Positions 1 through 64,000 of a DNA stretch of 64,000 nt are shown here, piece by piece. Made by a program: the position numbers and the translations under genes. Numbering within the stretch: position 1 is the stretch's first letter; every line of letters begins with the position of its first letter. Location: the NCBI GenBank assembly GCA_021555105.2, contig CP134604.1:3200501-3264500 (forward strand). Direction: 5' to 3'. Source of the DNA: Thalassospiraceae bacterium LMO-JJ14. Lineage in GTDB: Bacteria > Pseudomonadota > Alphaproteobacteria > Rhodospirillales > Casp-alpha2. The notes below the pieces were generated by a model. It was not told where the DNA came from, made no database searches, and was given only the letters and a program-made list of their open reading frames with translations.

Positions 1-1
1 C

Positions 2-703
2 CACACCGACAAACTGCGCCACGGCAACGTTCAGCCGACGGTATCGCTGGTAGAGCTTCTCAAGGAAGCCGATGTCGTCTCGTTACACGTGCCGGACACC
101 GCCGAGACGCGCGGCATGATCGGCGCCGCCGAGATCGCCGCCATGAAAAAAGGCGCGTACCTGATCAACAACGCGCGCGGCAAGGTGGTCGATATCGATG
201 CCCTGGCCGAAGCGCTGAAATCGGGCAATCTGGCGGGCGCCGCCATCGACGTGTTCCCGGCCGAGCCCGGATCGAACAAGGAAAAGTTCACCTCCCCCCT
301 GCAGGGCCTCGACAACGTCATCCTGACGCCGCACGTCGGCGGCTCGACCGAGGAAGCGCAGGAACGCATCGGCGAGGAAGTGGCGCGCAAGCTGGCCGAT
401 TATTCCGATATCGGCACGACCATCGGCGCGGTGAATTTCCCGCAGGTTCTGCTGCCGCCGCGCCCGGCCGGGACGCGCTTCCTGCAGGTGCAGAAGAACC
501 TGCCCGGTGAGCTGACACGCCTCAACGAAGTGTTTGCCAAGCACGGCACCAACATCGCCGGTCAGTATTACCAGACCGAGGGCGATATCGGTTACGTGGT
601 GCTCGACGCCGACGGCGCGGTCACCGAAGCCGAAGAGATCCTCGCCGACATCCGCGCACTCGACGGCACCATCCGCGCGCGGCTCGTGCACCGGATCGAG
701 TAG
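2..703 (+). CDS. serA: D-3-phosphoglycerate dehydrogenase, 3' part (5' end outside window)
   Basis: Catalyses NAD-dependent oxidation of 3-phosphoglycerate, the first step of cytosolic serine biosynthesis. The frame is open from the first bases, so only the C-terminal part is present. Visible are the end of the NAD-binding domain (LHVPDT, NNARGKVVD), the catalytic-histidine region TPHVGGST, and a C-terminal ACT domain beginning at NLPGELTRLNEVF that ends at the stop. The ACT motif with IGYVVLDAD matches the E. coli-type enzyme (about 410 residues) rather than the long form. A diverged copy of its last codons and 3' flank lies downstream of the next gene, at 1466-1545. The family call is secure; the start cannot be seen. 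Confidence 0.95.
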   Translation, partial: HTDKLRHGNVQPTVSLVELLKEADVVSLHVPDTAETRGMIGAAEIAAMKKGAYLINNARGKVVDIDALAEALKSGNLAGAAIDVFPAEPGSNKEKFTSPLQGLDNVILTPHVGGSTEEAQERIGEEVARKLADYSDIGTTIGAVNFPQVLLPPRPAGTRFLQVQKNLPGELTRLNEVFAKHGTNIAGQYYQTEGDIGYVVLDADGAVTEAEEILADIRALDGTIRARLVHRIE

Positions 704-752
704 ACAGCCGACTTCATGCTTCGAGACGCTTCGCGCCTCACCATCAGGGCTG
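670..752. repeat. direct repeat copy 1 (serA 3' end plus flank)
   Basis: The last ten serA codons and about 45 bases beyond the stop reappear, imperfectly, at 1466-1545. Both copies end in a palindromic element containing cttcatgcttcgagacgc followed by ttcgcgcctca, a dispersed element also seen near 29.37 and 57.96 kb. Confidence 0.8.
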
Positions 753-834
753 CTTCTGCCGCATCCCGAGGAAGCCCCAGAAAATAACTCTGGGGCCGTC
801 TCGAAGGACGATCTGTCCCTGCTTGCGTGCGCTT

Positions 835-848
835 TTGACCTAGATCAA
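835..848. promoter_or_regulatory. FNR/CRP-type box upstream of usp
   Basis: TTGACCTAGATCAA matches the FNR/Anr consensus TTGAT-N4-ATCAA at 9 of 10 defined bases. Its centre is about 70 bp before the ATG at 912, which would allow class II activation from a start site near 883. No strong -10 is evident, so the role is inferred from the match and from known FNR control of usp genes in other proteobacteria. Confidence 0.55.
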
Positions 849-911
849 AGACGCGGCGGGCAATCCCGGATTGACTGTCTTGTGAACAAATCAACGATCG
901 GAGGAAAACCA

Positions 912-1436
912 ATGACGTCGATTATTGTAGCAACGGACGGCTCGTCATCAGGCGAGAACGCCGTTCAGGTCGCCGCCGACATCGCCAAATCACGTGGCAT
1001 GGACGTGGTGGTGCTGTCGGTCATCGATAACAAGCCTGTGCCTGACTCGGTCCGGGCGATGGCGAAGGCGGAACACCTTGTCGGCGGTGAAAAGCTCGGC
1101 ACCGAATCAAGCCTGTTGAACGTGCCGACATGGATGATGAAGGACCTGCACGCCGCCGCGCAGGCCGATGAAAACGTCAGGCTGCGCACCGTGGTGGCTG
1201 ATCTTGCCGTCAAGAAGGCGCACAAGATTCTTAAAGATGCCGGCGTCACGGCGGTCACCGAGGTCGAGGAGAACGGCAACGCGGCGGACGCCATCGTCAC
1301 CGTAGCCGATCGCCTCGGCGCCGACATGATCGTCATGGGATCGCGCGGTCTCGGCAGTCTGAAAAGCCTCGTTTACGGCAGCACATCAAGGGATGTCGCG
1401 AAGCGGGCGAAGTGTTCCTGCATCGCGGTGACGTGA
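912..1436 (+). CDS. universal stress protein (UspA family)
   Basis: A cytosolic single-domain USP of 174 residues. It begins TSIIVATDGSSSGENAV, the first beta strand with the conserved Asp, and carries the ATP-binding signature G-2x-G-9x-G-(S/T) near its C-terminus, starting GSRGLGSLK and ending YGST. It is therefore probably the ATP-binding type. ATG 912 was chosen because the USP domain starts there and GGAGG precedes it; the open frame upstream runs through serA sequence. An FNR-like box lies upstream, suggesting induction under low oxygen. The exact physiological role is unknown. Confidence 0.9.
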   Translation: MTSIIVATDGSSSGENAVQVAADIAKSRGMDVVVLSVIDNKPVPDSVRAMAKAEHLVGGEKLGTESSLLNVPTWMMKDLHAAAQADENVRLRTVVADLAVKKAHKILKDAGVTAVTEVEENGNAADAIVTVADRLGADMIVMGSRGLGSLKSLVYGSTSRDVAKRAKCSCIAVT

Positions 1437-1465
1437 TCCGCAACCGGTGGCGGCGATAGAGCCGC

Positions 1466-1545
1466 CATCCGCGCGCGCCTTGTGCATCGGGTCGGGTAGA
1501 CACCCGGCTTCATGCTTCGAGACGCTTCGCGCCTCAGCATGAGGT
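1466..1545. repeat. direct repeat copy 2 (serA tail remnant)
   Basis: Encodes IRARLVHRVG-stop, against IRARLVHRIE-stop in serA, followed by the same palindromic flank. It shows that the usp segment lies between two copies of the serA 3' end. Confidence 0.8.
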
Positions 1546-1751
1546 TTCTTATTTCCTTATCCTGAAGAGGGCCGGGCCGACGTAATAATCCTTTCGTCAT
1601 TCCGGCCGGGGTCCAGTCTGTCATCTGCCTGGATTCCGGCCTGCGCCGGAATGACGACCTTGGTTGAAGCAAGCAACTGTCGTCGTCCTGAACTTGGTTC
1701 AGAACCCATACCTTCCGAAGCATCATCTCGCCGAGCAGACCATGCCCCCCC
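1546..1751. repeat. gene-free stretch made of dispersed short repeats
   Basis: The stretch from the usp stop to the first passenger gene, 404 bases, holds the serA-tail repeat, this block and the left end of the IS. In this block are a mirrored pair of the cattccgg/ccggaatg repeat (1596-1658) and a copy of the cctgaacttg-ttcag repeat (1684-1706). Related copies lie near 20.6, 51.8 and 54.6 kb. No convincing ORF is present. Confidence 0.7.
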
Positions 1752-1760
1752 AAACAAGTT
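1752..1760. repeat. left target-site duplication of the IS
   Basis: AAACAAGTT lies directly outside the left inverted repeat and recurs directly outside the right one at 3773-3781. IS1595 elements usually duplicate 8 bp; 9 bp match here, so one base may belong to the element. Confidence 0.8.
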
Positions 1761-1840
1761 GGGGCTTATCCCCTTGCCATACGTTGCCATAGACGGCGGT
1801 TTTATTTGGTTGTAGCCTTCTCGCTAAAGGGGAGGCGACC

Positions 1841-2713
1841 ATGCAGGAACATGTATTCAAGCCCACAATTGTCACCTATCGCGGTCATTATGCAGATGAC
1901 CACCTTGTTGATGGGCGGGAATTGGGGAGCTCTCTTTCGGGCTTCACAAGATCAGCCAATATTATTACCAATTTTTATTTAGATGGGAAAATAAATCTTC
2001 ATTCAAATAGTCAAAAGGTTAGGTATTATGTTGGAGTACCAAAAGAAAATGGTGTATTATATGAACTAATAGCATTGATGCAGACTGGTCATTTGCCAGT
2101 TTATACTCCGGCTCTTATTGAATTAGCTTCGGAGTTCTTGCCCGTCATTTGGCGGGCAATAGTAGAGAAGTCACTAGGCCGACGGAGTGAATCAGAAGCG
2201 ATGCTGGAGATAATAAAGGAAATGGCAGAGCGCAAAGACGAGTTTGCAAGCAAAGTTCATGATGGTCATATGCGGGACAAGGCGTGGCTTCAAGACCATA
2301 TTGATCAGCTTTCTGGCAAAATGCGTACTTCACTTGAGGACGCCGCCACACCGGTTGGACGATCCGTAAAGTCAGAAAAACTATGGCCAGGACAAGAGTT
2401 TGAAACGGAAATTGATGAACAGGCGGCGGACGTACTTCGATCACGCGGTGCGGATCAGGTTGGCGACCAAGTGGATATGATTCTGCGCCTACGGGCAGTT
2501 AACCTTGATACCGGATCAGGACAAGCAGAGATTGTTGGGGAAGAGGGAAGCAAGTTGTTTGTGAAAATAACAGACCCAGCGCTTCAAACGCCGGAAAATA
2601 TATATTCACATTCTCTTGACCAGCAGACCGCTATTCACGCTACGGTTAAGCCGACGTTACGTGATGGTGAAATAGCAAAGATTTTTATTAGTGATGCCAA
2701 AGAAGCCAGCTAA
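1841..2713 (+). CDS. hypothetical passenger protein 1 of the IS1595 element
   Basis: Encodes 290 residues; no family recognised with confidence. The first 75 or so residues look like mixed alpha/beta structure (YRGHYADDHLVDGRELGSSL), residues 95-180 are mainly charged helices (SESEAMLEIIKEMAERKDEF), and residues 190-290 look like beta strands. There is no signal peptide, membrane segment or catalytic motif. The start at 1841 follows a strong AGGGGAGG site. Base composition is much more AT-rich than the chromosome. The gene lies inside the IS, and its end overlaps the next small gene by 23 bp, suggesting co-translation. A cargo function is inferred from position; what it does is unknown. Confidence 0.8.
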   Translation: MQEHVFKPTIVTYRGHYADDHLVDGRELGSSLSGFTRSANIITNFYLDGKINLHSNSQKVRYYVGVPKENGVLYELIALMQTGHLPVYTPALIELASEFLPVIWRAIVEKSLGRRSESEAMLEIIKEMAERKDEFASKVHDGHMRDKAWLQDHIDQLSGKMRTSLEDAATPVGRSVKSEKLWPGQEFETEIDEQAADVLRSRGADQVGDQVDMILRLRAVNLDTGSGQAEIVGEEGSKLFVKITDPALQTPENIYSHSLDQQTAIHATVKPTLRDGEIAKIFISDAKEAS

Positions 2714-2894
2714 GGATCAAGACAAACCCATCTCACTGTCTGCGGCCCGTAAGTCCGGAGAGATTGATCTTTTTATTAAAGAGCGAGAAGCGGAGGTCGG
2801 GGATATGGATAAGTTAGACGCGACCATCAAGAAGTCGGCTCAAACGTCGTCAAAAGCTCCGAAAGCATCTTCTCGGGACGGGTCCGACGATTGA
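2691..2894 (+). CDS. hypothetical passenger protein 2 of the IS1595 element (small, charged)
   Basis: Encodes 67 residues from GTG 2691, or 66 from the adjacent ATG. It is rich in Lys, Asp and Ser with a probably disordered tail; the middle part, SLSAARKSGEIDLFIKERE, could be helical. It starts inside the end of passenger gene 1, and its last 68 bp run antisense through the 3' end of the transposase gene, so all three genes are interlocked. No homologue recognised. The tight coupling suggests a partner of passenger protein 1, for example a small subunit or antitoxin-like protein, but that is speculative. Confidence 0.55.
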   Translation: MMPKKPAKDQDKPISLSAARKSGEIDLFIKEREAEVGDMDKLDATIKKSAQTSSKAPKASSRDGSDD

Positions 2895-3708
2895 AGCGGT
2901 ATTCAAATTCCTTGGCATACTTCGGAAGGTGTTTGCCGGAAACGTGAATGTGCGTTCCGTTGATGCCGCGCTTTAACTGCGCCCAGTAACTTTCAATACC
3001 GTTGACGCCAGCACCATCCTCGCGGGCGTATTCGCCGCGATTGTGGTTTACTTTGACGTGGCGGAAACCTGATTTGTCGATGTCCTTGTAGCCGCCAAAT
3101 TCGTCGGTCTGGAGCGTCGTTCCCGGCAGAACGTGAGTGAGGATGACGCCTTTCATAGACACCTTGTCACGACCCTTAACGACCTGAGTAACGATCTCTC
3201 CGTCACGTTCAAGCATACCGACGACACACGTTTTGTTGCCCTTGTAGCCTTGGCCCTTGCCGGAGACAGAGCCGCCGATAAGCGTTTCATCAACTTCAAC
3301 GTTGATGCCGACGCCGCCAAGCGGATCGTCGCCGTCAACTTCCGCCATATGTTCGCGGATTTGATGGCCCATACGCCAAGCGCATTTGTACGTGACGCCA
3401 AGCTGGCGCTGTAATTCCTTGGCGCTGACACCGTGTCGCGTCGTCGTAAACAAGAAGATCGCATAAAACCACAATTGCAACGGTGTCCGGGACTTCTCAA
3501 ACAGCGTCCCGACCATCGGATGGATATGGTGTCCGCACCACTGGCACGAAAAGGCACGTTCCGCCTTGATCGGATACCACTTAGCTTCCCGCTGACATTT
3601 CGGACATTCGTGGCCTTGGCCAAAACGAACGTCGAACAGGTGCTTTAAACAGGTATCGTCATCCGGGAATTTCTGGAAAAACTGACGAAGGGTGGTTGGT
3701 TTGGTCAT
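2827..3708 (-). CDS. IS1595-family (ISXO2-like) transposase
   Basis: Encodes 293 residues. An N-terminal zinc ribbon (CPKC and CQWC) is followed by an HTH-like linker (GVSAKELQRQLGVTYKCAWRM) and an ISXO2-type DDE nuclease core, with acidic residues in VEVDETLIGG and LQTDEFGGY, then HNRGEYAR and GVNGIESYWAQLKRG. These are hallmarks of IS1595. The start at 3708 (MTKPTTLRQ) was chosen because GGAG lies 8 nt upstream; an in-frame start 22 codons earlier would begin inside the terminal repeat. The gene looks intact. Its 3' end overlaps the small passenger gene in antisense. Confidence 0.9.
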   Translation of the reverse strand: MTKPTTLRQFFQKFPDDDTCLKHLFDVRFGQGHECPKCQREAKWYPIKAERAFSCQWCGHHIHPMVGTLFEKSRTPLQLWFYAIFLFTTTRHGVSAKELQRQLGVTYKCAWRMGHQIREHMAEVDGDDPLGGVGINVEVDETLIGGSVSGKGQGYKGNKTCVVGMLERDGEIVTQVVKGRDKVSMKGVILTHVLPGTTLQTDEFGGYKDIDKSGFRHVKVNHNRGEYAREDGAGVNGIESYWAQLKRGINGTHIHVSGKHLPKYAKEFEYRFNRRTRPEKMLSELLTTFEPTS

Positions 3709-3772
3709 CTCGCTATCTCCTATGCGAGTAATATACCAAATTCTATCACCGTATGGCAAGGGGATAATCCCC

Positions 3773-3781
3773 AAACAAGTT
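3773..3781. repeat. right target-site duplication of the IS
   Basis: AAACAAGTT matches the copy at 1752-1760. The sequence continues CAGGGTGACG, part of a dispersed repeat, so the IS inserted into repeat DNA. Confidence 0.8.
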
Positions 3782-3845
3782 CAGGGTGACGCCGGATATT
3801 CGAAGCGCACGTTCCCTCTTCGCGCCGTCCTCATCCTCTTTACCC

Positions 3846-4427
3846 TCAGCGATCGTCGTCCTCGTAGTCGGCGGGGCGTTTATGGGCGATGAATTTATGA
3901 CATTCGATGCAGGTCTTCCCTTCTTCGAAGGCGACGCGCATCTTTTCGGCGGAACGGGGGCGTTGTTTTTCGAAATGCATGGCATCGTAGCTGTGACAGT
4001 TCCGGCATTCGCGTGAATCGTTGGACTTCATCTCAGCCCAGACGTTCTCGGCCAATTCAAGCCGTTTGGCCTCGAACTTTTCAGGCGTATCGATTGTCCC
4101 GGCGATCTTGTGGTACAGCTCGTTCGAGGCTTTGATCTTGCGAACCAGCTTTGCCGTCCAGTCCTTCGGCACATGGCAGTCGGCGCATATGGCACGCACG
4201 CCCGACGGGTTCTGATAATGCACGGACTGTTTGTATTCCTGGTACACCGTGTCGCGCATCTCATGGCACGATATGCAGAAACCCAGCGTATTCGTGTGCT
4301 CCATGAACGTATTGAAGCCGCCCCAGAAAATGATGCCGGCGACGCCGCCGACAGCAAATATCGCACCCCACCCGTAACGCATGCTCGGAGACATAAACCA
4401 CGACCAAGCCGCCCTGAGCCATTTCAT
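3846..4427 (-). CDS. NapC/NirT-family tetraheme cytochrome c, membrane quinol dehydrogenase
   Basis: Encodes 193 residues, the usual NapC length. One N-terminal membrane helix (about residues 20-40) anchors a periplasmic domain with four haem motifs: CISCH (residues 51-55), CADCH, CRNCH and CIECH. Family members oxidise membrane quinol and pass electrons to periplasmic cytochromes or reductases. The gene follows a diheme cytochrome c gene in the same direction, which is its likely partner; no terminal reductase is nearby. A strong hairpin lies between the two genes. Substrate pathway unknown. Confidence 0.9.
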   Translation of the reverse strand: MKWLRAAWSWFMSPSMRYGWGAIFAVGGVAGIIFWGGFNTFMEHTNTLGFCISCHEMRDTVYQEYKQSVHYQNPSGVRAICADCHVPKDWTAKLVRKIKASNELYHKIAGTIDTPEKFEAKRLELAENVWAEMKSNDSRECRNCHSYDAMHFEKQRPRSAEKMRVAFEEGKTCIECHKFIAHKRPADYEDDDR

Positions 4428-4454
4428 GTCAGCGCCCTTTCATATTTCAAGGAA

Positions 4455-4492
4455 ACATGCCCCACCGCCGGAAATGCGACGGCGGGGCATGT
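4455..4492 (-). promoter_or_regulatory. intercistronic hairpin between the two cytochrome genes
   Basis: ACATGCCCC and GGGGCATGT, extended by CCGCCG/CGGCGG with one bulge, form a long stem in the gap between the diheme cytochrome and napC-like genes. The T-run after it is poor, so it may act as an mRNA processing or stability element rather than a full terminator. Confidence 0.55.
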
Positions 4493-4502
4493 GTAACGGG
4501 TG

Positions 4503-5231
4503 TTATTCTTTGGGGAGCGTTTGCAGGTAAGATAAAACGTCGGCGGAAACCTGCATCGGCAAGGCGCGCAAGGCCGGCATCGCTTCACCGGGTTGACCGT
4601 TGAGAATTTTGTGCAGGATTTCCCACGGATTCTTGTTCGCCAAGCCACCCAGGGCCGGCATGTCTTTCGGCAGTCTGCCGTCCGCGCCGTGGCAATTCAC
4701 GCAGAGCGTGCCGTAATAGTTCTTGCCCTTGGCCGCATCGCCCTTCGCCTTTTTCGACGCGCGGTCGATCGTTGCGTCCATATCGACCTGCCCCTTGGTC
4801 ACGAACATTGCGATCGCGTCCATTGTCGCGGCATCCATCTTGCCGGAATAACCGTGCACGCTGTCGTTCAGCACGGCGACGACCTTGGCGGCATCGCCAC
4901 CGTCGTATTTCCTGAGACCGGTAATGCCGGTCTTATAGGAGCCGGATGCGTAAGCGCCGTCCTTCCCCATGTAGTCCCAACCATGACAGGATTTGCAGCG
5001 GTGGGTGGCATTGCCCTTTTTCTTGGTATTGGACGCCGGCCAGGACATATGCGTGTCCTTCGGCTTCGGTGCTTTGATTACCTTGAACCATTTGTCGTAG
5101 AGCTTGCCGCCGTGGGCGATCATGCCGTCGTCCGCAAACGCAGCATTCTGAACCGGCATCAGCATTAGTGCCGACGCGACGGCTATAGCAGCAGTGAGAC
5201 TTGAAAGATGACTCCCATATTTTCTCCGCAT
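4503..5231 (-). CDS. periplasmic diheme cytochrome c
   Basis: Encodes 242 residues with a Sec signal peptide (basic MRRKYGSH start, hydrophobic core, cleavage near AFADD). Two cytochrome c domains carry haem motifs CKSCH and CVNCH; the second is followed by MPALGGLA, and EAMPALRALPM may give the axial Met. The start at 5231 is preceded by AGGAGGACAGG, much better than the upstream in-frame start at 5285. It is co-directional with the NapC-like gene 75 bp downstream, suggesting a quinol to NapC to diheme cytochrome chain. The final electron acceptor is not encoded here. Confidence 0.85.
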   Translation of the reverse strand: MRRKYGSHLSSLTAAIAVASALMLMPVQNAAFADDGMIAHGGKLYDKWFKVIKAPKPKDTHMSWPASNTKKKGNATHRCKSCHGWDYMGKDGAYASGSYKTGITGLRKYDGGDAAKVVAVLNDSVHGYSGKMDAATMDAIAMFVTKGQVDMDATIDRASKKAKGDAAKGKNYYGTLCVNCHGADGRLPKDMPALGGLANKNPWEILHKILNGQPGEAMPALRALPMQVSADVLSYLQTLPKE

Positions 5232-5560
5232 CCTGTCCTCCTGACGTCTGAAAAAACTTGGAACTTGGTCTGACGAAGCGATCAACAGCGGGACACTCGC
5301 ATGAAGTGCATTTCATACGATACACATTCAAAAAACTGCCCCCTCCACTCGCACCCGGCGAACGGGCGTCAATCCCGAGCAGTTGGCCATCTTGCGGCTT
5401 GTTTTGCGGATCAGACAATAAACCATGGTTATACTTTGCCTGAATCCGCGGAATAATAATCGCGCGGCATGCACCCTGACGTACATCAATGCACGATTGG
5501 CGAGGGTTTGCGAGAATATCCTGTCAGCCGCTTTCCGGCTGTGGAGGATAGGAGGTTCAC
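5232..5560. other. divergent intergenic region, cytochrome / LuxR-type genes
   Basis: This 329-bp gap separates the leftward cytochrome operon from the rightward regulator gene and must hold both promoters. I see no tRNA, repeat family member or convincing ORF, and no clear FNR box. Confidence 0.4.
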
Positions 5561-6112
5561 ATGGCGGAAATCAGATTGCCGAATTTGACCAGTCACAAAC
5601 GCGTTATCTTGGTTGCTCTTTCGTTCATTTTTCTTGCCATGATAGAATTGTTATTGATCGTCGACGTCGTACACGAGACGTTTGGCGTGGAGATTCACTT
5701 CTACTCTGCAAATCATACCCTTCTTGAATGGATCGCGGTTCAGGGGCTCGGGTTTATCCTGATTTTCGTCGGTTTGACCTTATGGCGGACGTTGCAGGAA
5801 AACCGGAAGCTGCGGGCCGTATCGGGGCGGGCCAGCGGCGAGTTCCTGCACATCATGGTACAGCAGATGCGCGAATGGGGGCTGACGGAATCCGAGCTCG
5901 AAATTGCAACGATGCTGATCAAGGGCCTGACGATTCAGGAAATAGCCAGCATTCGAATGACCAAAGCGGGCACCATCAAGAGCCAATGTAACGCTGTCTA
6001 TCGCAAAGCGAACGTCAGCAGCCGAAGCGAACTTGCAGCTTATTTTCTCGAAGACCTGATGAACGGCCTCAACCTGAGTGCGCCCGGCGGCGCGACCATC
6101 ATTCGCGTGTAA
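5561..6112 (+). CDS. membrane-anchored LuxR-type HTH regulator
   Basis: Encodes 183 residues. Two hydrophobic segments (about 15-37 and 53-74) are joined by a short, probably periplasmic loop. A cytoplasmic linker leads to a GerE/LuxR helix-turn-helix (LTESELEIATMLIKGLTIQE, then MTKAGTIKSQCNAVYRKANV). There is no receiver or autoinducer domain, so it is a one-component regulator tethered to the membrane. The start is well supported by GGAGG about 8 nt upstream. Being divergent from the cytochrome operon, it may control that operon in response to a membrane or redox signal; this is inference. Confidence 0.8.
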   Translation: MAEIRLPNLTSHKRVILVALSFIFLAMIELLLIVDVVHETFGVEIHFYSANHTLLEWIAVQGLGFILIFVGLTLWRTLQENRKLRAVSGRASGEFLHIMVQQMREWGLTESELEIATMLIKGLTIQEIASIRMTKAGTIKSQCNAVYRKANVSSRSELAAYFLEDLMNGLNLSAPGGATIIRV

Positions 6113-6156
6113 CGTGGCGGGTTTCCCGGCTCAACCGGGCAGGGTGTCGGTAAGAC

Positions 6157-7944
6157 TCATCCCTTCTCATCCCCCTCCGGCTCGTCGTTGAGCGCATCTT
6201 CGGCGAAGATTTCCTCCAGCTCGTTGGCCCACACCCTGGCCGCCTCGGCGAACGCTTTCTCGTCCGTGTGGTTGCCGAACTGGTTCTTCAGACGGCGCTC
6301 GTCGTGATCGCGGAACATCTCCGCGATATGGCGCGCGTCCTTGCTGGCGAAGCCGATACTTTGCAGCGTCAGGCGCCCGGCCTCGATCCCGGAATGAAAG
6401 GTCTCGCGGATAACATGGTCGACGCCCTGCTCCATCAGCCGGTAGGCATGCTGGCGGTCCTTGGCGCGCGCGATCACGGTCAGGTTCGGAAAGCGCCTGC
6501 GCACCAGTTCCGCCGTCTTCACCGACTGGTCCGCATCGTCGACGGCCAGCAAAAGCACCTTGGCCTTGTGCGCGCCCGCCGCGTACATGACGTCGTAGCG
6601 CGTGGAATCGCCGTAATAGATCTTGTTGCCGTAGTTGGCGACGAAGTTGATCTGGTTGGGGTCCAGCTCCAGCGCCGTGAAGCCGATGTGCTTGGCGCGC
6701 AGGATGCGGCCGATGATCTGCCCGAACCGCCCGAACCCGGCGATGATCACCGGATGCTCCAGTTCCATGGGCATTTCCTCGGCGGGAACATCCGCCTGCG
6801 GGACCTTGAGCAGACGACCGGACAGCAGATACAGCAACGGTGTCACGGCCATCGACAGGGTCACCACAAGGATCGCCAGATCCGCATGGCCGCGCGCCAG
6901 CGCACCGGCGCCGACGGCAAGCCCGAGGATGACGAAGGCGAACTCGCCGCCCTGTGAAATCGCGATCGCCAGATTGCGCCGGGCCTCGGCGTTCAGACCG
7001 TTGGCGTAGCCAAGCCCCCACAGCACCGCCGCCTTGGTGCCGACCAGGCCGACGACGAGGCCGATGACAACCAGGAATTCCGTCACCAGCAGGCCGAAAT
7101 TGACCGACATGCCGACGGCGATGAAGAACAGCCCCAGCAACAATCCCTTGAACGGTTCGATATCGGCTTCCAGCGCGTGGCGGTATTCGCTGTCGGCCAG
7201 CAGCACCCCGGCGAGGAACGCGCCCAGCGCCATCGACAGGCCGACCGACTGCATCAAAAGCGCGGTGCCGAGTACGGTCAGCAGACCGCAGGCGGTGAAG
7301 ATTTCCCTGAGCCCGGTTTCGGCGATGTTCGACAGCACGAATTTCAACAAATACCGCCCGACGACGATCACCGCGGCGATGACCCCGGCGATGGTCAGGC
7401 CGTCGATCCACACATCGGCGGCCCGCATCTCCGCTCCGCCGCCCAGCAAAGGCACCAGCGCGATCAGCGGGATCGCCGCGATGTCCTGAAACAACAGCAC
7501 TGAAAACGCGGCACGGCCGTAGCGGCTCGTCAGGTGCCCCTTCTCGGCCATGATCTGCAGGGCGAACGCCGTCGATGACAGCGATGCTGCCAGACCGATG
7601 GCCAACGCGCCTTGCCATGGCACCCCCAGCGTAAAGACGACACCCGCCAGGATCGCCGCACTGACGACAACCTGCGCGCCGCCGAGACCGAACACCGGCC
7701 GGCGCATGGTCCACAGACGCGACGGCTGCAACTCGAGGCCGATCAGAAACAGCAGCAGCACGACGCCGAACTCGCCGAAATGCAGTATGCTCTCGACATC
7801 GCTGACAAGACGCAGCCCCCAGGGGCCGATGGCCGCACCGGCGATCAGATAACCCAATACCGATCCCAGCCCGAGCCGTTTGGCGAACGGGACTGCAACC
7901 ACGGCGGCCCCCAGGAATATGGCCGTTTCGGTGATCAAGGACAT
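6157..7944 (-). CDS. Kef-type (CPA2) monovalent cation:proton antiporter
   Basis: Encodes 595 residues. About 12 membrane segments form the Na+/H+ exchanger domain (residues 1-375, including LIGLELQPSRLW), followed by a cytoplasmic RCK/TrkA-N domain starting at HPVIIAGFGRFGQIIGRIL, with the GxGxxG nucleotide motif, and an acidic tail. This is the KefB/KefC/YbaL architecture: K+ (or Na+) efflux coupled to H+ entry, gated by nucleotide or glutathione binding. The ancillary KefF/KefG protein is not nearby, so glutathione gating cannot be assumed. Appears to be a single-gene unit. Confidence 0.88.
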   Translation of the reverse strand: MSLITETAIFLGAAVVAVPFAKRLGLGSVLGYLIAGAAIGPWGLRLVSDVESILHFGEFGVVLLLFLIGLELQPSRLWTMRRPVFGLGGAQVVVSAAILAGVVFTLGVPWQGALAIGLAASLSSTAFALQIMAEKGHLTSRYGRAAFSVLLFQDIAAIPLIALVPLLGGGAEMRAADVWIDGLTIAGVIAAVIVVGRYLLKFVLSNIAETGLREIFTACGLLTVLGTALLMQSVGLSMALGAFLAGVLLADSEYRHALEADIEPFKGLLLGLFFIAVGMSVNFGLLVTEFLVVIGLVVGLVGTKAAVLWGLGYANGLNAEARRNLAIAISQGGEFAFVILGLAVGAGALARGHADLAILVVTLSMAVTPLLYLLSGRLLKVPQADVPAEEMPMELEHPVIIAGFGRFGQIIGRILRAKHIGFTALELDPNQINFVANYGNKIYYGDSTRYDVMYAAGAHKAKVLLLAVDDADQSVKTAELVRRRFPNLTVIARAKDRQHAYRLMEQGVDHVIRETFHSGIEAGRLTLQSIGFASKDARHIAEMFRDHDERRLKNQFGNHTDEKAFAEAARVWANELEEIFAEDALNDEPEGDEKG

Positions 7945-7983
7945 ATACGTATATCCGCCGGTTTCCGCTTCGGGTTTAATTCA

Positions 7984-8006
7984 GGAACAATAATTAGAAT
8001 TATTCC
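7984..8006. promoter_or_regulatory. imperfect AT-rich inverted repeat upstream of the YHS gene
   Basis: An imperfect dyad (GGAA-c-AAT against ATT-a-TTCC) lies in the divergent gap between the antiporter and YHS-domain genes. It is a possible operator; evidence is weak. Confidence 0.3.
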
Positions 8007-8165
8007 AAGTGTGAGCATGAAGTGTAACAGACTCACAAAAGAATCACGAAGCCACGTTAAAGGGGAGACCGGTATTTACAAAATAGCCGTCACTGTTTCT
8101 GGCATTTTTCCGAAAATTTTACTAAAAGTGTTGAAAATCAGGAATCGACACTTTGAGGGGTCATA

Positions 8166-8642
8166 ATGTCGGTATTGAGAACCAGCCGTGCCTGGGTAAT
8201 GTGCCTTGCCCTATGCCTGACAGTTGTTTCGGTTCAAGCCGACGATGAAGCCAATGTAACGCCAGAAGGAGTGGCCATTCATGGATACGATCCGGTCGCC
8301 TATTTCGATCCCGGCGTACCGGTTCGGGGCAATGCTTCCCATAGCGCCCGACATTTCGGTATCACCTACTGGTTTTCGTCATCCGAGAATCTTTCAAAGT
8401 TCACACAGAACCCGGAAAAATACACCCCGTCATACGGCGGTTGGTGTTCCTACGGGGTCCGGGTCGGCAAGAAGTTCGATGTCGACCCCAACGCCTTCAG
8501 GGTCGTCGACGGCCGGCTGTTCCTGCAACTCGATTTCGGCACCCAGAAGCTCTGGAAACAGGATCTCGCCAAGAATATTGATATCGCCGACCGTCTGTGG
8601 CCGAAAATCCAGTCGGCATCTGCAAAAGCGCTCGGCGAATGA
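8166..8642 (+). CDS. secreted YHS domain-containing protein
   Basis: Encodes 158 residues. A signal peptide (VMCLALCLTVVSVQA) is followed by a YHS-type domain: GVAIHGYDPVAYF, FSSSENLSKFTQNPEKYTP, then GGWCSYGVRVGKKFDV. These are conserved features of periplasmic YHS proteins. YHS domains are thought to bind metals, often beside copper or heavy-metal proteins; the biochemical role here is unknown. The gene is followed after 64 bp by a histidine kinase gene, possibly co-transcribed. Confidence 0.85.
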   Translation: MSVLRTSRAWVMCLALCLTVVSVQADDEANVTPEGVAIHGYDPVAYFDPGVPVRGNASHSARHFGITYWFSSSENLSKFTQNPEKYTPSYGGWCSYGVRVGKKFDVDPNAFRVVDGRLFLQLDFGTQKLWKQDLAKNIDIADRLWPKIQSASAKALGE

Positions 8643-8706
8643 AGCCCCCTCCGGCACGGCTTGATCCGGTGAATATTCCGGCCTGCATCGGGAGCATCGG
8701 GCAATT

Positions 8707-10140
8707 ATGAACAGATCCCTGAGCACGAAATTCATTACCACCATTACGCCGATTTTTATCGCCGTTTTCGTGACCTGTATCATCGTCGAGACTTTCCACA
8801 CTTATGAAAAGTCGCGCGCTGAAATCGCCCAAAGGCTGGACACGCTGGCGGCCAGTCAGTCGATCATTCTTGCCGAAACGATTGCCAACAAAAATATCAA
8901 CCAACTGAGCCTGATGCTGGCCAGCATCATCAGCGAACCCAATCTGGTCGGCATCGCCATCCACGACACCGACGGCAATGTCATGGATAGCTTCGGCGAG
9001 TTGGACAGCGATGACGCGGCACTCGTCAAAACCATCACCGTCAATTTCACCGATGGCGCCGAGGTTCGGCGCGTCGGCACGATGAAGCTGGTAATGACCG
9101 ATCGATATGCCCTGCAGAAAATAAAAACCCAGCTTTTCTTTCATATTCTCCTTGGTCTGGCATTGCTGGCGGCGGCCCTGTTCGCTTCGATCTTCGCTTA
9201 CCGGCGCACCGTCGGCCGCCCGCTCGACAAGCTGATGTCGTCGATCAACGAAACCAAGGGCGGGACCCTTGGCCGCGTCGATTGGGAATCGAACGATGAA
9301 ATCGGCCGGCTGATCAACTCTTACAACGACATGCAAAGCCGCCTCGACAGCTATGCAAATGAACTGAAGGCGATACACGATCAGCTGGAGCAGCGGGTCA
9401 AGGAGCGCACCCACGCACTGGTGCTGGCGCGCGAGAACGCCGAAGACGCTAGCCGCGTCAAATCGAAGTTCCTGTCGTCCATGAGTCACGAGTTCAGAAC
9501 CCCGATGAATGCCATCCTCGGTTTTACGCAGATTCTGCAGATGTCGGCGGAAGTGCGGAACAGCCCGAATTTGCAGGACCGTCTGGGAAAAATAGAGGAC
9601 AGCGCCAGAAACCTGATGACGCTGCTCGATGACATCATGGTTTTCGCGCAACTGGAAACCGCCACCGGCGACATGAATATTGAAGAAATCTCGCCGCACC
9701 TGGCGATTATGGATGCCGTGGCGCTGATTCAACCGCTGGCCGAATCGCGCCGGGTGACCCTGGATACCGGGGGTGTGAATAGCGAAGCCGGGACGGTCAA
9801 GGCAGACCGGAATCAGCTCGGCAAGGCGCTGTTCAACCTGTTGTCGAACGCGGTCAAGTACAACCGCGCCGGCGGCAGCGTCACCGTCGACGTCACCCCC
9901 GACGGCAACGATTTGCGAATTTCCATCAGCGATACCGGCTACGGGATCCCCTCCGACCGGCTGCAGAATATCTTCGAGCCGTTCAACCGGGTCGGCCGCG
10001 AAGCCGGCACCATTGAGGGATCGGGCATCGGCCTGACCATCACGCAGTACATCGTCGAACGTATGAGCGGCAGAATCGAGTTCGAAAGCGTCGAAGACCA
10101 GGGGTCGACCTTCCACGTGACTTTCCCGCTGGCCGCCTGA
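8707..10140 (+). CDS. membrane sensor histidine kinase (HAMP-HisKA-HATPase)
   Basis: Encodes 477 residues. TM1 (about 10-29), a periplasmic sensor segment (30-137), TM2 (about 138-160), a HAMP linker, a coiled coil (LEQRVKERTHALVLARENAE), HisKA with phosphoacceptor His261 in SSMSHEFRTPMNAILG, and a HATPase_c domain with its N box (LFNLLSNAVKYNRAG), DTGYGIP and GSGIGLTI. It autophosphorylates and should signal to a response regulator, but none is encoded nearby, so it is an orphan kinase. The sensor domain has no recognised ligand motif. The upstream YHS protein might be part of the sensing system; this is inference. Confidence 0.9.
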   Translation: MNRSLSTKFITTITPIFIAVFVTCIIVETFHTYEKSRAEIAQRLDTLAASQSIILAETIANKNINQLSLMLASIISEPNLVGIAIHDTDGNVMDSFGELDSDDAALVKTITVNFTDGAEVRRVGTMKLVMTDRYALQKIKTQLFFHILLGLALLAAALFASIFAYRRTVGRPLDKLMSSINETKGGTLGRVDWESNDEIGRLINSYNDMQSRLDSYANELKAIHDQLEQRVKERTHALVLARENAEDASRVKSKFLSSMSHEFRTPMNAILGFTQILQMSAEVRNSPNLQDRLGKIEDSARNLMTLLDDIMVFAQLETATGDMNIEEISPHLAIMDAVALIQPLAESRRVTLDTGGVNSEAGTVKADRNQLGKALFNLLSNAVKYNRAGGSVTVDVTPDGNDLRISISDTGYGIPSDRLQNIFEPFNRVGREAGTIEGSGIGLTITQYIVERMSGRIEFESVEDQGSTFHVTFPLAA

Positions 10141-10305
10141 ACCCCGGCGGGGATGCGCAGAATTCCCGTTTCTGGCTGAAAACGGCCCTTTTTGTAAGGG
10201 TCCGGTCAGGTTCGCCGCCTACTTTCCCAGAACTGAATCAACAACATCGACGAAACCGGCGCGTTCTGCGCCGTTTACTTTGTTAATCAAGAGGCTCCCC
10301 CTGTT

Positions 10306-13300
10306 ATGACGGATACGGTTTACGGCGTTAACCTGGTTGAGAACGGCAGCTTTGAGGATGTGGATTACAGCCACGACCACGGTCACGGCCATCACTTCGG
10401 TCACGGCCGTTTTGGCGGCCGCCATGATCACCGGCATGACAACCGCCATCACCAGAGTGCCGAACTGAGCGGCTGGCACACGTCATCCGGGCCGGGGCCG
10501 GATATCGAAACGTCTACCCGCTGGACACCCGCCGCCGAAGGCCGCCGCTATATCGAACTTGACGGCAGCGGTGCGCGCGACACCAACAGCTCTATCTATC
10601 AGGACATTCCGACCGGCGGCAGTGGCACTTTCCAGTTGTCGTTCAGCTACGCAGCGCCGCCGTTCAGCCGCGGCTCGTCAAACGGCATCGAAGTGATCTG
10701 GAACGGCGAGGTCATCGACACCATCACCGCCGACGGCGGCTGGGGCACCGACTGGCAGAGCTTCACCTATGAACTTGAGGGCGCGGGCGATGCCACACGG
10801 CTCGAATTCCGCGCCGTCGGCCGGGATGACGGCCGTGGCGGCCTGCTCGACGACATTTCCGTGATCGGCATCGAGCCGCCGGAACTGTTCACCGACGATG
10901 CCGACACCGTGGTGCTTGCCGACGACGACCCGGATTACGGGTCCGGCGAACAATATGACGCGCTGGCGGGCGACGATATCGTCAGCGGCGGCGACCTCGA
11001 TGACGACATCAACGGCAACACCGGCAACGACACGCTTTCCGGCGGCGCCGGCGACGACACCCTGATCGGCGGGGCGGAAACCGAGACCCTGGTCGAAAAG
11101 GAACGCGTCGTCGAACACGACCTGTCGAGCCTGAATGACACCCCGGCTCTCGGCGTCGATCCGTCGCACTTCACGCTCGCCAACGATCACCAGGTGACGA
11201 TGACCTTCGTCGGCGAGGAAGCGGGCTACCGCAACACCGTCGGCATCTACAAGATCGCCGACGACGGCAGCATGTACGACGTCGAAATCGTCTTTCAGGA
11301 TGCCTCCGACAGCCGCTGGTACGGCACCGAAACCGGCACCGCTGTCGATCTCGACCTGTCCGGCGGCGACAGCTTCGGCGTCTTCATCATCGCCGATGGC
11401 GCCCGCCGCAATAACTTCCGTCACATGGACGACGGCCACTTCGAGTTCCGCAATGCCGACGGCAGCCCGGCAACCGTCGACAGCGACGCCCCGGAACTGG
11501 TGTTCGTCAACAACTGGGGCCGCGCCAGGGAACTGAGGGGCGAGATTTATCATTCCGCCGTCGATAGCGGCAACCTGCAGCTCAACGCCGACGACACACT
11601 GCATGTGCAGTCGTCCGCAAACGGCGACGGCGGCCTGCGCCTCAACTTCGAGGACCTGCCGGCATCGTGGAGCGACAACGACTTCGACGACGTCGTCATC
11701 GATCTTTCCTTCGCCCCCGTCACCGAGACTTATCTTGCCGCCGCCGACGACAACGATGTGCTGTTCGGCGAAGACGGCGACGACACGCTGATCGGCGGGT
11801 ATGGCGACGACACCCTTGATGGCGGCACCGGCAACGATGTGCTCGACGGCGGTGCCGGTAACGACACTCTTCTGGGCGGCGCCGGTGACGACACACTCGA
11901 CGGCGGCGGCGGACGCGACAAGCTGGACGGCGGCGACGGCGACGACCTGATCTTCGGGCGCGGCGGCAAGGACACCCTGATCGGCGGCAGCGGCAATGAC
12001 GACCTGCGCGCCAATGGCGGCAACGATATCCTCAGGGGCGGCGGCGGCGACGACCGCCTGGCCGGCGGTAACGGCGACGACGTGCTCAAGGGCGGCGGCG
12101 GCGACGATCTTTTGATCGGCGGCAACGGCGCGGACAGCATCGACGCAGGCAACGGCGACGACACCGTGCGCGTCGATTTCGACCAGGCCCAGGGCGATGT
12201 CGCCGACGGCGGGCGCGGCACCGACACTCTCGACATAACCGTCGAGACCGACGATCTCGCCGATCCGGCCGTGCTCCAGGCGCTGCTCGATCTTCACAGC
12301 TTCATCACCGACAATGCCGACGCCAACTCCGACAGCGGCCCAAGCCAGGCCTTCGCCGCGCTCGGTCTCGAAGTCAGCAACTTCGAAGCCATCGACATCA
12401 CCGTCATCGACTCCGCAACCGGCGAGGAAGTGCCGGGGTTCCTGGCGCCGGTGATCGCGCTTTCGGCGGCGGACAGCGCCGGTGACGAGGACACGGCCAT
12501 CGCGCTCGATATCTCGGCCGCCGTCACCAATGCGCCGGGGCTGTTCGACCTCAGCGTCACCGTTTCCGGCGTGCCTTCGGGGGCAAGACTGTCCGCCGGG
12601 ACCGACAATCTGGACGGCTCATGGACCCTGGCGCCGGGCGACCTGGCCGGGCTGACCGTCACACCGCCCGCCGACAGCGACGCCGACTTCGCCCTCACCG
12701 TCACGGCGACCGCGACGAACCAGATCACCGGGGTCGAAACGACCAGCGACGCCCTCATACAGGCGGTCGTCGTCGATGCCGTCGCCGACGCGCCGACGCT
12801 GTCCGTCGACGATGTTGTGCTGGCCGATCCCAATGCCGGCGATCAGCTGATCGAAGGCAGCGACGCCAAGGATACCCTGCAGGGCTTCGGCGGCAACGAC
12901 ACCATCAACGGCGGCGCCAAGGGCGACACCATCATCGGTGACGGTCCCTCGGCGGCAACCTTTACCGGCGCGCTGGCGATTGCCGCCGCGCTCGGCGATA
13001 TCGACGGCTCGGAAACTCTTGAGATCGTCGTCGACGGCCTGCCCGCGGGCGCAACCCTTTCGGCCGGCACCGATAACGGTTCCGGCACGGTCGTGCTGAC
13101 AACCGCCGATCTTGCCGGCCTGACCATCACCGTGCCATCCGGTGCGGCTGATTTCTCGCTGAACGTCAGCGCCATTGCCACCGACACGGACGCGGACAGC
13201 GGCCAGCAATCCACCGCCAGCGCCGCCGTAATCGCCAGCGCGACGCTCACCGTCTCGGTTGACGGCGACGACATCCTGAACGGCGGCACCGGCAAAGACA

Positions 13301-14733
13301 CCATTCAGGGCAACGGCGGCAACGACACCATTAACGGCGAAGGCGGCGCGGACGATATCGACGGCGGCGACGGCGACGACATCATCAACGGCGGCGGCGG
13401 CGCGGACCTGATCTTCGGCGGCCTCGGCAATGACGTCATCGACGGCAACGCAGGCAACGACAGCATCTTCGGTGGCGACGGCAACGACGACATCAACGGT
13501 GGCGGCGGTCTGGACATCATCGACGGCGGCAACGGCGACGATACGATCAAGGGGGCGGCAGACGCCGACACGCTGATCGGCGGCGCCGGCAACGATACCC
13601 TGAACGGCACGGCGGGCGACGACAGCCTCGACGGCGGCGACGGCGATGATGTGCTGAACGGCGGCAGCGAGAACGATATCCTCAATGGCGGTGCCGGCAA
13701 CGACACCCTGAACGGCGGCACCGGCGACGACGTGCTCGACGGCGGCGCGGGCGATGACGTGCTGAAAGGCGGCGGCGGGGTCGACACCTTGTCCGGCGGC
13801 GGCGGCAAGGACCAGATTTTCGGCGGTGCGCAGGCCGACACGCTTTACGGAGATGCCGGCAGCGATACCATCTCAGGCGACGGCGGCGCCGACGTGATCT
13901 TCGGCGGTAGCGGCAAGGACGTGATTTCCGGCGGTGCCGGTGCGGACAGCATCGACGGTGGTAACGGCAACGACGAGATCAACGGCGACGACGGCAACGA
14001 CAGCATCGACGGCGGCGCCAATGACGATCTGATCTGGGGCGGTCTCGGCAAGGACGAACTGTTCGGCGGCAGTGGCAACGATGTCCTATACGGCGGCGAC
14101 GACAACGACACCCTGCACGGCGGCGATGACAACGACACACTCCGCGGCGAACTGGGCAACGACGTGATCTTCGGTGACGCCGGTAACGACATCGTCATCG
14201 GCGGTGACGGCAAGGACGAACTGCACGGCGGCACAGGCGACGACCTGCTGTTCGGCCAGGCAGGCGGCGACACCCTTTTCGGCGACGAAGGCAACGATAC
14301 GCTGTGGGGTGACACCGGTGCGGACACGCTCAACGGCGGCAGCGGCAATGACCGCATCGAAGCGCACGGCGGTGCGGATATCGTCAACGGCGGCACCGGG
14401 GTCGACTTCATGATCGGCGGCAAGGGCAACGACACATTTGTCTTCAATCTCGGCGCCGGTGACAGCGGCATCGGTGCGGGCAACCGCGACATTATCACCG
14501 ACTTCGACGCCGACACGGCGGACACACTCTCGTTCGGCGGCATCTCGGCGTTCAGCTTCATGGGTGACGAAACCCAGGCGTTCGCCGGTGCAGGCACCGC
14601 ATCGGGGCGTTTCAACGACAGCCTCAAGGTCCTCGAAATCGATGCCGACGGCGATCAGATCGCCGATCTGGAAATCGAACTGCAAGGTGTCGACGGCGCC
14701 GATCTGGACGATACCGACTTCATCGTCAGCTAG
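10306..14733 (+). CDS. large RTX (hemolysin-type Ca-binding) type I secreted protein
   Basis: Encodes 1475 residues, very Asp/Gly-rich, with no Sec signal. Order: a galactose-binding-like domain (about 5-195, starting NLVENGSFE) interrupted by a His-rich stretch at 23-49 (11 His); a first RTX block (about 217-257); a DUF4114-like domain (about 270-480, GYRNTVGIYKIADDGSM, FGVFIIADG); RTX block 2 (480-620); cadherin-like beta segments (about 700-840 and 885-985) around a short RTX block; a long RTX block 3 (about 986-1378, GGxGxDxLx nonapeptides); and a serralysin-type C-terminal secretion region. The role could be adhesion or surface-layer binding; no catalytic motif seen. It converges 3 bp from the HlyD-like gene of its probable exporter. 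Confidence 0.92.
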   Translation: MTDTVYGVNLVENGSFEDVDYSHDHGHGHHFGHGRFGGRHDHRHDNRHHQSAELSGWHTSSGPGPDIETSTRWTPAAEGRRYIELDGSGARDTNSSIYQDIPTGGSGTFQLSFSYAAPPFSRGSSNGIEVIWNGEVIDTITADGGWGTDWQSFTYELEGAGDATRLEFRAVGRDDGRGGLLDDISVIGIEPPELFTDDADTVVLADDDPDYGSGEQYDALAGDDIVSGGDLDDDINGNTGNDTLSGGAGDDTLIGGAETETLVEKERVVEHDLSSLNDTPALGVDPSHFTLANDHQVTMTFVGEEAGYRNTVGIYKIADDGSMYDVEIVFQDASDSRWYGTETGTAVDLDLSGGDSFGVFIIADGARRNNFRHMDDGHFEFRNADGSPATVDSDAPELVFVNNWGRARELRGEIYHSAVDSGNLQLNADDTLHVQSSANGDGGLRLNFEDLPASWSDNDFDDVVIDLSFAPVTETYLAAADDNDVLFGEDGDDTLIGGYGDDTLDGGTGNDVLDGGAGNDTLLGGAGDDTLDGGGGRDKLDGGDGDDLIFGRGGKDTLIGGSGNDDLRANGGNDILRGGGGDDRLAGGNGDDVLKGGGGDDLLIGGNGADSIDAGNGDDTVRVDFDQAQGDVADGGRGTDTLDITVETDDLADPAVLQALLDLHSFITDNADANSDSGPSQAFAALGLEVSNFEAIDITVIDSATGEEVPGFLAPVIALSAADSAGDEDTAIALDISAAVTNAPGLFDLSVTVSGVPSGARLSAGTDNLDGSWTLAPGDLAGLTVTPPADSDADFALTVTATATNQITGVETTSDALIQAVVVDAVADAPTLSVDDVVLADPNAGDQLIEGSDAKDTLQGFGGNDTINGGAKGDTIIGDGPSAATFTGALAIAAALGDIDGSETLEIVVDGLPAGATLSAGTDNGSGTVVLTTADLAGLTITVPSGAADFSLNVSAIATDTDADSGQQSTASAAVIASATLTVSVDGDDILNGGTGKDTIQGNGGNDTINGEGGADDIDGGDGDDIINGGGGADLIFGGLGNDVIDGNAGNDSIFGGDGNDDINGGGGLDIIDGGNGDDTIKGAADADTLIGGAGNDTLNGTAGDDSLDGGDGDDVLNGGSENDILNGGAGNDTLNGGTGDDVLDGGAGDDVLKGGGGVDTLSGGGGKDQIFGGAQADTLYGDAGSDTISGDGGADVIFGGSGKDVISGGAGADSIDGGNGNDEINGDDGNDSIDGGANDDLIWGGLGKDELFGGSGNDVLYGGDDNDTLHGGDDNDTLRGELGNDVIFGDAGNDIVIGGDGKDELHGGTGDDLLFGQAGGDTLFGDEGNDTLWGDTGADTLNGGSGNDRIEAHGGADIVNGGTGVDFMIGGKGNDTFVFNLGAGDSGIGAGNRDIITDFDADTADTLSFGGISAFSFMGDETQAFAGAGTASGRFNDSLKVLEIDADGDQIADLEIELQGVDGADLDDTDFIVS

Positions 14734-14736
14734 CGC

Positions 14737-16041
14737 TCAGCGTTCCTGAAAAGCCCCGCCCATGCGGTGCAGCAGCGGATCGAGGATATAGCCCATCACC
14801 GTCCGCTCGCCGGTCAGGATGCTGGTCGCGACCTGCATCCCCGGGAACAGGGCATAGCGCTCGCCGGCCTTCTCGAAGTAGTCGCGCGGCAATTCGATCC
14901 TGACCCGGTAGAACGGCATCCCGTCGTCGCTGATCAGCGTATCGGGGCTGACCTCGGTCACCGTCCCGTCGAGCTGACCGAAGCGGACCGCATCCGATGA
15001 AGCGAGTTTGATAACGGCGCGCTGGCCGACGGCGACGTAGCCGATGTCCTGGGTTTTCAGCTTCGCCTCGACGATCAGCTTGTCGCCCAGCGGCACGATA
15101 TCGGCAACGCTTTGGCCCGGCTTCAAGACCCCGCCGAGCGTCACCACGTTCAGCGTCTTGACCACGCCGTCGACCGGCGAGCGGACAACGGTGCGCTCCA
15201 GGCTGTCTTCGAACTTGCGCACCCGTTCGCGCAGTTCGCGGGACTTGAGCCGCGCTTCCTCAAGGCTCTGCTGCACCTCGTCGGCAAAGGTTGCGCGGAT
15301 ACGCTGCAGTTCGGCCTCGGCCTCATCAAGGGCCGAGCGGGCGCGGACAAGCTGCGCACGGTCGCCTTCGACCTGATTTCTGAGCGCGCGGCCTTCCTTC
15401 AACAGATCGAGGTGCTTGAAGCGGTTGATCAGGCTCTTTTTCAAAAGCTGTTCGCTCATCGCGATCTGCTCGTCGACCAGCGCCAGCCCCTTTTCGCCGC
15501 CGGCGATGCGGCCTTCGATCTCGGCGATCTGCTGGCGGCGCTGCACCACGGACTGTTGCTGTTTGGCGAGGTCGTTGTTGTGCTTGGCGAGGCGGGTGTC
15601 GAAGCGGTCCCGGGCCTGGCGGGCAAGTTCGGGATGCGTGCTCTGCAGGGCATCGGAAAACACCGGTTGCTGTGCGCCTGCGGCCAGCGCCTCGAATTGC
15701 GCGATATCGGTTTCCAGGGCGCGGAGGCGGATGCGCAGCTCGGCCACTTCGGCGCCGCTGACCGTCGGCTCCAGTTCCACCAGCGGCTGCCCGGCACTGA
15801 CCTTCTGGCCTTCGACGACCTTGATCTCGCGCACGATGCCGCCTTCCAGATGCTGCACGGTCTTGACCTGCGACGAGGGAATGACCTCGCCGGCGGCATG
15901 GCTGACGATGTCCAGCGTGCTGAAATGCGCCCACAGGCCGAACGCGACGACCGCCAGCGCACTGATCCAGAACGTCGCGTGCGTCAGGGCGGGAACACCG
16001 CCGCCCGGCCGGGACGTCTGCATGTCGGCCCCGATACTCAT
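14737..16041 (-). CDS. type I secretion periplasmic adaptor (HlyD family)
   Basis: Encodes 434 residues. One N-terminal membrane helix (about 22-42), a lipoyl-like half (VQHLEGGIVREIKVVEGQ), a long alpha-helical hairpin (about 90-290, coiled coil) and the closing barrel (VVRSPVDGVVKTLNVVTLGG). This is the HlyD/PrtE architecture linking the inner-membrane ABC exporter to a TolC-like outer-membrane channel. Its start overlaps the ABC gene stop by 4 bp (ATGA), so the two are translationally coupled. The neighbouring RTX protein is the evident substrate. No TolC homologue is in the window. Confidence 0.92.
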   Translation of the reverse strand: MSIGADMQTSRPGGGVPALTHATFWISALAVVAFGLWAHFSTLDIVSHAAGEVIPSSQVKTVQHLEGGIVREIKVVEGQKVSAGQPLVELEPTVSGAEVAELRIRLRALETDIAQFEALAAGAQQPVFSDALQSTHPELARQARDRFDTRLAKHNNDLAKQQQSVVQRRQQIAEIEGRIAGGEKGLALVDEQIAMSEQLLKKSLINRFKHLDLLKEGRALRNQVEGDRAQLVRARSALDEAEAELQRIRATFADEVQQSLEEARLKSRELRERVRKFEDSLERTVVRSPVDGVVKTLNVVTLGGVLKPGQSVADIVPLGDKLIVEAKLKTQDIGYVAVGQRAVIKLASSDAVRFGQLDGTVTEVSPDTLISDDGMPFYRVRIELPRDYFEKAGERYALFPGMQVATSILTGERTVMGYILDPLLHRMGGAFQER

Positions 16042-17765
16042 GCCCCGGCTTCCTTGGTGCTGCCGGGTGAGCCTTTCGGGCCTTCGATCCGTTCCAGCGG
16101 TTTCGGCAATTGCTTCTGGCCCAGCCGTTCGATCCCCGGCACCGGTTTCATGTTCAAATCGAGCCGCGTGTGCGGCCCTTTGACGATGTCCGGATCATGC
16201 GACATGACGACGATGGTGCGTTTCTGCTCCGCCATCGACGCCAGCACCCGGTAAACCGCGCGGCAGCCTTCTTCATCCAGGCTTTCCGTCGGTTCGTCGA
16301 TGACCACCAGCGCGCCGTCCGTCGCCAGCGCACGGGCCAGCGCGATGCGGCGGCGGATCCCCTCGGCCAGCCGCCAGCCGTTATCGGAAATGCGCGTGTC
16401 CAGGCCGTCGGCGCTTTCGTCGATGAATTTCCGCAATCCCGCGCGATCGACGCATGCCGCCAGCGCCGCGTCGTCCATGTCCGGGGTGTTGACGGTGATG
16501 TTGTCGCGGAGCGTGGCATTCAGCAGCGCCGGTTCCTGTGGCAGATAAACGACCTGACGGCGCCACCAGGCCGGGTCGAGCTGCTTGAGATCGACACCGT
16601 CGACGAGAATCTGCCCGCGCACCGGCTCGATCAGCCCCATCAGCAACCGGGCCATGGTCGACTTGCCGGTGCCGTTGTTGCCGATGACACTGAGCACGTC
16701 GCCCGGACCGATGCTGAGGTTCAGGCCCTCGAAGATCGAAAGCCGGCTTTCCGGGTACATGAACGCCGCTTCGCGGAATTCTATTTTTCCCTGTAGCGCG
16801 GAAATGCGTGTGCCGCCGTCGGCCTCAAGATCCGTTGCGGCGAGCTTATCGAAAACGTCCAGCGACTGCTGCGCACGGGCGAACGCCGCGCCGAGCCCGG
16901 CCAACCTGGTGACCGGCTGCAGCGCGCGGGCGGCAAGAATGTTGGCGCCGATCATCGCGCCGACGTCGAGTTTTCCGGCCACCACCAGCGCCGCACCGGT
17001 GCCGATGATGGCGACACTCATCAACGCCATGGCGCTGCCGGTAACCGTCTGCACCAGTCCCTGCTGGGCGTTCATGTCGCGGCGAAGCTGCTGGGCCGTC
17101 CCTATATTGGCCTGCCAGTCGCGGCGTACGTGCGTCCCGGCATTGAAGCTCCGGATCATATCGCCTTCGCGGACCGCAGTACCGAGAAGCGCGCTGCCCT
17201 CGGCGGTGACGGATTGCAGCCGGGCGGTGAGCGATTGCAGTTTCTTGTGGCCATACGCGCCGATGCCGTAAACGCCGAGCACGAACACTGCGCAGATCCC
17301 CGCCAGCACCGGCTGCACCAGGTAGAGTACGAAAATGAACAGCACGGCGAACGGCGCATCCAGCACCGTGGTGATGTTGGTCGCGTTGTAGGCGGTTTCG
17401 ATGGCCTGTGTGCCGCTGACGATCTCGCGGCGCGCCTCGGGGGCGGTCTTGTCGAGCGCCTGCACCCGGGCACGGGTCAGGGTATCGAAGGCACGCGCGG
17501 CGATCTCCGCGTCCGGCGCGGCGCTGATGCCGCGGGCCAATGCCATGCGCGACTGCCTGAGCGCGAACTCGAAGACGATGGCCAGCAGGACCCCCGCCGT
17601 CAGCGTGAACAGCGTCGCATCGACGCCCTGGCCGACGTAGCGGTTCAGCACCTGCATCACGAACAGCGGCGAAGCCAGCGCCATGACGTTGACAAGCAAA
17701 GAGCCGAACGCCATTTCACCGGCAATCAGCGGCTTCGCACTCATACGGCGCAACAGTTCCTTCAT
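16038..17765 (-). CDS. type I secretion ABC transporter permease/ATPase (PrtD-like)
   Basis: Encodes 575 residues, the PrtD length, without an N-terminal C39-like domain. The membrane domain spans about 1-300; the ATPase follows with Walker A GNNGTGKST, Q-loop YLPQEP, Walker B ALVVIDEPT, D-loop SLDEEG and H-loop VVMSHD. The ABC signature is unusual: LAEGIRRR stands where LSGGQ is expected. It energises export of the RTX protein across both membranes with the HlyD-like partner. First gene of the leftward exporter operon. Confidence 0.9.
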   Translation of the reverse strand: MKELLRRMSAKPLIAGEMAFGSLLVNVMALASPLFVMQVLNRYVGQGVDATLFTLTAGVLLAIVFEFALRQSRMALARGISAAPDAEIAARAFDTLTRARVQALDKTAPEARREIVSGTQAIETAYNATNITTVLDAPFAVLFIFVLYLVQPVLAGICAVFVLGVYGIGAYGHKKLQSLTARLQSVTAEGSALLGTAVREGDMIRSFNAGTHVRRDWQANIGTAQQLRRDMNAQQGLVQTVTGSAMALMSVAIIGTGAALVVAGKLDVGAMIGANILAARALQPVTRLAGLGAAFARAQQSLDVFDKLAATDLEADGGTRISALQGKIEFREAAFMYPESRLSIFEGLNLSIGPGDVLSVIGNNGTGKSTMARLLMGLIEPVRGQILVDGVDLKQLDPAWWRRQVVYLPQEPALLNATLRDNITVNTPDMDDAALAACVDRAGLRKFIDESADGLDTRISDNGWRLAEGIRRRIALARALATDGALVVIDEPTESLDEEGCRAVYRVLASMAEQKRTIVVMSHDPDIVKGPHTRLDLNMKPVPGIERLGQKQLPKPLERIEGPKGSPGSTKEAGA

Positions 17766-17908
17766 CGCGGTCCCGTCTCTCCCTGGACGCGTGCTGACAA
17801 GCTCCCGGTGCAGGACCGGAAAAGGGGCCAGCGCAGATTCCGCGTGGCCCGGTCTAAGCCAAGGATTTTAAAGGATATCCGCCGCTTTCGCCATGCCCGT
17901 TTGCAGCT

Positions 17909-18514
17909 TTAGGGCTTCTTCGCATCGAAGCTGTAATAAGTATCCGGTCCGGCCGGGACGTTGAAGGTGATATCGCCGTTCTCGATATTCTCAAAGCCTG
18001 TCCGGTGCAGAAGGTGCGTCCAGTTGGTGCGGGTCAGGACGCTGTAGTGATTGGGGTTCGCCTCGTGCTGGCAGACGGTATCGGGGGCCGGTACTTCCAT
18101 ATAAAAGACGCCGCCGGGCTTCAGGATACGGAACATCTCGGCCAGCGTGAAAAACGGAAACACGCTGTGTTCGATGACGTGGCGGCACCATGCGAGGTCG
18201 TAACTGGCGTCGGCGACGTCGAGGAACGACATGTCCTGCTCGATGATTTCGAAACCTTCGGCGCGGGCTTTTTCCGCTTCCTCGCCGAAGCCGACCCCGG
18301 TGACGTCCATGCCGTGCTCGCGAAAGGTATTCAGCGCCAGCCCGTGCCCGCAGCCGACATCGAGCACCTTCGCGCCCTTGGGGATCGCGTGCTTGTCGAT
18401 GATCTTCGGGATCATCTGCGTGATGATGGCAATGTGCGGCTCACCGAACGGTTCCGGGTAGATATCCTTCAGTCGCTCGTCCAGAAAGGCGTCAAGCCGG
18501 GCATAATCGCGCAT
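17909..18514 (-). CDS. SAM-dependent class I methyltransferase
   Basis: Encodes 201 residues. Motif I is VLDVGCGHGLALNTF; DLAWCRHVIEHSVFPFFTL and ILKPGGVFYMEVPAP are typical of the Methyltransf_11/UbiE-like fold. The start at 18514 (MRDYARLD) follows GGGGGAG; a longer in-frame extension would cross the shared operator region. The substrate is unknown. The gene diverges from a TetR-family gene, and the only large palindrome lies between them, so it is probably repressed by that regulator. Confidence 0.8.
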   Translation of the reverse strand: MRDYARLDAFLDERLKDIYPEPFGEPHIAIITQMIPKIIDKHAIPKGAKVLDVGCGHGLALNTFREHGMDVTGVGFGEEAEKARAEGFEIIEQDMSFLDVADASYDLAWCRHVIEHSVFPFFTLAEMFRILKPGGVFYMEVPAPDTVCQHEANPNHYSVLTRTNWTHLLHRTGFENIENGDITFNVPAGPDTYYSFDAKKP

Positions 18515-18590
18515 CGTCACTCCCCCACAGGTTCTACGCCATGCTAGGCGCATACAGACAACATGGCCATAAGCGAAAGCGACTTGACGG

Positions 18591-18610
18591 ATTAGGACAA
18601 TTGTCCTAAT
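18591..18610. promoter_or_regulatory. perfect 20-bp palindromic operator (TetR type)
   Basis: ATTAGGACAATTGTCCTAAT is a perfect palindrome in the divergent region, 41 bp before the TetR start and 77 bp before the methyltransferase start. Its size and symmetry fit a TetR dimer operator with autoregulation. Confidence 0.8.
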
Positions 18611-18650
18611 TCTTACGAAGATACGCATCCATCCCCGAGAGGCCCCGGCC

Positions 18651-19244
18651 GTGAACAGGAAATCCACACGCGAACAGATTGTCGATGCCGCCGATCTGCT
18701 TTTCTACCGCCACGGGTTCGAGCATACCTCGTTCGCCGACATTGCCGGGGACGTACATATTTCGCGCGGCAACTTTTATCACCACTTCAAGACCAAGGAC
18801 GACATCCTCGACAGCGTCATCGGGCGGCGCCTGGAAAACACCCTCAAAATGCTCAAAGCGTGGGAGAACGAAAGCGACGACCCGGCCGAGCGGATCCGCA
18901 GCTTCATCAACATCCTGATCGTGAACCGGGCGAAAATTAAGCGCTACGGCTGTCCCGTCGGCACGCTCAGCAGCGAACTGGCGAAGCTCAACCACGCAGC
19001 GAGGGGCGATGCCGGCAAGCTGTTCACGCTGTTCAGGACCTGGCTTTCGGAACAGTTCAGGGCGCTCGGCCGCAGCCATGACGCCGATGCCTTGGCGATG
19101 CGTCTGCTGGCCCGCTCGCAGGGGGTGGCGACGCTGGCGAATGCCTTTCACGACGACAAATTCATCCGTGCCGAGGTGCGAAACATGTGCGACTGGCTCG
19201 ACGGCGTCATCGGAAACACCACCGCGCTGGCACGGCAAAGCTGA
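18651..19244 (+). CDS. TetR/AcrR-family transcriptional regulator
   Basis: Encodes 197 residues from GTG 18651. The N-terminal HTH is clear: REQIVDAADLLFYRHGFEHT, SFADIAGDVHISRGNFYHHF, KTKDDILD. The rest is the usual all-helical ligand-binding and dimer domain; its ligand is unknown. The perfect palindrome upstream is the likely operator. Genes for a YciI-like protein and Tag follow in the same direction at short spacing (14 and 26 bp), so it probably heads a small operon and also controls the divergent methyltransferase. Confidence 0.88.
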   Translation: MNRKSTREQIVDAADLLFYRHGFEHTSFADIAGDVHISRGNFYHHFKTKDDILDSVIGRRLENTLKMLKAWENESDDPAERIRSFINILIVNRAKIKRYGCPVGTLSSELAKLNHAARGDAGKLFTLFRTWLSEQFRALGRSHDADALAMRLLARSQGVATLANAFHDDKFIRAEVRNMCDWLDGVIGNTTALARQS

Positions 19245-19258
19245 GGGAGAGCATTAAA

Positions 19259-19546
19259 ATGTTTATCGTTTTGCTGAAATTTTCCGCCAACAAAAGCCAG
19301 GCGCCCGCGTTCATGGACGCGCATAAGGACTGGATCCGGCGCGGTTTCGAAGACGGCGTGTTTCTGTTGCTGGGCAACCTTCAGCCGGGCCTCGGCGGCG
19401 GCATCGTGGCGCATAACACCTCACGTGAGGATCTTATGCATCGCGTCGACGAAGACCCGTTCGTCGCCGAGGATATCGTCAGTGCGGAAATTCTCGAGAT
19501 CGAGCCGTCCCGCGCCGACGACCGGCTGGCATTCCTGCTCGACTGA
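19259..19546 (+). CDS. YciI-like protein
   Basis: Encodes 95 residues of the YciI/YCII-related ferredoxin-like fold: MFIVLLKFSANKSQAPAFMD, RRGFEDGVFLLLGNLQPG, DPFVAEDIVSAEILEIEP. The conserved His/Asp pair of the family is represented by the DAHKDW region. The start at 19259 was chosen because the fold begins there and GAGGGAGAGC precedes it. Some YciI proteins act as small dehydrochlorinases or monooxygenase-like enzymes; the reaction here is unknown. Lies in the TetR operon. Confidence 0.75.
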   Translation: MFIVLLKFSANKSQAPAFMDAHKDWIRRGFEDGVFLLLGNLQPGLGGGIVAHNTSREDLMHRVDEDPFVAEDIVSAEILEIEPSRADDRLAFLLD

Positions 19547-19572
19547 ACAACCATCAAACGAGGACCCGCGAC

Positions 19573-20181
19573 ATGAGCAACACCTTCGAAGCCCCCGACG
19601 GCAAGCTGCGCTGCGGCTGGGCCGGTGCGACACCTGATTTCCTGCCCTACCACGACACCGAGTGGGGCTTTCCGGTGAGCGACGACCGCCGCCTGTTCGA
19701 GAAAATCTGTCTCGAGGGGTTTCAGTCGGGCCTGAGCTGGCGCACCATCCTCGCCAAGCGTGAGAACTTCCGCGCCGCGTTTGCGAATTTCGAGTATGAA
19801 AAAGTCGCCCGCTTCGGCGAACGCGATGTCGAACGGATGCTCAAGGACGCGGGGATCATCCGTCACCGCGGCAAGATCGAAGCGACCATCAACAACGCCA
19901 AGCGGGCCTGCGAGATGGTCGCGCAGGAAGGCTCGCTGGCGGGCTATTTCTGGAGCTTCGAGCCGGCCCCGGCTGAGCTGGACGCCCCGCAGACGGTCTC
20001 GACCTCCGCCGCCTCGGTTGCGCTGTCGAAGGATTTGAAAAAACGCGGCTGGAAATTCGTCGGCCCGACGACGATGTTCGCCTTCATGCAGGCGATGGGG
20101 CTGATCAACGACCATGTCACGGACTGCGTGATCTGCGCCAAGGTTGAAAAGGCCAGAAAAAGCTTCAAGCGTCCTGGTTGA
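19573..20181 (+). CDS. tag: DNA-3-methyladenine glycosylase I
   Basis: Encodes 202 residues. Removes 3-methyladenine from alkylated DNA to start base-excision repair. Typical features are the zinc-site residues (RCGWAG, YHDTEWGFP, NDHVTDCVIC), the glycosylase core FEKICLEGFQSGLSWRTILA with the catalytic Glu, and KFVGPTTMFAFMQAMG. Full length for the family. The third gene behind the TetR regulator; its 3' end overlaps the convergent YjbR-like gene by 17 bp. Confidence 0.95.
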   Translation: MSNTFEAPDGKLRCGWAGATPDFLPYHDTEWGFPVSDDRRLFEKICLEGFQSGLSWRTILAKRENFRAAFANFEYEKVARFGERDVERMLKDAGIIRHRGKIEATINNAKRACEMVAQEGSLAGYFWSFEPAPAELDAPQTVSTSAASVALSKDLKKRGWKFVGPTTMFAFMQAMGLINDHVTDCVICAKVEKARKSFKRPG

Positions 20182-20533
20182 GACCCAGTTCCTTTTGCAG
20201 CTTTTTGGTCAGGCCGAGCGATACGATGCGATAGGATTCGGCAAGAAATTCCTTGAGCTGTTTGTCGTCGAGACCGGGTTCGTCGTAATTCTGAATCCAC
20301 TTCATACCGCGTGACGCCAGATACGGCGCCGGCCTGAGCCCAGGTGCATCGCGCAGCATTTCATAGCCGATGTCGGACACCTTGAAGGTGATCGCGGGCA
20401 AGGCATCGTCCGCGAACCAAGCGATGGCAAAGACCTTGCCGCCGATCTTCCATACATCCGCCCCGCCCCACTGGTTGACGTGCGTCGTGTGCGGCAACGA
20501 AGCGCAGAACTTGTTGTATGCGGCGGCGTTCAT
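20165..20533 (-). CDS. MmcQ/YjbR-family protein
   Basis: Encodes 122 residues with the YjbR fold signatures: VNQWGGADVWKIGGKVFAIA, ITFKVSDIGYEML, RPAPYLASRGMKWI, and a C-terminal ESYRIVSLGLTKK helix. Family members bind DNA-like surfaces structurally, but their function is unsettled. Convergent with tag; the ends overlap by 17 bp. Confidence 0.85.
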   Translation of the reverse strand: MNAAAYNKFCASLPHTTHVNQWGGADVWKIGGKVFAIAWFADDALPAITFKVSDIGYEMLRDAPGLRPAPYLASRGMKWIQNYDEPGLDDKQLKEFLAESYRIVSLGLTKKLQKELGLNQDA

Positions 20534-20577
20534 GGGGGAAGTTTAGCGGCAACTTGGATCGTTTGGCACGGCTAAAA

Positions 20578-20728
20578 CCTGCCGTCACCCCGGCGAAGGC
20601 CGGGGCCCAGAGAACAGCTGAGTTTTCCCGGTTAGTGCTGCAACGTGTGAACTGGATTCCGGCTTGCGCCGGAATGACGACAAAAATTATAAAAGCGCCA
20701 TCACCACCCTGAATCAAGTTCAGGACGA
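20578..20728. repeat. dispersed palindromic repeats
   Basis: Contains the ccggcgaaggccgg form, the ggattccggcttgcgccgga form and a ccctgaatcaagttcagg copy, in the gap between two leftward genes. Similar units occur near 1.6, 51.8 and 54.6 kb. Confidence 0.75.
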
Positions 20729-20756
20729 CGCGGGATTAAATCTCAAAGTTGCCCCC

Positions 20757-21167
20757 TCACCGCTCGACGATGACCAGCCCTTTGTCGGGGAATACCTTTA
20801 CGTGTTCGCCGGTTTTGATCAGCCCCGTGACGTCGCCGTCTTCGAAGCGGTCGCACATGGCGAGATCGGCGAGCGCCGCGCCCTGGGCGAGGATCGTATT
20901 CGCGGTGTTGAACAGGATCGCCTTGGGTGTAATGCCGCGCGATTTCATCTCGTGCAGCATCCACGCAGACGCGACGCCGCCCTTCGATGTGTTCAGCACC
21001 AGTATCTTGCCGTCATAGGATTCCCCGTACAGCTTGTGCTGCGGGCGGGAAAAGACGCCCTTGATCCGGTCCAGGTCGTAACGCGCCGAGAAGTTGTCGG
21101 CGGCGACCAGCGCCTCGCCTTCGACGTCGGGGCCGATGCCGACATGGCATTTCAATTCGATGCTCAT
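20757..21167 (-). CDS. aconitase X swivel-domain (small) subunit, DUF126
   Basis: Encodes 136 residues, the separate small subunit of a two-subunit aconitase X. Residues VSIELKCHVGIGPDVEGEAL, a swivel-domain KGGVASAWMLHEM, and GLIKTGEHVKVFPDKG at the end are typical of the DUF126 domain. It completes the active site of the large subunit encoded immediately upstream (4-bp overlap). Aconitase X enzymes dehydrate hydroxy-acids, for example cis-3-hydroxy-L-proline in bacteria and phosphomevalonate in archaea; the substrate here cannot be told from sequence. Confidence 0.88.
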   Translation of the reverse strand: MSIELKCHVGIGPDVEGEALVAADNFSARYDLDRIKGVFSRPQHKLYGESYDGKILVLNTSKGGVASAWMLHEMKSRGITPKAILFNTANTILAQGAALADLAMCDRFEDGDVTGLIKTGEHVKVFPDKGLVIVER

Positions 21168-22405
21168 ACGATTTCTCCTGCCACGGCGGAGGCGATACAG
21201 GCCTCCATGTCGGCCAGCGCCGGTTCATACCCGTAACCGCCGAGGATATTGACGATCTTGGCGGAATTGCTGAGCAGCCGTTTCCAGCCGTTGGCCTCGC
21301 CGATTTCGCGCGCATACTGGTTATAGAAACAGGTCCCTTCGAGCACCTTGGCGCCCGACGCCTCGATCCGGCCGATCAGGCCCATACGTGTCGCATCGGC
21401 ATAAACCGTCGGCGACGTGCAGACGATCATGGCGCTGTCCTTGTGGATTTTCTGGCTACCCACCAGATCGGCGACCTGCTGCATTTCGACGATGGAAAGC
21501 TGCGGCGCGGCGAACACCACCACGTCGACCTTGTCACCACGGCCGCCGAACGAGGAGCGCAGTTGGTCGAGATCGGCCTTCGTCACCTCTTCCGCCGTCA
21601 GCTTGTCGGCACCGACGGCCGCCAGTGTCGGGGCTTCCGGGGTGATCCCGACCAGGTGGAACAGCGGCGTCGAGCCGTAACTCGCCATCGCCGCGCCCAT
21701 GTGCTTCATCTGATCCGATGTCGGCACGGCTTCCAGACCCTCGATCGCCGGAACCTCCCAGTACGATCCGGCCATCCGCCCGACGACGGCGCCGAGCACG
21801 CCCCAATCGGTGAGGCCCTTAGGCTGTTGGCGCACGACATAGCGCTTCGTGGCACGGCGGTTTTCATCCAGATGCAGCCCGTAGCGCGGCGTCCGTCCAC
21901 TCAACCCCGCCGCCAAGGCAGACGGCCCGCCCTCGAAGTTGGACCGCGCACCGCAGGCGCTGTTGCTGTAAATCACGACGCCGGTGTCGCCGAACGCCAC
22001 GTGATCGCCCAGTATCGGTGCCATCACGGTCTGATAATTGACGCAGGTATTGGTCATCAGAATGCCGAGCTTCTCGCTCGCGGCGATGAAACGGCGTTCG
22101 ATGTTCGCCATGTCCTCGGTCTGGCCGAGCGGGCTGTAGTAATTCAGGTCGACGCCTCGGGGGTCGGTGATCATCGGCACGGCGACGCGGCGGTCCTTTT
22201 CCGGGTGCTTCGCCATGGCTTCCATGAACGAGGTTCCGGCATCGCCGACGGATTCCGGATCGGCCATCATGTGCACCTGGGAAACCGGCACCAGATCGGC
22301 GGCATCGAACATGCGCCCGACCTTCATCATGTGATCGATGGCCCAGCGCCGGGGCTCGCCCATCTCACCGGCCAGCATGGCCTGTTCTTCGTCGTTAAGT
22401 TTCAT
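21164..22405 (-). CDS. aconitase X catalytic (large) subunit, DUF521
   Basis: Encodes 413 residues. Three candidate iron-sulfur cysteines are present (NTCVNYQ, CTSPTVYAD, GTCFYNQYA), with the signature stretch YSNSACGARSNFEGGPSALA and RYGLHLDENRRATK. It forms the dehydratase with the small subunit downstream. Order in the operon: GntR regulator, sulfatase, this gene, small subunit. The context (sulfatase and carboxylate transporter) suggests a hydroxy-acid released from, or related to, a sulfate ester; this is inference. Confidence 0.9.
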   Translation of the reverse strand: MKLNDEEQAMLAGEMGEPRRWAIDHMMKVGRMFDAADLVPVSQVHMMADPESVGDAGTSFMEAMAKHPEKDRRVAVPMITDPRGVDLNYYSPLGQTEDMANIERRFIAASEKLGILMTNTCVNYQTVMAPILGDHVAFGDTGVVIYSNSACGARSNFEGGPSALAAGLSGRTPRYGLHLDENRRATKRYVVRQQPKGLTDWGVLGAVVGRMAGSYWEVPAIEGLEAVPTSDQMKHMGAAMASYGSTPLFHLVGITPEAPTLAAVGADKLTAEEVTKADLDQLRSSFGGRGDKVDVVVFAAPQLSIVEMQQVADLVGSQKIHKDSAMIVCTSPTVYADATRMGLIGRIEASGAKVLEGTCFYNQYAREIGEANGWKRLLSNSAKIVNILGGYGYEPALADMEACIASAVAGEIV

Positions 22406-22426
22406 CTTTGCTGTTTCCTTACCGGC

Positions 22427-23887
22427 TCAGTCGAAGTGCGGGTCGACGCCGGGCGGCATGCTGAAGCCGAGATCGCCGCGCGCGATCACCGCCTCGGCGC
22501 CGCCGTTCGCCGCCAGCAGCGCCGCCTGCTGTTCCTTGGCATGCTTGTCGGTCGCCACCGGGTCGACGATTTTTTCTAGCGCGGCGCGCAGCTCGGCGAT
22601 CAGCGGCTGCATCGCCGGATCGGCGGCCAGATCGTTCAGCTCTTCCGGATCGTCTTCAAGATTGAACAACTGCGGTTCGTACGCCACGTAGTGCACCAGT
22701 TTCCACGGCCCCCGGCGGACAAGGAACGCCGCCGTCTTCGAGCCCATGCCATGGTATTCGGAAAACGCGACCTTGGTCTCGTCGTCGCCGTTCAGGTATT
22801 CCGTGATGTTGGTGCCGGGGTGGTCCGCCGACACGGTTTTGTCGTCACGTGCGCCAACGCAATCGATGATGAACGGATACATGTCGACGAAGCTGACCGG
22901 TGTTTTCACCACCTTGCCGGCGGGAATGTCCGGCCCGCTCAGGATCAGCGGCACGGCGGCGGCTTCCTCGTACATGGTCGACTTGCCCCACAGCCCGCGC
23001 GCGCCGTTGTTGTCGCCGTGATCGGACGTGTACATGACCCGCGTGTTGTCCGTGAGCCCGGCATCGTCGAGCGCCGAGAGGATGTTGCCGACGTTGAAAT
23101 CGAGAAAACTGCACAGCCCCAGATATCCGGCCTGTGCGCGCTTCACTTCGTCCAGATTGTGGAAGTGCTCGTCGTAGGCAAACGCGCCCCGGTAATCCTC
23201 GATGTACGGGTGCTGTTTTTTGTGGCGCTCCTCGTACAGCTTCGGCAGCGGCAGGTCGCCGTCGTAATAATCATAGAACATCTCCGGCGGTGCGGTCAGC
23301 GGGAAGTGCGGACACACCAGCGAAACGAACAGCACCCACGGCTTGTCGGTGTGCTTTTGCGCTTCTTCACGCAGCCAGACCTGGGCGCGCGCCGCGATCT
23401 CGCGGTCATAGGTGGTGTAGACCGATTCCCCCGGCCCGGCCATGCGCGCCATTTTATAGGCCCCGCCCCGCTTCGGCATGCTGTCGTCGCGGATCCAGCC
23501 CATCATGTCGCCCTTGCCGTCGATGATGTGCATGCCGATCTGCTCGTCGGAAAAACCGTTGTCGTCGTCACCCGAGCGGAAATGCAGCTTGCCGATGGAC
23601 ACCGTATGGTGGCCGCGTTCGCGCAGCAAAGAGTGCCAGCTCGGGATCGTCCCGTCGAAGGCAATCGCGTTATCCCAGTGTTCGGTCTGGTGCACGTACT
23701 TGCCGGTCGCGAACGACGCGCGGGCCGGCACGCAGACCGGACAGGTGGTATATGCCGAATCATAACGCGCACCGCCGGCCGCGAGTTTGTCGAGGTTCGG
23801 CGTCTTGACGATGTCATGCCCGTAGCATCCTGCGACACTGCGGGTATGCTCATCGGACATGATGATAAGAAGATTTGTCGGTTTCAC
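22427..23887 (-). CDS. type I sulfatase (choline-sulfatase-like)
   Basis: Encodes 486 residues of the alkaline-phosphatase superfamily. Metal-binding MSDEH at the N-terminus; the formylglycine signature C52-V-P-A-R in TTCPVCVPARASFATGKY; TSDHGDNNGARGLWGKS with the second metal site. Cys52 needs conversion by a formylglycine-generating enzyme, not encoded nearby. There is no signal peptide, so it acts in the cytosol on imported substrate. Length and the C-terminal region resemble choline sulfatases, but no choline genes are adjacent; the operon instead carries aconitase X and a carboxylate transporter. Confidence 0.88.
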   Translation of the reverse strand: MKPTNLLIIMSDEHTRSVAGCYGHDIVKTPNLDKLAAGGARYDSAYTTCPVCVPARASFATGKYVHQTEHWDNAIAFDGTIPSWHSLLRERGHHTVSIGKLHFRSGDDDNGFSDEQIGMHIIDGKGDMMGWIRDDSMPKRGGAYKMARMAGPGESVYTTYDREIAARAQVWLREEAQKHTDKPWVLFVSLVCPHFPLTAPPEMFYDYYDGDLPLPKLYEERHKKQHPYIEDYRGAFAYDEHFHNLDEVKRAQAGYLGLCSFLDFNVGNILSALDDAGLTDNTRVMYTSDHGDNNGARGLWGKSTMYEEAAAVPLILSGPDIPAGKVVKTPVSFVDMYPFIIDCVGARDDKTVSADHPGTNITEYLNGDDETKVAFSEYHGMGSKTAAFLVRRGPWKLVHYVAYEPQLFNLEDDPEELNDLAADPAMQPLIAELRAALEKIVDPVATDKHAKEQQAALLAANGGAEAVIARGDLGFSMPPGVDPHFD

Positions 23888-23917
23888 GGTGTTTTCTCTC
23901 CCGGGGTCGTGGTTTTT

Positions 23918-24784
23918 TTATACTTCGGCGAGGTTATCCAGCGCCGTGTCGATGACGATTTCCGGCACATCCGACGGAATCCAGTAATCCTGATAATACA
24001 GCGGGCCTTCCATGGAGTAGACGTATACCCGCTGACGAATCAGCGGCGTCCCGGCATCGATGTTGAGTGCCGCGGCGATTTCCGTGGTCGCCTGATAAAT
24101 GCTCATGTGGTTGCTAACGCGCGTGATTACGAGACCGAATTCCTCGGCCATCTTGCGTTTCAGGTTGACCCCGTTGAGATCGCGTTTTGAGGCCGTCTGA
24201 AACACCGGGAACTTCGACGCGTCAAAATAGAAATGATTGTAGTAACAGAAATCCCCGCCATCTTCCTTGGGCCGTTCGATGATCAGGCGGCGCTTGATGA
24301 CCAGCGTGTTCGGATCAGAGTCCAGAAAATCCTGCCATGGTCCGGGGCCGCTGACACGGCGGCGGGACAGCACTTCGGTATATACAGGCAACACGTTGCC
24401 GTTCTTGTCCAAAAAGCGGGTATGCAGCGGATTTTCAAGCTCACGCCGCCACGGCGCGACAATAGTCCCGACACCGGCCTTGCGCACGATCAAGCCGGCA
24501 GACACCAGATTTTTCAGCGCACGCTGCACGGTGCCCAGACTAAACGGGGTGATCTTTGTCAGGTCATTTTCAGTCGGCAGCAATTCATTATCGCCGATAA
24601 CCCCGGTGCGGATCGCATCGACCAGACCGTCCTGCAACACCTTGTATTTGGGATCTCCAAGATCGGCGGCCTGCTTGATCCTGCGGTCGAGAAAACGGCT
24701 AAGCTTGTTCCATTGGGGCTTTTGCTTGGCACGCGCATCAACCCATATCGGCGCATTGTTCTTTGCTGGCCCGCTTACGTTCAT
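23918..24784 (-). CDS. GntR-family regulator with UTRA ligand domain
   Basis: Encodes 288 residues. The winged HTH lies around residues 50-120 (DGLVDAIRTGVIGDNELLPT, LGTVQRALKNLVSAGLIVRK), followed by a UTRA effector domain (about 140-285: CYYNHFYFDASKFPV, LIRQRVYVYSMEGPLYYQDY). The start at 24784 (MNVSGPAK) has GGGAAG upstream; an earlier in-frame start would run through the AT-rich operator region. It probably senses a pathway metabolite and controls both the sulfatase/aconitase X operon it heads and the divergent transporter operon. Confidence 0.85.
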   Translation of the reverse strand: MNVSGPAKNNAPIWVDARAKQKPQWNKLSRFLDRRIKQAADLGDPKYKVLQDGLVDAIRTGVIGDNELLPTENDLTKITPFSLGTVQRALKNLVSAGLIVRKAGVGTIVAPWRRELENPLHTRFLDKNGNVLPVYTEVLSRRRVSGPGPWQDFLDSDPNTLVIKRRLIIERPKEDGGDFCYYNHFYFDASKFPVFQTASKRDLNGVNLKRKMAEEFGLVITRVSNHMSIYQATTEIAAALNIDAGTPLIRQRVYVYSMEGPLYYQDYWIPSDVPEIVIDTALDNLAEV

Positions 24785-24858
24785 GAATGTCTTCCCAACA
24801 TTTGGCGTCGATATTTTTTCGAGTTGACAGAAATATCTAAAGTCATAACTATATAGAA

Positions 24859-24880
24859 AGTCAACTACATAGTTTTGACT
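24859..24880. promoter_or_regulatory. putative operator between GntR and tctBAC
   Basis: AGTCAA and TTGACT form an inverted repeat separated by 10 bp in an AT-rich stretch (24835-24890) between the divergent genes. A plausible binding site for the GntR protein. Confidence 0.5.
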
Positions 24881-24941
24881 ATTCGCACACAAAAAACGAA
24901 CACGACATCAAGATCGTGCAATCGGGTGGGAACATCACAGG

Positions 24942-25490
24942 GTGGACACAGACAAGCGCAAACACGCCATCAATGAATTGATGACCGTGAAGGCAGCCCG
25001 GACCAAGGATATCATCCTGGCCCTGGTTCTGATCGCGGTCGGCCTCTATGGCGGCATATCCGTTCTTTCAACAAAAGCAACCGGGTTCGTCGACGACCAG
25101 ACGATGGACCACACGACACTGCCCAGTCTTTGGGGCTTCTTCCTCGCCGGACTAACGGCGCTTTGGCTGGTTCAGCTGGTGATTGAGTTGCGCACCGTCA
25201 ACACATCGCTCGGCGTTCTCGATCACCGTGCGAACGTGTTTTCGATCGATCGCATGTTCCCCGAACTTTCGAAGACCCTGATCGGGCGCATGATTGCCGC
25301 CGTTATCTCAATCGCCGTTTATGCGGTGTTGTTCGAGGAAATGCCGTTCGCCCTGATTACCGGCGTTTTCCTGTTTGTCATGCTGCTTGTCTTCGGGCGT
25401 CCGCTGCACTGGAAAACCGGCGTATTGGCGCTCGGCGGATGTCTGGTTTTTCACCTGATGTTCGTCACGTTTCTGCAACTGCCGCTTTAG
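24942..25490 (+). CDS. tctB: tripartite tricarboxylate transporter, small membrane subunit
   Basis: Encodes 182 residues with four predicted membrane helices (IILALVLIAVGLYGG; LWGFFLAGLTALWLVQ; MIAAVISIAVYAVLF; FLFVMLLVFGRPL region), the TctB pattern. Position before tctA confirms it. The start is uncertain: GTG 24942 and ATG 24981 are both possible and neither has a strong ribosome site. It works with TctA and the periplasmic TctC protein in Na+- or H+-coupled carboxylate uptake. Confidence 0.85.
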   Translation: MDTDKRKHAINELMTVKAARTKDIILALVLIAVGLYGGISVLSTKATGFVDDQTMDHTTLPSLWGFFLAGLTALWLVQLVIELRTVNTSLGVLDHRANVFSIDRMFPELSKTLIGRMIAAVISIAVYAVLFEEMPFALITGVFLFVMLLVFGRPLHWKTGVLALGGCLVFHLMFVTFLQLPL

Positions 25491-25506
25491 GGATTGAGGA
25501 TCGAAA

Positions 25507-27024
25507 ATGTTTGAAGGACTTATCGGCGGTTTCGGTCATCTGGCGGACCCCACGAATCTGATGCTGATCTTTGCCGGCACCGCGCTCGGCATTCTCGTCG
25601 GCGCCCTGCCCGGCCTCTCCTCGCCGATGGCGATCACGGTCCTGCTGCCGCTGACGTACGCGTTTCAACCCATTCCGGCGCTGGTGCTGTTGATGGGCGT
25701 GTATGTCGGCACCAAGCTCGGCGGCTCATTCTCCGCGATTCTGCTCCGAACACCGGGGACACCAGCGGCGGCGTGTACCGCGCTCGACGGCTTTCCCATG
25801 GCCGAGCAGGGCAAGGCGGCAGAAGCGCTCGGGTACGCCACCGTCGGCTCGACACTCGGCGGTCTGATTTCATGGTGCATCGCCGTCACGTCCATTCCAC
25901 TTCTGGCGGCCGTCGCCATCGAAGCCAAGAACGCCGACATTGCGTTGATCGGCATCCTTGGCCTGGTGCTGGTTTCCGCGTTCGCGCGCGGCTCCATGCT
26001 CAAGGGTCTGATCGGTGTCATGCTCGGCCTGCTGATCGCTACCATCGGCCTCGATCCGATCGACGCCACCGACCGTTTCACCTTCGGTGTCCCGCAAATG
26101 ATGGAAGGCATCCCGTTTACCGCCGCCCTGATCGGGTTCTTCGGCATTGCCGTGGTGCTGACCGATCTGCAACTGGTTGGCCGCAAAAGCGAACTGATCA
26201 CGGACCGCGTAAGCATGAAAATGCCCGGCTTCAAGGAACTGAAGCAGCGCTGGCAGTCGATTTTCATCGGCGGTACGTATGGCGTGTTTATCGGCGCCGT
26301 CCCCGGTGTCGGTGCCGAAAGCGCGACGTGGCTTGCTTATGCGACCGCCAAGAACCGCTCCAAAACGCCCGAAAAATTCGGCAAGGGCGAACCCGACGGG
26401 GTGCTGACGCCGGAAGCCTGCAACAATGCCACGACCGGCGGCACCATGATCCCGATGCTGACACTGGGCCTGCCCGGCGACGGCTCGACGGCGGTGATGC
26501 TGGGCGCGCTGGTACTGCACGGCGTTGAGCCGGGCGTGCTGCTGATGAGCCAGTCCGGCGATCTGGTCTATGCCATCCTCGCCAGTCTTCTGGTCGCCAC
26601 GGTGTTCATGTTCCTGCTGGCGATGGGGGCGATGAAGTACTTCGTGCTTGTGCTGCGCCAGGACCGTTCGTTCCTGTTCCCGTTCGTGCTCGTGCTGGCC
26701 AGCGTCGGCGCTTACGCCATTTCCAACACCCTGTTCCCGGTCGTCGTCGCGATCTGCCTCGGCATCATCGGCTACGTAATGGAAACACGCAGGTTTCCGC
26801 TGGTGACGGTGGTGCTGGGGATCATCCTCGGCCCGATCATCGAATACAACGCACGCGTTGCCATGGTCATCGCCGGCAACGACTGGGCGGTATTCGTCGG
26901 CACCTGGCCGCGCATCATACTTGTCACGATTACGGTGCTGCTTGTGCTTCGCGAAATCCAGAAAAGCCTGAGCGAACAAAAACAGCGCCGCGAGGAGATT
27001 TTGACGACCGCGTCTTACGACTAA
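25507..27024 (+). CDS. tctA: tripartite tricarboxylate transporter, large permease
   Basis: Encodes 505 residues with about 12 membrane helices. TctA signatures: GILVGALPGLSSPMAITVLL, YVGTKLGGSFSAILLRTPGT, and the repeat-related GVFIGAVPGVGAESATWLAY followed by TGGTMIPMLTLGLPGDGSTA. It is the translocating channel. Tight spacing to tctB (16 bp) and tctC (29 bp) shows one operon. The substrate class is usually di/tricarboxylates or aromatic acids. Confidence 0.95.
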   Translation: MFEGLIGGFGHLADPTNLMLIFAGTALGILVGALPGLSSPMAITVLLPLTYAFQPIPALVLLMGVYVGTKLGGSFSAILLRTPGTPAAACTALDGFPMAEQGKAAEALGYATVGSTLGGLISWCIAVTSIPLLAAVAIEAKNADIALIGILGLVLVSAFARGSMLKGLIGVMLGLLIATIGLDPIDATDRFTFGVPQMMEGIPFTAALIGFFGIAVVLTDLQLVGRKSELITDRVSMKMPGFKELKQRWQSIFIGGTYGVFIGAVPGVGAESATWLAYATAKNRSKTPEKFGKGEPDGVLTPEACNNATTGGTMIPMLTLGLPGDGSTAVMLGALVLHGVEPGVLLMSQSGDLVYAILASLLVATVFMFLLAMGAMKYFVLVLRQDRSFLFPFVLVLASVGAYAISNTLFPVVVAICLGIIGYVMETRRFPLVTVVLGIILGPIIEYNARVAMVIAGNDWAVFVGTWPRIILVTITVLLVLREIQKSLSEQKQRREEILTTASYD

Positions 27025-27053
27025 CCACACATACAAAACCAAGGGAGGCAAAG

Positions 27054-28025
27054 ATGAAGAATATTAAACGTCAATTGACTGCGACCGCGGGGGCATTCGC
27101 CTTCGCCGCTGCGATGATGATCGGGGGCACGGCAAGCGCTGAATTCCCCGACAGCACAATCCATCTGGTCGTGCCGTGGAAAGCCGGGGGCGGCACCGAT
27201 ACCATCGTCCGCGGTTACCAGAAAGCCTTCGAAAAGGCCGCCGGCGTCACTGTCGTCATCGACAATATCAACGGCGCGAAAAGCGTTACCGGTACGCTCA
27301 AGGTCGCCAAAGCCAAGGGTGACGGCTACACGATCCTGTTCAACGGCTCGCTCGACGTGACGTCGAACCTGGCGATGAAGCCGCTGCCGTATGACGTTTC
27401 CAGCTTCAAGGCCGTCGGTGGCGTTTACACCACGCCAACGTGGTTCATCACCAACGTCAAACGCCCGTACAAGGATTTCCAGGATTTCCTCGATGCCGCC
27501 AAGGCCAACCCCGGCAAGCTGTCGATGGGGACCGCCGGCTCCACGCACACACTGGTCGCGCACGCGGTCAAAGGTGCGACGGGTCTGAACTTCAAGATCG
27601 TGCCGTTTTCCGGCGGTGCTGACCTGAAGAAAGCCCTGATCGGCGACGAGGTCGACATCGGGCAGTTCCATTCCCCGGTGATGATCAACGAAATCAAGGC
27701 CGGCATCATCCGTCCACTGGTCGCCACGGCACCGATGGGCGGCATCAACTACGCGCCGGCACAGAACCTGAAAACCCTCAAGGACTATGGCATCGATCTC
27801 AATCTGGCCGCGACACGCGGCTTGATGGTGCCGAAGTCGACGCCGGATGCCATCGTCGCCAAGCTGGAGGCCATCGCCAAGGAAGCCTCCATGGACCCCT
27901 CGTTCGCCGAGTTCGGCAAAACGTTCGGTTTCGCGCCGGTGTGGGTGTCGGCCGCCGATTACGGCAAGCAGCATGAAGACGAAGTAAAGCTGCTGAAGGA
28001 AATCAAGAGCAAGTACATCGACTAA
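27054..28025 (+). CDS. tctC: TTT periplasmic substrate-binding protein (Bug/TctC)
   Basis: Encodes 323 residues. Signal peptide (MKNIKRQLTATAGAFAFAA, cleavage near GTASAEF), then the Bug-family fold: IHLVVPWKAGGGTDTIVRGY, NINGAKSVTGTLKVAKAKGD, MGTAGSTHTLVAHAV. It captures the substrate in the periplasm for TctA/TctB. AAGGGAGG precedes the ATG. A rho-independent terminator follows 36 bp after the stop. Confidence 0.93.
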   Translation: MKNIKRQLTATAGAFAFAAAMMIGGTASAEFPDSTIHLVVPWKAGGGTDTIVRGYQKAFEKAAGVTVVIDNINGAKSVTGTLKVAKAKGDGYTILFNGSLDVTSNLAMKPLPYDVSSFKAVGGVYTTPTWFITNVKRPYKDFQDFLDAAKANPGKLSMGTAGSTHTLVAHAVKGATGLNFKIVPFSGGADLKKALIGDEVDIGQFHSPVMINEIKAGIIRPLVATAPMGGINYAPAQNLKTLKDYGIDLNLAATRGLMVPKSTPDAIVAKLEAIAKEASMDPSFAEFGKTFGFAPVWVSAADYGKQHEDEVKLLKEIKSKYID

Positions 28026-28060
28026 CACCACCAGAAGTACACCCGCCTACATAGACTAAG

Positions 28061-28100
28061 GGGCGTGACGGTCCGAACGCCGTCGCGCCCTTTCTTTTTT
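28061..28100 (+). terminator. rho-independent terminator after tctC
   Basis: GGGCGTGACGG pairs with CCGTCGCGCCC (one G-T pair) across an 8-nt loop, followed by TTTCTTTTTT. It separates the transporter genes from the CoA-transferase gene and probably lowers or decouples its expression. Confidence 0.85.
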
Positions 28101-28129
28101 CGAAGACGTCTGGACAAAGGAGCTCGCGG

Positions 28130-29359
28130 ATGACCGCCGCCACCGACACCACGCAAGCCCATACCCGACAAGGGCCGCTCAGGAACCTCCGTGTGCTCGA
28201 TATCGCGACGATTATCGCCGGACCGCTGGCGGGCAGCCTGCTTGCAGATTTCGGCGCCGACGTGCTGAAGGTTGAACTGCCGGAGCGCGGCGACGCGATC
28301 CGCGCCCTGCCGCCGCACAAGGACGGTGTCGCGCTGTGGTCGAAAGTCGTCAACCGCGGCAAGCGCGGCGTCACGCTCGACCTGCGCACCGACGACGGGG
28401 CGGCGCTGTTCAAGAAGATGATCGCCGAGCGCGATGTGCTGATCGAGAACTTCCGTCCCGGCACGCTGGAACGCTGGGGCCTGGCGCCGGACGTGTTGTG
28501 GAAAATCAATCCGAAGCTGACGATCCTGCGCGTCAGTGCCTTCGGCCGCGCCGGACCGTATGCCGAGAAACCCGGCTTTGCGCGCGTCGCCGACGCCATG
28601 TCGGGATTCCTCAACCTGTGCGGCCCGGCCGACGGCGCGCCGGTGCACCCGGGCTATCCCGTCGCCGATTCCGTGACCGGCCTGTTCGGCGCCTTCGGGC
28701 TTCTGGCAGCGCTGATGGAGCTTCGCGAGAATCCGGACGCGCCGGGCCAGGTGGTCAGCGTCTCACTGTTCGAGAGCATGTTCCGCATGCTCGATTTCCT
28801 GGCCGTCGAATACGACCAGTTGGGCAAGGTCAGGGGCCGTTACGGCAACCGCAATCCCTATGCCGCACCCGGCAACGTGTTCAGATCGAAGGACGGCAAG
28901 TGGATCACGCTTGCGGCCAGCGCGCAGTCGATCTTCGAGCGGCTGTGCCATGCCATGGCCCGGCCCGAGCTGATCGACGATGTCCGCTTCACCGACAATG
29001 TGCAGCGCCTGGCGCACACCGACGAGCTGGACGCCATCGTCGCCCAATGGTTCGCCGAGCGCGACGCCGACGACGCGTGCCGGCACATGGAAAGCTTCGA
29101 CGTCAGCGCCGTGCGCGTGCGCAGCATCGACGAGCTGTTCGAGGAAGAACAGGTCCTCGCCAACGACATGCTGGTCAGCGTCGACGATCCGGAACTGGGC
29201 GCACTGCGCATGCAGGGCGTGACCCCGGGTATGTCGCGGACGCCGGGCGCCGTGCACAAAACCGGCCCGGCACTGGGCGAAGCCAACGACGATGTCTATG
29301 CGGACCTCGGCCTAAGCACGGAGCAGATCGCGGCACTGAAGGCGCGGGGGGTGATCTGA
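28130..29359 (+). CDS. CaiB/BaiF family III CoA-transferase
   Basis: Encodes 409 residues. Class III CoA-transferase features: LRVLDIATIIAGPLAGSLLA, LADFGADVLKVELPERGDAI, NRGKRGVTLDLRT, ENFRPGTLERWG, NPKLTILRVSAFGRAGPYAE, and catalytic Asp180 in VADSVTG. It moves CoA between acyl carriers to activate a carboxylate. AAAGGAG precedes the ATG. As the last gene of the catabolic locus it probably activates the imported acid or its dehydrated product; the substrate is unknown. Confidence 0.92.
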   Translation: MTAATDTTQAHTRQGPLRNLRVLDIATIIAGPLAGSLLADFGADVLKVELPERGDAIRALPPHKDGVALWSKVVNRGKRGVTLDLRTDDGAALFKKMIAERDVLIENFRPGTLERWGLAPDVLWKINPKLTILRVSAFGRAGPYAEKPGFARVADAMSGFLNLCGPADGAPVHPGYPVADSVTGLFGAFGLLAALMELRENPDAPGQVVSVSLFESMFRMLDFLAVEYDQLGKVRGRYGNRNPYAAPGNVFRSKDGKWITLAASAQSIFERLCHAMARPELIDDVRFTDNVQRLAHTDELDAIVAQWFAERDADDACRHMESFDVSAVRVRSIDELFEEEQVLANDMLVSVDDPELGALRMQGVTPGMSRTPGAVHKTGPALGEANDDVYADLGLSTEQIAALKARGVI

Positions 29360-29360
29360 G

Positions 29361-29402
29361 GCATGCATCGAGACGGCCCTTCGGGCCTCCTCAGCATGAG
29401 GA
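29361..29402. repeat. palindromic dispersed repeat (cgagacg type)
   Basis: gcatcgagacggcccttcgg followed by gcctcctcagcatgagg forms a hairpin related to the elements at 712, 1508 and 57.96 kb. Located between convergent genes, where it may also help termination. Confidence 0.75.
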
Positions 29403-29427
29403 TTGTTCTGCGACATGAAGAATGTAT

Positions 29428-29949
29428 TCAGTCCTCATTGATGACGATATCGACGACCAGCGCGTTGGCGCTGTCCTCGAGCGCGTCGCGGAAATCCTCT
29501 TCCGACAGGCCGGCCGGCAGGCGCACCCGCGTGTCGGCGTGAAACAGCGTGCCGCCGCCGTGCGGCGCGCCTTCGATACGGGTTTCCATTTCCTCGACGC
29601 TGGCGCCCTGGGCGGCGATGGTGCGCGTCAGTTCGTGCACGATGCCGGGGTGGTCGGGACCGACGATTTCGAACGCGATCACCGCGCCTGCGGCTTCGCT
29701 GGCCGTGTCGCCGGCTTCGCGCACCATGACCTGAAAGCCGTCCCGGTCCAGCGCCGTCAGCGCCGCCGTCAGGGATCCGGCCTTGGCCTTGGGCACGGAA
29801 ACACGGGCCACGCCGGCAAAGGTTTCGGCCAGATGCGCCATCCGGCTTTCCAGCCAGTTGCCGCCTTCGGCCTCGACGATTTCCGCCAGTTGCTCGACCA
29901 CGCCGGGACGGTCGCGGGCGATGAAGGTGATGATCAGTGTATCGGCCAT
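29428..29949 (-). CDS. tandem ACT-domain regulator (GcvR-like)
   Basis: Encodes 173 residues made of two ACT domains: residues 1-80 (LIITFIARDRPGVVEQLAEI, GNWLESRMAHLAETFAGVAR) and about 90-170 (FEIVGPDHPGIVHELTRTIA). This matches the GcvR family, which senses glycine and antagonises the glycine-cleavage activator in enterobacteria. There is no DNA-binding domain. Followed upstream by a peroxiredoxin gene in the same direction (31 bp), so the two may be co-transcribed. Confidence 0.8.
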   Translation of the reverse strand: MADTLIITFIARDRPGVVEQLAEIVEAEGGNWLESRMAHLAETFAGVARVSVPKAKAGSLTAALTALDRDGFQVMVREAGDTASEAAGAVIAFEIVGPDHPGIVHELTRTIAAQGASVEEMETRIEGAPHGGGTLFHADTRVRLPAGLSEEDFRDALEDSANALVVDIVINED

Positions 29950-29980
29950 GTTGCTTCTCCCCTGCCCGGTGCGGGCATGC

Positions 29981-30463
29981 TCAGGTTAAGTCCTCGAGCA
30001 GTTTTTCGGCGCTGGTTTCGCCGAAGCCACCGTCTTCGAAATGCAGCGTCTTGACGACACCGTCGACGACCAGCGCCGAGAACCGCTTGCAGCGCGGCCC
30101 GTAGCACTTGTCCGAAAGATCGACCTCAAGCCCCGCCGCGCGCGTGAAGTTGAGCGCCCCGTCACCGATCATGGTGACGCGGCCTTCGGTATTCTGGCTC
30201 TGCCCCCAGGCGTCCATAACCCACGGATCGTTGACGGAGATACAGACGATCTCGTCGACACCCTTGGCCTTGAGTGCGTCGGCATGGCCGACGAAGCCCG
30301 GCAGGTGCTGCGACGAGCAGGTCTTGGTGAAAGCGCCGGGCAGCCCGAACACGGCGACGGTCCTGCCGGTAAAGATCGCATCGGTGCCGGTGACACCCGG
30401 TCCGTCGGGCGTCATGATGCCGACGTTGACGCTGGGCACGCGATCGCCCACCTGGATGGTCAT
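29981..30463 (-). CDS. peroxiredoxin, Prx5-type
   Basis: Encodes 160 residues. Reduces hydrogen or alkyl peroxides in the cytosol. The active-site loop PGAFTKTCSSQHLPG holds the P-xxx-T-xx-C peroxidatic motif, and DEIVCISVNDPWVMDAWG and CYGPRCKRFSALV are typical of the Prx5/PMP20 group. The two cysteines in the CYGPRC loop could resolve the disulfide. Reductant is probably glutathione/glutaredoxin or thioredoxin; no fused glutaredoxin domain. Confidence 0.9.
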   Translation of the reverse strand: MTIQVGDRVPSVNVGIMTPDGPGVTGTDAIFTGRTVAVFGLPGAFTKTCSSQHLPGFVGHADALKAKGVDEIVCISVNDPWVMDAWGQSQNTEGRVTMIGDGALNFTRAAGLEVDLSDKCYGPRCKRFSALVVDGVVKTLHFEDGGFGETSAEKLLEDLT

Positions 30464-30610
30464 GTGATCCTCCGCTGGTGTTTTATTATTCGTTAGCCGA
30501 AACGATGGGCGATCAGCGGGCGGAAATCAATGGCGGGAAGGCCGGAGCATACCCGGGCACGCATCGTTCTTGAAAAAATGCCGCTCGGCCTCTCATTTCG
30601 GGGCGCAAAT

Positions 30611-30904
30611 TTAGCCCTGATACGGGGCCGTCTCGCGCTCCAGGCGCCAGACGTCATAGGCGAACCACAGGGACAGTCCCAACGCGATGACGGCGCCGAG
30701 AATGCCGGCGGCCAAGGTAACGCCCTCCGGCGCGCCCAGCATGCGGCACACGACCACCAGCACCAGATCGAAAACGACCCCGAACGAACTGCACATCAGC
30801 ACCGTCACGGCGAAGATCGGCAGAACCGCACTGGAATCGAATTTAGGCCGCGCGCCAAGATGAGGCGGCGGGGCGGCAAGACTTAAGTCAGCGGCCATGT
30901 TCAT
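30611..30904 (-). CDS. small two-helix membrane protein, unknown function
   Basis: Encodes 97 residues (95 if ATG 30898, better spaced from GAGAG, is used). Two hydrophobic segments: AVLPIFAVTVLMCSSFGVVF region and AAGILGAVIALGLSLWFAYD. The Pro-rich start (SLAAPPPHLGARP) is probably cytosolic. No family recognised; stands alone between the peroxiredoxin and a PAS protein gene. Confidence 0.6.
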   Translation of the reverse strand: MNMAADLSLAAPPPHLGARPKFDSSAVLPIFAVTVLMCSSFGVVFDLVLVVVCRMLGAPEGVTLAAGILGAVIALGLSLWFAYDVWRLERETAPYQG

Positions 30905-31047
30905 CTCTCATGAGAAGGTTAAGAGCCGCCCGCAGGCCACCCTGTCGTACGCATTATCCTGCCGAACACCGGACGCAACCAACCGAATGAACGCGTGGTA
31001 GCCATGCAAAAATAACGTGACGCCGCATCCGGGGATAACCGCCGCGG

Positions 31048-31575
31048 TTAGTCGAACGGCTGCGGTATCGCAGCGACGCCCAGTTCACCGAGCAGGACAT
31101 CCCACGCATCGGCGTAGTGGTCGATGCTGAGCACCCAGTCCACGTTTTCGCCGTCCGTGCTGAACGGCAGCCGCAAGCAGGCCTCGAATTTGTATCGTTC
31201 TAACGGATCGTTCAGCCTGATCTGCGTTGCATAGGCACGCGGGGTTCGGGTTTCGATGACCTGTCCGTATTGCTCAATGAAATCTTCCTGCATTTCCGGG
31301 GTTTCCTGCGTATCGACCCGGTCATTGGTCTGGTCCTGCCCGTCATAGGTCTTGATGCCCGTGCCCCAGAACCGGTAAACGCCGATCCCCGGCCGGCCAT
31401 CGACCTGCACCAGCATCATCCGCGGGATCAGGCGCAGATCGAAGTCGAGGAAATGGATGTCGCGGTTCCACGCCGGTGCGAAACGGCCGCCGCACACCTT
31501 TTCCCACACTTCAAGGGCGGGCCCGAACGCCGAACCACGGATGTCGCCAATATCGAAGGTTACATACCGTGGCAT
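31048..31575 (-). CDS. PAS_5-type domain protein
   Basis: Encodes 175 residues forming a single domain like the alphaproteobacterial PAS_5 family: FDLRLIPRMMLVQVDGRPGI, then YRFWGTGIKTYDGQD, ending CLRLPFSTDGENVDWVLSID. There is no effector domain, so it may be a stand-alone sensor. Function unknown. Divergent from the amidase gene. Confidence 0.75.
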   Translation of the reverse strand: MPRYVTFDIGDIRGSAFGPALEVWEKVCGGRFAPAWNRDIHFLDFDLRLIPRMMLVQVDGRPGIGVYRFWGTGIKTYDGQDQTNDRVDTQETPEMQEDFIEQYGQVIETRTPRAYATQIRLNDPLERYKFEACLRLPFSTDGENVDWVLSIDHYADAWDVLLGELGVAAIPQPFD

Positions 31576-31777
31576 TTACTTCTCGGTCCTCACTCCTGCG
31601 CATAATGACGGTGAGCGCCGCCACAGTTTTCACATACTACTCCTTCCGGCTCATCGATGTCATGAGCGCCCTCCCCCGGCACCGCTCCGGTTGGCGGCGG
31701 CAGCGCGATATCCTATGGTGTCCGGGTGGTGTTCGGGTCGAACACACGCCCGCAGCCGCTGACAATGGGAACGACCG

Positions 31778-33193
31778 ATGCATGAAACCGAAGAAATCTG
31801 GCGCTGGCCGGCGCACGTTATCGCTGACGCCGTCAGAACGGGAAAGACCAGCGCGCGTGCCGCAACCGAAAGCGCGCTCGGGCGCATGTCGCAGGTCAAC
31901 CCGGCCCTCAACGCCGTTGTCGACAGTGATCCCGATGCGTCCCTGCAAGCGGCTGAGGCCGTCGACCGGACCGTCGCCGAGGGCAACGAGCCGGGAATCC
32001 TCGCCGGCGTTCCCGTCACCATCAAGACCAACGTCGATCAGGAAGGTCACGCGACCACGAACGGGCTGCGCATCCAGAAAGACCTGATCGCCAGGACCGA
32101 CAGCCCGTTTGTCGCCAGCCTGCGCAAGCAAGGTGCCGTGATCGTCGGGCGCACCAACACACCGGCCTTTTCATTGCGCTGGTTCACCCGCAACAGCCTT
32201 TACGGAACGACGCGCAATCCCCGCGATCCGGCCCTGACGCCGGGCGGCTCGTCGGGCGGGGCGGCGTCGGCCACGGCGGCGGGGATCTGCGCCATCGGGC
32301 ACGGCACCGATATCGCCGGATCGATCCGCTATCCCGCTTACGCCTGCGGTATCCATGGGCTGCGGCCGACCTTCGGGCGTGTCCCGGCGGTGAATTTTAC
32401 GGCGCCGGACCGCAACATCGGCGCGCAACTGATGGCCGTCTCCGGCCCCATCGCCAGAACCGTCGAAGATCTGCGCCTCGGCTTCGCCGCCATGAGCGCG
32501 CCGGATATCCGCGACAGCTGGTACGTCCCCGCCCCCGCCGAGTGCCCGCCGCTGGAAAAGCGCTGCGCGCTGTGCACGCATCCCGACGGCATGAAAACCG
32601 ATACCGCGGTGGTCGATGCCTTGCAGGCGGCGGCGGAAATTCTCCGCGCCGACGGCTGGACCGTGGACGCCGCCCCCTGCCCGCCGCTGCGCCCGGCCGT
32701 CGCCGTGCAACTGGCGCTGTGGGTTGCGGATTTTCTCTCAGGCGGGATGAAAGCGATCGAGGACGAGGCCGACCCCGATGCCCTGTTCGTCTTCGAACAG
32801 TTGCAGCGCCACGCCGCCATCGGCCGGGACAACGCACTCGAAACCGTGATGGCCGCCCTGCAGCAGCGTGCGACACTGATCCGCGCATGGCAGATGTTTC
32901 TGGCCGATTATCCGGTGGTTCTCCTGCCGGTGTCGGCCGAGCCGCCGTTCCCCGATCAGCTGGACGTGCAGTCGGAAGCCGCCTTCGACCGGGTCATCGA
33001 AGCGCAGATGACCCAGGTCGCGCTGCCGGTCATGGGCGTGCCGTCACTGACCGTCACGCTGGACATGGGCGAGGCCGCGCCGCTCGGCGTGCAGTTGGTC
33101 GGGCCGCGCTACCGCGAGGACGTTATACTCGATGCCGGTGCGGTGCTCGAACGCGCCCGCCCGCTCACAACCCCTGTCGATCCGGCGGACTGA
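31778..33193 (+). CDS. amidase-signature hydrolase
   Basis: Encodes 471 residues. Amidase signature with the Ser-cisSer-Lys triad: Lys83 in GVPVTIKTNV, cis-Ser158 in PGGSSGGAASA, and nucleophile Ser182 in GTDIAGSIRYPA; the Ser158-Ser182 spacing of 24 matches characterised members. Probably cytosolic, hydrolysing an amide to acid and ammonia. GatA is less likely, since GatB/GatC are not adjacent. Convergent with the sulfur operon. Confidence 0.9.
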   Translation: MHETEEIWRWPAHVIADAVRTGKTSARAATESALGRMSQVNPALNAVVDSDPDASLQAAEAVDRTVAEGNEPGILAGVPVTIKTNVDQEGHATTNGLRIQKDLIARTDSPFVASLRKQGAVIVGRTNTPAFSLRWFTRNSLYGTTRNPRDPALTPGGSSGGAASATAAGICAIGHGTDIAGSIRYPAYACGIHGLRPTFGRVPAVNFTAPDRNIGAQLMAVSGPIARTVEDLRLGFAAMSAPDIRDSWYVPAPAECPPLEKRCALCTHPDGMKTDTAVVDALQAAAEILRADGWTVDAAPCPPLRPAVAVQLALWVADFLSGGMKAIEDEADPDALFVFEQLQRHAAIGRDNALETVMAALQQRATLIRAWQMFLADYPVVLLPVSAEPPFPDQLDVQSEAAFDRVIEAQMTQVALPVMGVPSLTVTLDMGEAAPLGVQLVGPRYREDVILDAGAVLERARPLTTPVDPAD

Positions 33194-33209
33194 CGCCGCC
33201 CAGCCGCCG

Positions 33210-33740
33210 TCAGCTTTCGTCCTGATCCCTGAGGGTCAGGCCGCGTATGTGGCAGGCGAAAGAAATCATGAACTGCAGCGCCTGCTGGGTTTCGGGCTTC
33301 GACAGCATCGATAACGTTGCCATCATCCCGCCCGATGCCTTGCGGCCGGACGCCTCGCTCGAGGCGAATTCCATGGACTGCTGCGCATGCGTCGCCAGTT
33401 CGGCGATTTCTTCGGTGGCGAGGTTGTTGACCATGTGCTCGAGGAACGCGAACAAGCGCTCGACCATGCCGTCGGTCAGGGCTTCCCTGGCGCCGTGCAC
33501 CAGGGTCACCATTTCGAACAGCGTTTCCAGCGCCCCGGTGCGGTGCAATTCCGTCACCCGGTCGATGATATGGACAACGGCGTCCTTGGTGTCCTCGTCA
33601 TTGAGCCGATCGACGATATCGAGCGCGCTTGCGGCCGTTTCCGTCAGCCGCTCGACCATGCCGTCGGTCAGCGCCTCTTGCGCCGCCTGCGTCAGCCTGC
33701 CGATATCGGACATCGGATCGTTATTCAAATGTGCGGTCAT
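33210..33740 (-). CDS. DUF1641 protein
   Basis: Encodes 176 residues, helical, with repeated DGMVERL-TE-A patterns and a central LHRTGALETLFEMVTLVHGA, the DUF1641 core. DUF1641 genes commonly accompany sulfide:quinone-oxidoreductase-like or formate-dehydrogenase-related flavoproteins. It is the last gene of the DsrE/TusA/SQR operon, 12 bp after the SQR-like gene. Molecular role unknown. Confidence 0.8.
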   Translation of the reverse strand: MTAHLNNDPMSDIGRLTQAAQEALTDGMVERLTETAASALDIVDRLNDEDTKDAVVHIIDRVTELHRTGALETLFEMVTLVHGAREALTDGMVERLFAFLEHMVNNLATEEIAELATHAQQSMEFASSEASGRKASGGMMATLSMLSKPETQQALQFMISFACHIRGLTLRDQDES

Positions 33741-33752
33741 GTGTTCGATCCC

Positions 33753-34892
33753 TTACAGCAAACCCTTGGCGCTGAGCCAATAGAGGCGGTTATAGGCCAG
33801 CTTGAACCAGTGAATCATCTGCGTCGGCGGGCCCGGGTTCGGCGGCGTCGCGTAATTGAACCAGACATAGGTGCCGTTGTTCATGCCGGTTTCGATGAAA
33901 CAGAACACCTTGCCGTCGTAGTCCTTTGCCCAGCGGTCCTCGGTGATCAGCGAGGTCAGGTTTTCGACCACGACGTCGGCTTCGAAGTGCGCCGTGGACC
34001 CGGCCTTGGAGATCGGAATATTGGTCGTATCGCCGCACACGAAGATGTCAGTGGACCCCTCGCGCGTCAGCTTGGTCTTGTCCGTCGGCACCCAGCCGCC
34101 GGCGCCGAGATCGGAATCGGTGATTACTTCGGCGCCCATATGCGGCGGAATCGTCACAAGCATGTCGTAGGGCAGCGTCACGCCCTCTTCCGACTCGATG
34201 GTTTTATCCTCGGGATGCACTTCCTTGGTATTGAAGAAGGTCTCGTACTTGATGCCGACACGGTCCATTTCCGGCTGCGCCCATTGCGCGACTGGCTCGA
34301 GCGCGTGCAGGCGGCCGATGGGATAGGTGTAGGTGATCTCGGTCTTGTCCATGAGACCGCGCTCGGTCAGGTAATCGTAAAGCATGAACGTGATCTCGAG
34401 CGGCGCCACCGGGCATTTATGCGGCGCGTTGACGTTGACGACGATCTTGCCGCCTTCGAACGCGTCGAGGGCGTCGCGCATCTTGCGCGCGCCGTCCAGG
34501 TCGTAAAACCAGTGCGCGCCTTCGGCCATGCCGGGGATGCTCTGCGGGACGATCCGCGACCCGGTCGCAATGACCAGATAATCGTACTTCAGCACTTTTC
34601 CCGATTGCGTCGTCACCGATTTCGACTCGGCGTCGATCTTGGTTGCCGGATCGACGAAGTAAGGCACGCGGCGGTCCAGCACCTTGCGCTGATCGCGGAA
34701 CAATTCGGACTCGCGGAACTTGCCGAACGGCACGTACAGAAGGCCCGGCTGATACATATGCGTGTCGCTGGTGCCGATCATCGTGATCGCCACCTCGCCG
34801 CGCCTGAGCTGTTTGCCGAGGCGCCGGCAAAGTCCGTTGGCGATGATGGTGCCGGAAAGCCCGCCACCGACGATAAGGATGTTGGTCGTCAT
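33753..34892 (-). CDS. SQR/FCSD-like FAD-dependent oxidoreductase
   Basis: Encodes 379 residues. FAD-binding NILIVGGGLSGTIIANGL; YDYLVIATGSRIVP; KCPVAPLE with a candidate redox Cys; second FAD motif DIFVCGDTTNIPISKAG. Together these mark the sulfide:quinone oxidoreductase/flavocytochrome c family. It probably oxidises sulfide or a persulfide at the inner membrane and reduces quinone. DsrE-like, TusA-like and DUF1641 genes are in the same operon, which suggests sulfur from the reaction is passed to carrier proteins. Subtype not resolvable by eye. Confidence 0.85.
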   Translation of the reverse strand: MTTNILIVGGGLSGTIIANGLCRRLGKQLRRGEVAITMIGTSDTHMYQPGLLYVPFGKFRESELFRDQRKVLDRRVPYFVDPATKIDAESKSVTTQSGKVLKYDYLVIATGSRIVPQSIPGMAEGAHWFYDLDGARKMRDALDAFEGGKIVVNVNAPHKCPVAPLEITFMLYDYLTERGLMDKTEITYTYPIGRLHALEPVAQWAQPEMDRVGIKYETFFNTKEVHPEDKTIESEEGVTLPYDMLVTIPPHMGAEVITDSDLGAGGWVPTDKTKLTREGSTDIFVCGDTTNIPISKAGSTAHFEADVVVENLTSLITEDRWAKDYDGKVFCFIETGMNNGTYVWFNYATPPNPGPPTQMIHWFKLAYNRLYWLSAKGLL

Positions 34893-34980
34893 GATTCGCT
34901 CCCTTGCTTCTGGCGCGGCATCAGGCCGGCCCTGTTTTGACTGACGTGTTGATCACGAATTTTTTTGTTCTGGAGGCCGT

Positions 34981-35211
34981 CTATTTGGATTTGCGGATGA
35001 TCAGGCTCCAGTGGTCGTCGCTGTTCTCGGAAGAAACGAGTTCGTGGCCGACCTTGTCGCACCACACCGGGACATCCTTGGCCGTCCCCTCGTCCGTCGA
35101 TAACAATTCCACTTCATCGCCGACCTCGATCAGTTTCAACGCGGCGATCAGTTCCATCAGCGGCCCGGGGCAGAATGCGCCCCGCGCATCGACTTTCATT
35201 CGTTCACTCAA
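34981..35211 (-). CDS. TusA-like sulfur carrier protein
   Basis: Encodes 76 residues. The family motif CPxP appears as FCPGPLMELIAALKLIEVGD, with the sulfur-carrying Cys near residue 14. TusA/SirA/YeeD proteins carry persulfide sulfur between proteins. It lies between the SQR-like and DsrE-like genes, so it probably relays sulfur from sulfide oxidation. Confidence 0.88.
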   Translation of the reverse strand: MSERMKVDARGAFCPGPLMELIAALKLIEVGDEVELLSTDEGTAKDVPVWCDKVGHELVSSENSDDHWSLIIRKSK

Positions 35212-35251
35212 TACTCGTTCCTTTTCAACTGGGTTATGATCGCTTGCATGC

Positions 35252-35647
35252 TCACAGCGTGATCAACTGGCCGGCTTCGGCATCGGATAAAAACGCGGTC
35301 AGCCCCATGGCCTCGTCGAACAGATCCTCGACCATGTCGTCAAGCGTCCAGCCGAGGACATCGAGCGCCATCGAGCACGCCCCCATCGTCATGTCGCCCA
35401 GCATCTTGCCCTGGCCGAACAGTTTGATCGGATCCGGCGCCCCCTTGGCCTTCAGGACATCGGACATCGCACCGCCCTTGTAACGCTCGTCACCGGCATC
35501 GCGGGCGAAGCAGTACATGGCGTTCATGCTGACGAATACGGTGACCGGCCGGTCCGATACGGCGGCAACGGAGGCCATCATGGCGGCCATCTGCAGCTTC
35601 TCGTGCTCGCCCGAGCAAAGAAGCAGGAAAAGAGGCGGTGTGGACAT
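35252..35647 (-). CDS. DsrE/DsrF-like family protein
   Basis: Encodes 131 residues from 35647 (MSTPPLFLLL); an earlier in-frame ATG lacks support. LCSGEHEKLQMAAMMASVAA and FGQGKMLGDMTMGACSMALD match DsrE-like proteins, and the conserved Cys in GACSM is the likely persulfide carrier. First gene of the sulfur operon, below an AT-rich promoter region with a perfect palindrome. Confidence 0.8.
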   Translation of the reverse strand: MSTPPLFLLLCSGEHEKLQMAAMMASVAAVSDRPVTVFVSMNAMYCFARDAGDERYKGGAMSDVLKAKGAPDPIKLFGQGKMLGDMTMGACSMALDVLGWTLDDMVEDLFDEAMGLTAFLSDAEAGQLITL

Positions 35648-35726
35648 CTGGACATTTCCCAACAGTTGGCAATGGTGCGGTGCAGGCACGCGCGGTCAAA
35701 ATTACACTATGAAATTGTTTAATATT

Positions 35727-35745
35727 CAACACAAAAATTGTGTTG
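35727..35745. promoter_or_regulatory. palindrome upstream of the sulfur operon
   Basis: CAACACA-AAAAT-TGTGTTG is a perfect inverted repeat 80 bp before the DsrE-like start, inside an unusually AT-rich stretch. A likely operator, perhaps for a sulfide-responsive ArsR-type repressor, though none is in the window. Confidence 0.55.
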
Positions 35746-35824
35746 GTTTTGCTGATAATTGACCACCCGACAGGGCCGGCAAGGGCGCGGGCGCGTGTGT
35801 GACCCCGAGATCAGACCGGGCACG

Positions 35825-35857
35825 AAAAAACCCCGCAACCCGATCAGGTTGCAGGGC
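35825..35857 (-). terminator. rho-independent terminator, minus strand
   Basis: On the minus strand CCCTGCAACC-tgat-CGGGTTGCGGGG forms a stem followed by TTTTTT. It lies downstream of the 571-residue gene. Its layout resembles the tRNA-Met terminator at 38637-38672, as expected if this junction derives from a tRNA 3' end. Confidence 0.8.
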
Positions 35858-35863
35858 TTAAAA

Positions 35864-35877
35864 ATTGGTCGCGGAGG
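35864..35877. repeat. att-like copy of the tRNA-Met 3' end (left junction)
   Basis: ATTGGTCGCGGAGG differs from the tRNA-Met 3' end at 38676-38689 (ATTGGTAGCGGAGG) at one base, has the same orientation and adjoins a similar terminator. Short, so tentative. Confidence 0.5.
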
Positions 35878-35936
35878 TGCGATACTGCCGTAAGCCAAAG
35901 AAATTTATCGGCCGAATAGCGGTTTAATTCTCAAGT

Positions 35937-37652
35937 TCACTCTTCTATTTCTTCAAAACTACTAAGGGCTGAAACCAACTCACTCAGACAATCTTCGCAT
36001 TCGGCAGCGAGCTGACGAAAATGCTCCCGAAAAGTCCCAAATTCGCTTCGCGCCCTGGATTCGGCATCTCTCTTCTTCTCATTTGTTGCATGCCCTCGCA
36101 CATCGGTTCGAAGTCCATGCACTTGCAACAACGGATGAATAATCTCTGAGGCAACATCTTCATCACAACCGTAACATACGAGGACTTCTCTCAACACTCT
36201 CAGAGAGGCCCAATTCCGATCATACTTTCCACCGCGTTTTTCAATTAGCTTTCGTAAGGGCTTAACCAAAAATCCTTCGACGACAAGCTGGTCAAGCGCC
36301 AGCAGTTCATCCGCCCATTCCTTTGATGAATCTGTAACGGGATACCGTACCGACTCTATGAGTTTCTTACCTCTTTTATTCCACCAACTCGGCGGGTTCT
36401 CATCCAACTTAACTACAATTCGCTTCAACTCCGACAAAGGTTCGTAATCGGTATCCCATTGACCAAATATGTCGGTCTTAAGCGCTCTTCTTGAAATTGG
36501 CCCCTTTGGCCACTCATTAAATGACTGCCAATACAACTGTTCTTCATAGGGCAGATCAGCCAAATAACCGATATATGTGTGAACTTGGCCGACTTCATTG
36601 ATATCATATGTCTTTAGATACCATGCGTTTCGACAGCTTATGCTCCTATCCTCAAGACTGTATTTTTCAGGATCGTTTTTAAAACGTTGCAACACTTCAG
36701 GGCGGAAGAACGCTGGTGAAATCTCCCATGGCAGCTCCGACTTTTGAAAATAGTTCGACAGAAACTCAGGGCCGCACGAAGTCTCGACAGCTTTATCATT
36801 CTTTCTGTCGTAAATTTTAAATGTCGCATACTGGCGTTTTGAAACGTCGTCTTCTTCTTTCCATTCTTGAATGAGGTCATCGACAGTTACGCTTGGCCGA
36901 ACCACCATCGTGCCAGCGCAATAGCTACCGTGTCCGTCAACACCACCGTGATAGCTGAGATCGTCGAACTCCCTTTCATATCGATCGATCGTGCCCCATC
37001 CTCCAAAATTACCCCAGCGAACACGGGTAAAATCAAAGCGAAAAACAAGGCAGGTGTTAGATAGCGCCATATATTTGTCGAGGTCGCGGCGCCGGATAGT
37101 AACAACTCTAAACCAATCCCAGTCACCACCCCCTTTGTGATCCACAACTTTGATTACCTCTTCGATGTCGCCACGGGAATCAAGCCGACAATACGCCTGC
37201 CGGTCGGGGAGAAAATGTAAGTCCAAACTGTGGATTAATTTCTGGCTCATCTCGAATGCCGGTTCGACTTCTTCCACATCGTAGAAAACCCGACGAAAAA
37301 CTAATTGCTCACCTCCCACAAAAACTTTCGATGAGAATTCTAATGGCGCTTCAAGATACATCCGATGTCCCTGACCGCCTCCCCAAGCTTGTTGTATTTT
37401 CCAACCGTCATCCAACTGCGGGAACCGTTCATGCTGCGCATTACAAATAGCTTCAGGTGTCAATTGATCAGTCAGGGCCAGAGCCCCATGTATTACCGCG
37501 CATTTCGTGCTGGCGAATAAAACGATGTCTTCGTTTTCGGCATTCGCTCGAAGAAAATCAATTGAGCCCTCTGCATCAACCAGCCAATTGGCCTCATCGT
37601 CGCGAGGGGCGGAGGAGATAGCCTGAAGGTTTGTGAGCTTAAACGTAGGCAT
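35937..37652 (-). CDS. hypothetical 571-residue accessory protein
   Basis: No family recognised. Soluble: no signal peptide or membrane helix. N-terminal residues 1-110 include WLVDAEGSIDFLRANAENED and DIVLFASTKCAVIHGALAL; the middle (about 180-330) is rich in aromatic residues (DWDWFRVVTIRRRDLDKYM, RVRWGNFGGWGTIDRYE); WEISPAFFRPEVLQRFKND and AWYLKTYDIN look like conserved core segments; the last 150 residues are helical and charged. Codon use is AT-rich, unlike the neighbours, indicating transfer. A cargo, perhaps defence, role is only inferred from its position on an island; it has its own terminator. Confidence 0.8.
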   Translation of the reverse strand: MPTFKLTNLQAISSAPRDDEANWLVDAEGSIDFLRANAENEDIVLFASTKCAVIHGALALTDQLTPEAICNAQHERFPQLDDGWKIQQAWGGGQGHRMYLEAPLEFSSKVFVGGEQLVFRRVFYDVEEVEPAFEMSQKLIHSLDLHFLPDRQAYCRLDSRGDIEEVIKVVDHKGGGDWDWFRVVTIRRRDLDKYMALSNTCLVFRFDFTRVRWGNFGGWGTIDRYEREFDDLSYHGGVDGHGSYCAGTMVVRPSVTVDDLIQEWKEEDDVSKRQYATFKIYDRKNDKAVETSCGPEFLSNYFQKSELPWEISPAFFRPEVLQRFKNDPEKYSLEDRSISCRNAWYLKTYDINEVGQVHTYIGYLADLPYEEQLYWQSFNEWPKGPISRRALKTDIFGQWDTDYEPLSELKRIVVKLDENPPSWWNKRGKKLIESVRYPVTDSSKEWADELLALDQLVVEGFLVKPLRKLIEKRGGKYDRNWASLRVLREVLVCYGCDEDVASEIIHPLLQVHGLRTDVRGHATNEKKRDAESRARSEFGTFREHFRQLAAECEDCLSELVSALSSFEEIEE

Positions 37653-37827
37653 TAATCCAACCTGAATAAGTCGGTTCTACTTCTGTTAGAAGTTTACTTA
37701 TCATGAGTTCTTCATCGTCGAAAATACAGCACACTCCGAGTGGATGTACGGATTAAAAAAAATAAATTCAGGGCAATATTGCCCTATAAATAAGCCGTTG
37801 AATCTAGACGGTATTTTAGAAGGGATC

Positions 37828-37914
37828 GTAGCGGAAGTGGGCCTTGAACCCCCAACACGGGGATTAGCACCGGCCCTTTTAACAGGCCGCCAATCTGAGA
37901 ATTACACCGCGGAC
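37828..37914 (-). pseudogene. degenerate tRNA-like sequence
   Basis: On the minus strand a T-arm (GGGGG-TTCAAGG-CCCAC, one mismatch) and a good anticodon-type stem (GGCC/GGCC around TGTTAAAAG) are present, but the D-stem is lost, the acceptor pairs for only about 4 bp and the 3' end reads CTACGA instead of CTACCA. Anticodon ambiguous (TAA if a 7-nt loop is assumed). The 5' end overlaps the RRM gene stop. Probably a decayed or phage-type tRNA. Confidence 0.45.
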
Positions 37915-38138
37915 TTAACCCGGATTTTGTTCTTTTTCACCTTGGTGCCATGTAATTTTTCAATAGCAATTCTCGCGTCGTCCTCGCTTGTCATCTCGAC
38001 AAATCCAAAACCTTTTGACGCACCGCTCTTGTCATCGAGCACAAGCGAACAGGCTGTCACCGCGCCATGAACTTTGAATAATTCTTCCAATTCCCGTTCG
38101 TTAAGATCCCGGGGCAGGTTAAGGGCCATGAGTTTCAT
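37902..38138 (-). CDS. small RRM-type RNA-binding protein
   Basis: Encodes 78 residues forming one RNA-recognition motif: RNP2 LMALNLP near the N-terminus and RNP1 KGFGFVEM near residue 45, then ARIAIEKLHGTKVKKNKIRV. Single-RRM proteins in bacteria often bind RNA during cold stress. The start at 38138 is chosen because GGAG lies 7 nt upstream; the in-frame ATG at 38156 has none. The last codons overlap the degenerate tRNA-like sequence. Confidence 0.85.
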   Translation of the reverse strand: MKLMALNLPRDLNERELEELFKVHGAVTACSLVLDDKSGASKGFGFVEMTSEDDARIAIEKLHGTKVKKNKIRVKSAV

Positions 38139-38184
38139 TTTGGCTCCGATAGACATAAAAATGCGCGGCCGTGGAGGGTCATAC

Positions 38185-38589
38185 CTAAAACTTCAATGTT
38201 CTGAGCGTGCCGGTAATGCCCAGAGCCTCTTTGGTGGCTTGAATGGTATTGTTCAGGTCCGTCAACTTCTGCTGCGCGACGGCTTGCTCGGGCTCATTTT
38301 GCGCACCGTTTTCCAGATGATCATGTTGAAGATGCTCGAGCTTCGACTTTGCGCGGCCGCGTTCGACCATATTCTGCGCAAGCGTAAGATGGGCGTCCTC
38401 GAAAGGAATTTCTTCAATATTCAACCCCAGAGATTGCAGCTCCGAGAGATCAGGCAACTTATCACAAAAGCCATACACGACTTTATTGTGGCGATAGCCG
38501 TACTTCGCAAGCGTGCATCGCTTCTGAATCTCGCTGATTTCCAGGCGAAAGTCGCTTTGCGGCTTGGGCGTGAGCTTGAAGGTATGCAT
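38185..38589 (-). CDS. hypothetical protein, coiled-coil C-terminus
   Basis: Encodes 134 residues (154 if an earlier in-frame start is used). The N-terminal half (HTFKLTPKPQSDFRLEISEI, CTLAKYGYRHNKVVYGF) looks beta-rich; the C-terminal half is Gln/Glu/Lys-rich helix (ENGAQNEPEQAVAQQKLTDL). No family recognised. Lies between tRNA-Met and the RRM gene in the island; moderately AT-rich. Confidence 0.6.
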   Translation of the reverse strand: MHTFKLTPKPQSDFRLEISEIQKRCTLAKYGYRHNKVVYGFCDKLPDLSELQSLGLNIEEIPFEDAHLTLAQNMVERGRAKSKLEHLQHDHLENGAQNEPEQAVAQQKLTDLNNTIQATKEALGITGTLRTLKF

Positions 38590-38636
38590 CGAGAGGCGCC
38601 TTTTTATCAACTGTGCATTGATTTGCGGAAGCAATA

Positions 38637-38672
38637 AAGAAAAACCCCGCAATTCAGAAGAATCACGGGGTT
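38637..38672 (-). terminator. terminator of tRNA-Met
   Basis: ACCCCG-C-AATTC pairs with GAAT-CA-CGGGGT; on the minus strand it is followed by TTTTTCTTTATT. Directly downstream of the tRNA. Confidence 0.8.
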
Positions 38673-38677
38673 TTAAT

Positions 38678-38754
38678 TGGTAGCGGAGGAGGGACTTGAA
38701 CCCCCGACACGCGGATTATGATTCCGCTGCTCTAACCAGCTGAGCTACTCCGCC
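38678..38754 (-). tRNA. tRNA-Met (CAT), elongator type
   Basis: A 77-nt gene with encoded CCA. Minus strand: GGCGGAG acceptor, D-arm TAGCTCAGCTGGTTAGAGCA, anticodon stem-loop GCGGA-ATCATAA-TCCGC with CAT, T-arm GGGGG-TTCAAGT-CCCTC, acceptor CTCCGCT then ACCA. Closest to alphaproteobacterial elongator tRNA-Met; tRNA-Ile2 (CAT) is the alternative. Its 3' end borders the AT-rich island. Confidence 0.93.
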
Positions 38755-38837
38755 ACAGGTGTGAGACCGGGGATTTACGGCGTTCACGGCCCCCTGTCAA
38801 GGTATGCGGGCAGCTAAAAGCGCCCCGTCTCCCGGCC

Positions 38838-38965
38838 CTTCCAGATACCCCTCTCCCGGCGCTGCGCGCCACCCTCTCCCCAAGCAGAGGGGGAGGACGC
38901 CCGGGCCCCTCTCTTGCCCCTCTCCCGGCGCTGCGCGCCGCCCTCTCCCCAAGGAGAGGGGAAGC
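38838..38965. repeat. dispersed repeat (cctctcccggcgctgcgcgc type)
   Basis: Two copies of ccctctcccggcgctgcgcg with ccctctccccaag arms in tandem; related to units at 43.2, 56.85 and 58.37 kb. Confidence 0.75.
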
Positions 38966-38988
38966 GCCCAAAGGAGTGAGAGGAGCGC

Positions 38989-39495
38989 TTATTCCACCGT
39001 CAAATCGGGGTCGGGCAGCGTCGCCTTTTCCGGCGTCCCGGTCAGCGAAATCCTGCGCAGCAGCGCAATGGTGCCGGTGTCGCTCGCCCGGAGCGCCGAT
39101 ATGTGTTCGAGGTCCTGTTGGCGGGTACGGCCGTCGGCGGTCAGCCACGGGCGGTCGGCGGGGTCGCCCAACGGCATCGCGTGCGGCACCGGCTCGGCGT
39201 CCTTGACCCAGTAATTGACCGGCTCGGGTGCCTTGAAATTCGGCTCGGCCAGCGGCGCGGGGGCGTCATAGCGGCTCGGGTGCGGGCCGTAATAGTTCAC
39301 CAGGCGCAGGCTGTCGGCGTGCTTCGGTTCCCTGTAGCACGACGTCGCGGCCAGCGACTTGTAGCAGTACACCGGCTCCCAGTCCGAGACCTGGCGCTCG
39401 TATTCGTCGACATAGCTGCACGCGCCGAGCGATCCGGCAAAGACCAGCACAAAACTGACTTTCCTGAGCGTTTCCCTGTGCATTTCCCTGAGCAT
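38989..39495 (-). CDS. putative lipoprotein, unknown function
   Basis: Encodes 168 residues. A signal sequence ends in the lipobox LGAC (FVLVFAGSLGACSYVDEYE), so it is probably lipid-anchored in the envelope. It contains WEPVYCYKSLAATSCYREP with a Cys pair, then a Pro-rich region. The start at 39495 has GGGAGATC upstream. Short proteins like this occur in Rhodospirillales near housekeeping genes; no function known. Confidence 0.7.
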   Translation of the reverse strand: MLREMHRETLRKVSFVLVFAGSLGACSYVDEYERQVSDWEPVYCYKSLAATSCYREPKHADSLRLVNYYGPHPSRYDAPAPLAEPNFKAPEPVNYWVKDAEPVPHAMPLGDPADRPWLTADGRTRQQDLEHISALRASDTGTIALLRRISLTGTPEKATLPDPDLTVE

Positions 39496-39562
39496 TTCGA
39501 TCTCCCTTCAGCAACATTCTGGGAAATCTTTGCAGAATCGGTGCCAAATCGCCGCGGCCGAC

Positions 39563-39606
39563 GAAAAAAGCCGCCGCCGGAGGCCCCGGTGACGGCTTTT
39601 CTTTTG
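39563..39606 (-). terminator. terminator after the AcuI-like gene
   Basis: Minus strand: GCCGTCACCGG and CCGGCGGCGGC form the stem, followed by TTTTTTCG. A matching A-run on the other side makes it potentially bidirectional. Confidence 0.8.
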
Positions 39607-39633
39607 AATCAAATACTTAACAGGCGTTAACGT

Positions 39634-40638
39634 TTAGCCGTTGACGTCGATCACCATACGACCGCGGATCTGGCCCTTGAGGATTTGACCGGCCAGGTCG
39701 GGCAGCTCGGCAAAGCCTGCCCGGTTGGTGAGGGCGTCCAGCTTGTCCATCGGCAGTTGCTTCGACAACCGGTCCCAGGCGACGATGCGGCGTTCCTTGG
39801 GACACGTCGCGCTGTCGATGCCGCAGAGATTAATCCCCCTGAGCAGGAACGGCAGCACCGTGGTGTCGAGCTTGAACGACCCGGCGTTGCCGACCGACGC
39901 GCAGGCCCCCCAATAGCCGAGCGTGGCGAGTACATGGTGCAGGGTCGGCCCGCCGACATTGTCGATGGCCCCGGCCCAGCGTTCGCGCCCGAGCGGGCCT
40001 TTCGGCGGCGTCACCAGCTCGTCACGCTCGACGATCATCGTCGCGCCCAGGCTTTTCAGGTAATCGTGCTGCTCGGCGCGCCCGGTCGAGGCGGCGACCT
40101 TGTAGCCGATGTTGGACAGTACCGACACGGCGATCGAGCCGACGCCCCCGGCACCACCGGTGACCAGCACTTCCTTGTCGGTGTCCGGCGTCAGCTTGTG
40201 TTCTTCCAGCGTCATGATCGCCAGCATCGCCGTGAACCCGGCGGTGCCGATGGCCATCGACTGTTCCAGCGAAATGCCGGCCGGCAACGGCACCAGCCAG
40301 TCGCCGCTGACCCGGGCGCGGGTCGCATAACCGCCCCAGTGCACTTCGCCGACGCGCCAGCCGGTCAGGATGACCTCGTCGCCGGGTTTGAAATCGGGAT
40401 GCGCGGACTCCTCGACAACACCGGAAAAATCGATGCCGGGAATATGCGGATATTCGCGCACCAGCTTGCCGAGGCCATTGAGGATCATGCCGTCCTTGTA
40501 GTTCAGCGTCGTATATTTGACGGCGACGGTAACGTCGCCTTCGGGCAGGTGGTCATTGGGCAGGGTTTCGAAGCTGCTGGTGACCTTGCCGTCGTCATCG
40601 GCGCTCAGCAACAGGGCGTTGAATTCGGTATCGCTCAT
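39634..40638 (-). CDS. acuI: acrylyl-CoA reductase-like MDR oxidoreductase (YhdH/AcuI)
   Basis: Encodes 334 residues of the zinc-free medium-chain reductase group. Core: YTTLNYKDGMILNGLGKLVR, PGIDFSGVVEES, GGYATRARVSGDWLVPLP, IGTAGFTAMLAI, NADPH motif VTGGAGGVGSIAV, and SVGNAGSFKLDTTVLPFLLR. AcuI reduces acryloyl-CoA to propionyl-CoA with NADPH, detoxifying acrylate. No DMSP-lyase gene is adjacent, so the physiological substrate is assumed from the family. Confidence 0.88.
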   Translation of the reverse strand: MSDTEFNALLLSADDDGKVTSSFETLPNDHLPEGDVTVAVKYTTLNYKDGMILNGLGKLVREYPHIPGIDFSGVVEESAHPDFKPGDEVILTGWRVGEVHWGGYATRARVSGDWLVPLPAGISLEQSMAIGTAGFTAMLAIMTLEEHKLTPDTDKEVLVTGGAGGVGSIAVSVLSNIGYKVAASTGRAEQHDYLKSLGATMIVERDELVTPPKGPLGRERWAGAIDNVGGPTLHHVLATLGYWGACASVGNAGSFKLDTTVLPFLLRGINLCGIDSATCPKERRIVAWDRLSKQLPMDKLDALTNRAGFAELPDLAGQILKGQIRGRMVIDVNG

Positions 40639-40766
40639 TTTGTCTCTCCCGGGAATGGCGTTTTCCCGACCATAAGCACAGCGGCGCTTAGGTCAATCCC
40701 CGTACCTATAGGGCGTTGTCGTATAACAAAGCATTGCTTATCTTATCGACAGTTAGGAGATTGCTT

Positions 40767-41177
40767 TTGAACGATTCCCAAGTCAAACAACCTGCCGATC
40801 AAGACACAGATGAGATCGAACTGGAATACCGGGATTATAAACCCGGGGAGATCATCTTCAATCAAGGTGAGGTTGGGGCTGAGGCGTTTTTCGTCGATTC
40901 CGGCAAGGTCGAAATCGCGCGTGGCGACGGCACCGCCGAGCTGGTTCTTGGTGTTGTCGGTGCTGGTGAGCTGATCGGTGAAATGGCACTGGTCGATGCC
41001 GAAGAGCGGATGGCCACTGCCCGCGCCATGGGTCCGACCAAGCTCATCGTGGTCCCGAAAAAGGTATTCGACAGGGTTCTGCGCAAAAGCAATCCCATCG
41101 TCGTTGCAATGATGAAGACACTGCTTCGCCGTCTACGGGTCGAAGGTGGCGCCAGCGCCAAGAAAACCCTGGGTTAA
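40767..41177 (+). CDS. stand-alone cyclic-nucleotide-binding-domain protein
   Basis: Encodes 136 residues from TTG 40767, chosen because AGGAG lies 8 nt upstream; TTG 40716 is an alternative. One CRP-like cNMP-binding domain (YKPGEIIFNQGEVGAEAFFV, GELIGEMALVDAEERMATAR, the phosphate-binding cassette), and a short C-terminal helix instead of an HTH, so it cannot bind DNA the CRP way. It may be a small adaptor or cNMP sensor. Ends 1 bp from the convergent pyrC. Confidence 0.82.
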   Translation: MNDSQVKQPADQDTDEIELEYRDYKPGEIIFNQGEVGAEAFFVDSGKVEIARGDGTAELVLGVVGAGELIGEMALVDAEERMATARAMGPTKLIVVPKKVFDRVLRKSNPIVVAMMKTLLRRLRVEGGASAKKTLG

Positions 41178-41178
41178 A

Positions 41179-42228
41179 TCAGTTCGCAAACCGCCAATTG
41201 AGTGTTTCCCCGGCCATGAAAGGGACCAGCGCCTCGCCCGATTGGGCGTCCAGGCTTTCCGGCACGGTCCACGCTTCACGCACCAGCGTCAGCGTCGACG
41301 TGTTCGCCTCCAGGCCATAAAAAGCGGGACCGTTCAGCGACGCAAAGGCTTCGAGCTTGTCCAGCGCGCCTTCATCATCGAACACCTGGGCATAGACTTC
41401 CATCGCCACCGGGGCGCTATAGATGCCGGCGCAACCACAGGCGGCTTCCTTCAGGTGCCGCGCGTGCGGTGCGGTATCGGTGCCGAGGAAATAGCGCGGA
41501 TCGCCGGACGTGGCGGCGTGGCGGAGCGCCAGACGGTGTGCCTCGCGCTTGGCGATCGGCAGGCAGTAAAGATGCGGGCGGATGCCGCCCCGGAAGATAT
41601 CGGTGCGGTTGATCATCAGGTGATGCGCGGTGATCGTCGCGCCCAGCCTGGATGCGTCCCCGGCGGCGACGAAATCGACGGCATCTTTCGTCGTGATATG
41701 CTCGAGCACGACCTTCAAATGCGGTAGATGCGACAGCAGCGGCGACAGGATGCGGTCGATGAACACTGCCTCGCGGTCGAATATATCGATGTCGGAATCC
41801 GTGACTTCACCGTGGACAAGCAACGGCAGGCCGATCTCCTGCATGACTTCCAGCACCGGCATGACCTTGGCGACATCCGTGACGCCGGACGCCGAATTGG
41901 TCGTCGCACCCGCCGGATACAGCTTGACCGCCGTGAAGACACCGGCTTCGGCGCCTTCTTTCAACATTTCGGGCGATGTCTCGTCGGTCAGGTACGCCGT
42001 CATCAGCGGCGTGAAATCGCAACCGGCGGGCACCGCCGCATTGATCCGCGCGCGATAGGCCTCGGCGGCCGCGATGTCCGTCACCGGCGGCACCAGATTG
42101 GGCATGACGATGGCGCGGGCAAAAGCCTGGGCGGTGGCCGGGACAACGGCCTGCATCATGGCGCCGTCGCGAAAATGCACATGCCAGTCGTCGGGCCGTT
42201 TCAGGGTTATGCGGTCTGTTTGGCTCAT
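41179..42228 (-). CDS. pyrC: dihydroorotase
   Basis: Encodes 349 residues (E. coli PyrC has 348). Zinc enzyme closing carbamoyl-aspartate to dihydroorotate in pyrimidine synthesis. Metal ligands: [10 protein letters not shown], the carbamylated Lys in [14 protein letters not shown], His in LLVHGEV and LEHITTKDA, Asp in [12 protein letters not shown]. The start at 42228 ([12 protein letters not shown]) fits the class II enzyme; the open frame upstream is not conserved. The downstream neighbour is convergent. Confidence 0.95.
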
Positions 42229-42328
42229 ATCCCGTTGCTCGCACGATTTGCCGTTTGTGTCCAGCGAAGAGCGCTTTCGGCCGCGCCGCTTTGTGCTAGC
42301 ATAGGGCAAAGTTCGGGAGGTTACCGCC

Positions 42329-43213
42329 ATGCGCCTGTTGGTCTTCGTTATTTTTGTCATCTGCCTCGCCCCGTTGTCGCTGAACGCGCAAAACAACCGC
42401 TATTCGACATGGTCCGATCCGTCGGGAACGAACAGCGGCGACGGTTCGGTGCCGGCCTTCATTGAAAAGCTGAACAAGCTGATCGACGAGGCGGAAAAAG
42501 CCAAGGCCGCCGATCCGGTGTTCCTGCAGGACCTGCGCAATCTGGCGCAGGGCGCCGTAACGCCCTGGAATACGGTGCTTCTCGACGACAGCTTCACGGA
42601 CGGTAATTTCACCGCCAACCCGGTCTGGGAAGTGCTGAGCGGCGCATACTTCATCGAAACCGGCTGGGGCCTGCGCAACCGGCTGATCACCGCGCAACAG
42701 ACGCAGCAATCGTCATCGGGCGGCGGTGAGGACCTGGCCAAGGTGCTTCTGGGCCAGATCCTGAAACGCGCCACCGGCACGCAGTCGGGCAATACGGGGC
42801 CGACACAAAACGTCATCGTGACGCGCGCCGCCATCAGCAATGCCTTCGCCCTGGAACTGGAAATGTCGTCATGGCAGGCGGAAAGTCATTTCGAGGTCGG
42901 GGTTTTTCAGGGCGCGAACGCCGCCATCGGCTATCGGCTTCTGTACGTCAGCGGCAAGGGGCTGCAGCTCCACCGGGTCGGCAGTTCCGGCTCCAGCGTC
43001 ATCGCGACATCGGACCCGGCAACGCTCGAGGACAAGAAATTCCACAAGATTTCATGGACCCGCGGCACCGACGGCGCGATGCATGTCAGCCTCGACGATA
43101 AGGAAATGATCGTGACCTCGGACCGGGCGTTTTCCGATCCGTTCGACGGTGTGCGGATTTCCGACAGCGGCGGTGATTTCATCATAAAGCGGGTCGCGCT
43201 GAAGGGGATCTAG
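42329..43213 (+). CDS. secreted protein with LamG/concanavalin-like fold, unknown function
   Basis: Encodes 294 residues. Clear Sec signal peptide ([20 protein letters not shown], cleaved before QNN). A helical stretch ([20 protein letters not shown]) precedes a beta-rich part: [80 protein letters not shown], resembling a LamG/concanavalin-like jelly roll that often binds sugars. GGGAGG precedes the ATG. Divergent from pyrC. Confidence 0.7.
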
Positions 43214-43214
43214 G

Positions 43215-43325
43215 CCCCCTCACCTGTCCTCTCCCCCACTTCGTAGGGGAGAGGGACCCTGCCGAAACATACAACCCTTCAATCCCTCTCCCCCTTTGAG
43301 GGGGAGAGGTTAGGAGAGGGGGTGG
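43215..43325. repeat. dispersed repeat (cctctcccc type), inverted pair
   Basis: ccccctcacctgtcctctcc with cttcgtaggggagaggga on one side, and ctctccccctttgaggggga then gaggttaggagagg on the other. Same family as near 38.85, 56.85 and 58.4 kb. Confidence 0.8.
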
Positions 43326-43326
43326 A

Positions 43327-45099
43327 TTAAGAATTCAAAACCGCAAACACATCGCCGGATGCGTCCCGGCCTTCGATGTGGCGCTTGTGCCAAAGCGCAT
43401 AGAACAGCAGCGTCCATTGCGCCTGCCCCTGACCGGGCCCGGCCGAAAACAGGCGTTTGACGGCGTCGGGATCGCAAACCGCCGCGATTCCCGGGTTGGC
43501 CGCGACGAGTGCGCCAAGCGCCCCTCCCCGGCCTGAAATCCACGCCCCGACCGGCACCGTGAAGCCGCGCTTTTTGCTGAACGGCTTGCTTTCCGGCAGC
43601 GCCGTTTCCAGCCATTTCCGGAGCAGCCACTTGCCGCTCTTGTGATGCACCTTGCAATTATTCGGCAGGCGGAAGGCGAAATCGGCGACGTACGGATCGA
43701 GAAACGGCACACGCCCTTCGACTCCGTGCGCCATCAGACAGCGGTCCAGCTTTGTCAGAAGATCATTCGGCAGCCAGTCGGCGATATCCGTCGCCTGTAC
43801 CGCCTGCAGGTTATTGCGGCCGTATGCGTGCGCTTCGGTCTCGGCCAGCGCGATGCCGTCGCGCCAGCCTTTGGGGTCTTCGCGCAACACCCCGGTCCCG
43901 TCCAGGATTGCGCGGTGGCGCATCTTGCGGCCGCCGAATATCGCCGGGCGGTTCTGCCTTCGGTAGCGGCCATAGCCGGCAAACAGCTCGTCTCCGCCCT
44001 CGCCCGACAAAACCACCTTAAGGCCGGCTGTGCGGGCCTTGGCGGCCAGCATGTAGCTCGGCACCACGGCATAGTCCGCCGCCGGATCGTCCATGGCCGC
44101 GGCGATCTGCGGCAGCACGCGCCAGAAATCTTCCTCGGTGACGGTTATTTCCTCGTGCTCGGCACCGCAGGCACGGGCCACGGCGCGCGCGTGTTCGCGT
44201 TCGTCATGCACGTCGGTGCCGGGGAACCCCGCCGTCAGTGCATGCACCGGCGCCGGGTTCAGACGGCGCATCACGGCGAGGATGATCGAGGAATCGATGC
44301 CGCCCGACAGAAACATCCCGTACGGCACGTCCGAGCGCTGATGCACGTTGACGGCTTCGGTAATGATCTTGTCGAAGCGGTACAGCGCCTCGTCGCAGGT
44401 GATCTTGACGGGTGCGCCGGGCGGCAGGGCGGCAAGGCGCGCACGCTGGGCGATGCGGCCCTTGCGCACGATCAGGGTTTCCCCCGGCAGCACGCGATAG
44501 ATGCCGGGAAAAATCGTCTCGGCCCCGGTGGTGAACTGCAGCGCCAGCAACTCGTCGCGTTTCGCACTGTCGACGGCGGGCGTCACCAGCCCGGCCGCCA
44601 ATAGCGCCTGCGGTTCGGAAGCAAACACGAAACCGTCTTCGGCGACGCCGTAATACAGCGGCTTGATGCCGAACGGATCGCGCGCCAGCACCAGCGCCCC
44701 GTCATCCGGATCGTGAATCGCGACGGCGTACATGCCGCGCAGATATTCAGCGAAATCCATACCGTGTTCGCGGTACAGATACAGCATCGATTCGCAATCC
44801 GACCCGGTCGCGTAGTCGATATCGTTCATCTGCTGGCGCAGTTCGATGTAGTTATAGATTTCCCCGTTGGCGATCAGCGCCAGCCTGCCCCGCTCGGCGT
44901 CGGCCGGTGCATACAGCGGCTGATCGCCGGTTTTCAGATCGATGATGGCGAGGCGCACCTGCATCATCGCGACGTCGGCTTCGGCATAATCGCCGCGTCC
45001 GTCCGGGCCACGGTGCACAATCGCCTGCGCCATCCGGTCCAGAACGGTGAGCGCCGGGGCGCTGCCGTCTGCCGTCATCAGTCCGGCGATACCGCACAT
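43327..45099 (-). CDS. asnB: asparagine synthetase (glutamine-hydrolysing), AsnB type
   Basis: Encodes 590 residues. Class II glutaminase domain starts with Cys2 (MCGIAGLM) and ANGEIYNYIELRQQM; the synthetase domain has the PP-loop FLSGGIDSSIILAVM, DELFAGYGRYRRQN and the C-terminal VEGRVPFLDPYVADFAFRLP. It makes Asn from Asp and Gln using ATP, or amidates another carboxylate: copies within polysaccharide clusters often amidate uronic acids. Last gene of the GT operon, 3 bp after a GT4 gene. Confidence 0.92.
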   Translation of the reverse strand: MCGIAGLMTADGSAPALTVLDRMAQAIVHRGPDGRGDYAEADVAMMQVRLAIIDLKTGDQPLYAPADAERGRLALIANGEIYNYIELRQQMNDIDYATGSDCESMLYLYREHGMDFAEYLRGMYAVAIHDPDDGALVLARDPFGIKPLYYGVAEDGFVFASEPQALLAAGLVTPAVDSAKRDELLALQFTTGAETIFPGIYRVLPGETLIVRKGRIAQRARLAALPPGAPVKITCDEALYRFDKIITEAVNVHQRSDVPYGMFLSGGIDSSIILAVMRRLNPAPVHALTAGFPGTDVHDEREHARAVARACGAEHEEITVTEEDFWRVLPQIAAAMDDPAADYAVVPSYMLAAKARTAGLKVVLSGEGGDELFAGYGRYRRQNRPAIFGGRKMRHRAILDGTGVLREDPKGWRDGIALAETEAHAYGRNNLQAVQATDIADWLPNDLLTKLDRCLMAHGVEGRVPFLDPYVADFAFRLPNNCKVHHKSGKWLLRKWLETALPESKPFSKKRGFTVPVGAWISGRGGALGALVAANPGIAAVCDPDAVKRLFSAGPGQGQAQWTLLFYALWHKRHIEGRDASGDVFAVLNS

Positions 45100-45102
45100 G
45101 GT

Positions 45103-46125
45103 TCAGCCCGTGACCTGTTCGAAGAACTTGAGATACTGTTCGACCACCTGCGCCTCGGTGAAGTTGTCCTGATAGGCCTTCAGGCCCTGCCGGGCGATAC
45201 GCTCGGCCAGATTGTCGTCGTCGAGCACACCGCGAATCGCCCGGGCCATGAGAATTTCGTCATCGACCGGCACCAGAATGCCGGTTTCCATGTTCTCGAT
45301 CAATGTCCCCGGCCCCATGGAATCGGCGGCGACCACGGGCAAGCCCTGCGCCCAGGCCTCAATCACCACATTGCCGAGCGGCTCGTGACGGGACGGGCAG
45401 ACGAACAGATCGGCCGTGGCCAGCAAGTCCTGAGTATCATCGCGCCAGCCGAGAAACCGGACCCGGGGCTTGATGGCGAGGTCCTCGGCGAGCCGCATCA
45501 GCTCTGCCTTCAACGGGCCGTCGCCGGCCAGCCACAGATAGGCATTCGGCACGCGGGCCAGGGCGCGCAGCAATACATCGAAAGCCTTGTTCTCATGCAA
45601 CCGTCCCAGCGAGACGATCAGGGGTACGCCCTTCGGCGTATAAAACTCGCCCCGATCCAGCGGCGTCCCCGCTTCGGCGGAAACGAAATTTGGCAAGTAG
45701 TGCGCCTTTTCGCTGGGCCAGCCGTGCTCGACCAGATACTCGACGATATCGCGGGTATTACCGATCAGGTGATCGCAGTTGGCATAGTACTTAAGATCGT
45801 AATAGCCGCCCTGACGCGCCGCGTGCACGAAGTCGCCTTTCGGACACATGCTGGTCGCGCGGTTCATCCATGTCAGGACCACATCCGGTTTGAAGGCGTT
45901 GATTTCGCGTTTCATCGCCCGTGGCGTGGCAAAATCCAGCCGCCCGCCGAATGCCAGCTCAACCGGCTCGATCCCCGCTTCGCGCAGTTGCCTGGCTCTT
46001 CCGGGATGCTTGCGGATGATGACCTTTTGTTCGACACCGGCGCGATGCAAGGCAATGCACAGGCGCACGAAAAACGCCTCAGCACCGCCGAATTCCGCAC
46101 CGGCCATGGCCTGTAAAACCTTCAC
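45103..46125 (-). CDS. glycosyltransferase family 4
   Basis: Encodes 340 residues. GT-B fold: KVLQAMAGAEFGGAEAFF, LGRLHENKAFDVLLRALARV, YLWLAGDGPLKAELMRLAED, and the EX7E-like region CPSRHEPLGNVVIEAWAQGL. It transfers a sugar from a nucleotide donor during lipopolysaccharide or capsule synthesis; donor and acceptor unknown. Part of the leftward operon GT9-GT2-GT4-GT4-AsnB. Confidence 0.88.
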   Translation of the reverse strand: MKVLQAMAGAEFGGAEAFFVRLCIALHRAGVEQKVIIRKHPGRARQLREAGIEPVELAFGGRLDFATPRAMKREINAFKPDVVLTWMNRATSMCPKGDFVHAARQGGYYDLKYYANCDHLIGNTRDIVEYLVEHGWPSEKAHYLPNFVSAEAGTPLDRGEFYTPKGVPLIVSLGRLHENKAFDVLLRALARVPNAYLWLAGDGPLKAELMRLAEDLAIKPRVRFLGWRDDTQDLLATADLFVCPSRHEPLGNVVIEAWAQGLPVVAADSMGPGTLIENMETGILVPVDDEILMARAIRGVLDDDNLAERIARQGLKAYQDNFTEAQVVEQYLKFFEQVTG

Positions 46126-46135
46126 TGCAAAACCT

Positions 46136-47182
46136 TCATGGGGTTTCGATTAGCTCCTCGAATGCTGCTGCCGCGTCCACCCAGCGCCAGGTGCGCTGTT
46201 TTTCAAGTGCCGACGCATGCTGGCTGCGCCACAACGCATCATCGGTGAGCAGCCGCGTCGCGGCAAGCGCGAAGGACGCATCGTCAATGGCGAGGAAGCC
46301 GGTTTCATTGTCTCGCACGCGCTCGGCCATCGAGCCGACCGGCTGCACCACCGCCGGCACGCCAAGGCACTGCGCCTCGGCAATGGCCAGACAGAATGTT
46401 TCGTTGATATCGCCCTTATAGAGCATGACGCGCGACAGCCTAAGTTCGTCGATCAATTGTGCCTTGCCGACCGGCTGGCGTAACCGCACGCCCTGCCCTT
46501 CGAGGGCCTGTGCCTTCGACAGCACATCGGCCATGGCATCGCCCTTGCGTGCGCCGGCGGCGCCATAGGTGGCGGCGCCCGAAAACACATGCAGTTCGGC
46601 GCCCGGCACCCGGGGTTCGATCTCGCCGGACCACAGATCGAGCAGCCAGTCGAGACCGCGCAACGGATTCGATGTGAAAATCGCACGCGGGCCCGGCACA
46701 TCGATGGCCGCCTCGGCCTCGCAGAACAGATCCGGCAGGCCGTACGGGATCGTTCTGCGACCGCCGTCAGGCACCCAGCCGGGCAGCGTTGCCGCATGAT
46801 AAGAGCCGATGAAGACGATCACCGGGCGGCGGCGCAGAAACTGCCACAAATAGCGCAGCTTCAACATGTAGCCGCACGGGTTGTGCGTCCAGAACACCGT
46901 CCGCTTCGCGCCTTCGCAGCGTTTCAGGAGCTTGTCGCCGCGGTTGGCGATGTACAGATCGGCACTGTCCGGCACGCCGTCCACGATCGGCCGCCATTTC
47001 ACACCTTTGTAATCGAGCGCCGCTTCGCAGTTGTTATAAACCGTGACGTCATGGCCCCGTGCGGCGAGGGTTTCGACAAGCTGGATGACCGAGCTTTCGG
47101 CCCCGCCCAGCGGCCCCCGTTCAGGGGTAAGGCCGTCGAAAACAATCCCGTCATCGGCAAGGATAATACACGCCACGGTCAA
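46136..47182 (-). CDS. glycosyltransferase family 4
   Basis: Encodes 348 residues. ERGPLGGAESSVIQLVETLA and SRVMLYKGDINETFCLAIAE followed by AQCLGVPAVVQPVG match the family 4 donor site; FTSNPLRGLDWLLDLW is typical of a GT4 subgroup. Its start overlaps the upstream GT2 stop by 4 bp, and 10 bp separate it from the next GT4. Cytosolic; substrates unknown. Confidence 0.85.
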   Translation of the reverse strand: MTVACIILADDGIVFDGLTPERGPLGGAESSVIQLVETLAARGHDVTVYNNCEAALDYKGVKWRPIVDGVPDSADLYIANRGDKLLKRCEGAKRTVFWTHNPCGYMLKLRYLWQFLRRRPVIVFIGSYHAATLPGWVPDGGRRTIPYGLPDLFCEAEAAIDVPGPRAIFTSNPLRGLDWLLDLWSGEIEPRVPGAELHVFSGAATYGAAGARKGDAMADVLSKAQALEGQGVRLRQPVGKAQLIDELRLSRVMLYKGDINETFCLAIAEAQCLGVPAVVQPVGSMAERVRDNETGFLAIDDASFALAATRLLTDDALWRSQHASALEKQRTWRWVDAAAAFEELIETP

Positions 47183-47934
47183 TCATCCTTCCGCATGTCG
47201 GCGGCCTTGATGTAGGACAGCAGCGGAAACAACCCGGCACAGATGGCGATCAGCAGCCCCAGGCCGCCTTCCCTGTAGCCCTTGCGGGCGATGAAGCATT
47301 TGATGAAACGTGAAAAAAAGCGGCGCACGTTGTTGGCCATGCCGCCGATGTCGCCGCTGTCGATCAGATCGAGCGCGCGCGCCGTCGAGTAGCTGTCGAG
47401 CCGCTTGATCATGTCCGAAACGTCGCGGTCCACATAATGCACGAGGCGATTCTTGAGCATCGCGCCTTTCCGGCCCGACCACGCGAGCGACGGATGCACG
47501 CGCTGCATGCCCCACTGTTTGACTCCTTTCCTGAACAACCCCGGATAGGCCGCTTTGCCGAACGACGCCCCCCAGCCCCAGCGCACCAGCCGCTTGCCGA
47601 CATAGTTGTCGACAAGAATTTCATGCCAGTCTGCTTGTGTGGTTTCGATGGTGGCGCGGATTTCCCGGGCCAGATCTTCCGGCACGCGTTCATCGGCATC
47701 GATCTCGAACACCCAGGCCCCCCGGCAGGCGTCGATCCCGGCATTCCGGCGTGCACCTTCGATCGTCCATGCCCCTTCGATAACGCGGTCGGTAAAGTCT
47801 TCGGCGATCTCTTTCGAACCGTCGGTGCATTTGTCCAGCAAAACGACGATTTCATCGGCGAAACCAAGCGTCGCCAGACAATCGCGAAGCTGATGTTCCT
47901 CGTTATGCACGCTGATCACGGCGGAAAGAAGCAT
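47179..47934 (-). CDS. glycosyltransferase family 2 (WaaE/KdtX-like)
   Basis: Encodes 251 residues. GT-A fold: LLSAVISVHNEEHQLRDCLA, DEIVVLLDKCTDGSKEIAED, and the DXD-type metal site in WVFEIDADERVPEDLA, like the LPS core transferase WaaE/KdtX. A hydrophobic C-terminal stretch (LGLLIAICAGLFPLLSYI) may touch the membrane. ATG 47934 is taken as start; an in-frame alternative at 47973 overlaps the upstream gene. Confidence 0.85.
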   Translation of the reverse strand: MLLSAVISVHNEEHQLRDCLATLGFADEIVVLLDKCTDGSKEIAEDFTDRVIEGAWTIEGARRNAGIDACRGAWVFEIDADERVPEDLAREIRATIETTQADWHEILVDNYVGKRLVRWGWGASFGKAAYPGLFRKGVKQWGMQRVHPSLAWSGRKGAMLKNRLVHYVDRDVSDMIKRLDSYSTARALDLIDSGDIGGMANNVRRFFSRFIKCFIARKGYREGGLGLLIAICAGLFPLLSYIKAADMRKDD

Positions 47935-47942
47935 ACTGCCGC

Positions 47943-48905
47943 TCACGCCGCCGCTTCCCTGGCCCGTGCCCACAATTCTTTCGCCGCTTCTTCGGCCTGA
48001 TCGACGCTGAGACTGTCCATCAGGGTATCGGTATTGCGGTGATCGAAGTCTTCCGGGAAAATTTCATCGAATCCGAGGCTCGCCTGCACATGATCGCAAA
48101 GCGGCCCCCACGGCGCATACTGGTCCGCCGGCGACGGCCCGAACAAGCCCAGCGTCGGAATGCCGCTGGCCGCCGCCAGATGCATAAGCCCGGAATCGTT
48201 GCCGATAAACAATGCCGCGCGCTCCATACATGCGTAGACCGTCAGCAGATCGATGCGCCCAACGAGGTCCAGAAGCCTGTCCTGGGGGACGGATTCGATA
48301 ACCGGCAGCGCCATCGGCCGTTCGTCATCGCGTCCGAAGATCGCGACGCGGGCGCCGGGCAGAATGCCGTCGGGCGCCGCCAGCCGGGAAATCAGTTCGG
48401 CGAACGACTGGCCGCGCCACTGTTTGCCGCGCCAGTTGGCAGTCGGGCCGATGGCCAATACCGGCCCGCCGTCCGGAATCAGCCACTTCGCCGCAGCACG
48501 GCGCGTTTCGTCCAGCCAGATTTTCGGCGCCGGCGGATTTTTATCGGCACCGATCACGGCAGCCAGCGTACGGATGCGGTGTCCGCCGCCTCTGGAGCGG
48601 ACTATGCGATAGCGCTTGTCGGCGCCGATCAGGTACGTCACCGGTGCATTGCGGAGATCGACCAGAATATCCCAGCGCCTGCGGACCGTCTGCGCCCAAA
48701 GATAGGCCCAATGCAACGAGCCGAGCATCTTGTCGAGCACGATGATCCGTTCAAGCCCCGGCACGGCCTCGAACAGCGACGCCGCCGCCGGACCGCAGGC
48801 AACGGTCACGCGCAGGCCCGGATTCTCGTCCATCAGGCGCGACAGAACGCCCGTGGACAGGATCGCGTCCCCAACTCGTGTCGATGTAACGAATAACGCG
48901 TACAT
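47943..48905 (-). CDS. glycosyltransferase family 9 (heptosyltransferase-like)
   Basis: Encodes 320 residues. ALFVTSTRVGDAILSTGVLS, LAIGPTANWRGKQWRGQSFA and FIGNDSGLMHLAAASGIPTL followed by GLFGPSPADQYAPWGP are signatures of ADP-heptose:LPS heptosyltransferases. It likely adds heptose, or a related sugar, to the lipopolysaccharide core. First gene of the surface glycan operon. Confidence 0.9.
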   Translation of the reverse strand: MYALFVTSTRVGDAILSTGVLSRLMDENPGLRVTVACGPAAASLFEAVPGLERIIVLDKMLGSLHWAYLWAQTVRRRWDILVDLRNAPVTYLIGADKRYRIVRSRGGGHRIRTLAAVIGADKNPPAPKIWLDETRRAAAKWLIPDGGPVLAIGPTANWRGKQWRGQSFAELISRLAAPDGILPGARVAIFGRDDERPMALPVIESVPQDRLLDLVGRIDLLTVYACMERAALFIGNDSGLMHLAAASGIPTLGLFGPSPADQYAPWGPLCDHVQASLGFDEIFPEDFDHRNTDTLMDSLSVDQAEEAAKELWARAREAAA

Positions 48906-49069
48906 GCGGCTACCCCTGATTCTGCTTTCTTATAAGCAAGCCATCGGGCGATGCAAACCCCACCATGACCCCATAACGAACCGGTTTCCACCGGTGTCTT
49001 CCGGGCGGCCCCTTGCAGAGACGCCCTTCAAGCCCCCATCTTACACCCTAAAGCAGTTATGAGGGCGCA

Positions 49070-49942
49070 ATGAAACGCATTCACCTGAGCGATCGCAGCA
49101 TCATCCGTATCACCGGCGAGGACAGCCGCAGCTTCCTGCAGGGGCTGATTTCCAACGATATTGCCCGTGCCAACGGTCAGCACGGCCTGTATGCGGCGCT
49201 TTTGACGCCGCAGGGGAAATACCTGTTCGATTTCTTCATCGTCGCCGACGGCGACGCCCTGCTGGCCGACTGTCTGGCGGGCGATGCTTCTGAGCTGATC
49301 AAGAAGCTGAACATGTTCAAATTGCGCTCGAAAGTAACGCTTGAGGACACCGAGCCTGCATATGGCGTGCATGTGCTGTTCGCAGACGGGGCTGAAAACG
49401 TGCTCAGCAACGGCCAGCAGAAGAAAACCGCCGACGGGGCGATTCTCTATGCCGATCCCCGCCTTGCAGCGGCCGGCGTCCGCGTCATTGCCCCGAAGGG
49501 CGCGGATATCGCCGGACTGGGCGCAGAACAGGCCAACGATGACGAATACCAGCGCCACCGCATGCGCCTCGGCCTGCCGGAAGCACCGCTCGATCTGGAA
49601 AAGGACAAGTCGATCCTGCTCGAAAGCGGCTTCGACGAGCTTTCCGGCGTGGACTGGAAAAAGGGCTGCTATATGGGCCAGGAACTGACGGCACGGACAA
49701 AATACCGGGGCCTGATCAAAAAACGCCTGGTCCCGGTCACGGTCGAAGGCACCACCGAACCCGGCACCGATATCATGCTGGACGGCAAGGTCGTTGGCGA
49801 TGTGCGCTCGCTTAGCGGCGATATCGGCATGGCCATGCTGCGGTTGCAGGCCATTACCTCGGGCGGGCCGTTACAGGCCGGCGACGCCACCCTGACACCT
49901 GCCCCGCCGGCATGGATGCACCTGCCGGACGCCGACGCGTAA
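49070..49942 (+). CDS. ygfZ: folate-binding protein YgfZ/IBA57-like
   Basis: Encodes 290 residues, GcvT-related fold. The family Cys motif K-G-C-Y-x-G-Q-E is present in WKKGCYMGQELTARTKYRG, and ITGEDSRSFLQGLISNDI starts the domain. YgfZ uses tetrahydrofolate and helps assemble or repair certain iron-sulfur proteins. Possibly followed by a methyltransferase gene in the same direction (56 bp). Confidence 0.93.
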   Translation: MKRIHLSDRSIIRITGEDSRSFLQGLISNDIARANGQHGLYAALLTPQGKYLFDFFIVADGDALLADCLAGDASELIKKLNMFKLRSKVTLEDTEPAYGVHVLFADGAENVLSNGQQKKTADGAILYADPRLAAAGVRVIAPKGADIAGLGAEQANDDEYQRHRMRLGLPEAPLDLEKDKSILLESGFDELSGVDWKKGCYMGQELTARTKYRGLIKKRLVPVTVEGTTEPGTDIMLDGKVVGDVRSLSGDIGMAMLRLQAITSGGPLQAGDATLTPAPPAWMHLPDADA

Positions 49943-49998
49943 GCCGGCAACGCAAACAACCGATTGGCATCCGGCAACGTTGCGGCTAGCCTTCTGCC

Positions 49999-50649
49999 GT
50001 GATCATCAGCATTTTACGACGCGCGCCCAAACTTCTGGCCCCGGTCGCCCGCATCTACGGGCGCCGGCTGGATCAGTGCGGCGCCACCGCCAAGGGTGTG
50101 TTCTGGAAAGGCGAAGTTTGGCAGCGCCGCCGCTTCGAGCGGCTGATGGATATCATCGAAGACGCCGACATGGCGTCGGGCGGCATCTCCATCAATGATT
50201 TCGGCTGCGGCTACGGTGCGTTTTTCGAGTATCTGGCGGAATACCCGGTGCTCAGGGAAAGCACCTATTACGGTTACGACATCTCGCAGGAGATGATCGC
50301 CGCTTGCCGTGACCGCATCAGCGATCCCCGCGCCTCGTTTCATCGCAAGATGTGGGCGAGCAAGCACGCGGATTACAGCTTTGCGTCCGGCACTTATAAC
50401 CTGAACGGCGATGCCGATGCGGATCAGTGGCAGGAGTATGTCGAGGCCAGTCTGCGCCAGCTCTGGCACCGCACCGGCAAGGCGCTGGCCTTCAACATGT
50501 TGCGCGACGACGAAGAGGAACGCTACGACGGGTTATATTATACCAACCCTGAAAAGGTGCTTCGGTTCTGCCGCAAACATCTGTCGGAAGACGTCGAAAT
50601 GTTCGACGAACGCCCGATGCCGGACGTGACGTTTTTCGTCCGCCGCTAG
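49999..50649 (+). CDS. SAM-dependent methyltransferase
   Basis: Encodes 216 residues from GTG 49999. Motif I in ISINDFGCGYGAFFEYLAEY, then YYGYDISQEMIAACRDRISD; residues 130-150 contain FASGTYNLNGDADADQW. The substrate cannot be told from sequence. Ends 8 bp from the convergent ArsC-like gene. Confidence 0.78.
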   Translation: MIISILRRAPKLLAPVARIYGRRLDQCGATAKGVFWKGEVWQRRRFERLMDIIEDADMASGGISINDFGCGYGAFFEYLAEYPVLRESTYYGYDISQEMIAACRDRISDPRASFHRKMWASKHADYSFASGTYNLNGDADADQWQEYVEASLRQLWHRTGKALAFNMLRDDEEERYDGLYYTNPEKVLRFCRKHLSEDVEMFDERPMPDVTFFVRR

Positions 50650-50657
50650 ACTTGTGC

Positions 50658-51158
50658 CTATTCCGCCGCTTCGGCGTGTTCTTCTTTATACGGCAGAAAT
50701 GCAGGCGCCATGGCGGCGCGCAGGTCATCGGCCAGGACATCGACAAACGGTTTCAGCATCTGAATATCCCGCCACACGCCATGATGGAACCTCATCGACG
50801 TTTCGGCGTCGAAGGTCCAGTTAACGTAATCGGGGTTGCCGGGGAACGTGTGCGGCAACAGCCGCGCCGCATCTTCGCCGATCGTCACCACGACATCGAT
50901 CAACCGGCGTTTCGGGTCGGCGAAACCGTCCCAGTGCTTGGGCCACAGGCCCTCATTGCCAAGGCCAGCCAGAACCAATGCCGAAAGGGCGAAGGAATCC
51001 GCCTTGTCGGCCGGGTCGATACCGGCACTGAAAGCACGCACGCCACGCACGCGGTGGCTTCGCAGCAGAGATTCCGCGATCAGGGAATGGCGCGCGTTGT
51101 CCACGCAAACGAACAACACGTTCAGGGTCTTCTGATCCTGGTTTTGCAACGCGTTCAT
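50658..51158 (-). CDS. low-MW phosphatase/arsenate-reductase-like protein with altered P-loop
   Basis: Encodes 166 residues of the LMW-PTP fold (ArsC type): LNVLFVCVDNARHSLIAESL at the N-terminus, FSAGIDPADKADSF, DVVVTIGEDAARLLP, and VNWTFDAE. The active-site loop is unusual: the family has Cys-x5-Arg, but here the aligned residues read C-V-D-N-A-R-H-S, so Arg is one place early and His sits where Arg belongs. Enzyme activity is therefore uncertain. GGAG 8 nt before ATG 51158 sets the start. No other arsenic genes are nearby. Confidence 0.78.
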   Translation of the reverse strand: MNALQNQDQKTLNVLFVCVDNARHSLIAESLLRSHRVRGVRAFSAGIDPADKADSFALSALVLAGLGNEGLWPKHWDGFADPKRRLIDVVVTIGEDAARLLPHTFPGNPDYVNWTFDAETSMRFHHGVWRDIQMLKPFVDVLADDLRAAMAPAFLPYKEEHAEAAE

Positions 51159-51256
51159 TGGGTTCTCCAATTCATCAACTGCCAAAACAGTGACAGAAAA
51201 CCCTGACCTGAAGATTACAACCCGAAGGATATTAGAATTTTCTAAAGTAAAATTAC

Positions 51257-51697
51257 TCAGCCGGCATCGGCGGCGGTGCGTGCGGCGATTTTCTCGGCCA
51301 AGGCGCCGATTTCCGCCATATCGCCCGGCACGATTTCCCAGTTCATGGTGAGACCGTCGCCATGCACGCGCGGGATCACATGAAAATGGATGTGGAAGAC
51401 AGACTGCAATGCACCCGGCCCGTTGGCCTGCAGGATATTCACGCCGTCAGGCGCGACCTCGTCCCTGACTGCGCGGGCAACCCGGCTGACGCTATTCATG
51501 ACCGGTCCGAGTTTGCCTTCGGGGGTCTCGAAGATATTCGGCGTATGCAGCTTGGGGATGATCAGCGCATGGCCCTTGGCAATCGGATTGATATCCATGA
51601 AGGCCAGCGTCTCGTCGTCTTCCCAGACCTTGAAGCAGGGAATTTCGCCACGGATGATTTTGCAGAAGATGCAGTCGTCATCGAGATGATTTGTCAT
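51257..51697 (-). CDS. HIT-family nucleotide hydrolase
   Basis: Encodes 146 residues. Zinc-type CIFCKIIRGEIPCFKVWED at the start; histidine triad HIHFHVIPR near residue 105. HIT proteins hydrolyse AMP-linked or dinucleotide substrates (HinT/Fhit-like). Probably a housekeeping single gene. Confidence 0.92.
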   Translation of the reverse strand: MTNHLDDDCIFCKIIRGEIPCFKVWEDDETLAFMDINPIAKGHALIIPKLHTPNIFETPEGKLGPVMNSVSRVARAVRDEVAPDGVNILQANGPGALQSVFHIHFHVIPRVHGDGLTMNWEIVPGDMAEIGALAEKIAARTAADAG

Positions 51698-51781
51698 CGC
51701 TCAAATCCCATATCATTCAGTTCAATCTTCAGGTCACTCCGGCGAAGGGGCAAGGCCATATCGCCAGCATCCTTTATCCAC

Positions 51782-51852
51782 GTCATTCCGGCGAAGGCCG
51801 GAATCCAGTTCAAACATATTCTGGCCCCCGGCCTACGCCGGGGTGACGAGCT
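51782..51852. repeat. dispersed palindromic repeat (ccggcgaaggccgg type), pair
   Basis: gtcattccggcgaaggccgg followed by aatccag, and its partner cccggcctacgccggggtga. Same family as at 1.6, 20.6 and 54.6 kb. Confidence 0.8.
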
Positions 51853-51864
51853 TGCTTATGACCC

Positions 51865-54531
51865 TCAACCGTTCTCGTCCGCCAGCGCCGCCTGGGCAGC
51901 CGCCAGACGCGCGATCGGCACGCGGTACGGCGAGCACGAGACATAGGTCAGGCCGACCTGATGGCAGAAATGCACCGATGCCGGATCGCCGCCGTGTTCG
52001 CCGCAGATCCCGAGCTTGATGTCGGGCCGGGTCTTGCGGCCGCGTTCGATGCCGATCTTGACCAGTTCGCCGACGCCGTCGACGTCGATGGTCATGAACG
52101 GATCGCTATCCATGATGCCATTGCGGTTATAGACGTCGAGGAACGGTGCCGCGTCATCGCGCGAGAAACCGAAGGTGGTCTGCGTCAGGTCATTGGTGCC
52201 GAACGAGAAGAATTCCGCCGTCTCGGCGATTTCTTCGGCCATCAGACAGGCGCGCGGCAGTTCGATCATGGTGCCGACCATGTAATCGAAGTCCTTGCCG
52301 GTTTCTTCCTTCACCGCTTTCGCCGCCGCATTGACCACATCGGTCATGGCGTCCAGCTCGCTTTTCATGCCGACCAGCGGAATCATCACTTCCGGCACCA
52401 CGGCGATGCCGTCGGCCAGAACCTTGATCGCGGCTTCGAAAATGGCACGGGCCTGCATCTCGTAGACTTCCGGATAGGTAATCCCGAGCCGGCAGCCGCG
52501 ATGACCCAGCATCGGGTTGGCTTCGTCCAACTGGTTCTTGCGGATCTTGATGTCCTTGAGCGACACCCCCACGCCCTTGGCGACGTCGGCGAGTTCTTCC
52601 TCGGAGTGCGGCAGGAATTCGTTCAACGGCGGATCGAGCAGGCGGATCGTGATCGGCCGTCCTTCCATGATCCGGAACAGGGTTTCGAAATCGTCACGCT
52701 GGTACGGCAGCAGCTTGTCGAGGGCGGCACGGCGCTGTTCCTCGGTCGACGACATGATCATTTCGCGCATGTGCAGGATACGCTCGGGATCGAAGAACAT
52801 GTGCTCGGTCCTGGAAAGGCCGATGCCCTCGGCGCCGAACTTGACGGCGGTTTCGGCGTCCAGCGGTGTTTCGGCGTTGGCGCGCACGCCGATTTTGCGG
52901 AAGTCGTCGACCCACGCCATCAGCTTGCCGAAGTCACCGGTCAGTTCCGGCAGGATCATTTCGACGGCGCCTTGCATGATCTGCCCGGTGGTGCCGTCGA
53001 GCGTGATGATGTCGCCTTCGCCGTAACTGCGGCCCATGCAGGTCAGCGTCTTGTTGACCGCATCGACGCGCATGTCGCCGGCGCCCGAAACACACGGACG
53101 GCCCATGCCGCGCGCGACAACGGCGGCGTGCGACGTCATGCCGCCCCGCGTCGTCAAAATCCCCTCGGCCGCGTGCATGCCGCCGATGTCTTCCGGACTT
53201 GTCTCCGTGCGCACCAGAATGACCGCCTTGCCCTCGGCCTTCCAGGCTTCGGCGTCCTCGGCGGTGAACACGATGGCCCCCGTTGCCGCACCGGGCGACG
53301 CCGGCAGACCGCGACCGACGACATCCTTTTCGGCGTTCGGGTCGAGCATCGGGTGCAGAAGCTGGTCGAGCTGCATCGGATCGATGCGCCTGACGGCATC
53401 CTCGGTGGAGATCAGGCCCTCGTCGACCATGTCGCAGGCGATCTTCAGCGCGGCGCGCGCGGTGCGTTTACCGGACCGGGTCTGCAGCATCCACAAGCGG
53501 TTCTGCTGGATGGTGAATTCCATGTCCTGCATGTCTTTGTAGTGCGCTTCCAGACGTTCGCGGATCGCGCACAGCTCGGCAAAGGTCTCGCCCATCGCCT
53601 CTTCCATCGACGGCAGGTCGGAGCCCGAGGTTTCACGCTCGGCCAGGGTCAGCGACTGCGGCGTGCGGATACCCGCGACCACATCCTCGCCCTGCGCATT
53701 GATCAGGTATTCGCCGTAAAAGGCGTTTTCACCGGTCGCCGGGTTACGCGAGAAGCAGACCCCGGTCGCGCAATCCTCGCCCATGTTGCCGAACACCATG
53801 GCCTGCACGTTGACCGCCGTGCCCCAGCTTGCCGGGATGTCGTGCAGCCGGCGGTAGGTCTCGGCACGCGGGTTCATCCACGAGCCGAACACGGCGCTGA
53901 TGGCGCCCCACAACTGCGCATGCACATCCTGCGGAAACGGCTCGCCCAGAACCTCGACGACGCGCTCCTTGTACATCGGCACAAGCGTCTTCCAGTCGTC
54001 GGCGGTCAGGTCGGTATCGAGGCGATAACCCCGGTCGACCTTGTAGTTGTCGAGGATTTCCTCGAACTCGCCGTGATCGACGCCGAGCACGACGTCGGAA
54101 TACATGGTGATGAAGCGGCGGTAGCTGTCATAGGCGAAGCGCGCATCGCCGCTTTCCGCGGCCAGCGCTTCGACCGTTTCGTCGTTGAGGCCGAGATTGA
54201 GGACGGTATCCATCATCCCCGGCATCGAGGCGCGCGCCCCGGACCGCACCGAAACCAGCAGCGGCTTGTCGACGGAACCGAAGCTGCGCTCGAGTGTGCT
54301 TTCGATATTTGCCAGGGCTTCAAGCGTCTGCGCTTCGAGATCTTCGGGATAGGTTTTTCCGTGTTCGTAATAGTGGGTGCAGAGCTCGGTCGAGATGGTG
54401 AAGCCCGGCGGCACCGGCAGACCGAGATTGGACATCTCGGCGAGGTTGGCGCCCTTGCCCCCCAACAGGTTCTTCATATCGGCGCTGCCGTCGGCAGTCC
54501 CGTCTCCGAATGCGTATACCCACTTGGTCAT
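51865..54531 (-). CDS. ppdK: pyruvate, phosphate dikinase
   Basis: Encodes 888 residues. Interconverts ATP + phosphate + pyruvate with AMP + PPi + PEP. N-terminal ATP-grasp domain (LLGGKGANLAEMSNLGLPVP, SVRSGARASMPGMMDTVLNL); central phosphohistidine domain GGMTSHAAVVARGMGRPCVS; C-terminal PEP/pyruvate barrel with FGTNDLTQTTFGFSRDD and catalytic Cys in GICGEHGGDPASVHFC. Full length. Third gene of the leftward glyQ-glyS-ppdK order common in Rhodospirillales. Confidence 0.97.
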   Translation of the reverse strand: MTKWVYAFGDGTADGSADMKNLLGGKGANLAEMSNLGLPVPPGFTISTELCTHYYEHGKTYPEDLEAQTLEALANIESTLERSFGSVDKPLLVSVRSGARASMPGMMDTVLNLGLNDETVEALAAESGDARFAYDSYRRFITMYSDVVLGVDHGEFEEILDNYKVDRGYRLDTDLTADDWKTLVPMYKERVVEVLGEPFPQDVHAQLWGAISAVFGSWMNPRAETYRRLHDIPASWGTAVNVQAMVFGNMGEDCATGVCFSRNPATGENAFYGEYLINAQGEDVVAGIRTPQSLTLAERETSGSDLPSMEEAMGETFAELCAIRERLEAHYKDMQDMEFTIQQNRLWMLQTRSGKRTARAALKIACDMVDEGLISTEDAVRRIDPMQLDQLLHPMLDPNAEKDVVGRGLPASPGAATGAIVFTAEDAEAWKAEGKAVILVRTETSPEDIGGMHAAEGILTTRGGMTSHAAVVARGMGRPCVSGAGDMRVDAVNKTLTCMGRSYGEGDIITLDGTTGQIMQGAVEMILPELTGDFGKLMAWVDDFRKIGVRANAETPLDAETAVKFGAEGIGLSRTEHMFFDPERILHMREMIMSSTEEQRRAALDKLLPYQRDDFETLFRIMEGRPITIRLLDPPLNEFLPHSEEELADVAKGVGVSLKDIKIRKNQLDEANPMLGHRGCRLGITYPEVYEMQARAIFEAAIKVLADGIAVVPEVMIPLVGMKSELDAMTDVVNAAAKAVKEETGKDFDYMVGTMIELPRACLMAEEIAETAEFFSFGTNDLTQTTFGFSRDDAAPFLDVYNRNGIMDSDPFMTIDVDGVGELVKIGIERGRKTRPDIKLGICGEHGGDPASVHFCHQVGLTYVSCSPYRVPIARLAAAQAALADENG

Positions 54532-54559
54532 TATCTATCCTCGTTAAAACTTAATCCGT

Positions 54560-54645
54560 CGTCCTGAACTTGATTCAGGACCCATAATCCTCGTATCCGT
54601 CCCGGTTCGTGTCGTCATGGACCCCGGCCTGCGCCGGGGTGACGA
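54560..54645. repeat. dispersed repeats between glyS and ppdK
   Basis: cctgaacttgattcaggacc and ggaccccggcctgcgccggg copies fill most of the 120-bp gap. Confidence 0.75.
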
Positions 54646-54651
54646 TCTGTT

Positions 54652-56829
54652 CTACTTACCTTCGATCTTCGAAAAGTCCGCCACCCCATCGAGGGCGGAA
54701 CGGATGCCGTTCAACAGCTTCAACCGGTTAGCGCGCAACCCCTTATCGTCGGCGTTGACCGTCACGTCATCGAAGAATGTATCGACGGGCTTGCGCAACC
54801 CGGCCAGCGCCTGCATGGCGGCGACGAAATCCTCGGACGCGAGCGCGGCGGCAATCGCCGGCTGTGCGGCTGCGAGCGCGTCGGCCAGCGCCTTCTCGGC
54901 GTCGTCCGTAAGCAACGATGCATCCGGCGCGTCATTATAGCTGATACCGTCTTTCTTCTCTTCCGCGCGGAGGATGTTGGCGGCGCGCCTGTAGGCGGTC
55001 AGAAGGTTCTCGCCGTCCTCGGTCGCAAGGAACGACTGCAACGCCTCGACGCGATTGATCAGACGTACAAGGTCATCTTCGCCGCCCTCATCATTCCCTT
55101 GGGCGAAAACGGCGTCGATCAGGTCGTGCCGCACGCCCTGATCGCGCAGGTGCACTTTCAGGCGGTCGGCGAAGAAAGAGAGGAGGTCGTTCGATACCGT
55201 CTGCTCATCAAGTACCGGAACCGTTTGCATAAGTTGCGTCGTCCCGCCTCCAGGCCGAGTTTCTTTCTCACCAATAGGGAACCTGACAGTCCCTGGTTCA
55301 ACCGCGTCTTCAATCGAACGTTTAACGTCTTGATAGCTGGTCTTGAAAGCCTCAGAGAGTGGCAATCGAAGCTGATTTTCTATAATGAGTCGGATCACGC
55401 CGAGTGCCGCGCGGCGCAGCGCATAGGGATCTTTCGAACCGGTCGGCTTTTCGTCGATGGCGAAGAAGCCGACCAGCGTGTCGATCTTGTCGGCGAGCGC
55501 TAAACATACGCTGAGCGGTTTTGTCGGACAGATATCGTTGGGACCCAGCGGTGAATAATGCTCAGCAATGGCGTCAGCCACCTCAGCATCAACACCATCG
55601 TGCAACGCATAATATCTACCCATCAAGCCTTGCAGTTCGGGGAATTCACCGACCATGCCAGTCGAGAGATCAGCCTTGACTAGATCAGCAGCCTGAGAAA
55701 TTGCGGATATTTGAGACAACTTAAGAACAGAATTAAAGGCTGCCGATAACTTACTAATCCGATCTATTTTGCCCCTGAGAGTGCCGAGCTTGGCGTGAAA
55801 CACCCGGTCTCTGAGCGCATCGACGCGGCTTTCCAGCGTCTGCGCCCGGTCCTGATCCCAGAAGAACTTGGCGTCGGACAGCCGCGCGCGCAGCACGCGC
55901 TCGTTGCCGGCGACGACCTGTTTGCCGCCGTCTTTCGTTTCCGTGTTGGCGACGACGATAAACCGGTTTGCTAAACCAGTATCCTTGCCCAGCGTCGAGA
56001 AATATTTCTGGTGCGAGCGCATGGAGGTCGACAGCACCTCGTCGGGCAACTCCATGAACGCATCGTCGATGGTCCCCATCAGCACCACCGGCCATTCGAC
56101 GAGGCCGGTCACTTCGTCGAGCAGACCCGGATCGTCTTTCAGGCTGAGACCTTCTTTTTCGCACAGCGCCTTGGCGTCGGCCTCGATCTTGGCGCGCCGC
56201 TCGGCGGGGTCGAGCATGACCTTGGCGGCAAGCAGCTTGGCTTTGTAATCGGCGAAGTCCGTCACCGTGAAAGCGTCAGGGGCCAGGAAACGATGCCCGA
56301 CGGTTGCATTCGACGCCGTCACCTCGCCCAGTGTCGCCGCGATTTCATTGCCGCCAAACACACAGATCATCGAATGCACCGGCCGCACCCAGCGTCCGGA
56401 ATACGTCGCCCAGCGCATCGATTTCGGCCACGGCAGATCGTTCATGGCTTTCGACAGCAGCCCCGGCAGCACATCCGCCGTCGCCGCACCCTTGGTGTCG
56501 ACCAGCGCGAAGAAGAACGTGCCCTTCGGCGTTTCCCGTTCCTCGATTACGGCCCCTTCCGGCAGCGAGCCCTTGAAGCCGTTAATCGCCTGCTCGGGCG
56601 CGTTCACGTTCGGGCCGCGCTTTTCTTCGGAGACGTCCGGCTGTTTTTCCGGCAGGCCATCGATGACGAGCACCAGACGGCGCGGCGTCACGTATGAATT
56701 GGCGCTCTGGAAGTCGAGCCCGGCGGCCTTGAGGCCGTCCGTCACCAGCCGCTTCAGATCGTCCGCAGCGCGCGCCTGCATGCGGGCGGGGATTTCCTCG
56801 GACAGGATTTCAAGCAGGAGTTCAGGCAT
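54652..56829 (-). CDS. glyS: glycine--tRNA ligase, beta subunit
   Basis: Encodes 725 residues from ATG 56829 ([18 protein letters not shown]). Core segments [57 protein letters not shown] and a helical tail with [20 protein letters not shown] are typical. It forms the alpha2beta2 enzyme with GlyQ. Two patches, roughly 55175-55395 and 55497-55800, are visibly more AT-rich than the rest, suggesting intragenic recombination. Confidence 0.95.
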
Positions 56830-56835
56830 AACGAA

Positions 56836-56945
56836 CCCCCTCACCTAACCTCTCCCCCCAAAAGGGGGAGAGGGATAAGTGGAACGTAACATTGCCGCGA
56901 GAGTCCCTCTCCCCTGCGAAGCGGGGGAGAGGACAGGTGAGGGGG
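56836..56945. repeat. dispersed repeat (cctctcccc type), inverted pair
   Basis: cccctcacctaacctctccc with cccaaaagggggagagggat, then gtccctctcccctgcgaagc with gaggacaggtgagg. Fills the glyQ-glyS gap. Confidence 0.85.
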
Positions 56946-56949
56946 CCGG

Positions 56950-57870
56950 TCATGACTGCCCCTCCCCGGCGTTCTTCTGCGCCATCCAGGCATCGGCGCA
57001 GCCCTTGGCCAGCGCGCGCACGCGGCCGATGTAGCTCTGGCGCTCAGTGACGGAAATGACGCCCCGGGCATCGAGCAGGTTGAACAGGTGCGACGCCTTC
57101 AGGCACTGATCGTACGCCGGCAACACCAGCTTTTCGTGGCCGCCCGCTTCAAGCACCGCCATGCATTCGGCTTCCGCGTCCTCGAAGTGCTTGCGCACCA
57201 TCTCGGTATTCGCATGCTCGAAGTTGTAGGTGGAATACTCGACCTCGGCCTGATGGAACACATCGCCATAGGTCTTGCCGCCCTGATCCTTCGGAAGACC
57301 GTTCCAGTCGAGATCGTAGACGTTTTCGACGCCCTGCACGTACATCGCCAGGCGCTCGAGGCCATACGTCAGCTCGACCGGCACCGGATTGCAGTCATAA
57401 CCGCCGACCTGCTGGAAATACGTGAACTGCGTCACTTCCATGCCGTCGCACCAGACTTCCCAGCCCAGCCCCCAGGCGCCCAGCGTCGGGCTTTCCCAGT
57501 CGTCCTCGACAAAGCGGATGTCGTGCATGTCGGGATCGATGCCGAGCACGCGCAGACTTTCGAGATAGAGCTTCTGCGGATCGGCCGGCGACGGCTTCAT
57601 CAGCACCTGATACTGGTAATAGTGCTGCAGACGGTTCGGGTTTTCGCCGTAACGCCCGTCGGTCGGGCGCCGTGACGGCTGCACATAGGCGCAATTCCAG
57701 ACGTCGTCGGGGCGGCCCAGCGCGCGCAACGTGGTCGCCGGATGGAAGGTGCCGGCACCGACTTCCATGTCGAACGGCTGGAGAATCACGCAGCCCTGCC
57801 CGGCCCAGTAAGCTTGCAGCTTCAGGATCAGATTCTGGAAGCAGGTCTCTTTGTTCGGTGCGTGCGCCAT
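56950..57870 (-). CDS. glyQ: glycine--tRNA ligase, alpha subunit
   Basis: Encodes 306 residues. Signature segments [80 protein letters not shown] and [20 protein letters not shown] are near invariant in GlyQ. Class II catalytic core that activates glycine; works with GlyS encoded just downstream. Confidence 0.97.
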
Positions 57871-57954
57871 CGATGGGTGTTCGGTCCGTTTCGGTGCAGC
57901 GCAACATACGGGCCGATGGGCCTGTGATCAAGGATTAGGGGGCAGTAATTTTAT

Positions 57955-58046
57955 CCTTCGAGACGAGCCTGCGGCTCTCCTCAGGATGAGGTGAAGAAAT
58001 AATCCTCATGCTGAGGAGCACACACGGTGTGCGTCTCGAAGCATAA
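57955..58046. repeat. palindromic dispersed repeat pair (cgagac type)
   Basis: ccttcgagacgagcctgcgg followed by ctctcctcaggatgagg, and the inverted partner cctcatgctgaggagcacac then gtctcgaagcat. Related to the elements near 0.72, 1.5 and 29.4 kb. Confidence 0.8.
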
Positions 58047-58056
58047 GGCTGCAAAT

Positions 58057-58314
58057 CTACCCCGGATACGGGCAATCCTTGCGTCCGCACGATCTGGCGC
58101 CCGTGCTGGCGACAAAGGCATCGCAGACGTCGCAACGGACCATGTCCTCGACAGGTTCAGCGCTGCCCTGCGTCTCGCGGCGCGCCTCGCGGACCTTCTC
58201 GTGGCGGCGTTTGTCCTGCACTTCCTGACGGCGTTGCAGGTACTTGAAGCCCTGCCACACGGCAAAAATGATGGCCGCCAGCAACAACAGCTTGGGGAGG
58301 GAAAATCCGAACAT
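58057..58314 (-). CDS. PP0621-family small membrane/zinc-ribbon protein
   Basis: Encodes 85 residues. N-terminal membrane helix (LPKLLLLAAIIFAVWQGF), a highly charged helix (RRQEVQDKRRHEKVREARRE), and a C-terminal CDVC ... CGRKDCPYPG that probably binds zinc. Matches the PP0621 family of unknown function. Upstream of glyQ in the same direction. Confidence 0.75.
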   Translation of the reverse strand: MFGFSLPKLLLLAAIIFAVWQGFKYLQRRQEVQDKRRHEKVREARRETQGSAEPVEDMVRCDVCDAFVASTGARSCGRKDCPYPG

Positions 58315-58361
58315 GCACCCTTTTACGTGCCGGAGCGATTCGCGGTCAAGTTATTCCCGGC

Positions 58362-58476
58362 AAGCCCCCTCACCTGTCCTCTCCCCCGCGCCGCAGGGGA
58401 GAGGGACTTTCGCATCCCCGCACGATTTCAATTATCCCTCTCCCCCTTCAAGGGGGAGAGGTTAGGTGAGGGGGTG
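58362..58476. repeat. dispersed repeat (cctctcccc type), inverted pair
   Basis: cccctcacctgtcctctccc with cgccgcaggggagagggact, then ctctcccccttcaaggggga with gaggttaggtgagg. Lies between putA and the PP0621-like gene. Confidence 0.85.
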
Positions 58477-58481
58477 TTTTA

Positions 58482-61400
58482 TCACACCTCGCCCGGCAGG
58501 CTCGACGAGCCGTCGCCGATCGACAGCAGCGACGCATTGCCGCCGGACGCCGTGGTGTCGATGGACAGCGAACGTTCGTGCACGAAGCGGTGCAGGTAAT
58601 GCGGGCTGCCCGCCAGCGGCTGTCCGGCGCCGATATCGCCGGCCGGGTCCTCGCGGAACGCAATCACCGGACGGATCGCGGCGTCGGAAGCGGCAAGAAC
58701 CGCGTTGATCGCCGACATCATCGGCACCGGCCCGGCAACGGCCACGGCCTCGATCCCGGCCACCGAAACGAGATCTCCAAGCGATGCATCGCCGCCCGCC
58801 GCGACCGCCGTCACGGCCTTTTTATCGACACCGGCATCGCAGAACAGCTTGCACACCGCCTCGGCGACGCCCGCCTCGGCATGCCAAAGGATCGCACTGT
58901 TGCCCGCCGCCAGCGCCGCCCCGGCCTGGGCGATCAATGCACCGGTGCTGCCGCCGCCGCCGGATGCCAGACACAGCACCGCGCCGCGCGGTGTCAGGCT
59001 CAGCTCGTTCTTTTCCCCGGTCGGACCGGGCAGCGTCGCCGCTTCGGCGAAGCTGGCGTCGACATGTGCCGCATAGGCGCGCAGATACGAAGCCGCCCGT
59101 GACGCCTCGTCCGCGGCCAATTGCTTCATGGCGCCCTGTTCCAGCGCTTCCGCCGCGTCCTCGATGATGTCGCAGCGGTGCTCCACCGTTTCCGCCCACA
59201 GGGGCGCGCCGGGCAGCTTGCCCAACTGGGCGCGCGCGATACAGGCATCGTCCAGCGCAACCTCGACCCATGCGGGCGCATCCCCCGCCGCACCGGTTTC
59301 CGAAACGAAGCGGTGCAGGTAATCCGGCCCGCCGGCCTTGGGGCCGGTGCCGGACAGGCCCTGCCCGCCGAACGGCTGCACGCCGACGATGGCGCCGATC
59401 TGGTTGCGGTTCACATAGGTGTTGCCGACCTTGGCCGCGGCATAGACGCGCCGCCAGTTGTCGTCGATGCGCGTGTGGATGCCCATGGTCAGGCCGTAAC
59501 CGGTGGCGTTGATGGCCTCCACCACCTTGTCCATCTTGCCCGACTTGAAGCGGACCACGTGCAGGACCGGGCCGAAGACCTCGCGCTGAAGCTGGCTCAG
59601 GCTGTCGATCTCGAACGCCGCCGGGGTGACGAAGCAGCCATGCTCGGTGCCCGCGCCCAGCTTCGTGCGCATGATTTCATTGCCCTCGCCCAGCATCCGC
59701 TTGATGTGGCCGTTCAGCATGTCGCGCGCCTCGGCGTCGATGACCGGGCCGACATCGGTGGAAATATAGGCCGGATCGGAAACGTTCAGTTCCTCCATCG
59801 CGCCGGCAATCATGTCGATGGTGCGATCCGCGACGTCGTCCTGCACGAACATCACGCGCAGCGCCGAACAACGCTGCCCGGCGCTCTGGAACGACGACAT
59901 CATGACGTCGCGCGTCACCTGTTCCGGCAGCGCCGTCGAATCGACGATCATCGCATTCTGCCCGCCGGTCTCGGCGATCAGCGGCGGCATGGTCCCGGAG
60001 CGTGCCGCCAGCGTGCGGTTGATCAGGCGCGCAACCTCGGTCGAGCCGGTGAAGCACACGCCGCCAACCCGTTCGTCGCGGACCAGCGCCGCGCCGACAC
60101 GCGCGCCGTCGCCCGGCAAAAGATGCAGAACGTCACCGGGGATACCGGCCTTGTGCAGAATTTTCACCGCTTCGGCGGCGATCACCGGGGTCTGTTCGGC
60201 AGGCTTGGCCAGCACCGCATTGCCCGCCGCCAACGCCGCCGTGACCTGACCGCAGAAAATCGCGAACGGGAAATTCCACGGGCTGATGCAGGTAAACACC
60301 CGCCCGCCCTTCATATCGATCATCGCGGCGTCCGTATCCGGCGCCCGCAGGCGGACACCGCCGCCCAGATCGTCGCGCGCGCGGTTCGCGTAATAACGGC
60401 AGAAATCCACGGCTTCGCGTATCTCGGCGACCCCGTCGAGGACCGTCTTGCCGGCTTCGAGCGTACACAGCGCCATCAGCCGGGCCATGTCCTCTTCCAT
60501 CAGGTCCGCAGCACGTTCCAGGCAAAGCGCCCGTTCATCGGCGGTGCGCGCGGCCCATGCCGGGGCGGCCTTGGCGGCGGCGGCAATCGCCTTGTCGATA
60601 TCAGCGTCGGTCGCTTCGGATGCGGTGCCGATGCGCCGGTCGAAATTCTGCGGCGAGACGACATCGCGCGACTGTTCGCCCGCGCTTTCTGTCCCGTCGA
60701 CGATGGGCCCGGCTTTCCACTCGGTGTCGAGAACTTTCGGCATCTCGACCGCAAGGTCCCTGAGAACCGCGCGGTCGGTCAGGTCCATGCCCCGGGCGTT
60801 TTCGCGCCCGGCGCCATAGATATCGCGCGGCATCGGAATGCGCGGATGCGGCTTGTGGGCATAGCCCCGGACTTGTGCGATCGGATCGGCGATGATCTCG
60901 GCAATCGGCGTTTCCGCATCCTGCACACGGTTGACGAACGACGAGTTGGCGCCGTTCTCCAGCAAGCGCCGGACCAGATATGCCAAAAGGTCTTCGTGCT
61001 GACCGACCGGCGCGTAGATACGGCAGCCGGTGCCGACCTTGTCGCCTTCGATGGCCTGTTCATAAAGCTCCTCACCCATGCCGTGCAGGCGCTGGAACTC
61101 GAAATCGCGATTGTTGCCGGCGAAGTTCAGCACCGCCGAAATGGAATGTGCGTTGTGCGTCGCCAGTTGCGGATAAAAGGCATCGGTGTTGGCGAACAGT
61201 TTCTTCGCACAGGCCAGATAGGAAACATCGGTGTTGGCCTTGCGGGTAAAGACCGGATAGCCCTTGAGCCCCAGTTCCTGCGCGCGCTTGATCTCCATAT
61301 CCCAGTACGCGCCCTTGACGAGACGCACCATGAAACGCCGCCCGTGGCGCTTGCCCATGTCGGCCAAATAGTCGAGCACGAACGGCGCGCGTTTCTGATA

Positions 61401-62381
61401 CGCCTGCACGACGACGCCGAAACCCTGCCAATCCTTCAGTTCCGGATCGCCGGAAATCGCCTCGAAACAGTCCAGCGACAGATCGAGCCGGTCGGCTTCC
61501 TCGGCATCGATATTCAGACCGATGTCGTACTTCGCGGCATCGAGACACAGCGCGCGTAGCCGTGGCACCAGTTCGTCCATGACACGGCCGATCTGGGCCA
61601 GCTCGTATCTGGGGTGCAGCGCCGACAGCTTTACGGAAATACCCGGTCCCTTGTACGGCCCGCGCCCGTTCGCGGTCTCGCCGATCTTGCGGATTGCCGT
61701 CTTGTAAGCCTGAAAATAGCGCTTGGCGTCGTCCATCGTGCGCGCCGCCTCGCCCAGCATGTCATACGAATAACTGTAGCCGCGTGCTTCCCAGTCGCGC
61801 GCGCGCTCCAGCGCCTCGTCGATGGTGCGGCCCATGACGAACTGTTTGCCCATCACGCGCATCGCCTGATTGACGCTTTCACGCACCACCGGCTCACCCA
61901 GCCTGGCCACCAGCCGGCGGATCGCGGCGTCGGGCGAGCGCCCCTTGTAGCCGTGCATGTTGACGACCTGACCGGTCATCATCAAAGCCCATGTGGACGC
62001 GTTGACGAACAACGACGACGACGCGCCCAGATGTTTTTTCCAGTCCGCCGAGCCGAGCTTGTCGCGGATCAGGTCTTCGCGGGTGTCGTCGTCGGGCACG
62101 CGCAAAAGCGCTTCGGCGACGCACATCAGCAGCACGCCTTCCTGCGTCGACAAGCCGTATTCATGCAAAAACGCGTCGATGCCGCCCTTGTGCACGGTCT
62201 TGTCGCGGACCGCCTGCACCAGTTTGTGCGCATAGCTTTCGATATCGCCGAGCGCATCGCCACCCAGCTCGAGGTCGTTTAACAGCCGTTCGACGCATTC
62301 CGTTTCGTCGGCGCGATAGTGCGCATCGATTTCCCCGCGGTCGGGAGCTGCGTGCATATTCGGGTTTTTGAAGATCATCAT
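58482..62381 (-). CDS. putA: bifunctional proline dehydrogenase / P5C dehydrogenase
   Basis: Encodes 1299 residues. Oxidises proline to glutamate in two steps. Order: helical arm; FAD-dependent PRODH barrel (about 140-480: GPGISVKLSALHPRYELAQI, MVRLVKGAYWDMEIKRAQEL, LATHNAHSISAVLNFAG); ALDH domain (about 500-1000: FTCISPWNFPFAIFCGQVTA, AETGGQNAMIVDSTALPEQV, catalytic Cys in SAGQRCSALRVMFVQ, GVQPFGGQGLSGTGPKAGGP); a C-terminal ALDH-like scaffold domain (about 1070-1290). There is no N-terminal ribbon-helix-helix domain, so it is not a repressor. ATG 62381 overlaps the restored GNAT stop (ATGA). Confidence 0.96.
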   Translation of the reverse strand: MMIFKNPNMHAAPDRGEIDAHYRADETECVERLLNDLELGGDALGDIESYAHKLVQAVRDKTVHKGGIDAFLHEYGLSTQEGVLLMCVAEALLRVPDDDTREDLIRDKLGSADWKKHLGASSSLFVNASTWALMMTGQVVNMHGYKGRSPDAAIRRLVARLGEPVVRESVNQAMRVMGKQFVMGRTIDEALERARDWEARGYSYSYDMLGEAARTMDDAKRYFQAYKTAIRKIGETANGRGPYKGPGISVKLSALHPRYELAQIGRVMDELVPRLRALCLDAAKYDIGLNIDAEEADRLDLSLDCFEAISGDPELKDWQGFGVVVQAYQKRAPFVLDYLADMGKRHGRRFMVRLVKGAYWDMEIKRAQELGLKGYPVFTRKANTDVSYLACAKKLFANTDAFYPQLATHNAHSISAVLNFAGNNRDFEFQRLHGMGEELYEQAIEGDKVGTGCRIYAPVGQHEDLLAYLVRRLLENGANSSFVNRVQDAETPIAEIIADPIAQVRGYAHKPHPRIPMPRDIYGAGRENARGMDLTDRAVLRDLAVEMPKVLDTEWKAGPIVDGTESAGEQSRDVVSPQNFDRRIGTASEATDADIDKAIAAAAKAAPAWAARTADERALCLERAADLMEEDMARLMALCTLEAGKTVLDGVAEIREAVDFCRYYANRARDDLGGGVRLRAPDTDAAMIDMKGGRVFTCISPWNFPFAIFCGQVTAALAAGNAVLAKPAEQTPVIAAEAVKILHKAGIPGDVLHLLPGDGARVGAALVRDERVGGVCFTGSTEVARLINRTLAARSGTMPPLIAETGGQNAMIVDSTALPEQVTRDVMMSSFQSAGQRCSALRVMFVQDDVADRTIDMIAGAMEELNVSDPAYISTDVGPVIDAEARDMLNGHIKRMLGEGNEIMRTKLGAGTEHGCFVTPAAFEIDSLSQLQREVFGPVLHVVRFKSGKMDKVVEAINATGYGLTMGIHTRIDDNWRRVYAAAKVGNTYVNRNQIGAIVGVQPFGGQGLSGTGPKAGGPDYLHRFVSETGAAGDAPAWVEVALDDACIARAQLGKLPGAPLWAETVEHRCDIIEDAAEALEQGAMKQLAADEASRAASYLRAYAAHVDASFAEAATLPGPTGEKNELSLTPRGAVLCLASGGGGSTGALIAQAGAALAAGNSAILWHAEAGVAEAVCKLFCDAGVDKKAVTAVAAGGDASLGDLVSVAGIEAVAVAGPVPMMSAINAVLAASDAAIRPVIAFREDPAGDIGAGQPLAGSPHYLHRFVHERSLSIDTTASGGNASLLSIGDGSSSLPGEV

Positions 62382-62406
62382 GTCGACGCGTCTTTCAGAT
62401 TGAGTT

Positions 62407-62859
62407 TCATATGCGGAATAAACCGCCCGGGAATTGAGCCGGAGGGGGCTTCGCCGACTTTAACGAAACCCAGGCTTCGGTAAAAGGTTCGGCATTCGGA
62501 TCGGCATCCAGATGCAGGCTTTCAAGTGCCAGGGCTTCAGCGCGTTCATGCAATTTACCCCACAGCAACTTTCCGATACCGGACCCGCGCAAATCCGGTT
62601 CCACGCAAAAGGAATGCACGACACCGGTGCGGCCATCCGGCTCGACCGTCAACGAGGCACAGCCGCAAACCCCATCGTCGTCGGCGACCCAGAATTCACT
62701 TTCCCGCAGGCTCTCGGCGTTCACCGTCAGTTCGTCCCGGCACGCCGCCATGAAGGCATCGTCATAGCCGTTCGATTGTTTCGAGCGCATGGAAAGGCCG
62801 GTCAGCACCTCGCCTACGTCTTCGCGCGCCTGACGGATTGCAATATTCGCCTTCATCAT
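62407..62859 (-). pseudogene. GNAT acetyltransferase, frameshifted near the C-terminus
   Basis: The ORF gives 150 residues: MKANIAIRQAREDVGEVLTG, VVHSFCVEPDLRGSGIGKLL (acetyl-CoA motif), AEALALESLHLDADPNAEPF, then an unrelated tail. Adding one base to the four-T run (minus strand; 62482-62485) changes the tail to FYRSLGFVKVGEAPSGSIPG and on to a typical IPHMKL end, with a TGA at 62378 overlapping the putA ATG. So either one base was lost recently or the sequence has a homopolymer error. The start at 62859 follows the sppA stop by 5 bp. Substrate unknown. Confidence 0.8.
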
Positions 62860-62864
62860 CTTGC

Positions 62865-63722
62865 CTAAAGCCGGTAGCGGTCCCAGATCATCCGTTCTTC
62901 CACGGCGCCGATCAGGCCGTCGACCCAGATCCCGGCATCCGCTTGCCCGTGCGCGCCAAAGCGCCGCGACAGCCAGGATTTCTGCTGCTTGAAGACCGGC
63001 ATTTTGACACGTTCGCCATAGCGCTCGCGCAATGTCTGGCGAATATCGCCGAGCGCGTCGGCGAGGCCCAGGTCGACGGCACGCCGCCCGGTCCAGAACG
63101 CGCCGGAAAACAGTTTCGCGTCGTCCTTCAGTTTGTCGCCCCGGCGCTCGCGCACGTATCCCTTGAAGCTTTCGTGCATGTCGCCCTGGATTTCCTTGAG
63201 CCGGGTCACGTCGGCTTTCTTTTCCGGCAGGAACGGATCCATGAACGACTTGTTGTCGCCGGCCGTATGCAGGCGCCGCTCGACGCCGATCTTCTTGATC
63301 GCCTCGACAAAGCCCATGCTCGACGAAATCACACCGATCGAACCGATGATGGAATTGTCGACGACGACGATCTCGTCCGCGGCACAGGCAAGCCAGTATC
63401 CGCCCGACGCCGCCACATCCTCGCAGAACGCGAACACTTTCTTGTCGTGTTCCACCGCCAACTGGCGGATGCGTTTGGCAATCAGCGCGGACTGCACCGG
63501 CGAGCCGCCGGGCGAGTTGATGACCAGCGCCACCGCATCGGCATGCTTGATCTTGAAGGCGCGTTCGAGGATTTCCGCGACACTTTCCAGCGTCAGGCCC
63601 TTGCGCATCGGGCCCATGCGTCCGATGACGCCCGATAACGGCACCACGGGAACAACGGGCGGCTTGTCGCCTGTCGCCCATTCGCGGATTTTCGGCAGAA
63701 CGGTCTCGGTGATAAATTCCAT
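62865..63722 (-). CDS. sppA: signal peptide peptidase SppA-like (S49 peptidase, short form)
   Basis: Encodes 285 residues. S49 core: VPLSGVIGRMGPM, ALVINSPGGSPVQSALIAKR, nucleophile Ser in DVAASGGYWLACAADEIVV, GSIGVISSSMGFVEAIKK, and the probable catalytic Lys in HTAGDNKSFMDPFLPEKKAD. It degrades cleaved signal peptides at the inner membrane. No obvious N-terminal membrane helix, as in the short forms of alphaproteobacteria. Lies downstream of the trmN6-like gene, a typical synteny. Confidence 0.9.
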   Translation of the reverse strand: MEFITETVLPKIREWATGDKPPVVPVVPLSGVIGRMGPMRKGLTLESVAEILERAFKIKHADAVALVINSPGGSPVQSALIAKRIRQLAVEHDKKVFAFCEDVAASGGYWLACAADEIVVVDNSIIGSIGVISSSMGFVEAIKKIGVERRLHTAGDNKSFMDPFLPEKKADVTRLKEIQGDMHESFKGYVRERRGDKLKDDAKLFSGAFWTGRRAVDLGLADALGDIRQTLRERYGERVKMPVFKQQKSWLSRRFGAHGQADAGIWVDGLIGAVEERMIWDRYRL

Positions 63723-63746
63723 GTCGTGTGCTCCTTGCGCTACAGC

Positions 63747-64000
63747 TTAGGAGATGTGCAGCGCTTTTGCATCCCGCAACACCTGCTGCGCCGCATCGGT
63801 AAAACTGCCATCGGCCTTGTGCAGGACAATCCGGCCCGTCGTCATGCGCGCCGCCTGCGCGCCTTTACTGGCCTGAATAATGGCGCGTTTGACCGGGCGT
63901 CCGTCATCGACGGGCACCAGCTCCAGGCATTTGATATCGCCGAACCGCCCGGCGAACGCCGCGATGATTTCATCGATCCGCTCGCGGCGGTGGATCATGC
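63747..64000 (-). CDS. trmN6: TrmN6-like tRNA (adenine-N6) methyltransferase, C-terminal part (truncated by window)
   Basis: At least 83 residues of the C-terminus are visible: IHRRERIDEIIAAFAGRFGD, RPVKRAIIQASKGAQAARMT, IVLHKADGSFTDAAQQVLRD. This tail is characteristic of alphaproteobacterial YfiC/TrmN6 proteins, which methylate A37 of tRNA1-Val. The frame stays open to the end of the window; the methionine at 63998 is internal. The neighbouring sppA supports the call. Confidence 0.75.
   Translation of the reverse strand, partial: MIHRRERIDEIIAAFAGRFGDIKCLELVPVDDGRPVKRAIIQASKGAQAARMTTGRIVLHKADGSFTDAAQQVLRDAKALHIS

Follow-up and report, generated by a model that had tools for sequence, protein, structure and literature searches.

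The window analysed here, i.e. the whole stretch of 64,000 nucleotides, contains an insertion sequence of the IS1595 family (Table 1). Judged by comparison with its relatives, this element is a two-gene core with a cargo slot, because DNA homology between such elements stops at the start of the small companion gene ORF2 and the nearest relatives carry unrelated cargo. The core would consist of the transposase and ORF2, be inherited as a block and, counted from the repeat on the transposase side, reach the start codon of ORF2 after approximately 1.0-1.07 kb. The slot would reach from the ORF2 start codon to the other repeat. Since new content has repeatedly taken the place of old in the slot, whereas the core and the two repeats have persisted, we consider it probable that short accessory genes are shuttled by this element.

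Table 1. Features of the element and its insertion site (positions in the window).
Feature	Position	Strand	Basis
IS1595-family element	1761-3772		inverted repeats 22/23 and 9-bp target duplication AAACAAGTT
Left target site duplication AAACAAGTT	1752..1760	.	same 9-mer on either side
Terminal inverted repeat, cargo side, GGGGCTTATCCCCTTGCCATACG	1761..1783	+	22/23 complementary to 3750-3772
Cargo gene ORF1, 290 aa, DUF7946 + DUF7947	1841..2713	+	Pfam PF25678 + PF25679, phrog_5147; variable slot
Companion gene ORF2 (putative core gene), 67 aa	2691..2894; more likely start ATG 2694	+	conservation, purifying selection
IS1595-family transposase, zinc ribbon + DDE domain	2827..3708	-	Pfam PF12762, PF12760, NCBIfam NF033547
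Terminal inverted repeat, transposase side, GGGGATTATCCCCTTGCCATACG (reverse complement of 3750-3772)	3750..3772	-	
Right target site duplication AAACAAGTT	3773..3781	.	same 9-mer as 1752..1760
Leftover half of REP-like palindromic repeat (CCTGAACTTGWTTCAGG type) hosting the element	3773..3791	.	

An initial annotation of this DNA had described an IS1595 element with two passenger genes. All of its coordinates proved correct, as did the repeats with 22 of 23 matching bases and the 9-bp duplication AAACAAGTT. The family assignment is confirmed by three models, each over its cut-off: the DDE domain of the transposase (PF12762 DDE_Tnp_IS1595, E=2e-35, 122 bits), its N-terminal zinc ribbon (PF12760, E=7e-11, 42 bits) and the IS1595 transposase model of NCBIfam (NF033547, E=9e-60, 202 bits). 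The element thus combines the features that define the family, namely the catalytic domain, the zinc ribbon, the inverted repeats and a target duplication of 9 bp (8-9 bp in relatives). It also has the feature that defines a tIS, a gene dispensable for transposition inside the repeats, which is ORF1, swapped for unrelated genes in relatives. The genes had been called interlocked, and indeed ORF1 and ORF2 overlap by 20 nt, and ORF2 and the 3′ end of the transposase gene by 68 nt. The description of both small genes as AT-rich holds for ORF1, with a GC content of 0.449 compared to 0.609 for the window, and less so for ORF2 (0.505).

The element is inserted in a REP-like palindrome (CCTGAACTTGWTTCAGG), of which 38 copies with at most one mismatch occur in this genome, compared to none for a reversed-pattern control. 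In the window it is found at 1687-1703, 3769-3785, 20708-20724 and 54563-54579, and the palindrome is frequently arranged in inverted pairs about 55-60 bp apart. Because five insertions with perfect duplications (the window element and loci L026, L027, L035 and L070) share the centre of this palindrome and a 9-bp duplication of the form AACTYGWTT, our data suggest a target preference of the subgroup to which the window element belongs. No relative with the neighbourhood of the window was found; NapC homologues in the genus reach an identity of only about 55%, and the cytochrome c gene that comes next in the window was not found beside them. Relatives of ORF1 exist outside of IS elements, though at other loci than that of the window.

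A transposase-alignment scan of named genomes delivered 80 loci, mostly from Alphaproteobacteria and some from Gammaproteobacteria and others. The census of ORF2 comprises 86 related loci, and the borders could be solved in 56 elements. Equally clean repeats with perfect 8-9 bp duplications were present in 41 of the 56, so the repeats and the duplication of the window element are more than a chance resemblance. With few exceptions, the transposase follows one repeat and is succeeded by a small ORF convergent with it and then, on the strand opposite to the transposase, by one or two ORFs of the cargo, before the other repeat closes the element. Two further copies with other cargo are located in the same genome as the window, one with a membrane protein (L026) and one with a trypsin-like protein (L028). 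An example of mobility is presented by one Hyphomicrobium genome, where two 100% identical copies of 1797 bp, comprising transposase, ORF2 and cargo, lie at two sites, and an 8-bp target duplication flanks one of the copies; core and cargo therefore move together as one unit. With a like arrangement moving in this way, the earlier view of a self-mobile element with cargo unrelated to transposition is well founded.

Deviating arrangements were also seen. At L103, L145, L143, L179, L063, L067 and L090, ORF2 and cargo lie about 0.3-1 kb from the end of the transposase, with other sequence between. A decayed element (L127:868-1662) has retained ORF2, a single repeat and a cargo gene for a membrane protein, is without the transposase and is joined to a duplicated stretch.

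The border between core and slot is visible in the DNA itself. Starting at the transposase-side repeat, homology between elements extends through transposase and ORF2 no farther than the start codon of ORF2 and is picked up again only in the cargo-side repeat. Among 55 bordered elements, not one of 413 pairwise DNA alignments oversteps the start of ORF2 by more than 5 nt, and a group of alignments between the closest pairs ends at 0 to +5 of it; most alignments end inside ORF2 through divergence, and the sharp boundary rests on about 20 closest pairs. L026 and L027, for instance, are 91% identical over nucleotides 1-1066, with the ORF2 start at about 1063, and their cargo is unrelated. For 55 of 56 elements, the closest relative by transposase is loaded with unrelated cargo, also where the amino-acid identity amounts to 93-96%, the clearest swaps being L026/L027 (96%) and L038/L041/L042 (93-94%). 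Between L021 and the window element, the DUF7946 cargo has 41% identity and the transposase only 48%. Altogether, 73 cargo ORFs fall into 59 clusters. Their GC content is lower than that of the transposase in all 54 elements compared (54/54), and by a crude hydropathy measure at least one membrane segment is predicted for the cargo of 40 of 54 elements versus 56 of 187 flanking ORFs.

The cargo of the window element, which the initial annotation could not match to a function, can be assigned to named families. ORF1 matches PF25678 (E=2.5e-23, 83.5 bits) and PF25679 (E=9.5e-16, 58.1 bits), both with a curated cut-off of 27 bits, as well as phrog_5147 (E=1.1e-12). A search with a peptide pattern of ORF1 in plasmids and genome contigs retrieved no relatives; these were found by family-based searches. 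Among 385 genomes of the class, six are over the cut-off of the family search, and besides the window three of the six have the gene adjoining an IS1595 transposase (L021, L022 and L023). Copies without such a transposase within 1.5 kb are L002 and, from a phylum-wide search, L030 to L033. An AlphaFold2 model from six distant DUF7946 sequences reached a pLDDT of 41 and was not used for a fold search.

Further relatives of this family are found on diverse mobile DNA. Gene 40A of phage phi80 (L223:3459-4325) is a homologue of ORF1 with 25.6% identity over 94% of the length and a profile E-value of 5e-40; its record is labelled 'acetate kinase superfamily domain', and it is really a DUF7946 protein, as which NCBI names the counterpart in E. 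coli EPI300. It is located between cI and pL, directly downstream of cI. In lambda, the place between cI and pL is occupied by the rexAB exclusion genes. The slot where phi80 has DUF7946 is filled, in a related prophage of E. coli, by the gene of the toxin YafO. Other relatives were detected in a Helicobacter prophage, as a single-gene cassette in an array on a Vibrio plasmid with VCR-like repeats on either side (L222:2000-7400), and adjoining traA and mazF on a Paracoccus plasmid. On account of these phi80, integron, plasmid and prophage contexts, we tentatively suggest that the DUF7946/DUF7947 cargo protects its carrier, most likely as a phage-exclusion gene; for 40A, a likeness to rexAB is suggested by position only. 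It is similarly conceivable, though again short of an even chance, that the cargo is a metabolic or regulatory passenger, or neutral. ORF1 matches no enzyme or defence model, with no hit of the window protein to PADLOC models up to E=1, and standalone copies reside in ordinary chromosomal places, as in L002, where two ribosomal-protein-like genes flank it on one side and a desaturase-like gene on the other. However, mobile protection genes typically show such a distribution, which here takes in a lambdoid lysogeny slot, an integron cassette, a plasmid and IS cargo. Our literature search returned no published account of DUF7946, of PDC-S42 or of exclusion by phi80 40A.

Some cargo of sister elements matches PADLOC candidates such as PDC-S42, and the comparison of DUF7946 with PDC-S42-like cargo by hhalign gave E=9e-5 at 59% probability, which is below the usual confidence. 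An enrichment of defence genes in the cargo was considered and dropped: several PADLOC matches were obtained among 66 cargo ORFs, and the numbers in the control of flanking genes were comparable. The trypsin-like cargo of the sister copy in the same genome (L028:2673-3686) shows weak PADLOC matches to PDC-S45 and LmuA; its end, HKEDFNRLLNAAASDRKEGSET, resembles the core motif of ORF2, perhaps by fusion.

ORF2 had been listed as the second of two passenger genes. This classification stands for ORF1, and ORF2 has to be separated from it: as it recurs beside the transposase in elements whose cargo is unrelated, the comparison identifies it as a core gene of the element and not as cargo. With a profile begun from five ORF2 sequences, 80 of the 86 related loci were found to have a homologue lying opposite the 3′ end of the transposase gene. 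In three of the other six the contig is cut at the transposase end (L065, L079 and L100), L102 has a weak broken match only, L110 is short and without cargo, and L028 is the copy whose cargo C-terminus resembles ORF2. Searched alone against 289 genomes, the profile gave 14 matches, 12 of them beside an IS1595 transposase, one in the decayed element L127 and one spurious. Both plasmid members of the clade carry ORF2, which is absent from their annotation tables. In viral contigs, the best 16 loci by score (L137-L152, with transposases at least 46% identical) all possess it; farther off it fades or is truncated. Six IS1595 elements of more distant relationship, among them IS1595 itself and ISAcr1, gave no ORF2 match with the profile.

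The long form of the protein approximates to MSRGKYLSLEEARKxGKLDxFxKEHPSEGDxxxFDRLLxAMA, and the short form retains the FDRLLxAM part alone. ORF2 matches no Pfam, NCBIfam or PDB family: 30 ORF2 proteins gave scattered weak matches to unrelated families only in Pfam and NCBIfam, the window protein had no PADLOC match up to E=1, ORF2 and DUF7946 profiles had no meaningful match among PDB sequences, and the libraries searched contained no known relative or motif that would name a function. The predicted structure consists of three short helices only (pLDDT 75). Purifying selection acts on the region outside the transposase overlap, where dN/dS is below 1 in 211 of 214 pairs; L026 and L027 present pN 0.07 and pS 0.49. 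The overlap with the transposase varies between 32 and 191 nt, and in most elements the cargo stop and the ORF2 start overlap or are at most 20 nt apart, -4 and -1 being common.

These data bear on three other explanations of ORF2. The first is that ORF2 or its DNA marks the junction for the capture of cargo, as an attachment or recombination signal. This would agree with the very frequent swapping of cargo and with the fact that the closest pairs lose their homology at the start codon of ORF2. However, selection for an intact ORF2 and intact repeats could explain the break as well, and the conservation concerns the protein, with many changes being silent, for which a protein is a better fit than a DNA site; we therefore regard such a junction as rather unlikely. 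Still less probable is that no working protein is made and that the conserved stretch is a transcription-end signal or a by-product of the opposite strand of the transposase, with the antisense RNA alone being of importance. Many C-terminal tails of ORF2 are indeed antisense to the conserved transposase end, over 32-191 nt, and the convergent layout is nearly universal in the clade, but outside the overlap the N-terminal part shows good conservation and a dN/dS far below 1, and L090, L103, L145, L063 and L067 keep the ORF2 motif without any overlap with a transposase. Finally, the cargo pair proposed initially, in which ORF1 and ORF2 would function together on an ordinary IS1595 element, for example as toxin and antitoxin, did not hold up and is highly improbable: both genes lie on one strand with the 20-nt overlap and would be co-transcribed, but relatives of ORF2 occur with largely unrelated cargo and track the transposase, homology breaks at the ORF2 start, nothing marks ORF1 and ORF2 as a dedicated toxin-antitoxin-like pair, and the annotation of the phage, plasmid and cassette contexts contains no ORF2-like neighbour of DUF7946.

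As a core gene, ORF2 would best be explained as an accessory to the transposition module, a small protein that likely regulates the transposase or partners with it. That it acts on transposition or on transposase expression has, from sequence comparison, about an even chance of being correct. ORF2 would be read from the cargo mRNA, and its start, which usually overlaps or adjoins the end of the cargo gene, points to translational coupling; the cargo transcript is expected to run antisense into the transposase 3′ end. Because of the position of ORF2 on the cargo mRNA and of this antisense transcript, cargo expression and transposition are probably tied to each other, and transcription and translation of the cargo may set the ORF2 level. 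A more far-reaching and somewhat unlikely idea is that of a large unrecognised clade of two-gene transposons swapping single accessory genes in a fixed slot, in which ORF2 is made only upon translation of the cargo and the element would thereby sense and spread its cargo, as a gene-cassette system built from an IS.

Passengers of insertion sequences are usually regarded as occasional accidents. Here one clade is nearly always loaded, in one slot, and has one additional conserved gene. Should ORF2 prove to govern transposition or the capture of cargo, a DDE transposition system would gain a new component, and the slot would lend itself to the search for unknown accessory genes, of which many code for small membrane proteins. 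The DUF7946 cargo also offers a testable lead; the phi80 DUF7946 region is present, and identical, in laboratory strains of the DH5alpha, DH10B and EPI300 type.

A conserved companion gene with a fixed cargo slot in IS1595 elements was not described in the literature searched, to which the 2009 paper on the IS1595 family did not belong. Passenger-carrying elements of this family (tIS) are known (Siguier, Gagnevin and Chandler 2009, via PMC12888890). The window element shares with them the IS1595 transposase, the inverted repeats, the target duplications of 8-9 bp and passengers inside the repeats; unlike them, as far as the title of the 2009 paper allows a comparison, cargo is present in nearly all members of one transposase clade, in one slot and with a shared ORF2. 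IS1595 of Xanthomonas citri and ISAcr1 possess a transposase of the same family (about 31-32% identical), but are without ORF2 according to the profile search, and the X. citri copy has no annotated cargo opposite the transposase. Gene 40A of phi80 is a homologue of ORF1, but belongs to a prophage lysogeny region, in whose annotated neighbourhood neither an IS1595 gene nor ORF2 is found. In transposons of the Tn3 family, toxin-antitoxin genes are part of the transposition module, as outlined in PMC7157771. Their transposase is unrelated and ORF2 is a single gene without a toxin or antitoxin match, but, going by that outline, both systems have in common that an extra small gene keeps with the transposase as the cargo varies.
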